Shown: piece by piece, positions 1-36,694 of the stretch
Layout of the letters: each line of letters opens with the position of its first letter
Position numbering within the stretch: position 1 is the stretch's first letter
IMG/VR virus record: IMGVR_UViG_3300032086_003911
Span: 1-36,694 of that record
Strand: one strand, 5' to 3'
DNA: 36,694 nt
Source of the DNA: a virus
Program-made: the position numbers and the translations under genes
Notes under the pieces: generated by a model
What the model was told of the DNA's origin: nothing
Database searches by the model: none
What the model saw: only the letters and a program-made list of their open reading frames with translations

Positions 1-1281
1 GTGTTAAATCAGTTAACATTAAAAGAATCTCATGTTAAAGAAACTGAGATTTTCGAACATAACCCTTCAGAGTTAACCGTTGAACCGGTTATTAATTCCG
101 CTGACATAGATCTATATACGCCGCTTCCTGATATTAGTAGTAAAGGTAGGCCACTCTCTACTATTGAAAACTTGAGAGAAGTTTGTAAAAGATTAGGTGT
201 GATAGTTAGGTACCATGTTGTAAAAAAAGAACATGAAGTGCTGATACCTAGAGAATCCTTTAGTAAAGATAATTACAGCAACGCCTCAATTGCATGGCTC
301 ACCTCTTGGTGCTCACGCTTTAATATGCCGATAGGTCAAATAGGTGACTATCTAATTTATATTGCTGATAAAAATCAATATAACCCTGTTTGCGAATGGG
401 TTAAATCAAAATCTTGGGATGGTGTGAAGCGTTTTGATGATTTTTTAAACACTGTCGAAGCGGAAGATAACAACTTGAAGAACATTTTCATTAAACGTTG
501 GATGCTCGGTGCTATTGACGCTGCTTTTAACCCACACGGGGTAAGTATAAAAGGTATATTAGTATTTCAAGGTGCACAGGACGTCGGTAAAACATCTTGG
601 TTGCTTAGCCTTGTACCAGACGAATTAGGAGTAGTTAAAGAGGGCGCCTTACTCGACCCTAAAGACAGGGATAGTATCAAACAGTGTACGTCTGACTGGC
701 TTGTTGAGTTAGGTGAGCTTGATGCAACATTCCGTAAATCTGATATAGCTCAGTTAAAAGCGTATATCCCACGCAACACTGACAGTATCAGACTACCTTA
801 CGCCAGAAAGGATTCTGAATTCTCTCGTCGAACAGTTTACTTTGGTAGTGTTAATCCAAGAGAGTTCCTAGGCGATCCGACGGGTAATAGTCGATTTTGG
901 ACCGTAGCCTGTGTAAAAATCAATTATAAGCACAAGTTCGATATGCAACAGGTTTGGGCCGAAGTTTATGAGATGTACAAAAACGGTGAAAGACAACACC
1001 TGACACCCGAAGAGCAGACTCTCAGGAACGATAATAACGAAGAATTCACCGTTATTGATCCAATCGATGAGCGTATCAGAACGAAACTTGATTGGAGCTC
1101 TGATAAAGAGTCATGGTTATTTATGACAACCTCTGATGCTCTTTCTAAATGTGGTTTAGATAGGATTGGTAAAGCTGATATAACCAGGGCTGCTAATATA
1201 ATTAGAGCATTAAACGGAAGAATATGTAAAAGAACAGCAGGAAAAAGACTTTTACTTGTCCCTCCCCCGGTCCAGGAGTGA
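1..1281 (+). CDS. VapE-type P-loop ATPase/helicase of the replication module
   Basis: This is a 426-residue protein of the virulence-associated E (VapE) family, P-loop ATPases that partner with TOPRIM or AEP primases in phages and satellites and probably act as replicative helicases. Visible motifs are Walker A GAQDVGKT (residues 191-198), an acidic Walker B-like stretch VELGELD (235-241), and the family signature GSVNPREFLGDPTGNSRFW (282-300) with its sensor and arginine-finger residues. It starts at GTG at base 1; if the window is circular, an in-frame TTG immediately precedes it and a TGA lies four codons before that GTG, so the N-terminus is essentially complete. The primase gene reading in from the right end would overlap it by 38 bases, which implies coupled translation. 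A terminator follows about 60 bases downstream. VapE genes also occur in satellites, but here a full virion gene set is present. Confidence 0.88.
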   Translation: MLNQLTLKESHVKETEIFEHNPSELTVEPVINSADIDLYTPLPDISSKGRPLSTIENLREVCKRLGVIVRYHVVKKEHEVLIPRESFSKDNYSNASIAWLTSWCSRFNMPIGQIGDYLIYIADKNQYNPVCEWVKSKSWDGVKRFDDFLNTVEAEDNNLKNIFIKRWMLGAIDAAFNPHGVSIKGILVFQGAQDVGKTSWLLSLVPDELGVVKEGALLDPKDRDSIKQCTSDWLVELGELDATFRKSDIAQLKAYIPRNTDSIRLPYARKDSEFSRRTVYFGSVNPREFLGDPTGNSRFWTVACVKINYKHKFDMQQVWAEVYEMYKNGERQHLTPEEQTLRNDNNEEFTVIDPIDERIRTKLDWSSDKESWLFMTTSDALSKCGLDRIGKADITRAANIIRALNGRICKRTAGKRLLLVPPPVQE

Positions 1282-1340
1282 TACACTATGTGTTCCAATA
1301 CCCCTAAGTTATTGGTCTCCGTCATATCCCGTTATGACTC

Positions 1341-1363
1341 AGCGCCCTTCGGGGCGCTTTTTT
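1341..1363 (+). terminator. Intrinsic terminator after the primase/VapE operon
   Basis: A GC stem AGCGCCC/GGGCGCT-type hairpin with a TTCG-like loop is followed by TTTTTT on the plus strand. It lies after the ATPase stop and before the convergent dNMP-kinase-like gene, so it ends the right-to-left-junction operon. A second small inverted repeat, GTCATA/TATGAC with loop TCCCGT, sits just upstream at 1321-1338. Confidence 0.85.
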
Positions 1364-1397
1364 ATTTGTATAACTGATAATTTAAATTTATCCTAAT

Positions 1398-1889
1398 TTA
1401 GGATATATATCCGGCGTATTTAGCGAATTTAATTAACTGGTTCCGTAACTTACGTACACCAAAGTTATTGTCTATGAAGTACATGATTTTAGGATCGTAA
1501 TCGATCTTCATTGTTGAATCAGTAGTCATTACCCTGTTTCTACCGTCAACCCAAAGAATATGATCGAATAAGTGACGACAAGCTTCAAACTCCTCATCGC
1601 AACGCAACCCTACATAAATATGATACTTGGATAAGATTTCCCTGCATAAGGTAGATTTGTCAGGATAATTCAACAAACTAATAGCCTCTTTCCATAGTTG
1701 GCGACAATTATATCTATCTAAAAATAGTTCATTTTTATCTTTAATACCCCTGGCTTGTGATATGACAGGATATATACAATCTAAAGCGGCATAAGAACTA
1801 CTTATAAACGTAAGATTAGTCTCATCAGAAAGTATTTCAGCAGCTGTGTCTTTACCATGTTGTCCGTGACCGAGGATTAAAATACTCAT
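1398..1889 (-). CDS. Deoxynucleoside monophosphate kinase-like protein
   Basis: This 163-residue cytoplasmic P-loop protein has the N-terminal motif GHGQHGKDT (residues 7-15), typical of phage dNMP kinases and related nucleotide kinases that raise the dNTP pool for phage replication. A C-terminal segment LFDHILWVDGRNR resembles the part of such kinases that checks the base or forms the lid. It is shorter than T4-type dNMP kinases (about 240 residues), so substrate range cannot be assigned. The start ATG at 1889 has AAAGGAAC about seven bases upstream. It is the last gene of the minus-strand run and converges on the plus-strand terminator. Function is by motif only. Confidence 0.7.
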   Translation of the reverse strand: MSILILGHGQHGKDTAAEILSDETNLTFISSSYAALDCIYPVISQARGIKDKNELFLDRYNCRQLWKEAISLLNYPDKSTLCREILSKYHIYVGLRCDEEFEACRHLFDHILWVDGRNRVMTTDSTMKIDYDPKIMYFIDNNFGVRKLRNQLIKFAKYAGYIS

Positions 1890-1905
1890 AGATGTTCCTT
1901 TAAAA

Positions 1906-1933
1906 TGTATAATTAAATATCTACAAATGTCTA
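1906..1933 (-). promoter_or_regulatory. Putative sigma70-type promoter for the kinase-like gene
   Basis: On the minus strand TAGACA (-35, 1933-1928), a 16-bp spacer and TATACA (-10, 1911-1906) precede the gene starting at 1889. The -35 hexamer lies inside one arm of the AAATGTCTA inverted repeat, which would let a bound protein block it. Confidence 0.4.
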
Positions 1934-1955
1934 AAGTTTGTATATCTAGACATTT
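1925..1955. repeat. Inverted repeat AAATGTCTA, operator-like
   Basis: AAATGTCTA (1925-1933) and its exact reverse complement TAGACATTT (1947-1955) are separated by 13 bp. This is a nine-base perfect dyad with one half-site per helical face, a layout typical of a dimeric repressor site. It overlaps the candidate -35 box of the adjacent minus-strand gene. Confidence 0.5.
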
Positions 1956-1956
1956 A

Positions 1957-1996
1957 CGGCGAGATTCGCCGCATAATTTAATAGGTTTAAACCTAT
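1957..1996. repeat. Hairpin plus 16-bp perfect palindrome between two minus-strand genes
   Basis: CGGCGA-GAT-TCGCCG (1957-1971) is a compact GC hairpin. Immediately after it, ATAGGTTTAAACCTAT (1981-1996) is a perfect 16-bp palindrome containing the stop codon of the phosphoesterase-like gene. Neither is followed by a clear U-tract, so they may slow or process the transcript rather than terminate it, or be protein sites. Confidence 0.45.
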
Positions 1997-3531
1997 AATT
2001 GCCGCATTAAAGGACTGAGTTTGTCTTTGATAATGCTAAATTGTCCTCGTTTACCGTTGGGGTAGATGATTGTATGGGTGTTTAACCAGGACGAATAACC
2101 CTGTGCGTAATACATACCTAGAGCAGAAGTACCATTCTGGTAACATCCTTTTTCAATCATAGGACTGTGACCGTGACCAATGACAGTTTTATAGCCAGTT
2201 TTACTAAACGATTTAGCACTACCTCTAGAACCATTTGGTCCTTTGTCACCATGCTGTGTTAAGTCAATGTCGTGAAGTATAAATTCATCGTTATATCCAA
2301 CAAATTTAACTGTGTTACTGCAGTATTTCTCAATAAACAACCTAAATAGGTTACCGTCTCCGCCAGCTATTAAGTCTTCTCTGAGCATTCCTGCTAATTC
2401 TGTATACAAATTTATGTTTACAGGGTCGTTATGCGGCTTGAATCGATTAAACCACTGGTTAAGATGGTTGTTGTGGTTACTGTCCACCACTACCGCGTTA
2501 GGTTTATCGAATAGAAAGTCAACTGACTTCATTAACTCTGCGCGAATACACCATTCTTTTTCTATCGATTTTTTAAGAAGAAATACAGTATCCTTAGAAT
2601 TATGATGGGAACCAATATGATGGTCGTGCAAATCATGATAAACCTCATACTTAGGTAATAAAGAACGTCTGACTTGATCCAATAATTTACGAGTCCTGTC
2701 TTCCAAAAATCGAACATGTGTGTCTCCAAAACTAATAGCGCTTACGGGTCCAAGTTTCTGTACTCGATTAGGGGTGTAGTATTTATTGAATAGTGCTATA
2801 CCATCACCGTCATAATGAAGTTGAGTAATCCAAAAACTGTCACCTTCAATCTCTATTAGTACGGCACTTACGGAATGGTGAAACCTGGCGTTCTTACCTT
2901 TTGATGAATTTCCATAGTTCTCTGTAGAGATGGTTCCTGTGGTGTGCATCATTTTAGGAAAAGCCCATTTCGGGGTAGCTACAAGCTCCATAGCAACCTG
3001 AGGATGTCCGAATATTTCGGATTGAATACCGCCAGCATGGTTTTTACCAGATAGAGGGTTGAGAACAGTGTGTTCAATTTTTGTATCCCCACGGATACAG
3101 ATCGATTGGTTGAGACTTACATCACCATTGCATAAAAAGGGAAGTATCTCTTGAGGCCAGGTATATCGATGCTGAATACCTTGCTTAACCATATTAGGAT
3201 TCTTGTAATAGGTCGGGATGACTAAGTAACACGCCTTTAACTTAGCAGCCATGTTAGTTAAAGTTTGATGCGCTTCTTTAACTAAGGGTGTGTCATTAAC
3301 GGCTGAAGTAATAATAAACCGCTTATGCTTACGTATCTCCCCGACCCTAAACTTGGGAAGTATTTGCGGCTCTGAGTAAAGTGGTTTGGTTGTCCTATGT
3401 TTACATTTGTTACAAACCCATCTTGGTTTACCTGATGTGGCTGTGTCGCCAAGTTTTTTAAACATCCCTGCGTGACCGCATTCTGGACAAAATAAATCTT
3501 TTCTGATTCTATCTGGACTTACACGTGGCAT
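1993..3531 (-). CDS. Zinc-ribbon metallophosphoesterase, T5 A1-like
   Basis: This 512-residue protein has an N-terminal four-cysteine zinc ribbon (C15, C18, C40, C43) and a C-terminal calcineurin-like phosphoesterase core. Core motifs in order are FGDTH (268-272), DLHDHH (300-305), DSNHNNHL (350-357), QHGDKG (427-432) and GHGHS (452-456), which together supply the usual two-metal ligands. Phage T5 A1, an early protein needed for host DNA breakdown and full DNA entry, belongs to this type, so an early nuclease role is the best guess. The start is supported by AACGGGAG about nine bases upstream. It has its own promoter region and lies in an early minus-strand block. Substrate is not shown by the sequence. 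Confidence 0.72.
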   Translation of the reverse strand: MPRVSPDRIRKDLFCPECGHAGMFKKLGDTATSGKPRWVCNKCKHRTTKPLYSEPQILPKFRVGEIRKHKRFIITSAVNDTPLVKEAHQTLTNMAAKLKACYLVIPTYYKNPNMVKQGIQHRYTWPQEILPFLCNGDVSLNQSICIRGDTKIEHTVLNPLSGKNHAGGIQSEIFGHPQVAMELVATPKWAFPKMMHTTGTISTENYGNSSKGKNARFHHSVSAVLIEIEGDSFWITQLHYDGDGIALFNKYYTPNRVQKLGPVSAISFGDTHVRFLEDRTRKLLDQVRRSLLPKYEVYHDLHDHHIGSHHNSKDTVFLLKKSIEKEWCIRAELMKSVDFLFDKPNAVVVDSNHNNHLNQWFNRFKPHNDPVNINLYTELAGMLREDLIAGGDGNLFRLFIEKYCSNTVKFVGYNDEFILHDIDLTQHGDKGPNGSRGSAKSFSKTGYKTVIGHGHSPMIEKGCYQNGTSALGMYYAQGYSSWLNTHTIIYPNGKRGQFSIIKDKLSPLMRQL

Positions 3532-3566
3532 TTCTAACTCCCGTTGTTAAATTTGCAAGGAAATCC

Positions 3567-3579
3567 CGAGTGTCACTCG
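3567..3579. repeat. Palindrome CGAGTGTCACTCG in the leader of the phosphoesterase gene
   Basis: CGAGTG-T-CACTCG is a perfect six-base dyad with a single central base. It lies between the candidate promoter (3596-3624) and the gene start at 3531, an operator-like position just downstream of transcription start. Confidence 0.4.
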
Positions 3580-3595
3580 ATGTAGTTATATACTC

Positions 3596-3624
3596 ATAAT
3601 ATTATATAAAGTGTTGTTTAACAA
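3596..3624 (-). promoter_or_regulatory. Candidate sigma70 promoter for the phosphoesterase gene
   Basis: On the minus strand TTGTTA (3624-3619), a 17-bp spacer and TATTAT (3601-3596) precede the gene by about 65 bp. The rest of 3532-3705 contains no credible gene. Confidence 0.5.
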
Positions 3625-3705
3625 TAGTATTTATGGGGGATATGTATTATTTTGTAGTAAATGCTCTCGTTATGGTCTATTTGTGCAAGTAATTGTTGCA
3701 TAAAT

Positions 3706-3730
3706 AAAAAAAGCACCCGCTCGGGGTGCT
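3706..3730 (-). terminator. Intrinsic terminator of the 3.8-7.2 kb minus-strand operon
   Basis: On the minus strand AGCACCC-CGAGC-GGGTGCT is followed by seven T residues. It lies downstream of the winged-helix gene (ends 3778) and insulates the small-gene operon from the phosphoesterase gene. Confidence 0.85.
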
Positions 3731-3777
3731 CAAAACTACAGGAGTAACAATGTAATAACATTATAAAATAATTAGTT

Positions 3778-4086
3778 TTATCTGTCCAATAAGTATTGAA
3801 AAGGTCCCTGCTTATGTTTAAAACTGATGATGGGCACATTAACGAATCTTTTAGCTGTAACCACTGGAGAAAAACAGTAAGTATAGTAATGAACAGGGTT
3901 TCCACCAGTACCTGGCACAGCTATTTTTATATAACCTTCTTGTCGAAAATGATTTAACGCTCTCAGTACTGTTCGCCTGTTATATCCGTATGCTTCGGTT
4001 ATTTCATTAACACTTACCGGTTTTTCTGAAATTTTTATAAAATCTAATACGTATTCTCTTATAAGCTCTTTTCTTTTCTCCGTCAT
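3778..4086 (-). CDS. Small winged-helix DNA-binding protein, probable regulator
   Basis: This 102-residue protein has an N-terminal helix-turn-helix: residues about 24-53, KPVSVNEITEAYGYNRRTV and then LRALNHFRQEGYI, followed by a beta-wing region. The pattern is that of replication-initiator-like or MarR/ROK-type winged helices, and no enzymatic domain is visible. The start at 4086 has a strong TAGGAGGT SD. It is the last gene of the minus-strand early operon, just before the terminator. It is the better of two candidate DNA-binding proteins in this genome to act on the early operators or the TGACACC array; that link is inference. Confidence 0.6.
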   Translation of the reverse strand: MTEKRKELIREYVLDFIKISEKPVSVNEITEAYGYNRRTVLRALNHFRQEGYIKIAVPGTGGNPVHYYTYCFSPVVTAKRFVNVPIISFKHKQGPFQYLLDR

Positions 4087-4094
4087 AAGACCTC

Positions 4095-4271
4095 CTAAGT
4101 TAAAGTTACTAGTGGTACAAGTACTTTTTTAAGATGTATTTCGTTCTCATCTAACTGGTTAAACAGATCTACTACTATGCCGTCTGCAGCCAGGTGGATG
4201 GGTGGGTATTTAGCTATGAGTTTATTCAAAGCGAACCAAGCTTTATCTGACACGGTACTTATCTCTTCCAT
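4095..4271 (-). CDS. Small hypothetical protein, 58 residues
   Basis: The start is taken at ATG 4271 because ACCGGAGGAG stands at proper spacing; an in-frame upstream ATG at 4304 lies inside the preceding mini-ORF and has no SD. The product begins MEEISTVSDKAWFALNKLI, is acidic at the N-terminus and probably helical, with two hydrophobic stretches too short for a membrane span. No family is recognised. Only eight bases separate its stop from the winged-helix start. Confidence 0.6.
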   Translation of the reverse strand: MEEISTVSDKAWFALNKLIAKYPPIHLAADGIVVDLFNQLDENEIHLKKVLVPLVTLT

Positions 4272-4276
4272 ATTAA

Positions 4277-4324
4277 TCACTCCTCCGGTTTCCCGATGTA
4301 CCATTCTAAGTCAAATGGGATCAT
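4277..4324 (-). CDS. Possible 15-residue mini-cistron
   Basis: The peptide MIPFDLEWYIGKPEE starts at an ATG that overlaps the stop of the upstream gene (ATGA arrangement) and ends within the SD of the next gene (GGAGGAGTGA). It could simply couple translation of the two flanking genes. Too short for domain evidence; it may not be a functional product. Confidence 0.35.
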   Translation of the reverse strand: MIPFDLEWYIGKPEE

Positions 4325-4554
4325 GAGCGTTCCTCAACTTTAATAGGACCATTTTCTTCTATCGCATCTATTAATTCTTGCGCGGACTCTATCCCTGCGT
4401 CACGTAGTCCGCGCAAGTACGGTAAATCTTCATTATCTAAAGTAATATCCACGTGACAATATGCCGAACATTTCCTAAGCGCATGCTTTAAATCGATGTT
4501 TGTTATACAATTATCATCATTAATTACAGGGTTCCAGTATAAATTGGTGCTCAT
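4321..4554 (-). CDS. Small acidic hypothetical protein, 77 residues
   Basis: The product has two cysteines within CSAYCHVDI and an acidic C-terminus (DAIEENGPIKVEERS). No membrane segment or known motif is visible. The start has an excellent SD (GGAGGTGAT), which is the end of the upstream gene, so the two are translationally coupled. Function unknown. Confidence 0.65.
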   Translation of the reverse strand: MSTNLYWNPVINDDNCITNIDLKHALRKCSAYCHVDITLDNEDLPYLRGLRDAGIESAQELIDAIEENGPIKVEERS

Positions 4555-4787
4555 TAATCATCACCTCCGAAATCTTTTGAAAAATCGTCCATTGGGTTAG
4601 GTTCAACACACCCCGCTTTTAGTAGTGTTTGTTTTGAGCATTCAATATCTAATAGTATCTTTTCATTTTCAATAACAGCGTCTTCTAATTGATCCACTAA
4701 AATGGAAAAATCATAAAGGCTTTTTAAACACATAAGTGTTACGAAAATACCTAATGCCAAAATCAATGTGAACTCTAATTTAATCAT
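4554..4787 (-). CDS. Small single-pass membrane protein, 77 residues
   Basis: One hydrophobic N-terminal segment (about residues 5-24, FTLILALGIFVTLMCLKSLY) is followed by a charged helical region likely to form a coiled coil (DQLEDAVIENEKILLDIE) and an acidic tail ending DFGGDD. This predicts an inner-membrane anchor with a cytoplasmic or periplasmic helix. The gene starts inside the last codons of the preceding gene (8-bp overlap). No family is recognised. Confidence 0.65.
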   Translation of the reverse strand: MIKLEFTLILALGIFVTLMCLKSLYDFSILVDQLEDAVIENEKILLDIECSKQTLLKAGCVEPNPMDDFSKDFGGDD

Positions 4788-4953
4788 TAGTACACCCCCC
4801 GTAGCATGTTTTATCGTCTCGCATTACCACTTTGTAACAATTAGGTATACGACTTTCAGCGTTTAACCGATCGCATGCTTTGATCGCTTTTTTCTGTGTG
4901 TTACGTACAACCATCACATCACCGAATTTACTTTCAACTTGCCATGTAATCAT
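4780..4953 (-). CDS. Small hypothetical protein, 57 residues
   Basis: Reading on the minus strand from ATG 4953 gives a basic N-terminal half (MITWQVESKFGDVMVVRN) and a C-terminal part with three cysteines (NC, TC, GGC) that might bind a metal. The start is preceded by GAACGGGAGAAC, the extended early ribosome-binding motif. It is the first gene after the promoter near 5000 and overlaps the following membrane-protein gene. No function can be assigned. Confidence 0.6.
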   Translation of the reverse strand: MITWQVESKFGDVMVVRNTQKKAIKACDRLNAESRIPNCYKVVMRDDKTCYGGCTND

Positions 4954-4985
4954 AACGTTCTCCCGTTCGTTTCAGTAAGTTAATC

Positions 4986-5014
4986 GTATACCTTTTGCTA
5001 TAAAATAGCAACAA
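4986..5014 (-). promoter_or_regulatory. Internal early promoter with AT-rich palindromic spacer
   Basis: On the minus strand TTGTTG (5014-5009) and GTATAC (4991-4986) are 17 bp apart; an alternative pair is TTGCTA with TACGAT. The spacer contains GCTATAAAATAGC (4997-5009), within a TTGCTAT-AAA-ATAGCAA dyad, closely related to elements in the promoters at 7.2, 28.7 and 33.4 kb. The -10 match is weak. Confidence 0.45.
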
Positions 5015-5024
5015 CTATTATGGG

Positions 5025-5624
5025 TTAGTTTGAGTTGTCTACTTCATAGTTAGTTGTTTTTACATCGTCAACAAACGAGCAATCTACTCTTTTACCGTTC
5101 TCAAAGGTGAAACTCTCAAGCATTTTGCGAGATTCTGGTATGAAACACATGCTTAATAAAGCCAGGTCAGGGTGTCCAATAGCCAAGAATGATTCGGCAT
5201 TTAATCTAGCCTCACAGTTAGCATCTTCGAACGAGCCACTCAGTGATAAGCCAAATGCGCTACTTTGAGTACCTGCGCCAACACCGTATCGACAACCGCG
5301 ATGGTTAACCGTACCAGGTGTTGCGTTAGCGGTAGGTGGTGGAATGTCCGATTTTTCTTGTACCACGCTTACTGATTGCTCACCATTAGCCTCACTGACT
5401 GCTTTACCGCCTTTGGCTTTACTGCTGCTGCGTGATTTAGCGTCACCACCTGTTGCTTTACTACGACTGCTACTCTTGCTGGTGCTATCAGACGTACTAT
5501 TGCTGTCGGAACTAGATTCCGAGGTGGTATTTGTCCTTGGTGTAGCGTTAGCTGGCGTGATCAAGTAACAACTCAATGCGAAAATTACAAAACTTATTAA
5601 AATGAAAAATAATTTCTTACCCAT
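5025..5624 (-). CDS. Exported protein with Ser-rich linker and C-terminal Cys domain
   Basis: The start is placed at ATG 5624 (MGKKLFF) because GGAG lies at correct spacing; the in-frame ATG 12 bases upstream (5636) has none. The N-terminus is a clear signal peptide (residues 1-28, KK, hydrophobic core, then ITPANA as cleavage site). A low-complexity Ser/Asp/Lys/Gly linker follows (about 30-95), then a globular C-terminal domain with four cysteines (GCRYG, NCEAR, SMCFI, VDCSF) that could form two disulfides in the periplasm. The C-terminal domain resembles uncharacterised exported proteins seen in other tailed phages. A role in envelope modification or exclusion of other phages is only a guess. 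Confidence 0.68.
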   Translation of the reverse strand: MGKKLFFILISFVIFALSCYLITPANATPRTNTTSESSSDSNSTSDSTSKSSSRSKATGGDAKSRSSSKAKGGKAVSEANGEQSVSVVQEKSDIPPPTANATPGTVNHRGCRYGVGAGTQSSAFGLSLSGSFEDANCEARLNAESFLAIGHPDLALLSMCFIPESRKMLESFTFENGKRVDCSFVDDVKTTNYEVDNSN

Positions 5625-5700
5625 CGTTATCTCCATAAATATGATCCAAAGTTAAATAAATTACTGCTGCAAAAATAAATGCTGCTAAAATTAATGTCAT
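5617..5700 (-). CDS. 27-residue single-span membrane peptide
   Basis: The minus-strand ORF encodes MTLILAAFIFAAVIYLTLDH followed by IYGDNDG. It is one hydrophobic helix of about 18 residues with a short acidic tail. AAACGGGAA precedes the ATG, its start overlaps the upstream stop (ATGA), and its own stop overlaps the ATG of the exported-protein gene. Tight coupling on both sides supports real translation. Function unknown. Confidence 0.55.
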   Translation of the reverse strand: MTLILAAFIFAAVIYLTLDHIYGDNDG

Positions 5701-5993
5701 TTCCCGTTTCTCCTTTTATAATCCCTTAAAGTTTCGTCTCTCTGCCTCATGTATTTATCACGTACAGCTATCACATTAGCGTCGGGCAGTGTTTTTAACC
5801 TACTGGTAGGTATCATAGCGCCGAACATTGTGAAGCTCACGTCGTTAGTTATATGCGTTCTACCACAAATATGGCATTTGACCTCTATACCATCAGGATT
5901 ACGTTCGCCACCTTCGATGTGCACCACCTTACCTATCTCAGCAGTACTACCACAGCATGGCATAGGTCTAGTTATCATTGCGTTGTATCCCAT
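5697..5993 (-). CDS. Small zinc-binding-type protein, 98 residues
   Basis: The product has a CC pair (PMPCCGS, about residues 12-15) and a CHIC motif (about 40-43), which together could coordinate zinc, followed by a basic, helical C-terminus (YMRQRDETLRDYKRR). This predicts a cytoplasmic zinc-ribbon or knuckle protein that may bind nucleic acid. It starts after GAACGGGAGAAAG. It overlaps the preceding small gene at its 5' end and the membrane peptide at its 3' end. Family not recognised. Confidence 0.62.
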   Translation of the reverse strand: MGYNAMITRPMPCCGSTAEIGKVVHIEGGERNPDGIEVKCHICGRTHITNDVSFTMFGAMIPTSRLKTLPDANVIAVRDKYMRQRDETLRDYKRRNGK

Positions 5994-6126
5994 TACTTTC
6001 TCCCGTTCGGTTATTGTCTTCCTTAACTAACTTTGCGATCAGCTCAGGGTCGTCTTTCACTACTTGTTTGAATGCGTTACTTAACGTCCCATTTTTAATA
6101 AGTGCTTCCAGTTCTTTCTCCGTCAT
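5968..6126 (-). CDS. Small hypothetical protein, 52 residues
   Basis: The minus-strand ORF from ATG 6126 encodes a charged, probably helical product beginning MTEKELEALIKNGTLSNAFK. The SD region is AAACGGGAGCC. The last 26 bases overlap the start of the zinc-binding-type gene, and the motif AACGGGAGA serving that gene is read here as codons. No domain recognised. Confidence 0.5.
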   Translation of the reverse strand: MTEKELEALIKNGTLSNAFKQVVKDDPELIAKLVKEDNNRTGESNGIQRNDN

Positions 6127-6139
6127 GTTTGGCTCCCGT

Positions 6140-6451
6140 TTAAAAGTATTGAGACCGCTCCCTAATGGTTTCTTTACCGTCGTATTCTGTTATTTCCCAG
6201 TCAACCCCATCAGGCACTTCTGCGATTCTTAATCTTGTAAATCCGGAGGCTGCGTCTGTACCTAATTCCTCAACAACTCTCACTAAAATAGGGTGCGACC
6301 TAAATGCATAACGATTATCATCTTTACGAAAGTGACGATTCATGCTGTAATCACACTCAAAGTTAGTACCCGCGTATTTATTAAAAAGTTCGACGGCTTT
6401 TTTCGATAGCCTGAAACCGCCGAAACAGTTATTAATTACTACTTTTTGCAT
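6140..6451 (-). CDS. Conserved phage protein of unknown function, 103 residues
   Basis: The N-terminal pattern VVINNCFGGFRLSKKAVELF and the C-terminal pattern VDWEITEYDGKETI are typical of a widely distributed small phage protein of unknown function, also found in myoviruses and siphoviruses. The family usually has about 90-120 residues, so this copy is full length. The start has AAACAGGAGAAAG, a one-base variant of the early motif. It lies in the minus-strand early operon. Biochemical role not known. Confidence 0.72.
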   Translation of the reverse strand: MQKVVINNCFGGFRLSKKAVELFNKYAGTNFECDYSMNRHFRKDDNRYAFRSHPILVRVVEELGTDAASGFTRLRIAEVPDGVDWEITEYDGKETIRERSQYF

Positions 6452-6481
6452 TACTTTCTCCTGTTTAAGTTCTGTTAAAAA

Positions 6482-6500
6482 TGTATAGTCATGCTATACA
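6482..6500 (-). terminator. Weak hairpin with T tract inside the small-gene operon
   Basis: TGTATAG/CTATACA with a 5-base loop is followed by ATTTTT when read on the minus strand. The stem is AT-rich, so termination would be partial at best; it may act as an attenuator or a transcript-processing hairpin between the 49- and 103-residue genes. Confidence 0.35.
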
Positions 6501-6503
6501 AAA

Positions 6504-6653
6504 TTAACCTTTCATGTTCACTATTGTAATCATGTACCTACGATAACCACATATATTGTTACGTCTCTCCACTTTCTGTTCCGTCAACCTCACACTGCTT
6601 GATAATGCTCCCGGCACTACTTCATTTAAATCTAAATCAAATATTGTATACAT
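6504..6653 (-). CDS. Small hypothetical protein, 49 residues
   Basis: The minus-strand ORF starts MYTIFDLDLNEVVPGALSSS and ends VNMKG. Its C-terminal half is basic (EQKVERRNNICGYRRY). The start is preceded by AAACGGGGGC, a G-extended form of the early ribosome-binding motif. Overall composition suggests a small cytoplasmic protein. No family recognised. Confidence 0.5.
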   Translation of the reverse strand: MYTIFDLDLNEVVPGALSSSVRLTEQKVERRNNICGYRRYMITIVNMKG

Positions 6654-6702
6654 ATTAGCCCCCGTTTAGGTTGGTTAACTTCGGTTTGACTACTTAAACG
6701 TA

Positions 6703-6870
6703 CTACTTAAAAAACTCCATTGCTTGTAAATAACTTGATGCTTTTAATACACGGTTTTCTTCTTTGTCCAGTACTAAATCCGCGTTATCTTTTGTGCGAC
6801 GCCATTCGTAGAATTCGTTGCTCATGTAAAATCTGGCGTTTTCAAATGCTGTTTCTAGTTTTTCGATCAT
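6703..6870 (-). CDS. Small hypothetical protein, 55 residues
   Basis: The minus-strand ORF begins MIEKLETAFENARFYMSNEF and ends YLQAMEFFK. It is charged, aromatic-rich and predicted mostly helical. The start has a strong SD (TAAGGAGAGG), which also contains the stop of the 21-residue membrane peptide gene, showing coupled translation. Function unknown. Confidence 0.55.
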   Translation of the reverse strand: MIEKLETAFENARFYMSNEFYEWRRTKDNADLVLDKEENRVLKASSYLQAMEFFK

Positions 6871-6881
6871 TGTTCCTCTCC

Positions 6882-6947
6882 TTATAAAGTGAACATTAAA
6901 AGTAAATATATACTCACTACTACTAAGGCATATAAATCATCATTCAT
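6882..6947 (-). CDS. 21-residue single-span membrane peptide
   Basis: The minus-strand ORF encodes MNDDLYALVVVSIYLLLMFT plus a final Leu: an acidic N-terminus and one hydrophobic helix. GAAGGATGA precedes the start, and the TAA stop lies in the SD of the next gene. The start is only ten bases from the upstream stop, so it sits exactly between two translated genes. Likely an inner-membrane microprotein of unknown role. Confidence 0.5.
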   Translation of the reverse strand: MNDDLYALVVVSIYLLLMFTL

Positions 6948-6957
6948 CCTTCAATCC

Positions 6958-7161
6958 TCACTGATTTAACATCAAAGCCTCCAACCCGCATGCAAATCCT
7001 TCTTTATACGCATCGAGCATCTCAGACCGTGTGAAAAATGACTGGTGCTCCCCGCCTATGTTGCTGCCGTCCATGATCTTGCGAGCCAGATAGACCTCCA
7101 AATTAATTTCCATCGTTCTTTTGATGTTTTTAATCTGCTGTGGTGTGAATTTCTTAGTCAT
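6958..7161 (-). CDS. Small hypothetical protein, first gene of the small-gene operon
   Basis: This 67-residue protein has a basic N-terminal helix (MTKKFTPQQIKNIKRTMEIN) and a C-terminal FACGLEALMLNQ. AAACGGAG precedes the ATG at reasonable spacing. It is the first gene behind the minus-strand promoter at 7192-7220 and so is likely among the earliest expressed. The basic N-terminus could bind nucleic acid, but no domain is recognised. Confidence 0.6.
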   Translation of the reverse strand: MTKKFTPQQIKNIKRTMEINLEVYLARKIMDGSNIGGEHQSFFTRSEMLDAYKEGFACGLEALMLNQ

Positions 7162-7191
7162 TGTCGACTCCGTTTGTGTTCCCGTACAACT

Positions 7192-7220
7192 ATATTCTTA
7201 TTATTTTATAACAATGTCAA
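7192..7220 (-). promoter_or_regulatory. Early minus-strand promoter with AT-rich spacer element
   Basis: On the minus strand a perfect TTGACA (7220-7215), a 17-bp spacer and GAATAT (7197-7192) lie about 30 bp before the first small gene. The spacer contains GTTATAAAATAATAA, shared with the promoters at 28.7 and 33.4 kb. Confidence 0.6.
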
Positions 7221-7294
7221 CCATTAAAATGGGGGATATTTGAGCCAGGTTTTGGTAGCGTCTGATTGTAAGTACAGGTGCGTCTGATTGATAG

Positions 7295-7565
7295 TGACAC
7301 CTGTGACACCCCCCGAATGGGGGAGGCACACTTTTAAACCCTTGTTTTATAAGGTTTTGTGACACCTATGACACCTATGACACCTATATATATAAATAGA
7401 AATAGTAAATATAGGCACATAGGCACAGGTGACACAGCGCGGTAAAGTGTTTTTTATTCTCCGTTTCGCTTATTTGCTGTCACAGGTGGCACACGTGTCA
7501 CAGATCCTTTATACATGCGGCTCTTAGCGATGACACCTACTTTTTGAGGTGTCACTGAGGTGTCA
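7295..7565. repeat. TGACACC iteron-like array, candidate origin or operator cluster
   Basis: Eight exact copies of TGACACC occur in 271 bp: plus orientation at 7295, 7304, 7360, 7369, 7378 and 7531, minus orientation (GGTGTCA) at 7548 and 7559. Spacing is 9 bp within the first two clusters and 11 bp in the last pair. Near-matches (TGACACA at 7430, TGTCACA at 7479 and 7496) fill the gaps. An AT-rich tract (about 7384-7414) adjoins the triple repeat. The array lies in the divergent intergenic region between the early minus-strand operon and the packaging genes. Iterons plus an AT-rich tract are the classic layout of a replication origin; an operator array or terminase recognition site are alternatives. 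Confidence 0.65.
7310..7323. repeat. GC-rich hairpin CCCCC-GAAT-GGGGG
   Basis: A perfect five-base all-GC stem with a four-base loop directly follows the second TGACACC copy. No U-tract follows on either strand, so it is not an obvious terminator; it may be part of the candidate origin structure. Confidence 0.5.
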
Positions 7566-7591
7566 CTAATTCTGTTATTTATGTGTATAAT
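7563..7591 (+). promoter_or_regulatory. Candidate promoter toward the packaging genes
   Basis: A perfect TATAAT stands at 7586-7591. The matching -35 region (TCACTA at 7563) is poor and overlaps the last TGACACC-family repeat (GGTGTCA 7559-7565), consistent with a promoter that is activated or repressed by a protein bound to the array. It would transcribe the small terminase gene. Confidence 0.4.
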
Positions 7592-7611
7592 TGGCTTCGA
7601 CCCTCTCTTTG

Positions 7612-7950
7612 ATGTCTCATTTCTACTACAACGGAAATGAATATGACATTCCTGCCAAACTGAGAGGGTTACCCAAAATACGTATTGACTACTGTTTTTT
7701 ATTAAAGCATTCTTTAATCCCAAGTCAGCAAATTAAACTTTTATTTAATCTGAAACAGAAATTTGGTCGTGGATGTTTTAACTGGCTTGGGGCTTTCTTG
7801 ATCCTTTATACGAAATTTGATATAAAGAACTTATCTTTTATATCTAAAGTAGGGTTTTCTAGATGGCTAAAGGGATTAAAACGGGTGGAAGGGTCAAAGG
7901 CACACCAAATAAGGCGACAGCGCAATTTCGCGAGGCCATTAAAGGTCTAA
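7612..7950 (+). CDS. Doubtful ORF upstream of and overlapping the small terminase gene
   Basis: An open frame from ATG 7612 encodes about 112 residues starting MSHFYYNGNEYDIPAKLRGL. The first 83 residues look protein-like. The last 30, where it overlaps the terminase gene in another frame, are Arg/Lys-rich as expected for an out-of-frame shadow. No SD is visible. It may be a remnant gene, or 7612-7862 may be untranslated leader. Confidence 0.25.
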   Translation: MSHFYYNGNEYDIPAKLRGLPKIRIDYCFLLKHSLIPSQQIKLLFNLKQKFGRGCFNWLGAFLILYTKFDIKNLSFISKVGFSRWLKGLKRVEGSKAHQIRRQRNFARPLKV

Positions 7951-8180
7951 TAGACGGTAATCATGAAAACGTCTCACGGTGGCTCTATGAGGTTGCTGAA
8001 GGATGTCCCGAAAAGAACATTCAACCAAATCCCGCCAAAGCATTCGAACTTTATCTCAACATGATGGAATATGTTGTTCCAAAGTTATCTAGAGTCGAGC
8101 AAGTCGATTCAGAGGGTAATACTGTTGTTCCGCAGAAAATAGTACTCACACCGCTTGAAAATAAAAAGATTGACAACTAA
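7863..8180 (+). CDS. terS: Terminase small subunit-like DNA-packaging protein
   Basis: This 105-residue protein has the N-terminal basic motif MAKGIKTGGRVKGTPNKAT and a helical core ENVSRWLYEVAEG with NPAKAFELYLNMMEYVVPKL. This pattern is widely seen in proteins encoded directly before the large terminase and annotated as small terminase. Its expected role is recognising viral DNA and regulating the packaging motor. SD support is weak (AGGG ten bases before the ATG). An in-frame stop region and strong family-like N-terminus favour this start. The gene is separated from terL by an unusual 400-bp non-coding segment rather than abutting it. Confidence 0.7.
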   Translation: MAKGIKTGGRVKGTPNKATAQFREAIKGLIDGNHENVSRWLYEVAEGCPEKNIQPNPAKAFELYLNMMEYVVPKLSRVEQVDSEGNTVVPQKIVLTPLENKKIDN

Positions 8181-8197
8181 TCTGTTTGCTATATAAT
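8170..8197 (+). promoter_or_regulatory. Perfect-consensus sigma70 promoter at the 3' end of terS
   Basis: TTGACA (8170-8175) and TATAAT (8192-8197) both match consensus 6/6 with a 16-bp spacer. The -35 box overlaps the terS stop codon. Predicted transcription start is near 8204, at the beginning of the structured non-coding segment. It is the strongest promoter match seen in the window. Confidence 0.8.
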
Positions 8198-8203
8198 AAT
8201 ACT

Positions 8204-8586
8204 TGAACACTTGGGAAAAGATTGACCTTTTGGTGGTCTGTGTAGCCGGAACTCTACACCCTTACCGGAGGATAACCAGGTGTCTTCGCTATGAATTAAG
8301 AGTCGTAAAGAAGTCTGATTACCTGTAACAGACAGCCTTAACTTAAGGTTAGTAATACGGTTCTTACTTGATGGTGACCGCAAGGTGCTGACTTGCAAGG
8401 ATGCCAGAGCCGAGGTAGTAGGAATTTATCAACCCCTCAAGCCCAGATCAGCGAGGGCCACCATCTAAGAAAGTGCCAGTTCGATTCTGGCTCGTTAGCA
8501 GAGGCTTGGTAGGAAGGGATGCGGTTCGAGTCCGTGAAGTTCTTAGGAAGAAAAAGGCTTGACACCCCGGAAAGACGGGGAATTTT
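8204..8586 (+). ncRNA. Candidate structured non-coding RNA between terS and terL
   Basis: About 380 bases with no credible ORF lie directly behind a perfect promoter. Perfect helices seen by eye: GTGTAG/CTACAC (8240-8245 with 8254-8259); GTCTG-A-TTA/TAA-CAGAC (8313-8333); CCTTA/TAAGG (8336-8348); AGTAA/TTACT (8351-8368); GCAAG/CTTGC with a 7-base loop (8380-8396); CCCTC/GAGGG (8434-8457); GCCAG/CTGGC with T-loop TTCGATT (8475-8491). Two long-range 7-bp helices abut one another: GATGGTG (8370-8376) with CACCATC (8459-8465), and CTAAGAA (8465-8471) with TTCTTAG (8540-8546). A second T-loop-like sequence, GGTTCGAGTCC, is at 8523-8533, and GGTAG, as in tRNA D-loops, at 8508-8512. It matches no complete tRNA. 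It could be a cis-acting leader for terL, a packaging RNA or a free phage RNA. Confidence 0.55.
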
Positions 8587-8595
8587 AACGGGGGA
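8565..8595 (+). promoter_or_regulatory. Hairpin competing with the Shine-Dalgarno of the next gene
   Basis: CCCCG-GAAAGA-CGGGG (8565-8580) is followed by AATTTT and then by the SD AACGGGGGAACG before ATG 8599. The CCCCG arm can pair either with the local CGGGG or with the SD itself, so the two pairings exclude each other. This is the layout of a terminator or SD-sequestering switch. Another TGACACC copy lies at 8560-8566. Confidence 0.4.
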
Positions 8596-8598
8596 ACG

Positions 8599-8778
8599 AT
8601 GATGTTGATAAAGATATTGAATAATGACAAACGCGAACACAAATTTGTAGATCCTGTTATAGAAGTAATGGTGAATCATAAGCATCCTATACCACCGAAT
8701 GCGACAGATAAAGATTTATTCAATATAGCTGTCGCTAGAAATATTGAGAGGAGGAAGCTGGAAGGTGGAGAGTCATGA
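8599..8778 (+). CDS. Small protein encoded upstream of terL, 59 residues
   Basis: The plus-strand ORF encodes a 59-residue product starting MMLIKILNNDKREHKFVDPV and ending with a charged helix (IERRKLEGGES). The SD is TTAACGGGGGAACG, a variant of the early-gene motif and unlike other late genes. Two ATGs in a row leave the exact start ambiguous by one codon. Its stop overlaps the next mini-cistron (ATGA). It may be a packaging accessory protein by position. No family is recognised. Confidence 0.6.
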   Translation: MMLIKILNNDKREHKFVDPVIEVMVNHKHPIPPNATDKDLFNIAVARNIERRKLEGGES

Positions 8779-8813
8779 AATACGAAGCATTATTGTTGAA
8801 GGTCAAGGTTTGA
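8775..8813 (+). CDS. 12-residue mini-cistron coupling to terL
   Basis: MKYEALLLKVKV starts at an ATGA overlap with the preceding gene and has a good SD (GGTGGAGAGTC). Its TGA is directly followed by the terL ATG (TGAATG). This arrangement would deliver ribosomes straight to terL, which itself has only AAGGTTTG upstream. The peptide may have no function of its own. Confidence 0.45.
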   Translation: MKYEALLLKVKV

Positions 8814-10229
8814 ATGACCCAAGCAACCGTTGAACTCCCACCTAAGCTAATCCCTGTCTTTACTGGCGATGCTTTTGTTCGTGGAGCTTACGGTGGTAGG
8901 GGTTCGGGTAAGACAATGAGCTTTGCGCTCATGACAGCGATCAGGGGTATGATGTTTGCCGAAGCAGGGATTAGAGGTATTATTCTCTGTGGTCGTGAAT
9001 TCATGAACTCCCTAGACGAATCATCCCTTGAAGAGATCAAACACGCCATCCGCTCAATACCCTGGCTTGAGCAGTATTATGAGATCGGTGAGAAATATGT
9101 ACGCACCAAGAATGGATTGGTTGAGTACAAGTTTGTTGGCTTATCCCGTAATATCGGCTCGATTAAGTCCAAAGCTAAAATCCTAATCTGTTGGGTTGAT
9201 GAGGCTGAACCGGTACGTGAAGAGACCTGGCAAGTACTGATTCCGACACTACGAACCGAATATTCAGAATTATGGGTCACATGGAACCCAGCATCTAAGC
9301 ATTCGGCGACACATAAGCGTTTTAGAGTCAGTGAGGATGAAGACCATAAAGTTGTTGAGGTTAACTGGTCAGACAATCCACAATTCCCTGAAGTACTCAA
9401 TAAACAACGTATCAAAGACCAACGTGAGAGACCTGATAGCTACGATCATGTTTGGGAGGGCGCATTCCAAGATATTGCAACAGGTGCTGTGTATGGCGCT
9501 GAGATGCGTAAGATTGATAAAGATGTGCGGATTTGCACCGTACCACATCAAAAAGGTTTCCCTGTTTACACCGCATGGGACTTGGGGCGAACAGATGCCA
9601 CTGCTGTTTGGTTCTGGCAATACGTAGGAAATGAAGTCCATGTCATTGATTATGTTTGTGATAACTTACGTGACCCAGACTGGTTTGCCTCGCAATTATT
9701 GGGTAAAGAGGTCACAATAGACATTGTGTACGATCAAATACGGGTAAGATATGGGGCAGACATCGAAGAAATTAAATACAGACAAGAGTACGAATACGAA
9801 AAGCTTTGGCTTCCTCATGACGCTAAGGCTAAGACTTTTGCTGCTAAGGGTAAGAGTACTGAGGAGTTGTTTGCATCAGTATTTGGTTGGAAACTCATTT
9901 GGCGTACTCCATCTCTTTCTGTACAAGATGGTATTCAAGCTGCTCGGAAGGTTCTAGGCAAGTGTTATTTTGACATGAAATGTCTTGAGGGCACTGACGC
10001 ATTACGTGCTTATCGTTATGAGTTCGATGAGAAACTAGGACGATTGAAGGACAAACCATTACATGATTGGGCATCTAACCCAGCAGATGCTTTCCGTTAC
10101 TTGGCCATCGCATGTCAAGAGAAGCAACTTGCACCACCTGCTGAGGAAGCACGCTTCGGCGTAAATCAAACTATCGACGAAATGATAGCGGCTCATCGTC
10201 GCAAACGCCTTGCTAGTCAAAATTATTAA
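8814..10229 (+). CDS. terL: Terminase large subunit (packaging ATPase/nuclease)
   Basis: This 471-residue packaging motor has an N-terminal ATPase with Walker A GGRGSGKT (residues 27-34) and Walker B ILICWVDEAE (123-132, catalytic Glu after Asp). The C-terminal RNase H-like nuclease begins at YTAWDLGRTDATAVW (252-266), whose Asp residues are metal ligands, and the late DWASNPADAFRYLA motif completes the site. The protein docks on the portal, translocates DNA using ATP and cuts concatemers. Length and motif order are standard for the PBSX/phage terminase family. Start at 8814 is set by translational coupling to the upstream mini-cistron. Confidence 0.96.
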   Translation: MTQATVELPPKLIPVFTGDAFVRGAYGGRGSGKTMSFALMTAIRGMMFAEAGIRGIILCGREFMNSLDESSLEEIKHAIRSIPWLEQYYEIGEKYVRTKNGLVEYKFVGLSRNIGSIKSKAKILICWVDEAEPVREETWQVLIPTLRTEYSELWVTWNPASKHSATHKRFRVSEDEDHKVVEVNWSDNPQFPEVLNKQRIKDQRERPDSYDHVWEGAFQDIATGAVYGAEMRKIDKDVRICTVPHQKGFPVYTAWDLGRTDATAVWFWQYVGNEVHVIDYVCDNLRDPDWFASQLLGKEVTIDIVYDQIRVRYGADIEEIKYRQEYEYEKLWLPHDAKAKTFAAKGKSTEELFASVFGWKLIWRTPSLSVQDGIQAARKVLGKCYFDMKCLEGTDALRAYRYEFDEKLGRLKDKPLHDWASNPADAFRYLAIACQEKQLAPPAEEARFGVNQTIDEMIAAHRRKRLASQNY

Positions 10230-10271
10230 TCCCGTATATAATTATTTTATTAATAAGTCAAGGGGTTTACT

Positions 10272-10544
10272 ATGGGTGTAGCTAACGGTTTTGATTCCAC
10301 TTCTATAACTTCGACAACAACCCTAAAGGCGAATAGTGGGGTCATAAAAGGTTTTTTTGTTTCGGCTAATAATGCAGGCACTGTCACAATATATGACAAC
10401 ACTGCGGCTAGTGGTACTACAATTTTAGCTTCTTTTACGATTCCCGCACTTGGTTGGTATGAGCTTGGGTCTATAGGTTTTGGCACAGGTCTCCATGTAG
10501 TTATTGGCGGGACTTCTGCAACTGTTACTGTGGTATATGTATGA
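10272..10544 (+). CDS. Small beta-rich structural protein, 90 residues
   Basis: The product is Thr/Ser/Gly-rich with alternating hydrophobic strands (GVIKGFFVSANNAG, TVTIYDNTAASGT, HVVIGGTSATVTVVYV), as expected for a small beta-sandwich. Proteins like this occur in the head region of many podoviruses and are probably decoration or head-fibre components. The SD is AAGGGG. Its stop overlaps the portal start (ATGA), indicating coupled expression with the portal. Exact role not shown. Confidence 0.6.
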   Translation: MGVANGFDSTSITSTTTLKANSGVIKGFFVSANNAGTVTIYDNTAASGTTILASFTIPALGWYELGSIGFGTGLHVVIGGTSATVTVVYV

Positions 10545-12628
10545 GTAATAAACCCCCTGTAGAAAACGAAATCCCACAAGACAACCCTGCAAGATGGGTC
10601 ACTGAACTTCAACAGTCGGGAAAGCATGAAAAAGACTGGCGCAAAGAAGGTCAGTTCATTCAAAAGAAGTACCGAGGCGATGAAACTAAAAGCTCAGACT
10701 ATAACGGTCATGGGCAGTTTTACGTTAAGAACCCATTCAATATTCTCTGGAGCAACACCGAGTTACTCAAGAAAGCGGTTTATGCTCGTACACCAAAGCC
10801 TGTTTGTAAGCCGAAGTTCATATCACGCGCAGCTGAAGACAACAGTGTTTCAGATGCAGCTGCTCAAGTTCTACAACGTGCTTTAACTAGTTCGTTGCAA
10901 TCATATAGTTTCAACCAAGAGATCGAGTGCGCAGTTAATGACGCATTATTGCCCGGCAGAGGTGGTATCCGTGTCAGATACGAGCCTTACTTTGAGATGC
11001 GTGAAGTTGAGGTAGAGGTTGATACACGTGAGACAGATGAAGAAGGTAATCCGTTAACGGCTATCGAGATTCAAGAAGAAGAGTTTCTTGATTACGAAGA
11101 AGTTAAGTGTGAGTATTTTTATTGGGAAGATTTTCGTATTGGCCCTGGTCAGAAGTGGTCAGAAGTACAATGGGTAGCTTTTGGTCATAAGCTTACTCGT
11201 GAGGATCTGATTGAGAAGTTTGGCGAAGAAAAAGGTAAGAAATGTCCGCTTAATCTTAAAGCTGATCTACCAGGTCGTGGCGATAAGAATGGTGACACTG
11301 ATTACGATGACGAGCATTTCTTAGATCGCGCTTATGTTTGGGAGATCTGGGACAAGAAGAAAAAGAAGGTTTATTTTCTCTGTGAGGATATGAAATCGAG
11401 CTTTCTCAAGTCTGAGGACGATCCTCTTAATCTAGTTAACTTCTTCCCGATTCCTGAGAATCTGCAGTTCATCCGTACGACAAACACAATGGTTCCTGTA
11501 CCTGAGTATGGACAATATCAAACATTAGCTCATGAATTAGACAAGGCAACAGCGAGAATCATTCGCATTACTGATGCTATCCGTGTTCGCGGTGTGTATG
11601 ATTCTAGTCTGGCTGAGATTGGTCGCATGTTTGATCAAGGTGATAACCAGTACATACCGGTTGAGAACGCTGCACGTTATGCTGAAAACGGTGGGTTTGA
11701 TCGTGCTATCTGGACTGAGGATATGAAATCCAAGTCTGATACATTATTGCAATTATATGAGTATCGCAACGGTGTAATTGACAATATCTATCAAATTACA
11801 GGTATTGCTGACATCATGCGTGGTTCTAGCTCAGCGATTGAGACAGCTAGAGCACAAGAAATTAAGAGTGCTTTCGGCACCTTACGTTTACAAGACAGGC
11901 AGGATGAGGTTGCTCGTTTTGTACGTGATTTAATCAGGATTAAAGCAGAGGTTATTGCTGAGAACTTTAGTATTGAGACGTTACAACAAATGACTGGCTT
12001 AGATTATCCGACTCAAGAACAAAAGATGATGGCGATGCAAGCCTTACAGAATCCTATGTTTGTACAGCAGGCACCCGAGCAGGCGCAACAAATGGCTGAT
12101 TTAGCACAAAAACCAAGTTGGGAAGAAATTAAAGAAGTATTGCAGTCTGACTTGCTTCGTAAGTTCGCAATTGATATTGAGACTGATTCTACATTACATC
12201 AGGAAATGACTGAAAGTAAACAAGAAATCAGTGAGTTGCTTAGGTCAATTGTTGAATTTATTAATGGTGTGGCGCCAATGGTTCAGGTTGGTGTGTTACC
12301 AATGGATGCTGCAAAGGCGCTATTGATGTCTGGCGTCAGAAGGTTTAAACTAGGATCTGAAGTTGAGGACGCACTTGAAAAAATTGGGGAGCAGCAGGGA
12401 GGCACGGAAGGTGCTGAACAGGTTCCCCCCGGCGTCCAAGAAGCACAGGCTGAACAGCAAAGCATGCAGATGAAAGCCGACCTCGAAATGAAAAAAATGC
12501 AACTCCAAGATGAACTCGATCAACGTAAACACGAGCGTAGAATGACCGAGATTCAAGCACAATCACAGGCTGAGCAAATCAAACAAGCAGCACAAATGCA
12601 AGATAAATTAGCTACCGGAATGAATTAA
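10541..12628 (+). CDS. Portal (head-tail connector) protein
   Basis: This 695-residue protein lies directly after the terminase. N-terminal residues (NPARWVTELQQSGKHEKDWR) and the segment IYQITGIADIMRGSS followed by ARAQEIKSAFGTLRLQDRQ are typical of podoviral portal proteins in the P22/BPP-1 size class. It forms the dodecameric ring at one capsid vertex through which DNA is packaged and ejected. The C-terminal 150 residues are Gln/Glu/Met-rich and predicted coiled coil, consistent with a portal barrel. Start overlaps the upstream stop by four bases. Confidence 0.85.
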   Translation: MSNKPPVENEIPQDNPARWVTELQQSGKHEKDWRKEGQFIQKKYRGDETKSSDYNGHGQFYVKNPFNILWSNTELLKKAVYARTPKPVCKPKFISRAAEDNSVSDAAAQVLQRALTSSLQSYSFNQEIECAVNDALLPGRGGIRVRYEPYFEMREVEVEVDTRETDEEGNPLTAIEIQEEEFLDYEEVKCEYFYWEDFRIGPGQKWSEVQWVAFGHKLTREDLIEKFGEEKGKKCPLNLKADLPGRGDKNGDTDYDDEHFLDRAYVWEIWDKKKKKVYFLCEDMKSSFLKSEDDPLNLVNFFPIPENLQFIRTTNTMVPVPEYGQYQTLAHELDKATARIIRITDAIRVRGVYDSSLAEIGRMFDQGDNQYIPVENAARYAENGGFDRAIWTEDMKSKSDTLLQLYEYRNGVIDNIYQITGIADIMRGSSSAIETARAQEIKSAFGTLRLQDRQDEVARFVRDLIRIKAEVIAENFSIETLQQMTGLDYPTQEQKMMAMQALQNPMFVQQAPEQAQQMADLAQKPSWEEIKEVLQSDLLRKFAIDIETDSTLHQEMTESKQEISELLRSIVEFINGVAPMVQVGVLPMDAAKALLMSGVRRFKLGSEVEDALEKIGEQQGGTEGAEQVPPGVQEAQAEQQSMQMKADLEMKKMQLQDELDQRKHERRMTEIQAQSQAEQIKQAAQMQDKLATGMN

Positions 12629-12644
12629 CACAAGGAGATTAACA

Positions 12645-13475
12645 ATGGCTGAACATAATCCGGTTACCATATGCGGTTTAGATAGCAGGGGTAATCCAGA
12701 GTCAGTTAGTTCTATAAGTAACGGCCTGTCAATAAAGCACACTGAATATCATATCGGTGTAATTAATGGTGAGTATCCTACAGATACTTTTGTAGGCAAG
12801 TTCTACTTCAGGGATACGAATGCCGCAAACACGGATACCATGATGTGGTCTGATAACACAAATCTGACTATTTTAACAAGTGCTGAAACTTTAACAGTTG
12901 CTTATAACAACACAACGGATGGGCTAGGGACAACAGGTGCCCTTTCTTTATTAATCGATTATTTAGATGAAAATAACGAGCTTCAATCAACTATTCATAC
13001 TTTGAGCAATACGGGAAGTGACGTTATTAGCGTAAATAACCTAGGTGTAAATAGAGCTGTAGTTATATCCAGTGGTACAGCGGACACAAACACAAATGAT
13101 ATAACTATTACGGCAACCACAAGCGCGACAACTCAAGCACACATACCTGCGGGTTACGGTGTCACACAACAAAGTGTATTTAATTGTCCAATAAGTGTTA
13201 CTCCGGTAATAGATGCATTGAAGATAACAGCATCCAGGATAGGAAGTGGAACAGAACCAACAGTAACTATCTTTTTACGGGTCTATAACAGACTTACTGA
13301 TACTAATTACATTGTTAGGAAGTACATACTTGATACAAATGTAACGACTTCAATAGTAGACATGAAACCTATTCCTTTATCTGGTAGAGATGTTGTTTAT
13401 ATAACTTATCAGTCGACTAGAGATAATACAACAGTTACAGGTGGTTATGATCTAATCTATAGAAGTACCGCCTAA
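12645..13475 (+). CDS. Virion structural protein, 276 residues
   Basis: The N-terminus (HNPVTICGLDSRGNPESVSS) and the Thr/Asn/Ser-rich body with regularly spaced beta strands suggest a virion protein, perhaps a capsid-associated or adhesion-type protein. It has a clear AAGGAG SD. Position between portal and scaffold argues for a head component. No enzymatic motif is visible. Family not confidently recognised. Confidence 0.62.
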   Translation: MAEHNPVTICGLDSRGNPESVSSISNGLSIKHTEYHIGVINGEYPTDTFVGKFYFRDTNAANTDTMMWSDNTNLTILTSAETLTVAYNNTTDGLGTTGALSLLIDYLDENNELQSTIHTLSNTGSDVISVNNLGVNRAVVISSGTADTNTNDITITATTSATTQAHIPAGYGVTQQSVFNCPISVTPVIDALKITASRIGSGTEPTVTIFLRVYNRLTDTNYIVRKYILDTNVTTSIVDMKPIPLSGRDVVYITYQSTRDNTTVTGGYDLIYRSTA

Positions 13476-13476
13476 T

Positions 13477-13515
13477 TTGCGAAAATATTAAGCGTGATAT
13501 ATCATTATATGATAT
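13477..13515 (+). promoter_or_regulatory. Candidate late promoter with overlapping palindrome
   Basis: TTGCGA (13477-13482) and TATCAT (13500-13505) are 17 bp apart. The -10 box lies in a perfect dyad ATATCAT-TAT-ATGATAT (13499-13515), which could be an operator or form a hairpin in the transcript. It precedes the 162-residue gene and the scaffold/capsid genes. Confidence 0.4.
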
Positions 13516-13532
13516 TACTACCAAGGATGAGT

Positions 13533-14021
13533 ATGGCGTCGAAAAACGAGCACACGGGTGATTTGATTATGACCAAACGGTCGAATCAGAAATTGTACGA
13601 AGAAAATTACGAGAAGATTTTCGGTAAGAAAAAGAAGGCAAAGAGGGGCCGATATGAATGGCATCCTGAAAAACAGACATGGGTTCCTGCTTCCGAGATG
13701 CCTGCAAAATCATGCGATGCTCGTAGTACTAAATTTTATGCTCCTACTTTCCATGTATTTCGACCTTATGAAAGTCCCGTAACTGGCGAACTGATCGAGA
13801 GTGCATCACAAGAACGTAGTCATCTCAAGCAACACAACTGTCGAATCTATGAAGGGTTCGAACAGGAACAACGAGTTGCGGACGCACATAAAGCTGAATT
13901 AGAGTCTAAGTTTGAGGCAAAAATGCTTGATGCAATAGACAAAACGGCTGCAGGCCTTAAATACCATATGGTTGAGAAAGCTGACCCTTCTAAACCACTC
14001 AATATTTTTAACGATGATTAA
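13533..14021 (+). CDS. Conserved phage protein between portal and scaffold genes
   Basis: The start at ATG 13533 (MASKNEHTG) has AAGGATGAGT upstream; in-frame ATGs at 13494 and 13527 lack as good an SD. The product is very basic near the N-terminus (FGKKKKAKRGRYEW), then has the pattern PTFHVFRPYESPVTGELIESASQ with HLKQHNCRIYEGF. That pattern recurs in short phage proteins encoded near portal genes. Histidine and cysteine residues in that core might bind a metal. It may assist head assembly. Function not established. Confidence 0.62.
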   Translation: MASKNEHTGDLIMTKRSNQKLYEENYEKIFGKKKKAKRGRYEWHPEKQTWVPASEMPAKSCDARSTKFYAPTFHVFRPYESPVTGELIESASQERSHLKQHNCRIYEGFEQEQRVADAHKAELESKFEAKMLDAIDKTAAGLKYHMVEKADPSKPLNIFNDD

Positions 14022-14045
14022 TTAACCGCAACTAGCGAGGTACGT

Positions 14046-15188
14046 ATGGCGACTGGCAACCCAGAGAACCAAGAACTTGACTTAGAGTCATCTATGCAAA
14101 GCATTTTAGAAGACATTAAAAGTAGAGACGAAGTCGAGGAAGTACAGGAAGAACAATCGCAAGAGTTAGAGGTAAATGAATCCGAAGCGCAGGAAAGTGT
14201 TAAGGAAGTAGAAGAAAAGGCGCAGGAAAGTGTAGATGAGTCTACAGATGAGAGCGCTGAAGAAGTGGTTGGTGAAGTAGATGAAGAAGTTACTCAGGAA
14301 ACTGCTGAAGAAGTTGTTCAGGAAGAATCTGAGAAACAGAAGTCAGCAATTAGAGCCCCGTCCTCGTGGTCGGCTAAAGCTAAAGCGGCATTTTATGACT
14401 TACCGGATCACATCCAATCGGAAGTAGAGAAGCGTGAAGCAGATTTTCATAACGGTATAGCTAAATATAAAGAAGCTGCTGATTATGGAACTAAGCTTCA
14501 GAAAGTGATTGCTCCATATGAAGCGCAGTTGCGCGCTAACGGACAACAAGCTGATCAAGTAGTAGGGACTATGCTTAACGCAGCCTACAAACTCTCACAA
14601 GGTACACCTCAACAAAAAGCACAGTTTATTAAACAGATCGCTATGGAGTCTGGCGCAGACTTGCAAAGTCTTGTCAGTTCAGGCGATAATACTACTAATG
14701 AACCTAAGAGTGAGTATGTTCAACAGCTGGAACAAAGACTTGCTCAGATTGAGGGTTTTACGCAAAACCAAGCTACCTTGGCTAAGCAAAAGGAGAAAGA
14801 ACGTGTCGATAAACTTATTTATAATTTTAGAAATACGTTAAACGAAGATAAGACACCTAAATATCCATTCTTTGATGATGTTGAAGGAGATATGGCGGTA
14901 CTTATTAACATGGCTAAGCAACAGGGTAGACAACTCTCCCTCGAAGATGCCTACGAGCGGGCTGTAAGAGCTAACCCAGCGACTTATGAAGTCATACGCG
15001 CAACTGAACAGAAGCGAGTTGATGAAAAAAGGCGACAGGAACAGGCTAAGAAAACTGCTAAAGCGAAAAAGATCGCAAGTGTTAACGTGAAAACAACGCC
15101 TAGCACACAGCGAGCTTCGACGCAGGAACCTTTAGGTTCTTTGGACGATACTTTGAGAAAAACTATGGAACGAATTCAATCACGATAG
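14046..15188 (+). CDS. Capsid scaffolding protein
   Basis: This 380-residue protein has an extremely acidic N-terminal 90 residues (Glu/Gln/Val repeats), a conserved core beginning APSSWSAKAKAAFYDLPDHI and a basic helical C-terminus (EKRRQEQAKKTAKAKKIA). That order, acidic disordered head, helical core and basic capsid-binding tail, is characteristic of podoviral scaffolds that direct procapsid assembly and then leave. It lies immediately before the major capsid gene, as expected. SD is GAGG. Confidence 0.85.
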   Translation: MATGNPENQELDLESSMQSILEDIKSRDEVEEVQEEQSQELEVNESEAQESVKEVEEKAQESVDESTDESAEEVVGEVDEEVTQETAEEVVQEESEKQKSAIRAPSSWSAKAKAAFYDLPDHIQSEVEKREADFHNGIAKYKEAADYGTKLQKVIAPYEAQLRANGQQADQVVGTMLNAAYKLSQGTPQQKAQFIKQIAMESGADLQSLVSSGDNTTNEPKSEYVQQLEQRLAQIEGFTQNQATLAKQKEKERVDKLIYNFRNTLNEDKTPKYPFFDDVEGDMAVLINMAKQQGRQLSLEDAYERAVRANPATYEVIRATEQKRVDEKRRQEQAKKTAKAKKIASVNVKTTPSTQRASTQEPLGSLDDTLRKTMERIQSR

Positions 15189-15211
15189 TTCCGCTTATTG
15201 GAGAGTGAAAA

Positions 15212-16189
15212 ATGGCTTCACCTAATAGCACTTTTACGGAGTTAGTTTCGACTACTTTCCGTAACCACAAGAAAGAATTTGCCGACAACGTGTCTAACCG
15301 TAACGTTTTACTAGCTCGCATGATGGAGCGCGGTAAAAAGCGCGTTTTAGACGGTGGTTTGAGCATTGTTTGTGAACTTGATTACGCTGAGAATGGTACA
15401 TACCAACGTTACAGTGGATACGACACATTGAATGTACAAGCTTCTGACGTATTGTCAGCTGCTGAGTATAGCTGGAAACAAGCTGCTGTACACGTCACTG
15501 CCTCTGGCCGTGAGCTTCGCATTAACTCTAGCGCAAACCAGATAATTCAACTTGCTAAGTCACGTTTGACTAACGCAATGAGAACTTTCAAGAACCAATT
15601 TAGCTCTGATTTATATTCAGACGGTACTGCTGCTAACCAAATTACTGGTTTACAAGCAATTATCGCTGATGCCGGTACTGGTACTGTTGGCGGTATTGAT
15701 TCAAGCACATTTACTTTCTGGCAAAACGGTGTTCAATCAGCTGCTTCACCGATTCAAGGTGGTGGTGCAATTACTCCTAGCGCAACTACAATTGAGAGTT
15801 TAATGCTTCCTTTGTACTTGCAATTGTCACGTGGTAATGACGAGCCTGATCTCATCGTAGCTGACAACAACTACTACACTTTCTTCAACAATAGTCAAAC
15901 AAGCTTGAAGCGTTATGCGACTGACGAGGCTAAAACTGTTACCGCTGGTTTTAATGCTCTGCGTTATCGTAATGCTGACGTTGTATTTGATGGTGGTTCT
16001 GGTATTCCTGCTGATCGTATGTATTTTATCAATACTGATTATCTAGAGCTTTGCTGCCACCGTGACGCCGATATGACTCAAATGGAAGACAAGTCAGCCA
16101 TTAATCAAGACGCAGTTGTAATGCCGATCTTGTTCATGGGCAACTTGACATGTTCTAACCGTGAGCTACAAGGTATTGTTAAGGCTTAA
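15212..16189 (+). CDS. Major capsid protein
   Basis: This 325-residue protein directly follows the scaffold gene with a strong GGAGAG SD. Core segments TASGRELRINSSANQIIQLA, ALRYRNADVVFDGGSGIPAD and YFINTDYLELCCHRDADM match phage major capsid proteins of the HK97-fold type. It would form the icosahedral shell. Codon use is noticeably enriched in common host codons (many GCT, GGT, CGT), as expected for the most abundant virion protein. Fold assignment is by family resemblance, not computed. Confidence 0.88.
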   Translation: MASPNSTFTELVSTTFRNHKKEFADNVSNRNVLLARMMERGKKRVLDGGLSIVCELDYAENGTYQRYSGYDTLNVQASDVLSAAEYSWKQAAVHVTASGRELRINSSANQIIQLAKSRLTNAMRTFKNQFSSDLYSDGTAANQITGLQAIIADAGTGTVGGIDSSTFTFWQNGVQSAASPIQGGGAITPSATTIESLMLPLYLQLSRGNDEPDLIVADNNYYTFFNNSQTSLKRYATDEAKTVTAGFNALRYRNADVVFDGGSGIPADRMYFINTDYLELCCHRDADMTQMEDKSAINQDAVVMPILFMGNLTCSNRELQGIVKA

Positions 16190-16213
16190 TTGAACTAATT
16201 TTTGGAGAATGTT

Positions 16214-16687
16214 ATGTTATTAGCTGGATTTATTCCTACACAAGTTGATAGTGAGCAGCAATTCGACCTAGGTACGGTTGCTCAAGACTACGACGGTAAG
16301 AAGTATAAATACGTTAAACTTCTTAATGAGACCGCGACTGTTGCCGGTGCTTCTGGTGATGTTGTAGCTTATTTGGGTTCACCCAGTGCTACTGAAAACA
16401 ACACAGTAGTTACTGACAACACCGATGCGGCTACTAAACCGGTTGGTGCCGGTGTTTTACAAGCAACAGTTACAGGCGCAACAGGTACAGCTGAGTTTGT
16501 TTGGGTTCAGGTTTCAGGACCTTTTACCGCTAATCAAACTCTTGCCGGTACACCTGCTGACGGTGATTCCGTTTTCTTGTCAACAACTGACAAAACACTT
16601 ACACTGTCCACAGCAGCAGATGATCCTGTATGTGCTCAAGTAACAGATGCTAGTGCTAATAAGTGTATAGCTAACTTTGCTTACTAA
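16214..16687 (+). CDS. Probable capsid decoration/head-stabilising protein
   Basis: The start is set at ATG 16214 (MLLAGFIPTQ) because TTGGAGAATGTT provides a correctly spaced SD; a TTG 12 bases upstream is in frame but unsupported. The 157-residue product is Thr/Ala/Gly-rich and beta-strand-rich (e.g. AEFVWVQVSGPFTAN, DGDSVFLSTTDKTLTL), resembling capsid decoration proteins encoded directly after the major capsid gene. A terminator follows at once, so capsid and decoration genes end a transcription unit. Confidence 0.65.
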   Translation: MLLAGFIPTQVDSEQQFDLGTVAQDYDGKKYKYVKLLNETATVAGASGDVVAYLGSPSATENNTVVTDNTDAATKPVGAGVLQATVTGATGTAEFVWVQVSGPFTANQTLAGTPADGDSVFLSTTDKTLTLSTAADDPVCAQVTDASANKCIANFAY

Positions 16688-16699
16688 GTAGTAACACCG

Positions 16700-16720
16700 A
16701 GGGGCTTCGACCCCTTTTTT
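16700..16720 (+). terminator. Intrinsic terminator after the capsid genes
   Basis: AGGGG-CTTCGA-CCCCT is followed by six T residues. It probably gives partial termination, raising capsid mRNA relative to connector and tail genes. Confidence 0.82.
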
Positions 16721-16796
16721 GATACGCCTGGCACCTCTTCACATTTGTGTACGTGTCAGCTTTCCCCTTCTAACTTATTCAACAATAGGTGACAAT

Positions 16797-17450
16797 ATGA
16801 TTCCATTACTTGATGAAAAACCATGTTATGTAACTTTTGAGACTCGCGGAATTGAAGATCGAAATGTGTTAATTGATGAGGGTCATTATGGTTTTAAGGA
16901 CGTAATTTTTGTTCGAGTAATGCAACCAGGGGGTAAAGAAGTATTTGAGGATGTAGCCGAAAGTTGGATTGAAAAGCAATTTGCCAAGGTTCGTAATAAA
17001 CAAATGCCTATGGAACTTGCGACTAAATACAGATCTATGTTTGAGGACTACAAAAAGGGTGAAGAAACTCCTTTAGACGGTACACCCATTAGAGGTTGGC
17101 CTGTACTAACTCCTGCTCAAAGTAAGACTATTATTTCGGCCGGTATAAGAACTGTTGAGGATCTAGCAGCAGCCTCAGAAGAGGCTTTAATGAATATGGG
17201 TATGGGTGCTAGAAGTTTTAAACATAAAGCTGAAGCTTGGTTAAAGAGTTCTGAGCAAGGTAAATCAACTCAGAAAATCATTGACTTAGAGCTCAAATTT
17301 GAACAGTTAGAGAAACAAGTGGCTGAAGATCAGGAATACATTGCTTTATTAGAGAATAAGGTTAAAATGTTAGAAGGTGACAAACCAGTTAAAAAGCCTG
17401 TTTCTAAAACGAAAAAGGGTCAAGTCAGCTTAGACATGGATGACATTTAA
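16797..17450 (+). CDS. Structural/assembly protein with helix-hairpin-helix-like segment
   Basis: The start is at ATG 16797 with AGGTGACA upstream; the longer frame from 16719 runs through the post-terminator leader. The 217-residue product begins MIPLLDEKPCYVTFETRGIE, a beta-rich domain. It continues with LTPAQSKTIISAGIRTVEDLAAA, a helix-hairpin-helix-like motif at about residues 103-125, and ends in a coiled coil with a Lys-rich tail. Comparable proteins occur between capsid and adaptor genes of podoviruses. Role in head completion is inferred from position. Confidence 0.6.
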   Translation: MIPLLDEKPCYVTFETRGIEDRNVLIDEGHYGFKDVIFVRVMQPGGKEVFEDVAESWIEKQFAKVRNKQMPMELATKYRSMFEDYKKGEETPLDGTPIRGWPVLTPAQSKTIISAGIRTVEDLAAASEEALMNMGMGARSFKHKAEAWLKSSEQGKSTQKIIDLELKFEQLEKQVAEDQEYIALLENKVKMLEGDKPVKKPVSKTKKGQVSLDMDDI

Positions 17451-18161
17451 ATGACATTACTCACGATTGTACAAGACGCCTGTGACGAGTTAGGTATTAA
17501 CCAACCTTCCACCGTTATAGGTAACGCTGATGCTCAAGTTAAGCAATTATTAGCATTGTCCAATCGTGGGGGTAAAGTCACAGCAAATAGACCTGCTTCT
17601 GGTTGGCAGGCATTGGTTCAAGAGGCAACTTTTACAACAGTTGCTACTGCCTCTCAGGGTTCGGTTGAAACGATAGCACCGAACTATAAATATATTATTA
17701 ATCAAACAATTTGGAATCGCGACGAAAGACGTCCGGTATTTGGCCCATTAACCCCTCAGGATTGGCAATTATTACAAGCATCCCCTGTGACAGGCCCTTG
17801 GGATCAATTCCGTATTCGTGGCGGAAATATTTTATTTGATCCTGTACCAAAAGCTGGTCAAACATGTGCCTTTGAGTACGTTACTAAACAGTGGTGCGAA
17901 TCGTCTGGCGGTACTGGTCAAGTTAAATGGGCTGCTGACGACGATGTTGCTAGATTGGACGAGGATTTACTTACACTAGATCTAATCTGGCGTTGGCGAG
18001 CAGCTAAAAAGCTTGATTATTCGGAAGAATTTGCCGAATTTGAGAGGTATTACGCTGATATTGTTGCTAGAGACGGTACTAAGCCAATTCTTAACGGTGG
18101 CGGAGGTATTACAGACTTTGTGCCTGGTATATTTGTACCTCAAACAGGATACGGTCAATGA
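17451..18161 (+). CDS. Head-tail adaptor protein
   Basis: This 236-residue protein begins with a helical MTLLTIVQDACDELGINQP and has SNRGGKVTANRPASGWQALVQ and FRIRGGNILFDPVPKAGQTC, segments typical of adaptor proteins (T7 gp11 / P22 gp4 class) that attach below the portal. The start directly abuts the previous stop (TAAATG), and the stop overlaps the nozzle gene. Such proteins form a 12-mer ring linking portal to nozzle. Class assignment is from order and pattern. Confidence 0.75.
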   Translation: MTLLTIVQDACDELGINQPSTVIGNADAQVKQLLALSNRGGKVTANRPASGWQALVQEATFTTVATASQGSVETIAPNYKYIINQTIWNRDERRPVFGPLTPQDWQLLQASPVTGPWDQFRIRGGNILFDPVPKAGQTCAFEYVTKQWCESSGGTGQVKWAADDDVARLDEDLLTLDLIWRWRAAKKLDYSEEFAEFERYYADIVARDGTKPILNGGGGITDFVPGIFVPQTGYGQ

Positions 18162-19756
18162 GACGCCCCGCTGGCGGCGGCTTAATGCGCACTCCTTCTA
18201 ATTTTAAGCAAAGTGCTGTATTACAAAGTCGAAAAGTTGTTTCTGTAACTAAAGCAGCTCCTGTAGGAGGTTGGAATGCTAGAGATTCAATTGCTGCAAT
18301 GCCTGAAAGTGATGCAGTCATACTGGATAACGTTTTCCCTGAAACAGATGGGGTCGCTCTCAGACCTGGTTATTCAAATCACGTCACAGGATTCGCGAAC
18401 GCAGTAGAAAGTTTAATGGGGTACAACAAAGCGGATGGCACCCAAACATTATTTGCTGCTGCCGGGACCTCATTTTTTGATGCAACAAGCGCGGGAGCAG
18501 TAGGTGCTGCAGTTGTAACCGGATTGACCAACGCTCGTTGGAATTCTGTTAACTTTACAAATACCAGTGCGATTTCATATTTATGTGCGTTTAATGGTGT
18601 CGACTCACCCAGATATTGGGACGGATCAAGTTGGATCACAGTAACAGGTGCTAGTTCACCAGGCATTACTGGCGTTACAACATCATCACTTAAAAATCCG
18701 TGGGTTCATAAACGCAGATTATGGATGGTTCAAAGTGGTACTTTGTCAGCATGGTATCTACCAATCGATGCCGTAGGCGGTGCTGCGACTGAATTTGCGC
18801 TTTATGGTTTGTTTAAACGTGGCGGCTCACTTCTCGCTGGAGGAACATGGACTATTGACGGCGGGGAAGGTCTCGACGACTACATGGTTTTTGTTACCAC
18901 AGAGGGTGAGGTTGCCGTCTATCAAGGTACTAACCCGGCATCAGATTTTGTAATTCGCGGTGTATGGCATATAGGCGAACCAATTGGTGATCGCTGCATG
19001 ATGAAACTCGCTGGTGATCTACTAATTATTACCAAACAAGGTGTATTTCCGCTATCTAAGGCGTTGCAATCAAGTCAGGTAGATCCTAGAGCGGCTATTA
19101 CCGATAAGATTGATGGTGCGATGACGAACTCTGGTCGTTTGTACGGAGGTAATTTTGGATGGGATTTATCATTCTTACCTGAAAGATCAATGCTTGTGGT
19201 TAATATACCGACAGTAGAGAATACAACTCAAGAACAATACGCAATGAATGTGACTACAGGTGCTTGGGGTAGATATACTGATTTGCAAGCTAATTGTTGG
19301 GTTCAATTCAATAAGAAGTTATATTTTGGTTCAGGTAGTACTGTAGAATTATTTGGAGACGCAACGAATGATAACGGTGCTAATATTAACGGCGATATTC
19401 TACCGGCGTTCACATACTTCGGACCGGAAGTAAGAGGATTACTTAAAAAGTTTAATCTTGTACGTCCGATACTTTCTACAACCGGATCACCGAGTATTCT
19501 TGCAGCATTAAATGTTGACTTTAATACTGATGCACCAAGTGCACCTCTATCATTTACAGCGTCAACAGCATTCACATGGGACGTTAGTAAATGGGATGAA
19601 GCTGTTTGGTCCGGCGGTAATCAAATAAGTAAAGAGTGGGCTACATTCGGAAACATAGGAACTGCTGCTAGTTTACGTTTACTGATCACATCTTCTGGCA
19701 TCAGCGTAAAACTCCAAGCATACGACTATGTATTTGAGGTCGGAGGGATTGTTTGA
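18158..19756 (+). CDS. Tail nozzle / DNA-stabilisation protein
   Basis: This 532-residue protein has repeated beta-propeller-like blades, e.g. SYLCAFNGVDSPRYWDGSS, HKRRLWMVQSGTLSAWYLP and DYMVFVTTEGEVAVYQGTN. An N-terminal AAPVGGWNARDSIAAMPESDA and VILDNVFPETDGVALRPGY are typical of P22 gp10 / T7 gp12-type nozzle proteins. It would close the tail tube after packaging. Start and stop both overlap neighbours (ATGA and TTGA), so it is co-translated with the adaptor and the GNAT-like gene. Confidence 0.78.
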   Translation: MRRPAGGGLMRTPSNFKQSAVLQSRKVVSVTKAAPVGGWNARDSIAAMPESDAVILDNVFPETDGVALRPGYSNHVTGFANAVESLMGYNKADGTQTLFAAAGTSFFDATSAGAVGAAVVTGLTNARWNSVNFTNTSAISYLCAFNGVDSPRYWDGSSWITVTGASSPGITGVTTSSLKNPWVHKRRLWMVQSGTLSAWYLPIDAVGGAATEFALYGLFKRGGSLLAGGTWTIDGGEGLDDYMVFVTTEGEVAVYQGTNPASDFVIRGVWHIGEPIGDRCMMKLAGDLLIITKQGVFPLSKALQSSQVDPRAAITDKIDGAMTNSGRLYGGNFGWDLSFLPERSMLVVNIPTVENTTQEQYAMNVTTGAWGRYTDLQANCWVQFNKKLYFGSGSTVELFGDATNDNGANINGDILPAFTYFGPEVRGLLKKFNLVRPILSTTGSPSILAALNVDFNTDAPSAPLSFTASTAFTWDVSKWDEAVWSGGNQISKEWATFGNIGTAASLRLLITSSGISVKLQAYDYVFEVGGIV

Positions 19757-20187
19757 GTTATGAGATTGTTTCTGGCGAATACCAAGAACGATTAAAAAAA
19801 TTCGCAAGCGAAATTATAGGATTGCCCCTATTCGAACCAAACGCTAAAGCCATAGGAATGTTTGATGAGAAGGGTATTGTTGTTTCCGTTGTTTATGATG
19901 GTTTTAGCAGTGACAATAGTCGAGTATGGAATGATTGCCAAATGCACGTGGCTGCCAGACCAGGGTCAAAATGGGCTACTCGAGATTTTTTATTTCACGC
20001 TTTTAATTATCCTTTTAATATACTTGGCTGTTCTAGAGTCACAGGACTTGTAAGAATAGATAATATAGCCGCTCAAAAGTTTGATGAACGAATAGGTTTC
20101 ATCAAAGAAGGTGTGCTCAGAGAAGGTCAGGATAGAACTGATTTAATCGTGTACGGAATGCTTAAGCGGGAATGTCGCTGGATTTGA
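19753..20187 (+). CDS. GNAT-like acetyltransferase-fold protein among tail genes
   Basis: This 144-residue protein starts at TTG overlapping the nozzle stop (TTGA), with GGAGGGA as SD. The C-terminal pattern VTGLVRIDNIAAQKFDERIG then FIKEGVLREG matches the acetyl-CoA-binding end of GNAT N-acetyltransferases (Asn on the last core strand, bulky GFxxEGxxR). Similar short proteins are encoded in the tail cluster of several podoviruses and may be virion-associated or modify a structural protein. Substrate unknown; catalytic activity unproven. Confidence 0.68.
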   Translation: MSYEIVSGEYQERLKKFASEIIGLPLFEPNAKAIGMFDEKGIVVSVVYDGFSSDNSRVWNDCQMHVAARPGSKWATRDFLFHAFNYPFNILGCSRVTGLVRIDNIAAQKFDERIGFIKEGVLREGQDRTDLIVYGMLKRECRWI

Positions 20188-20211
20188 TATTTTGATAATA
20201 TTAGTTATAAT
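20184..20211 (+). promoter_or_regulatory. Promoter upstream of ejection and tail genes
   Basis: TTGATA (20184-20189), a 16-bp spacer and perfect TATAAT (20206-20211) lie in the 74-bp gap before the ejection-protein gene. The -35 box overlaps the preceding stop codon, the same arrangement as at terS. Confidence 0.65.
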
Positions 20212-20261
20212 ATGATTTACTAGGCGCAACCGCTTATTTTAACTATAAACATAGGTATTTT

Positions 20262-21611
20262 ATGGGTAAGAGTAAAGCGCCTCCAGCACCAGATTACACC
20301 GGTCTTGCAAGAGAACAAGGCGTCGCAAATATTGATGCTGCTAGATTAAGCGGTAGGTTAAGCAATCCTAATGTATTTTCACCTTTTGGTCAGAGAACCG
20401 TTCAATACGGTGGTGAAAATGATCCTAATAGATTTAACGCCGGTGCTTATCAAGAAGCAATGCGTCAATATCGTAGCGATTTTGAGAAATGGCGATTAGA
20501 TCCATCTGGTAGACCTCGCGAATTTGGTACAGACAATATGCCGATTAAACCGACTCGTGAAATGTTTATGGGTGGTTTCGATCCGGATATGGTCACAGTT
20601 CGTGATGAACTTACTCCTGAAGCGCAGGCGTTATTAGATCAACAGTTGAGAATTTCGCAACAGTTTGGTGATGTGGCTGAGGGTGGTCTAGGTCGTGTTG
20701 CTAGAGCAATGGGTCAGGATTTTGATCCAAGTATATTGCCTGAAGTAAGAGGTATAGATCCGACAGCATTTGACCGGCAAATTTCCCCTAACGTAATGAT
20801 GCGTGATTTTGATCCAAGTATATTGCCTGAAGTAAGAGGTATAGATCCGACAGCATTTGACCGGCAAATTTCCCCTGACGTAATGATGCGTGAAAGGGTT
20901 GAGCAGGCATTAATGGATCGGTTAAACCCTCAATTACAACAAGCTAGACAAGCTCAAGAAGATGCTTTATTACTACAGGGTCAAGGCCGTGGTGGTAGAG
21001 CGTGGCAAACTGCTCAACAAGATTTATCCCGTAGAGAGTCTGATGCGTTAACTTCCGCAATATTAGGTGCTGGTCAAGAACAGCAGCGTCAATTCGCTAT
21101 GGACTTAGCTAATTTACAGGCGCAAAGACAGGGTCAAGAAGCATTATACGGTTTACAGTCAGCTAATCGTAAACGAGCTTTGCAGGAAGCGTTGGCATTA
21201 CGTCAATTTGCAGGTCAAGAACAGCAGCGTCAATTCGCTATGGACTTAGCTAATTTACAGGCGCAAAGACAGGGTCAAGAAGCATTATACGGTTTACAGT
21301 CAGCTACTCGTGGACGAGCTTTGCAGGAAGCGTTGGCATTACGTCAATTACCGCTTAGCGAGATTAATGCATTACGTACTGGTTCACAACCAAATATTCC
21401 GCAATTTCAACCGTTTCAAGGTTCACAAGTTCAGGCCGCTCCCGTATTTCAAGCTGGTCAAATGGGTTATCAAGCAGCTCTTAATCAGGCTAATGCGCAA
21501 AACGCTGCTCAATCTAGTTTATTCGGCGGGTTAACTGGTTTAGGCGGGTCTGTATTAGGCGCAGCCGGAGCAGCTGGCGGATTTGGGCCATTATTCTCGG
21601 GGATATTCTAA
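20262..21611 (+). CDS. Internal virion (ejection) protein with internal duplications
   Basis: This 449-residue protein starts MGKSKAPPAPDYTGLAREQG with NIDAARLSGRLSNPNVFSP, a signature of internal core/ejection proteins in podoviruses. The body is Gln/Ala/Arg-rich and helical, and the C-terminus is Gly-rich and hydrophobic (LTGLGGSVLGAAGAAGG), suited to membrane insertion during DNA delivery. It contains two in-frame tandem duplications: a 29-residue unit (DFDPSILPEVRG...) and a 47-residue unit (AGQEQQRQFAMDL...). The promoter at 20184 and a weak SD precede it. It would be ejected to help DNA cross the envelope. Confidence 0.68.
   Translation: MGKSKAPPAPDYTGLAREQGVANIDAARLSGRLSNPNVFSPFGQRTVQYGGENDPNRFNAGAYQEAMRQYRSDFEKWRLDPSGRPREFGTDNMPIKPTREMFMGGFDPDMVTVRDELTPEAQALLDQQLRISQQFGDVAEGGLGRVARAMGQDFDPSILPEVRGIDPTAFDRQISPNVMMRDFDPSILPEVRGIDPTAFDRQISPDVMMRERVEQALMDRLNPQLQQARQAQEDALLLQGQGRGGRAWQTAQQDLSRRESDALTSAILGAGQEQQRQFAMDLANLQAQRQGQEALYGLQSANRKRALQEALALRQFAGQEQQRQFAMDLANLQAQRQGQEALYGLQSATRGRALQEALALRQLPLSEINALRTGSQPNIPQFQPFQGSQVQAAPVFQAGQMGYQAALNQANAQNAAQSSLFGGLTGLGGSVLGAAGAAGGFGPLFSGIF
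20718..20891 (+). repeat. Two 87-bp tandem copies inside the ejection-protein gene
   Basis: Copies at 20718-20804 and 20805-20891 encode 29 residues each and differ at essentially one base inside the unit (AAC versus GAC, Asn/Asp). In-frame, so reading is maintained. Confidence 0.9.
21072..21353 (+). repeat. Two 141-bp tandem copies inside the ejection-protein gene
   Basis: Copies at 21072-21212 and 21213-21353 encode 47 residues each and differ at a few bases (AATCGTAAA versus ACTCGTGGA near the end of the unit). They lengthen a Gln-rich helical segment by one full unit. Confidence 0.88.
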
Positions 21612-22808
21612 ATGGTAGGATTCACACCTCAGCAACAATCAGCATTAGCGCAATCGTTAATGCAACAAGGCATGCAACAACCACAAGGTCAGATGGTTGG
21701 TGGGCATTTTGTAGCACCTAGTTTAGCGCAGGGCTTATCTAATTTGGCTAGCGGTTTTCTTGGTGGAAGACTACAAAATATAGCTAATCAAAGACAACAG
21801 CAGCAACAAAGTGAGTTAAGTCAAGCATTATTAGGTGGTCCTCAAGGTATGCAAGAAAGGTTGGCGGGTTTAACTGATAATCCTCAAGCACAGCAGATGA
21901 TGCAACAATTAGCGTTGCAAGAGGCTATGAGGGAGCCGACCGTCACTCCCGAAATATTGTCTGGTGAGCAATTACCTGCTGGATTTGCTGAAGGCTCGGT
22001 AGTTCAGTTTACCCCTGGTGAGGGTTACGAGGTCTTGCAGAAACCAGCGGCGCCACAGAAGCAACCCGCATCTATTCAAGAATATGAGTTTGCTCGTGGT
22101 CAGGGCTACACAGGAACATTTAGAGAATTTGATGAGGCTCGTAAAAAAGCTGGGGCGACTACTGTCTCAAATGTTGTCGGTGGTAGGGGTGATCCGTTAA
22201 CACCTGCTCAAGAGGCTATTGATAAGAAATTTGCAACTGAGGTTTACTTCCCGGCTGGAATGAAAGGTGGGTTGGCTGACAAACAAATGCAAATGGCACA
22301 GCTCGAAGAAGTTAAAAACAGATTGTTGTCTGGTGAAGAGAATCTTACAGGCCCATTACTTGGGATGGTGCCAGAAAGTCTTAAGTCAATTTTTGCACCG
22401 GCGGCTATGGATGTGCAGCAACTTGTTGAACAAACTGTTCAGCGTAGCTTACGTGAAACTCTTGGTGCTCAGTTTACCGAGAAGGAAGGTGAGCGCTTAA
22501 TCAGTCGTGCTTACAATCCTAAACTTTCTGAAGAAGTTAACGCTCGTCGTGTTGGTAGATTGTTAGATGTAATTCGCAATTCATATGCTAATCAAGAGCA
22601 AGCGATGGCGTACTACGAACAGAACGGTACTTTACGTGGTTATCAAGGACCTAAACCAGCTATTTCTGCTAAAGACATGTTTAGACAAGTTGAAAGTGAA
22701 TTCTTACAAGGTTTAGATGACCCTGTATCCGATGTAGAAATACCACAAGGAGTTGACCCACAAGATTGGGAGTTCATGACACCTGAAGAGAGGGCTTTGT
22801 TTCAATGA
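21612..22808 (+). CDS. Internal virion/ejection protein, Gln-rich
   Basis: This 398-residue protein has a Gln/Met-rich N-terminal 110 residues (GFTPQQQSALAQSLMQQGMQ) and a helical C-terminal half with ARRVGRLLDVIRNSYANQEQ and FMTPEERALFQ. The organisation, Gln-rich low complexity then helical bundle, is common in podoviral ejection proteins. The start abuts the previous stop (TAAATG) and its stop overlaps the next gene (ATGA), placing three ejection genes in one coupled unit. Specific function is inferred from context. Confidence 0.62.
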   Translation: MVGFTPQQQSALAQSLMQQGMQQPQGQMVGGHFVAPSLAQGLSNLASGFLGGRLQNIANQRQQQQQSELSQALLGGPQGMQERLAGLTDNPQAQQMMQQLALQEAMREPTVTPEILSGEQLPAGFAEGSVVQFTPGEGYEVLQKPAAPQKQPASIQEYEFARGQGYTGTFREFDEARKKAGATTVSNVVGGRGDPLTPAQEAIDKKFATEVYFPAGMKGGLADKQMQMAQLEEVKNRLLSGEENLTGPLLGMVPESLKSIFAPAAMDVQQLVEQTVQRSLRETLGAQFTEKEGERLISRAYNPKLSEEVNARRVGRLLDVIRNSYANQEQAMAYYEQNGTLRGYQGPKPAISAKDMFRQVESEFLQGLDDPVSDVEIPQGVDPQDWEFMTPEERALFQ

Positions 22809-24403
22809 CACCAGAGCAACAAAAAGCTTTAGCACTGGCAGCAGCTCGCAGACGTAGATCTGAGGCGCAAGCACAACCTGCTCAACAAAAGCCTGCAGGG
22901 TTCATGGAACGCCTTGGCACTGGTGTAACCGATCCTGTTATAGGTCTAAACCAATTTTTATATAATGTTTTACCGCAACCAGCACAACGAGGTGTCAATT
23001 GGCTTACACAGCAAGCTGCTGATGTTGGTTTAACTACACCTATGCCTCCTGGTGGGTATAACGAATTTGTTAGGCAACGCGAAGCGGCTATAGCACAACA
23101 AGCTCCGGAAGGTGTGGACTGGGCGCGAATACTAGGTAATGTAGCGTCACCAGTAAATATATTACCTGCTACTGCCGGGGTGGGTCGTGCAGCCACTCAG
23201 GGTGGTCGAATTGCTCAGGGTATGGGCTTAGGTGGTTTTGCGGGTGGTACTACACCCGTTACTGAAGGTGATTATGAAACAGAGCTAGCTAAAAACGTTG
23301 CATTAGGTATGGCTGCTGGTATGGCAGGTGCGGGTGCGGTTGAAGGCGTTAGTAGAGTAGTTAGCCCACGTGCTTCAATTGATCCAGCTATCAGAGCGTT
23401 ACGTGGTCAGGATGTACCTGTTACACCTGGTCAAGCACTTGGTGGTGTACCTGGTAAATTAGAAGAAAAATTGGTCAGTGTACCAGTTATGGGTGAGGCG
23501 ATTGCAGCACGTCGTGGTGAAGCTATGACAGCTTTTAATAAAGCGATGGTTAATCGAGCAGGTCGTTCAATTGGGTTTAAAACCGCTAAAAGCGGTGCTG
23601 ATGCTATTTCTGATCTAGATACAGCAGTAGGTAAGGCTTACAACGAAGCAATTGATAAAACTAAAGGCGTAGTAGTTGATGAGGAGTTCTTGACTAATGT
23701 TAGGAATCTTTCAGAGATGGCTGCAGATGTTGCTGATGCTGGGCAGACTAAAACTGCTTTTGATCGTCAGGCCAAGATTATTTTGGAAAAAATATCAAAG
23801 GGTGGAAAGATCTTACCCGAAACTTGGAAAGAGTTGGACGCAAAAGTAGGCAAACTCGCTAGCAAGGGTGCTAACGAAGATTTTAAGCAGGTAATGCGTC
23901 AATTACAAACAGAATGGCGCGATGTTGCCGCTAGGTCTAATCCTGAACAAGCGCAGTCATTCAGAGACGCTGACCAGGCTTATTCAGGATTGCAAAGACT
24001 ACTTAAAGCATCAACCGCTTCTGTTGGTGGAGGGGGTGAATTTACACCCGGACAACTATTTACAGCGGCACGTCAACAAGCACCTACTAAACGTAGTTTG
24101 GCCCAAGGAACAGCTCCGTTTTTAAAGGAAGCAAGAGAAGCACAACGTGTATTGGGTGCAACAGTACCTAGTTCTGGCACGGTCGACAGAGCATTAGCAG
24201 CTGGCGGTATAGGCGCGTTAGGTGTAATGGATCCGACTACTTTACTGGCTCCCGCGATCGGTACAGCTATTTATAGTAGACCATTATCGCAAGCGTTAAC
24301 AGCTACTGTAGCGGCAAGACCTAAAGCGGCAGAGCCTTTAGCACAAGTACTTCGTAGAACCTCACCGTTTGTCGGCCTTGGAGCCGCGCAGGCGACCGAA
24401 TAG
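22805..24403 (+). CDS. DNA-ejection/internal virion protein with hydrophobic Gly/Ala segments
   Basis: This 532-residue protein has a basic Gln/Ala N-terminus (ALAAARRRRSEAQAQ) and several Gly/Ala-rich hydrophobic stretches (NVALGMAAGMAGAGAVEGV near residue 165, GGIGALGVMDPTTLLAPAIG near the end). Helical charged regions lie between these (DVADAGQTKTAFDRQAKIIL). The mix fits a podoviral DNA-injection protein that inserts into the cell envelope. It is the third member of the ejection cluster. No enzymatic motif for peptidoglycan hydrolysis is visible. Confidence 0.65.
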   Translation: MTPEQQKALALAAARRRRSEAQAQPAQQKPAGFMERLGTGVTDPVIGLNQFLYNVLPQPAQRGVNWLTQQAADVGLTTPMPPGGYNEFVRQREAAIAQQAPEGVDWARILGNVASPVNILPATAGVGRAATQGGRIAQGMGLGGFAGGTTPVTEGDYETELAKNVALGMAAGMAGAGAVEGVSRVVSPRASIDPAIRALRGQDVPVTPGQALGGVPGKLEEKLVSVPVMGEAIAARRGEAMTAFNKAMVNRAGRSIGFKTAKSGADAISDLDTAVGKAYNEAIDKTKGVVVDEEFLTNVRNLSEMAADVADAGQTKTAFDRQAKIILEKISKGGKILPETWKELDAKVGKLASKGANEDFKQVMRQLQTEWRDVAARSNPEQAQSFRDADQAYSGLQRLLKASTASVGGGGEFTPGQLFTAARQQAPTKRSLAQGTAPFLKEAREAQRVLGATVPSSGTVDRALAAGGIGALGVMDPTTLLAPAIGTAIYSRPLSQALTATVAARPKAAEPLAQVLRRTSPFVGLGAAQATE

Positions 24404-24471
24404 ATGGATCCAGAACATGCATGCTAAACTCTTACCTAATATGATTAAAATTAATTCCATGAGGTGCGATT

Positions 24472-26208
24472 ATGCCTTTTAACGGTTCAGGTACTTACAC
24501 TCTCCCAGCAGGTAATCCTGTTGTTAACAATACTGTTGCGAGCTCTACGGTTCACAACAACACTAATAGTGATATTGCCACAGCGTTATCAACTTGTATA
24601 GCCAAGGACGGTCAGAGCACACCAACCGCTGATATACCGATGGGTGGTTTTAGTCTTACTGGTTTAGCAGACGGCGCAGCATTACAGGAATCCGTTAATG
24701 TAAGGCAGTTACAGAATAACGGTGCTATTACGTTAACAAGTGTATCTGGCACTAATACTATTACTGCTACCGTATCGCCTGTTCCCGCAGCTTATGCGTC
24801 AGGGCAGATTTTTGTTTTTGAGCCTGCGGCCAATAATACGGGTGCATCGACCATTAACATTAGCTCATTAGGAGCAAAAGACATTTATCTAAACAATGCC
24901 GCAATTGGTGCTGACGTATTGGTTAGCGGCCAACCTGTGGTTATTCGTTATAACGGTACTCAATTTGAAATCATTGGAAAGTCTGATTTTGCAAGCTTAA
25001 ACGCTGCCGTTAATACTTTTGCGGGTAATGTGACCGTGAACGGTGCACTTTCAGTAGCAGACGGCGCAGCATTACAGGAATCCGTTAATGTAAGGCAGTT
25101 ACAGAATAACGGTGCTATTACGTTAACAAGTGTATCTGGCACTAATACTATTACTGCTACCGTATCGCCTGTTCCCGCAGCTTATGCGTCAGGGCAGATT
25201 TTTGTTTTTGAGCCTGCGGCCAATAATACGGGTGCATCGACCATTAACATTAGCTCATTAGGAGCAAAAGACATTTATCTAAACAATGCCGCAATTGGTG
25301 CTGACGTATTGGTTAGCGGCCAACCTGTGGTTATTCGTTATAACGGTACTCAATTTGAAATCATTGGAAAGTCTGATTTTGCAAGCTTAAACGCTGCCGT
25401 TAATACTTTTGCGGGTAATGTGACCGTGAACGGTGCACTTTCAGTAGAAGGTAATACAACAATAGGAAACGCGGCAGGCGATACTATTACTTATAATTGT
25501 GAGACCGCGACAGTTAACACAAGTTTAAGTTTTAATTCGGGTCAATTCTTGATTGCTTCAGGTGGGGATATTTCTACTACCGGAGGGTTAACGGTAGCGT
25601 CAGCTTCTACATCTGCAACTGTTAATCTAGGCAACTCGGGAGGGAGTTTTTATAGTCAGGTAATACAAGACGCTGCAACGACAGGAAAATTAAGATACAA
25701 CAGTTATGCGGCGAGCGGCTCTGCTCACGGGCACAGATGGGAAATAAATGGTACAGGGGTAATTGAAATAAACTCCGGCGGAGATTTTTACCCAGTAACA
25801 GATAATGCAGAAGAGCTAGGGAAATCTGGAAATAGGTGGTCTGTTGTTTATGCAGCAACAGGAACAATCAACACGTCAGATATGAGATTAAAAACAGAAA
25901 ATGGGGTGGTTTTAGGGTTGGATTTTATTAATAAATTAAATCCGATTTCTTACAAATGGAGAATAGGAAGGAATCGACTAAAAAACGGGATAGTCGTCCC
26001 AGAACCAGGTAAACGTCGCCATTGGGGTTTTTCGGCTCAACAAGTTAAAGAAACATTAGATAGCTTAGGTTTAGATTTTGGGTGTTGGACGGTTGCGGAC
26101 GATGGTCAACAAGGGCTTAGGTACGATCAGTTTATTGCACCAATTGTAAAATCATTACAGGAAATCAACGAACGTTTAACAATTCTTGAAAATAACTCCA
26201 AAGGGTGA
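24472..26208 (+). CDS. Tail fibre/spike with C-terminal S74 chaperone domain
   Basis: This 578-residue protein has an N-terminal repeat-rich region with LADGAALQESVNVRQLQ, typical of trimeric fibre stems. The C-terminal 110 residues carry the peptidase S74 intramolecular chaperone pattern: NTSDMRLKTENG near residue 470, then FINKLNPISYKW, WGFSAQQVKETLDSLGLD and a final coiled coil SLQEINERLTILENN. The chaperone drives trimerisation and self-cleaves at the Ser-Asp site. A perfect 130-residue tandem duplication lengthens the stem. The SD is GAGGTGCG. It is the likely receptor-binding protein and host-range determinant. Confidence 0.85.
   Translation: MPFNGSGTYTLPAGNPVVNNTVASSTVHNNTNSDIATALSTCIAKDGQSTPTADIPMGGFSLTGLADGAALQESVNVRQLQNNGAITLTSVSGTNTITATVSPVPAAYASGQIFVFEPAANNTGASTINISSLGAKDIYLNNAAIGADVLVSGQPVVIRYNGTQFEIIGKSDFASLNAAVNTFAGNVTVNGALSVADGAALQESVNVRQLQNNGAITLTSVSGTNTITATVSPVPAAYASGQIFVFEPAANNTGASTINISSLGAKDIYLNNAAIGADVLVSGQPVVIRYNGTQFEIIGKSDFASLNAAVNTFAGNVTVNGALSVEGNTTIGNAAGDTITYNCETATVNTSLSFNSGQFLIASGGDISTTGGLTVASASTSATVNLGNSGGSFYSQVIQDAATTGKLRYNSYAASGSAHGHRWEINGTGVIEINSGGDFYPVTDNAEELGKSGNRWSVVYAATGTINTSDMRLKTENGVVLGLDFINKLNPISYKWRIGRNRLKNGIVVPEPGKRRHWGFSAQQVKETLDSLGLDFGCWTVADDGQQGLRYDQFIAPIVKSLQEINERLTILENNSKG
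24665..25447 (+). repeat. Perfect 390-bp tandem duplication in the tail-fibre gene
   Basis: Bases 24665-25057 and 25055-25447 are identical on comparison line by line, with a 390-bp period. The junction shows a short TAG microhomology (TTTAGCAG, CAGTAGCAG, CAGTAGAAG). The unit is exactly 130 codons, so the frame is kept. Complete identity means a very recent event or an assembly artefact. Confidence 0.95.
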
Positions 26209-26212
26209 TAAG

Positions 26213-26635
26213 TTGAGCTTAATAGTTGCATTTTACAAAGATCGAGGGCATTTTTTTAACCGTATGGTTAATTGGTGGACTGGCGGCCCTTATTCTCATG
26301 TGGAGTTGCTTTTTAATGATGGAAAAAGTGCTTCGAGTAGTAATCGTGATAGAGGTGTGCGCTATAAGTATATACAGTATAGCGCTGATCGCTGGGATTT
26401 TATCGAATTAGATGATAAATTCAGCGATGCTGACGCACGTGCGTTTTTTGATAAAAATTCCCATAGAAAATATGATTATTTAGGTTTATTTGGCTTTGTG
26501 TGGAGGGCTCACAAAGGTAGTAAAAATCGCTTATTTTGTTCTGAATCTGTAATGTCTGCCCTTGGTTTCAAGGAGTCGTGGAGGTATTGTCCTAACACGT
26601 GTTATTCAGTATTACAGAGGTTTAAAAATGAGTAA
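26213..26635 (+). CDS. YiiX/NlpC-P60-type papain-like hydrolase
   Basis: The start is taken at TTG 26213 (MSLIVAFYKDRG) because AAGGGTGATAAG supplies the SD; an in-frame TTG at 26186 lies inside the fibre gene. The 140-residue product has the circularly permuted papain-like pattern of the YiiX/C40-related family: FFNRMVNWWTGGPYSHVELL with the likely catalytic His29, and LFCSESVMSAL with the likely catalytic Cys109. These enzymes hydrolyse amide or ester bonds, possibly in peptidoglycan or lipid. Placement between fibre and lysis genes suggests a virion-associated or lysis role. Substrate unknown. Confidence 0.7.
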   Translation: MSLIVAFYKDRGHFFNRMVNWWTGGPYSHVELLFNDGKSASSSNRDRGVRYKYIQYSADRWDFIELDDKFSDADARAFFDKNSHRKYDYLGLFGFVWRAHKGSKNRLFCSESVMSALGFKESWRYCPNTCYSVLQRFKNE

Positions 26636-26960
26636 GGAATTACCGAGACCGATTAGAGATTGGGCATTAACCAAGCTTGAACAATTCGCAATATTTATAT
26701 GTACCACTGCTATTACCATAGGGTCATTCGCACTCTGGGAAAATTATAAATTCAATCAAAGAGCAACAATAATACTTGAACAGCTTCAAGTTAACGACGC
26801 TCGCCAAGACGCTGAAATTGCAGAGATAAAGGGGAAAATGGTAACATGGGATACGTTAAAACGTATTGAATTGTTTCTTATTTCTCAACCACCTGAAGCT
26901 CGGGCTGAACAACTGAGCAACGCTTTAAAAATGGAGCTGGAGGGGAGAAAGAAACAGTAG
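26628..26960 (+). CDS. Single-span membrane protein of the lysis cassette
   Basis: The start at ATG 26628 has AGAGGT; it overlaps the hydrolase stop. The 110-residue product has one transmembrane segment (about residues 18-37, AIFICTTAITIGSFALW) preceded by a charged N-terminus. A coiled-coil-like soluble tail follows (ATIILEQLQVNDARQDAEIA). This topology is that of an inner-membrane spanin or a pinholin-type protein, but no outer-membrane spanin lipoprotein is evident nearby. It is best called a lysis-cassette membrane protein. Confidence 0.6.
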   Translation: MSKELPRPIRDWALTKLEQFAIFICTTAITIGSFALWENYKFNQRATIILEQLQVNDARQDAEIAEIKGKMVTWDTLKRIELFLISQPPEARAEQLSNALKMELEGRKKQ

Positions 26961-26968
26961 GAGGATTA

Positions 26969-27418
26969 ATGAAGATCTCTGAACACTTTCATCTCTCAGA
27001 GTTTGAAAAAAGCAGTACCGCTGAAAGATTAGGAATAGATAATACCGCACCCGCACAAGTTGTAGCTAACTTAACAGACCTTGTGGTAGACGTATTAGAA
27101 CCGTTACGTAGGATGGTGAAACGACCGATCGTTATTAATTCCGGCTATCGTTCATTGGAACTTAATCGCACACTTAAATCAAAAGACACTAGTCAGCATG
27201 TCCAAGGACAAGCCGCTGATATAGAATGTCCCGGATTATCAAATAAAGAATTAGCTAGTGTTATTAGAGATAACCTACCTTATGATCAATTAATCTTAGA
27301 GTTTTACAATAAAGACGATCCTTCTGCTGGCTGGGTTCATGTGAGTCATAAACGAGACTGGAACCGATTCGAGGTTTTATCTATAAACCGTCACGGAGTA
27401 CAAAGGGGGTTGGCATGA
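26969..27418 (+). CDS. Endolysin, M15 family peptidase
   Basis: This 149-residue protein matches the M15 (VanY/L,D- or D-Ala-D-Ala carboxypeptidase-like) zinc peptidase used as phage endolysin. The zinc-binding SQHVQGQAAD motif (residues 75-84; His77 and Asp84) is followed by WVHVSH (122-127) carrying the second His pair. An upstream SGYRSLELNR is also conserved. It cleaves cross-links in peptidoglycan. It lies between the membrane protein and the holin, and its stop overlaps the holin start (ATGA). The SD is GGAGGA. Confidence 0.9.
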   Translation: MKISEHFHLSEFEKSSTAERLGIDNTAPAQVVANLTDLVVDVLEPLRRMVKRPIVINSGYRSLELNRTLKSKDTSQHVQGQAADIECPGLSNKELASVIRDNLPYDQLILEFYNKDDPSAGWVHVSHKRDWNRFEVLSINRHGVQRGLA

Positions 27419-27804
27419 GCTTAACAGGTATAGCAGCAATAGGAAAGTTGGCTTTTAGCGCAATTGATAGGTTTATTCCTGACCCACAAAAAAAGATCGA
27501 GGCGCAGTTAGAGATCCAAAATAAGTTAATCGATAACGGTCATAAAGTTATTGAGCTAGCATCAAAAAATATTGAGACAGAAGCCGCTTCTAAACATTGG
27601 CTTGCTGCTAATTGGCGACCAATTACTATGTTAACTTTTGTAGGGTTGATTGTAGCCAGGTGGTTAGGTTTTGCCGCCCCGGATTTATCTGAAGCGGAGT
27701 ACCTTAAATTGTGGGACATTGTACAGCTCGGTTTAGGGGGTTACGTTTTTGGTCGAACCGCGGAGAAGATTGCGCCCGGCATTGTCAATGTTTTTAAGAA
27801 ATAA
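27415..27804 (+). CDS. Holin, GTA-type three-TM family
   Basis: This 129-residue protein has an N-terminal amphipathic region, a central KHWLAANWRPITMLTFVGLI and the C-terminal LKLWDIVQLGLGGYVFGRTA, the pattern of the GTA_holin_3TM family. It would form membrane holes that release the endolysin or trigger lysis. Its start overlaps the endolysin stop, so the two are co-translated. The 3' end overlaps the convergent minus-strand gene by 72 bp. It is the last late gene; no terminator is seen. Confidence 0.85.
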   Translation: MSLTGIAAIGKLAFSAIDRFIPDPQKKIEAQLEIQNKLIDNGHKVIELASKNIETEAASKHWLAANWRPITMLTFVGLIVARWLGFAAPDLSEAEYLKLWDIVQLGLGGYVFGRTAEKIAPGIVNVFKK

Positions 27805-27945
27805 CTTTTCATTGATATCGCGAACAACCTGGTCGAAGGTCTTATCATAAACCATCTTGCCATCAACGCGGCAAATTGATATTCCTCCGACCATTTCTTC
27901 ACTTATTATTTTTCCGTCTAATTCGATTACTCTGGTGTAAGGCAT
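27733..27945 (-). CDS. Small hypothetical protein convergent with the holin
   Basis: This 70-residue minus-strand product starts MPYTRVIELDGKIISEEMVG and has a perfect-type SD (GGAGGTGA) formed by the end of the upstream gene. The middle (VVRDINEKLFLK) is probably helical. The last 24 codons overlap the holin gene end to end, an unusual tail-to-tail arrangement. No domain recognised. Confidence 0.6.
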   Translation of the reverse strand: MPYTRVIELDGKIISEEMVGGISICRVDGKMVYDKTFDQVVRDINEKLFLKNIDNAGRNLLRGSTKNVTP

Positions 27946-27946
27946 C

Positions 27947-28360
27947 TTAGTTCACCTCCATATCATCTGGATACAATTCGGTTACTGGTCCGAACTCTGC
28001 GCCTGATAAGTACAGTAAACCCGTGACTATACCAATTACTGGGGCTAATCCTGAAACGATCGATTCCGCACCTAGTGCTACAGCCATGTTATTACCGAAC
28101 AAACCCATTTGTAAAGGACAAGTTACACTTTCGATTGTTTCCCGTGTGGCATCATCAGCGAATTTTAGTCCAACATAAACAGCGAGTTTTGCTCCCAAAA
28201 CACCGTTTACATCTAGTGGGTTGGCTTCCATCGCATTGTTTACATTTTCAATCGCAATTTCAGTGCTCACCGCGTCTGCAACAGCAGTTTTAAGAAAACA
28301 CTCAGCGTTCGCATTAATAGATACGATCGATAAAAACAAAGTTATTAATAATTTATTCAT
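27947..28360 (-). CDS. Exported/membrane protein with signal peptide, 137 residues
   Basis: The N-terminus NKLLITLFLSIVSINANA is a clear signal peptide with a cleavage site before ECFLK. The mature part has two cysteines (ECFLK and TCPLQ) and one likely transmembrane or amphipathic segment near the C-terminus (APVIGIVTGLLYLSG). The SD AGGGGG is the end of the upstream gene. A periplasmic or envelope location in an early gene block suggests a superinfection-exclusion or envelope-modifying role, but this is conjecture. Family not recognised. Confidence 0.6.
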   Translation of the reverse strand: MNKLLITLFLSIVSINANAECFLKTAVADAVSTEIAIENVNNAMEANPLDVNGVLGAKLAVYVGLKFADDATRETIESVTCPLQMGLFGNNMAVALGAESIVSGLAPVIGIVTGLLYLSGAEFGPVTELYPDDMEVN

Positions 28361-28599
28361 TTTAACCCCCTGTAAGTCTGCTCTAATTCATAGGCGTTTA
28401 AGGCAAATCTACGAATCATATTTAGCGTTTCAGCTGGTAAATCACTTCGAAGATCCAATGAATGAATATAGTTTTCAAGCATTGTCATCTTGTTATTTGA
28501 AGTTTTTTCAGAAAACGAACCGATTTGATCAATGAACTTTAGCTCGTCTGAACCTTTACCTGTGAAAGTCCAGGGGTTACCTACTTTTGCGTTACTCAT
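28357..28599 (-). CDS. Small hypothetical protein, 80 residues
   Basis: The product begins MSNAKVGNPWTFTGKGSDEL and is helical in its second half (LPAETLNMIRRFALNAYELE). TTAACGGGAGAAA precedes the start, the full early ribosome-binding motif. Its stop overlaps the exported-protein start (ATGA). The composition suggests a soluble cytoplasmic protein; no function is assignable. Confidence 0.6.
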   Translation of the reverse strand: MSNAKVGNPWTFTGKGSDELKFIDQIGSFSEKTSNNKMTMLENYIHSLDLRSDLPAETLNMIRRFALNAYELEQTYRGLK

Positions 28600-28630
28600 A
28601 ATTTCTCCCGTTAAAATTAAAAGGTAGCGA

Positions 28631-28699
28631 TTAATAAAACAAGAAATATGAAAAAGTTATCGCAATAATTACAAAAATAATAAATGTTGAAATTTTCAT
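28631..28699 (-). CDS. 22-residue single-span membrane peptide
   Basis: The minus-strand ORF encodes MKISTFIIFVIIAITFSYFL followed by FY: almost entirely one hydrophobic helix with a single Lys at the N-terminus. SD support is weak (TATAGGTC). It is the first ORF behind the promoter at 28741-28769. It resembles the other microproteins of this genome in size and type. Confidence is limited by length. Confidence 0.4.
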   Translation of the reverse strand: MKISTFIIFVIIAITFSYFLFY

Positions 28700-28740
28700 G
28701 TTAGACCTATATAGTCACCCGTTTTAAAAATCGTTAATTA

Positions 28741-28769
28741 AATATAATGCTATAAAATAATAAAGTCAA
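28741..28769 (-). promoter_or_regulatory. Strong early promoter with AT-rich spacer element
   Basis: On the minus strand TTGACT (28769-28764), a 17-bp spacer and TATATT (28746-28741). The spacer contains TTATTATTTTATAGC, the reverse complement of the GCTATAAAATAATAA element at the other early promoters. Confidence 0.7.
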
Positions 28770-28794
28770 CAACTAAAACGGGTTAGTACTTTAA

Positions 28795-29235
28795 TTAAAA
28801 GGGGATATCGTCATCTAAATCAGTAACCTTTTCACCAGTAAACTCTGGCGAGGCGATACCTTGTTGATGTGGATCTGGAGCAGGTTCAGCATTGATCACC
28901 GGATCTCTAGGGCCAACCATTTGTAAAACATCACCAATAATCTCGGTAGTATAACGGTCATTACCGGCTTGGTCTTGCCATTTTCTAGTTTCTAACTTAC
29001 CCTCGACATATACCTCACGACCCTTTTTCAAGTAATCCTTGGCTACTTCTGCCTGACGTTTAAAAAATACAACCCTGTGCCACTCGGTTTTTTCTTTTTT
29101 CTCACCTGTTGTTTTGTCTTTCCAAGTTTGTGAAGTAGCCACTGATAAATTGGCTACAGCGTCACCACTGGGCATGAATTTTACATCTGGATCAGCACCA
29201 AGCCTGCCTAAAATAATCACCTTATTAACACTCAT
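28795..29235 (-). CDS. ssb: Single-stranded DNA-binding protein
   Basis: This 146-residue protein has the OB-fold N-terminus [20 protein letters not shown] with the conserved [20 protein letters not shown] and [13 protein letters not shown] of bacterial-type SSB. A Pro/Gln-rich linker leads to the acidic tip DLDDDIPF, which recruits partner enzymes. Full length for a short-linker phage SSB. The start overlaps the polymerase stop, so SSB and polymerase are co-translated. It would coat ssDNA at the phage fork. Confidence 0.96.
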
Positions 29236-31321
29236 GTATGACCTCCTTTGTTAGTCCGTTAGTGAGTTTATTAATCTCGTCAAGATAAAAGTCGTAATCG
29301 ATTTGAATCTCATCGAGATTTACATCAGAAAGGTCGTTTGCAACTGAGATTTTGCGACCTTTCATGAATGCTATTTTTCGCCAGTTTTCATCTTCGTATT
29401 TAAAAAACCCTTTCTTTGGCTCAGGCTTACCGTCGATGGGCGGCAGTAGTTTAAACATTTCACAACCATCATTTGAGACGTACACCCTGCTTGTTTTCTG
29501 AATCTCTTCGTATTCATCTTCTTGAACTTGTAAAATAAATTTACCTGTTCGTTGCACCTTGGCTTTGATCATGAAATCCATAGGGTCGAGCCATGATTCA
29601 AGTAATTCCATCGGGTCAACACCTTCGAGTAAAACTTTTTCGGCAATCTTAGGTATCACAAGCGATGAGTGGTTTTTATGCCAATCTAACTCATACTCAT
29701 AGACACCTTTGCGTTTAATTTTACCGTCCACACTTACCGCTATGTAATTGTTGACATCTCGTACAATCATTTTCGAATAATTGACAAATTCCATTTTCAG
29801 ATTTACTAGCTTTTCCCACTCATCAACAACTTGATTTAAGAGAGGTCTATCACATCTATTTATCTTTACGGTTATTCCATCTGTATTAACTTGGATTAAT
29901 AAGATATTTTTTATTTTCCCCCACATCATTTCGCAAAGTTTACACAGTAAGAGCTGACCATTAAGGGTTACTTTCATCGTATGTAAGGGGTCATAGAAAA
30001 CACTAAAGTCAGCATTTGTATCACCAAAGGTTCCACCGTTTAAAGCCAGTTTTAATATCTTGTTACCAGGGGTACCCTTATCATATGTTCTACGCTCAAT
30101 TGATAATTCCTCGCACACATCACAGAAATCTTCTCTTAAATGCTCAGGGTAGAACCGATTTGAAATCGTACTTCTGGGATAGTATGATTCAACGTCTATG
30201 TCTACGATCTCAAAATCGTCATCTGACTCAAAAACTTGTCTTTTCACACTACCGTGAATACCACCTGTGCCGAAATCAAATTGAAAACCATTAACCTTGG
30301 CATTCAAGGGTTCTTGCACAATTGAGTATGAACCATCCATATACTCATATCTGTATTTAGAAGGGTGATCGGGTAGCTTGATGGTGTCGATAATCTCATT
30401 TTTAATTTTCTCATCTAAATGTTCTATCTTTTTAGGTATTCTTTCTATCCTGACACCGCATGAATTATAATGTGATTTCTCATTATTTGTGAAAACCCCT
30501 TCAGTTTCTGAAATTCGTTGCCTAACCATCCAATCTAAAACATTTTGAAATTCAGCTATGTCAAATCTAATCCAAGGTAATATCGCATCATTTAGATCAA
30601 TCTCTTCGCGTATTGTCTGTACAGCAATTCTTTCGCCGTTTTCATCCTTTTTGTAACATTCTATTCCAGCTTCTTCCAATCTCATGGTTAGATAATTTCT
30701 ACCAATGGATACATCAGACATATTGAACCAATCTTTGTAAGGATACTTTTTCTTTAATTCGGCTCTGAAATTTATAGCGGCAATATTTTTTTCAGCAAAA
30801 TCTCGCGTGGAGTTTGTGTCATTTGGGTTATATCGCCTTATAACTTTGGCTTGGTCTTCTGTGAGCCAAGTTCCTGGTGGGAAAGGTAGATCTTGCAGAT
30901 TTGAATAACGCATGGTGAATTGAATCGCCTTCAAACTTGTCATTCGTGCTTTGTTATCATAGTGATTTATTTTGAAGAGATCTATTTGCTTCATCAATCT
31001 CTTTTTTGGTGATATATAAGGTACTGGATCACCTAAATCTTTGCTTTTAAAAAGATTATTCCCGACTTCGTATAAATCGTAAGCCTTTGCTGACGGGTTT
31101 CTTAAGAAATGTTCTATCAAAAACATATCATAATTGATATTATTGAAGCCGACTAAAAATATGCCTTTCTCAATTATGGAGTGACACGTTTTAAGTAAAG
31201 CTTTTGAATCGTCTCTAAAATCGGAAATCTCAAAATACTTATGTTGCCCTGTTTCAAATCCGCAGAAATCAACACTGAAGAAATTAGGGTACGACTCCAC
31301 ATCATAAATTAACAATCTCAT
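29225..31321 (-). CDS. Compact family B DNA polymerase with 3'-5' exonuclease
   Basis: This 698-residue replicative polymerase has an N-terminal exonuclease with YDVES (DxE, residues 6-10) and [10 protein letters not shown] (58-67). Polymerase motif A is [10 protein letters not shown] (376-385), preceded by the GTGGIHG segment (351-357). Motif B is [13 protein letters not shown] (421-433). Motif C is VNTDGITVK (478-486), with Asn in place of the first Asp of the usual DTD and Gly after Asp481. The protein is shorter than typical family B enzymes (about 800-1000). TTACGGGAGATAAG precedes the start. It works with SSB, the primase and the VapE ATPase encoded in this genome. Confidence 0.88.
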
Positions 31322-31341
31322 ACTTATCTCCCGTAATAAGT

Positions 31342-31369
31342 GAGGGTTTTTATTAAGCCAGTAACCCTC
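31342..31369. repeat. Inverted repeat GAGGGTT/AACCCTC between polymerase and MazG-like genes
   Basis: A perfect seven-base dyad with 14-base spacer lies in the 69-bp gap. Without a U-tract it is not a terminator; it could be a processing hairpin or attenuator affecting polymerase translation. Confidence 0.4.
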
Positions 31370-31390
31370 CTGACATCTGGCACGGGAGAC

Positions 31391-31816
31391 TTATTTAAAT
31401 TCGTCACGTAAGAATTGTTCGAATTGAGGAGGTTCCCAATCCGGTTGTTTCATGAGTTTACCGTTTTTATCTTTGATGGGCTTCCCCGTTAAAGGGTCAA
31501 ATTTTGATAAGTTGTTTTTAGATCCGTGATCCATCGCACCTTTAGCATCGGCTAACATATGAATACTGGCCTCAGCAGTCCATGCTGAATCAAAAAGATC
31601 ATCTAATAATGCCTCAAAATCAATACCTGCAACAGCTGTTTTATTAGTCAAAAAGTCATTTGAGATCATCTCTAATCTTTTAGAAGTGTGTTCATAACCA
31701 AGAGTTTGCAATGTTTCGGCCACTTCTTCGAAAAATAAACCGAGATACAAAGCTAGATTTTTATGACCTGGTTTTTGACCACATTTATCGGTGAATTCGA
31801 TTATTTCGTTAAGCAT
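31391..31816 (-). CDS. MazG-like / PRA-PH-type nucleotide pyrophosphohydrolase
   Basis: This 141-residue all-alpha NTP pyrophosphohydrolase has FFEEVAETLQTLG (residues 28-40; Glu30, Glu31, Glu34 metal ligands) and a second acidic helix DDLFDSAWTAEASIHML. The tail SKFDPLTGKPIKDKNGKLMK with PDWEPPQ is common in phage members of the MazG/phosphoribosyl-ATP pyrophosphohydrolase-like group. It would hydrolyse noncanonical or regulatory nucleotides (possibly including ppGpp in the family) during infection. Exact substrate unknown. The start overlaps the next upstream gene by eight bases. Confidence 0.85.
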   Translation of the reverse strand: MLNEIIEFTDKCGQKPGHKNLALYLGLFFEEVAETLQTLGYEHTSKRLEMISNDFLTNKTAVAGIDFEALLDDLFDSAWTAEASIHMLADAKGAMDHGSKNNLSKFDPLTGKPIKDKNGKLMKQPDWEPPQFEQFLRDEFK

Positions 31817-32363
31817 CCGTCACTCCAAATTGTTTAAGTTGATCTTCGGTTAACTTCTCACCGTTTTTTTCGAGTTCTTTTATCGCTTTTTCTGCGGTGA
31901 TTGTGCCGTCTTTCACCGCTTTTAGTGCGGCGGGTAATCTATCAACTAAAGTGGATTTTGGCTTAGCTACAGGTTTACTAGTCACTAGTTTTTTTACTGT
32001 GCAGGGTTTACGACGACCACGTGTTGCTGTAAGCAAAGTGGTAAAGTCTTTATCGATGTGAGACATGTGACTAATGCGAATACCGCCTACCTTCTGACCC
32101 GCATACATGACATCGGGATCATTATATAAAGTCACATCACGACCTTCCCAAACTGTGGCGTCATTACCCCACGCAGCGACAAGTAGTCTACGCATAGACT
32201 TACAAGGTTTGAAAGGTTGAAAGTCACCGTGTAGTTGTATTGCTATAGGTTGGTCACCTGATACTTTACTGACCTTACCGAATTTGACTGTCATCGGTCC
32301 CGCAATTAAATCATCAGCGTTAAGCTGGTCTGATTTAGGTTTAATTGTGTCTGATATATCCAT
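31809..32363 (-). CDS. Conserved phage protein adjacent to the RecE-like nuclease
   Basis: This 184-residue protein has a conserved core MTVKFGKVSKVSGDQPIAIQ, then KPCKSMRRLLVAAWG and GGIRISHMSHIDKDF with LLTATRGRRKP. That pattern recurs in phage proteins encoded beside RecE/RecB-like exonucleases. The last 50 residues are Lys-rich helical repeats. TTAACGGGAGAATG precedes the start. A recombination or replication accessory role is suggested only by position. Confidence 0.7.
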   Translation of the reverse strand: MDISDTIKPKSDQLNADDLIAGPMTVKFGKVSKVSGDQPIAIQLHGDFQPFKPCKSMRRLLVAAWGNDATVWEGRDVTLYNDPDVMYAGQKVGGIRISHMSHIDKDFTTLLTATRGRRKPCTVKKLVTSKPVAKPKSTLVDRLPAALKAVKDGTITAEKAIKELEKNGEKLTEDQLKQFGVTDA

Positions 32364-32375
32364 TTCATTCTCCCG

Positions 32376-32564
32376 TTAAAAAGCCAAGTCCAATCGGTGC
32401 TGAAGATTCATAATTCTTACTTGCAATCTTTCAATTTGATCCTGTTGAAGATTTACAATCATCTGCGTGTATAAAAGTTTCAACTCATTATCTGCTGATC
32501 CTTCAAATTTATTTTGTAATTTCGCAATCTCGTTATTCAAACTTTTATCTGAATTCCAATCCAT
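32376..32564 (-). CDS. Small coiled-coil protein, 62 residues
   Basis: The product starts MDWNSDKSLNNEIAKLQNKF and is a nearly continuous amphipathic helix with heptad-like Leu/Ile spacing (QIERLQVRIMNLQHRLDLAF). The start has TTAACGGGAGAATG, which also encodes the end of the nuclease gene. It lies between the nuclease and the conserved protein in one operon. Possible small adaptor or regulator; no known family. Confidence 0.6.
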   Translation of the reverse strand: MDWNSDKSLNNEIAKLQNKFEGSADNELKLLYTQMIVNLQQDQIERLQVRIMNLQHRLDLAF

Positions 32565-32567
32565 TCG

Positions 32568-33407
32568 TCATTCTCCCGTTAAAATATCGTCTTCAACATC
32601 ATCGAAAGCCCATGACGGCAATTCAATGTCTTCAACATCTGAACCGTAACCATACCAGTTATTAAGTTCTGTACAATCCCTCAAAAGTTCTAACGCTTTC
32701 GTCATTCTAGTGTCACCAACAAACTTAGTAGCTTCATCAAACCTGTGGAACTTGATTAAATACGGTTTAGTCTTTTCGATCGCCAAGAACATAAATTCTG
32801 GTTCATGTTTAGTGTTTCGATTGAAAAAATCTTTATAGAAACTGCCCTGTACGTCGTAACAGAAATTATGTACGGTTTTACCAAACCCTTTTTTCGACGC
32901 ATCAACAGTGGTTTTGACGTCAACTATTAACCCATTAGGATAAAGACAACAAGGTTCTATATACATATCAGGTCTAATCTTAGTATCGTCGTCAAATAGA
33001 CTTAGTTCAAATTTAGGTTTTAGTGCCAGTAATTTTGCCCAAAATGGTATTTTTGCAACCTGGTTACCCATTTCAACTAACGAGGAAAACTCGGTACTTG
33101 ATAAAGGTTGTTTACCGCTCGCTTTTATGTCTGCCCACAATTCTTTACCGACTTTCGAACGTCGGTCTACACCCTCTGGGAGTACGCAAAATTGATTGTC
33201 GAAATCCCAAGGTTGAAGTATCACAGTATGGGAGGCTTTACCGAATATAAGATTCTTATTGTCAGGAATATTGGTACTTTTTCCTGACAAAAACTTATGG
33301 TAATAATGCGCCGGAGTCTGATTAACTAAGACTTTCAGCTTACTTGATGATAGATGAGGAGTTGCGTGATATTCCTCATCCGGCATGTCTTCAATTACTT
33401 TGTACAT
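32568..33407 (-). CDS. RecE-like PD-(D/E)XK exonuclease
   Basis: This 279-residue nuclease belongs to the exodeoxyribonuclease VIII/DUF3799-type PD-(D/E)XK group. Visible features are GKASHTVILQP (His60), IRPDMYIE (Asp147), GLIVDVKTT (159-167; Asp163 and Lys165 catalytic) and the downstream YDVQGSFYKDFF with conserved Gln187 and Tyr191. These enzymes resect dsDNA for single-strand annealing; no RecT-like annealing protein is recognised in this window. TTTACGGGAGAAAT precedes the start. First gene after the early minus-strand promoter. Confidence 0.85.
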   Translation of the reverse strand: MYKVIEDMPDEEYHATPHLSSSKLKVLVNQTPAHYYHKFLSGKSTNIPDNKNLIFGKASHTVILQPWDFDNQFCVLPEGVDRRSKVGKELWADIKASGKQPLSSTEFSSLVEMGNQVAKIPFWAKLLALKPKFELSLFDDDTKIRPDMYIEPCCLYPNGLIVDVKTTVDASKKGFGKTVHNFCYDVQGSFYKDFFNRNTKHEPEFMFLAIEKTKPYLIKFHRFDEATKFVGDTRMTKALELLRDCTELNNWYGYGSDVEDIELPSWAFDDVEDDILTGE

Positions 33408-33433
33408 TTATTTCTCCCGTAAAATGTAATAAC

Positions 33434-33462
33434 ATCTTAGCTATTATTTTATAGCAAGTCAA
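33434..33462 (-). promoter_or_regulatory. Early minus-strand promoter for the replication operon
   Basis: On the minus strand TTGACT (33462-33457), a 17-bp spacer and TAAGAT (33439-33434). The spacer is occupied by GCTATAAAATAATAGC (plus 33440-33455 as its complement), the longest form of the shared element. It drives the nuclease-to-holin-convergent operon. Confidence 0.7.
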
Positions 33463-33494
33463 CACTTGTCTTTTATTTTTTTAAGTGTTAAATT
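33461..33494 (+). promoter_or_regulatory. Divergent plus-strand early promoter with AACACTT dyad
   Basis: TTGTCT (33466-33471), a 17-bp spacer and TAAATT (33489-33494) precede the SF2 helicase. AACACTT (33461-33467) and AAGTGTT (33483-33489) form a perfect seven-base inverted repeat with 15-bp spacing that covers the -35 box. Back-to-back with the minus-strand promoter, so one protein could switch both. Confidence 0.55.
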
Positions 33495-33518
33495 ATATCA
33501 TCACAAATAGGGATGATT

Positions 33519-35006
33519 ATGCTTAGAGATTATCAAGAAGACATTGTAAAGCAATGCTCTGCTGCTTATGTAGAAGGTAAGCAGGGAGTAATCCTACAGA
33601 TGCCAACCGGCGGCGGTAAGACCGCTACAAGCGCTTATATAATCAACAAATACGCTAAAACTAATCGTCAAACTCTCTGGCTTGTACACAGACAAGAGTT
33701 ACTATTACAAGCCGCCATGACCTATGCAAAATATGGATTAGAACATCGTTTAATTTGTGCTAAAAATGTCGAAAGAAAAATTAAAGTAACTCAGTTCAAA
33801 GAATACGGTCGTGACTTTGTTAATAACGAGTCAAAAAATGTAATTTCATCAGTTCAAACACTTATAAGACGCTTGGAAACTGTAACCGACTTAGACCCAG
33901 TTCAAATTATTGCTGATGAATGTCATCTTAGCTTAAACAATACGTTTCGTACCATTATTGGTACATATCCGAAAGCCAGGTTGTTAGGTCTCACAGCAAC
34001 TCCAATTAGAGAAGACGGGCAGGTGTTCAATCGCAATCGTGACGGTTTATATGATGAACTTATTCATGGCCCGCAAGTTTATGAACTAATTGAACAAGGT
34101 TATTTATCCGAATATGAAACATACAATCCGCCTATATCGCTTACTACTAAAGAGAAAATTCGTACGAAAGGTGGGGATTACGACAGCAAAGACCTTGAAG
34201 AAGAGTTTAGTAATAATCTTGTTTACGGTGATGTGGTCAAGCACTACGCTAAATACAGTCACAATTTACCAGCCATTGGTTTCTGCCCGACCATCGCGGT
34301 TGCCCGCCAATTTACGGAGAAGTTTAAAGAAGCGGGGTACAAAGCAGAGTGCCTAGATGGTAAAACTGAGGATACAGCACGTTGGAAAATGCTTAATGAT
34401 CTGGCTGAGGGTAGACTACACGTAGTCATGAGCGTGGATGTACTTATTGAAGGTACAGATGTTCCACTGGCTACCACAGCGTTATTGTTGCGCAAAACTA
34501 AATCATTGAGAATTTACTTACAATCAATTGGTCGTGTAATGAGACCACACCCAGACAAAAAATGTGCATTAATTATGGATTTCGTTGGCTTAACTCAAGT
34601 CCACGGATACCCTGACGATCACAGAGAGTGGACGCTTGATGGTAAATCGACGCGTAGACGTAGACCCAGTGACAGCCTGGAAGAATCTGTTGTTATTCGA
34701 GTTAAAACTTGTCCTGAGTGTTTTAGAGACCATGACCCTGCTCCAAAATGCCCTAGCTGTGGTCATGTATATACAAAAGATACACGTGGGGTAACTGAAA
34801 TTGAGGGATCACTTATACGTGTTACCAGGCAAAATAAAGAACAGCTTGAAGAAGCGCGTCAACATGCTCAAAAAACGAGAAGGTTAGAAGAATCTAATTG
34901 TCACAAACTTGAAGACTGGATTGTTTTAGCCAAAGAGAGAGGGTATAAGTTTCCCATTGCCTGGGCTAAAAAAAGATATGACATACGTTGTAGGGGTAGA
35001 GGATGA
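33519..35006 (+). CDS. SF2 (DEAD/DECH-box) helicase with C-terminal zinc ribbon
   Basis: The start is placed at ATG 33519 because AGGGATGATT supplies the SD; an in-frame ATG two codons earlier lies within it. The 495-residue protein has motif Q-like MLRDYQEDIV, Walker A PTGGGKT (29-35), DECH box IIADECH (130-136), SAT-like LTATP and motif VI SIGRVMRP. A C-terminal zinc ribbon follows (CPECFRDHDPAPKCPSCGH). Such UvrB/RecQ-like phage helicases unwind DNA or RNA using ATP. It heads the plus-strand early operon and overlaps the VRR-NUC gene. Confidence 0.88.
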   Translation: MLRDYQEDIVKQCSAAYVEGKQGVILQMPTGGGKTATSAYIINKYAKTNRQTLWLVHRQELLLQAAMTYAKYGLEHRLICAKNVERKIKVTQFKEYGRDFVNNESKNVISSVQTLIRRLETVTDLDPVQIIADECHLSLNNTFRTIIGTYPKARLLGLTATPIREDGQVFNRNRDGLYDELIHGPQVYELIEQGYLSEYETYNPPISLTTKEKIRTKGGDYDSKDLEEEFSNNLVYGDVVKHYAKYSHNLPAIGFCPTIAVARQFTEKFKEAGYKAECLDGKTEDTARWKMLNDLAEGRLHVVMSVDVLIEGTDVPLATTALLLRKTKSLRIYLQSIGRVMRPHPDKKCALIMDFVGLTQVHGYPDDHREWTLDGKSTRRRRPSDSLEESVVIRVKTCPECFRDHDPAPKCPSCGHVYTKDTRGVTEIEGSLIRVTRQNKEQLEEARQHAQKTRRLEESNCHKLEDWIVLAKERGYKFPIAWAKKRYDIRCRGRG

Positions 35007-35377
35007 ACCCAGAAACAAAGATACAGAACGAATGCAGATTAGAAGCAGGTAAGACCGATGGAGTGCTTATGTATCGTAAACAGGTCGGTAAATACAGGCA
35101 TATTAACTTTCCTGAACAAGTAGTCACAATAGGACTACCGGGCCAAGCAGACACTACATTAATGGTTGAGGTAGAAATTACGCCGGAAATGGTCGGTAAA
35201 AGAATAGCGATTGGGGTAGAGGTAGAGTTTAAAACACCGACAGGTCGTCAATCTGGGGTACAAAAAAACTGGCAACGCGCAGTTGAAAGTATAGCAGGAA
35301 AGTATTATATTATAAGAAGTCGTGAAGAGTTCACGCAGTTAATTTCCAATATCAAACGGGGGATATTATGGGACTAA
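35003..35377 (+). CDS. VRR-NUC nuclease
   Basis: This 124-residue protein is a minimal VRR-NUC PD-(D/E)XK nuclease. GLPGQADTTL supplies the Asp, GVEVEFKTPTGRQS the E-x-K catalytic pair, and VQKNWQRAVES the conserved Gln helix. Stand-alone VRR-NUC proteins are often encoded beside SF2 helicases in phages and are thought to resolve branched DNA. The start overlaps the helicase stop by four bases, so the pair is coupled and may form one complex. Confidence 0.88.
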   Translation: MNPETKIQNECRLEAGKTDGVLMYRKQVGKYRHINFPEQVVTIGLPGQADTTLMVEVEITPEMVGKRIAIGVEVEFKTPTGRQSGVQKNWQRAVESIAGKYYIIRSREEFTQLISNIKRGILWD

Positions 35378-35544
35378 TCTTCTTAGCAGTGGTTGTCATA
35401 CTCATAAACTATTTTGCTTTTGTCAGGTCGTTTTATGCGTACTTGTCTGGCGATATTAGTTTTGAAATAAAGGTATGTACGATCACTTTCTTTTTAAATA
35501 CTCTACTAGGTGTTCTAGTAGTAGCCGGGGTCGGGAATGGATAA
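35368..35544 (+). CDS. 58-residue two-span membrane protein
   Basis: The plus-strand ORF from ATG 35368 encodes MGLIFLAVVVILINYFAFVR, then a short loop (YAYLSGDISFEIKV), a second hydrophobic helix (CTITFFLNTLLGVLVVAGV) and a GNG end. The SD is GGGGGATATT. It overlaps both neighbours (10 and 8 bp), so it is translated within the operon. Predicted inner-membrane protein; function unknown. Confidence 0.6.
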   Translation: MGLIFLAVVVILINYFAFVRSFYAYLSGDISFEIKVCTITFFLNTLLGVLVVAGVGNG

Positions 35545-35749
35545 AGCGGAAAGAAAAAATAGATTCATTGAATTATTTGAATTAATTAAACCAGGCGGGA
35601 AGAAGAAAGAAAAAATTGTAGCATGTGCGGCATTCGCTATGATTAGCGAGCCCAGTGTTAGGGTATATATAAGTAATACAAAACATTCGCCTAGTGCTAG
35701 AACCTTAAGTATTTTAGAGAAGTCTTGTAAAAGAAGGAAGATAATCTAA
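35537..35749 (+). CDS. Small basic protein, possible DNA-binding helix-turn-helix
   Basis: This 70-residue product has a Lys-rich start (DKAERKNRFIELFELIKPGG, KKKEKI) followed by VACAAFAMISEPSVRVYISN with SARTLSILEKSCK, a spacing compatible with a helix-turn-helix. It is highly basic overall and likely binds nucleic acid. Its position next to the primase suggests a replication or regulatory accessory. It is the second candidate DNA-binding factor for the shared early operators. Fold not proven. Confidence 0.5.
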   Translation: MDKAERKNRFIELFELIKPGGKKKEKIVACAAFAMISEPSVRVYISNTKHSPSARTLSILEKSCKRRKII

Positions 35750-35766
35750 ATTAACGGGAGTTAACT

Positions 35767-36694
35767 ATGTTTGACGGATTTATGGCTGCCATGCGTGGCC
35801 AGGGGATTGAACCCCCTAATGAAATAGTAGCTGACGGTAAATTCCACAGATTCAGTACTAAGAAGGAAAATAATAATGATACTGCTGGCTGGTATGTCTT
35901 ATTTAATGGCGATGTAAACGCAGGTTCTTTCGGTGATTTTAGGCAAGGCATAACTCAAAATTGGTGCTCTAAGTCTACTAAGGAAATGTCACGCGAAGAA
36001 TACCACGATTTTGAAAGGGTGATAGAAGAAGCTCGCAGAGCACGGCAGGAATGTCTTAAAACTCAGTATAGGGTTGCTGCCGAACGCGCTAATGTAATTT
36101 GGGATGCGGCAGAACCAGTAGAAACGCACCCGTATTTAGTTGATAAAGAGGTGCAATCATACGGGTTAAGACTTGGTCGCTGGACTAAGCAGAATGAAAA
36201 GGGTGAAGTCTGGCTTGATGTACCGGATGCTTTGATAATTCCAATCACTGACGGGAACAATGTTTGGAGTTTACAAGCAATTTTTCCGGCTCCGATAAAC
36301 GGACGTAACAAGGATTTTCTCAAAGGCGGTAGAAAGAAGGGTCTTTTCCATCGTCTAGGGGAATATAACGAGAACGCAGATACAGTATATATCTGTGAAG
36401 GATATTCTACTGGTGCAATAATACACGAACTAACTGACAAACTTGTATACATAGCCTTTGACGCTGGAAATCTTCCACGTGTTGGAGAAAATGTAAGGAA
36501 ACTCCACCCCGGCGCGAATATTATCATAGCCGCAGATAATGATCAGTATGGTGATGAAAATCCGGGAATCAAATTTGCCAAACAAGCTCAGAACACGTGT
36601 AATGCGCACCTGGTTTTTCCTGAGTTCACTGAAGATCAATTAGAAAATAAACCTACTGATTTCAATGATTTATATAGATTGACAGATATGTTTG
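35767..36694 (+). CDS. TOPRIM primase, runs off the window end
   Basis: An open frame from ATG 35767 (with TTAACGGGAGTTAACT upstream) is still open at the last base. It encodes 309 complete codons of a phage primase with a TOPRIM domain: ICEGYSTGA (glutamate of TOPRIM), AFDAGN and IIAADNDQYGDENPG (the DxD region), then the C-terminal TDFNDLY signature seen in TOPRIM/DUF7146-like primases. An N-terminal region YVLFNGDVNAGSFGDFRQGI is also typical. Joined to base 1 of the window it would continue for 12 codons and stop at 36-38. It would prime synthesis for the VapE ATPase encoded next to it. Confidence 0.85.
   Translation, partial: MFDGFMAAMRGQGIEPPNEIVADGKFHRFSTKKENNNDTAGWYVLFNGDVNAGSFGDFRQGITQNWCSKSTKEMSREEYHDFERVIEEARRARQECLKTQYRVAAERANVIWDAAEPVETHPYLVDKEVQSYGLRLGRWTKQNEKGEVWLDVPDALIIPITDGNNVWSLQAIFPAPINGRNKDFLKGGRKKGLFHRLGEYNENADTVYICEGYSTGAIIHELTDKLVYIAFDAGNLPRVGENVRKLHPGANIIIAADNDQYGDENPGIKFAKQAQNTCNAHLVFPEFTEDQLENKPTDFNDLYRLTDMF

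Follow-up and report, generated by a model that had tools for sequence, protein, structure and literature searches.

The stretch of DNA analysed here (the window) corresponds to a virus record 36,694 bp long, in which genes for a terminase (PF04466), a portal protein, a major head protein, an SSB and a DNA polymerase were found together with a VapE-like helicase domain. The portal protein matches 10 phage records at 26.7-35.7% identity, among them Myxococcus phage Mx8, and the relatives of the window's phage genes suggest that the phage is short-tailed. In addition, a RecE-like exonuclease is encoded according to a PHROG match, the Pfam match being to DUF3799 only. At the window edge, positions 1-1281 show VapE-like domain and primase/helicase PHROG matches. 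The window also carries, at 7360-7387, about three head-to-tail repeats of a 9-bp unit (TGACACCTA) with more TGACAC motifs close by, an array that is possibly an iteron or operator cluster. A weak 24-bp tandem repeat (3.2 copies, 66% matches) lies at 14257-14332 within the ORF at 14046-15188, and is also present in two contigs of other records, L003 and L004.

The gene under study, at 24472-26208, lies on the + strand, as do all features of the window described below, and encodes a protein of 578 aa. Its assignment as a fibre gene in the first-pass annotation is supported by a Pfam Peptidase_S74 domain and by PHROG tail-fibre and tail-spike matches, and the protein presumably binds the receptor. 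The N-terminal region (aa 1-64, 24472-24663) is the probable virion-attachment end. Together with the compact domain that follows it (the first bead, see below), the N-terminus is 44-48% identical to prophage fibres from Pandoraea iniqua and Nitrosovibrio, and aa 1-130 are 48% identical to the protein of Stenotrophomonas phage BUCT555. In a by-eye comparison, the gene just upstream of the fibre in the Pandoraea locus resembles the window's upstream gene. The distal part (about aa 326-468, 25448-25875) is presumed to be receptor-binding from its position between the second bead and the chaperone; a weak End_tail_spike match at aa 416-468 (23.1 bits) stays under the Pfam gathering score of 25. 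The Peptidase_S74 domain (chaperone of endosialidase; PF13884, 38.9 bits, cut-off 22) occupies aa 469-533 (25876-26070) and has the PDB relatives 7y5s, 4uw8 and 4hiz. When the fibre gene was compared with phage records by BLASTN, the only match was one of 52 bp at aa 453-470, the edge of the S74 domain, in four Salmonella phage records.

Tandem Repeats Finder reports for the window a repeat at 24665-25447 with a period of 390, 2.0 copies, 100% matches and 0% indels, and base-by-base comparison at an offset of 390 gives 393 identical bases, from 24665 to 25057. The perfect 390-bp tandem duplication claimed by the first-pass annotation is thus confirmed, as is its description as two identical copies of 130 codons: copy 1 (24665-25054) and copy 2 (25055-25444) have zero differences in 390 bp, both breakpoints fall in the same codon phase, and the ORF with the duplication remains open over its 578 aa. 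This is the sole exact direct repeat of at least 99 bp in the window. For comparison, exact direct repeats of at least 50 bp with a period of 30-2500 were found in three of 114 control phage or prophage loci (1.46 Mb; L007-L038, L056 and L120-L200, a set made without shorter-flank versions of the same contigs and without the window's own virus, L001-L006, L039 and L119). The longest exact run in these controls is 110 bp, and therefore the 393-bp run is far beyond chance. The base-by-base comparison also bears out that the trinucleotide TAG is common to both junctions, its trailing occurrence being at 25445-25447. However, among randomly chosen breakpoint pairs at a distance of 390 bp, 7.7% share at least 3 bp, so this microhomology is a weak mechanistic clue, and we rejected it as proof of mechanism.

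AlphaFold2 predicts for the unit one confident beta-domain at about aa 85-170, with pLDDT block means of 92-97 over most of the domain, and low-confidence linkers on both sides. For a two-copy fragment, the AlphaFold2 monomer model contains two confident domains with undefined mutual orientation (pTM 0.41). The domain was compared with known structures using a profile, A3, of 53 sequences, namely the window and 52 of 60 listed bead segments (92 segments were collected, 20 were dropped as redundant and 72 were kept, of which these 60 were listed); a set designated A5 comprised 23 relatives and the window. Profile A3 matches residues 236-325 of the tail fibre gp47 of Pseudomonas phage Pa193 (PDB 9b45) at E=2.8e-22, whereas the window unit by itself reaches only E=0.016. 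The same protein ranks first in Foldseek (E=3.1e-4, probability 1.00, TMq 0.43, rmsd 4.2, for a model that includes flexible linkers), and it is the only significant solved relative of the bead by profile and fold. Residues 1-340 of Pa193 gp47 are described as beads on a string (PMC11042391), and by position the matched region is the last of these stem beads. Judged by the profile and the predicted fold, each unit appears to hold one compact beta-domain related to the Pa193-type stem bead, and a bead profile matches the window protein at aa 89-172 in copy 1 and at aa 219-302 in copy 2. Since the domain lies wholly within the 390-bp unit and both breakpoints lie in the low-confidence linkers, the duplication adds one whole bead with its linkers. 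The chain in front of the chaperone is lengthened from about 338 to 468 residues by simple arithmetic, and the earlier statement that the duplication lengthens the fibre stem holds in the sense that the unit is a stem element.

The first-pass annotation had named the presence of a single-copy form in relatives as a check on the duplication. A scan of both strands for the fibre N-terminus covered 91 loci, made up of phage records, prophage loci and 79 viral loci selected because they carry the bead. It gave 34 ORFs that match the first 84 residues, or 32 distinct ones when L201 is counted together with L199, and L202 with L198, each pair being one and the same place. Twenty-four of them have one bead, two have two beads and six have none, although one of these six, L200, has a bead in another frame; in L202, L203 and L204 the N-terminal match is on the other strand. 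Accordingly, one bead is found in 24 of the 26 ORFs that combine a related N-terminus with a bead, including all the closer N-terminal matches (E below 1e-11), and two diverged beads in the other two. These two exceptions, L044 and L045, have the same coordinates and scores as each other and a weaker N-terminal match. The best N-terminal matches with one bead are L206, L042, the Pandoraea and Nitrosovibrio prophages and BUCT555; the best without a bead are L203 and L207. Irrespective of the N-terminus, 81 of 85 bead-bearing ORFs have one bead and four have two diverged tandem beads. These ORFs are stop-to-stop segments in forward frames, some of them cut by contig ends, from 79 loci (L040-L118) that were selected for having the bead, being the best 80 of 233 relatives minus L039. 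The prevalence of one bead in both surveys suggests that one bead is likely the ancestral state. The diverged two-bead ORFs lie in L043 (two such ORFs in a row), L044 and L045, and three separate bead matches were seen in L104. In the three pairs that were compared the beads are 36-66% identical (36% in L044), and the double beads are spaced by about 97-104 aa, against 130 in the window; by these comparisons, tandem doubling has occurred before in the bead family.

About 4 kb upstream of the bead duplication, a phrog_6121 virion-protein gene (20262-21611) contains two further in-frame tandem duplications, both diverged. One has a unit of 87 bp (29 aa; 20718-20893, 98% matches) and the other a unit of 141 bp (47 aa; 21068-21349), whose copies differ at four sites. 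Contig L003 has both duplications. Contig L004, part of another record, matches the window over 20,744 bp with four SNPs outside the repeat, and keeps the 87-bp pair while its 141-bp unit is single. This single copy combines the base of copy 1 at site 4 with those of copy 2 at sites 99, 104 and 105. A crossover within the identical run of 94 bp would leave just such a copy, and so would an assembly collapse at that place. We rejected the reading that the 141-bp duplication descends directly from a single copy like that of L004, since the four copy differences would have to arise while the contigs came to differ by four SNPs in about 20.7 kb. In the distant relative L034, the second 141-bp copy is absent in the alignment. 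With three duplications in 36.7 kb, the window lies above the controls, where three of 114 loci had such repeats; the comparison is rough, as short-read assemblies break at them. The other exact repeats of at least 50 bp, those of the controls, are at 4844-4904 in L142, 7141-7290 in L173, and 5634-5743 and 6471-6522 in L195, and their periods (54, 69 and 138, 102, 42) are all multiples of three.

An assembly error had been put forward as the alternative to a real duplication: the genome would have one copy, and the assembler would have traversed a spurious loop twice. At 393 bp, the perfect repeat exceeds the usual short-read length, and its copy number is not resolvable from short reads alone. 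However, a graph loop requires k-mers of the repeat-to-repeat junction in the reads, and a second record bears on this point. In viral_contigs, a collection from which very near records may be left out, the repeat-end pattern matches only L003 (IMG/VR record 3300031841_000338), which matches the window over 13,107 bp with three SNPs and must be a separate assembly in view of these SNPs; by the record names and the SNPs, the two records come from different samples. L003 stops exactly at window position 25057, the last base of the exact repeat. In a forward-strand de Bruijn graph built from the window with k set to 99 or 127, the only out-fork is at 25057/25447 and the only in-fork at 24665/25055, and neither fork exists in a one-copy control graph at these k values; at k=55 and 77 there are extra forks from the upstream duplications. 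The end of L003 at the out-fork indicates that both continuations were present in the reads of that sample, which implies that the tandem junction is present in a second assembly, and this end fits both a fixed and a mixed copy number. By arithmetic, the chance that one of four contig ends falls on a given base of 36,694 is about 1e-4. The junction itself was found, among the four records searched, in the window only and not in L003; meanwhile, neither the exit-junction pattern of a one-copy form of the same virus nor a DNA polymerase query for that virus found a match in viral_contigs, with the same proviso about very near records. With a near-identical contig of another record stopping at precisely the fork that the junction creates, we consider an assembly error quite unlikely. 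Chimeras do arise in library preparation or amplification, for example whole-genome amplification, but random chimeras would not recur at the same base-exact junction implied in two separate records, nor do they explain a length of 390 that preserves the reading frame, and such an origin seems extremely unlikely.

The first-pass annotation had called the event very recent. It is true that no substitution separates the copies, yet zero differences in 390 bp limit their divergence only to less than about 0.8% (rule of three), which constrains the age weakly, and the junction seems to be shared with the second record. As the bound is about 30 times the SNP density between the contigs (about 0.02%, 3 in 13,107), the duplication may predate the split of the window and L003 strains. 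It might even be old and held identical by gene conversion. In favour of this are the phage's RecE-like exonuclease, as annotated above, and the tandem double beads that exist elsewhere, which in L044 and L045 likewise follow a related N-terminus. However, both upstream duplications in this genome have diverged, the closer N-terminal relatives with a bead have one, and the double beads elsewhere are about 97-104 aa apart instead of 130, which leaves an old, converted duplication unlikely. A refinement compatible with a genuine duplication is that the population is mixed, with one-copy, two-copy and perhaps higher-copy genomes coexisting and the duplication labile instead of fixed. This would explain why L003 breaks at the fork without running through; in addition, the 141-bp duplication of the same virus is single and crossover-like in L004, and an isolate of phage EfV12-phi1 gave 1,021 spanning long reads with 0 to 4 extra copies of its own fibre duplication (PMC6365445). 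On the other hand, a fixed two-copy genome would break the assembly at the same base, and the single 141-bp copy of L004 could be an assembly collapse, so we give this refinement an even chance.

Given the exact in-frame repeat, its breakpoints outside the domain, the mostly one-bead relatives and the end of L003 at the predicted fork, we consider it likely that the window records a genuine in-frame tandem duplication, in a natural virus population, of one stem bead with its linkers in the fibre or spike (presumably a trimer) of a short-tailed phage. The extra copy would go back to slippage or illegitimate recombination while the phage DNA was being replicated. In each trimer, two beads would then follow one another after the N-terminal attachment region and ahead of the distal part, so that the chain would lengthen before the chaperone while the distal part and the S74 chaperone would stay unchanged. 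The 393 bp of perfect homology would let recombination raise or lower the copy number, and for this reason genomes with different copy numbers may well coexist. An effect on reach or host range, as suggested by the first-pass annotation, is plausible; the likely benefit would be in reach or geometry past surface polysaccharide, and a neutral duplication is also conceivable. Three in-frame tandem duplications in 4.8 kb (87, 141 and 390 bp) and one copy number that differs between contigs four SNPs apart over 20.7 kb might be taken to indicate that the lineage gains and loses such duplications in its virion genes unusually fast, but this is doubtful; if it does, the number of beads would set fibre length, and this trait could switch rapidly in nature.

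The locus is a likely case, in uncultivated phages, of a fibre stem gaining one whole bead, which is the step that would yield the diverged tandem beads of other phages. Moreover, it suggests that the exact end of a contig can serve as support for a tandem duplication in a public assembly even when no reads are at hand, and evidence of this type would enable surveys of fibre-length variation.

Compared with known systems, the event is probably ordinary in kind, with parallels in the fibre duplications of EfV12-phi1, the OP1-like phages and T4. As described for EfV12-phi1 (PMC6365445), an in-frame tandem duplication within a putative tail-fibre gene precedes the part for a predicted carbohydrate-binding domain, and its copy number varies in populations as well as within an isolate. 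In that description, however, the unit measures 1.8 kb, has no predicted conserved domain and belongs to a myovirus gene of 6.6 kb, and the duplication arose in a coevolution experiment in which infectivity was measured, whereas that of the window is 390 bp, encodes a defined bead and belongs to a short-tailed environmental phage known from DNA alone. The Xanthomonas phages OP1, Xp10 and Xop411 are reported to have small duplications of N-terminal fibre domains that are bordered, at the ends or close to them, by short direct repeats (PMC2248197); these concern three other small domains in about 118 aa, and a link to host range is drawn through OP1 mutants. A duplication in a fibre protein gene is also known from T4 (Tetart et al. 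1996, cited in PMC6365445 and PMC2248197), where, by the title of that work, a small adhesin domain is duplicated and the host range expanded, while in the window the stem is concerned. Pa193 gp47 has beads of the same family as the protein studied here, in a trimeric fibre stem (PDB 9b45; PMC11042391), but Pa193 is contractile-tailed, its beads are not described as a recent duplication, and its fibre model is reported as an AlphaFold prediction that was fitted into the map and refined there to a CC of 0.71. In Alteromonas phage A5, a fibre domain is likewise doubled upstream of the distal head; according to that report, it is a knob domain seen in AlphaFold models, and its doubling is linked with the extension of a separate chaperone (PMC10579305).
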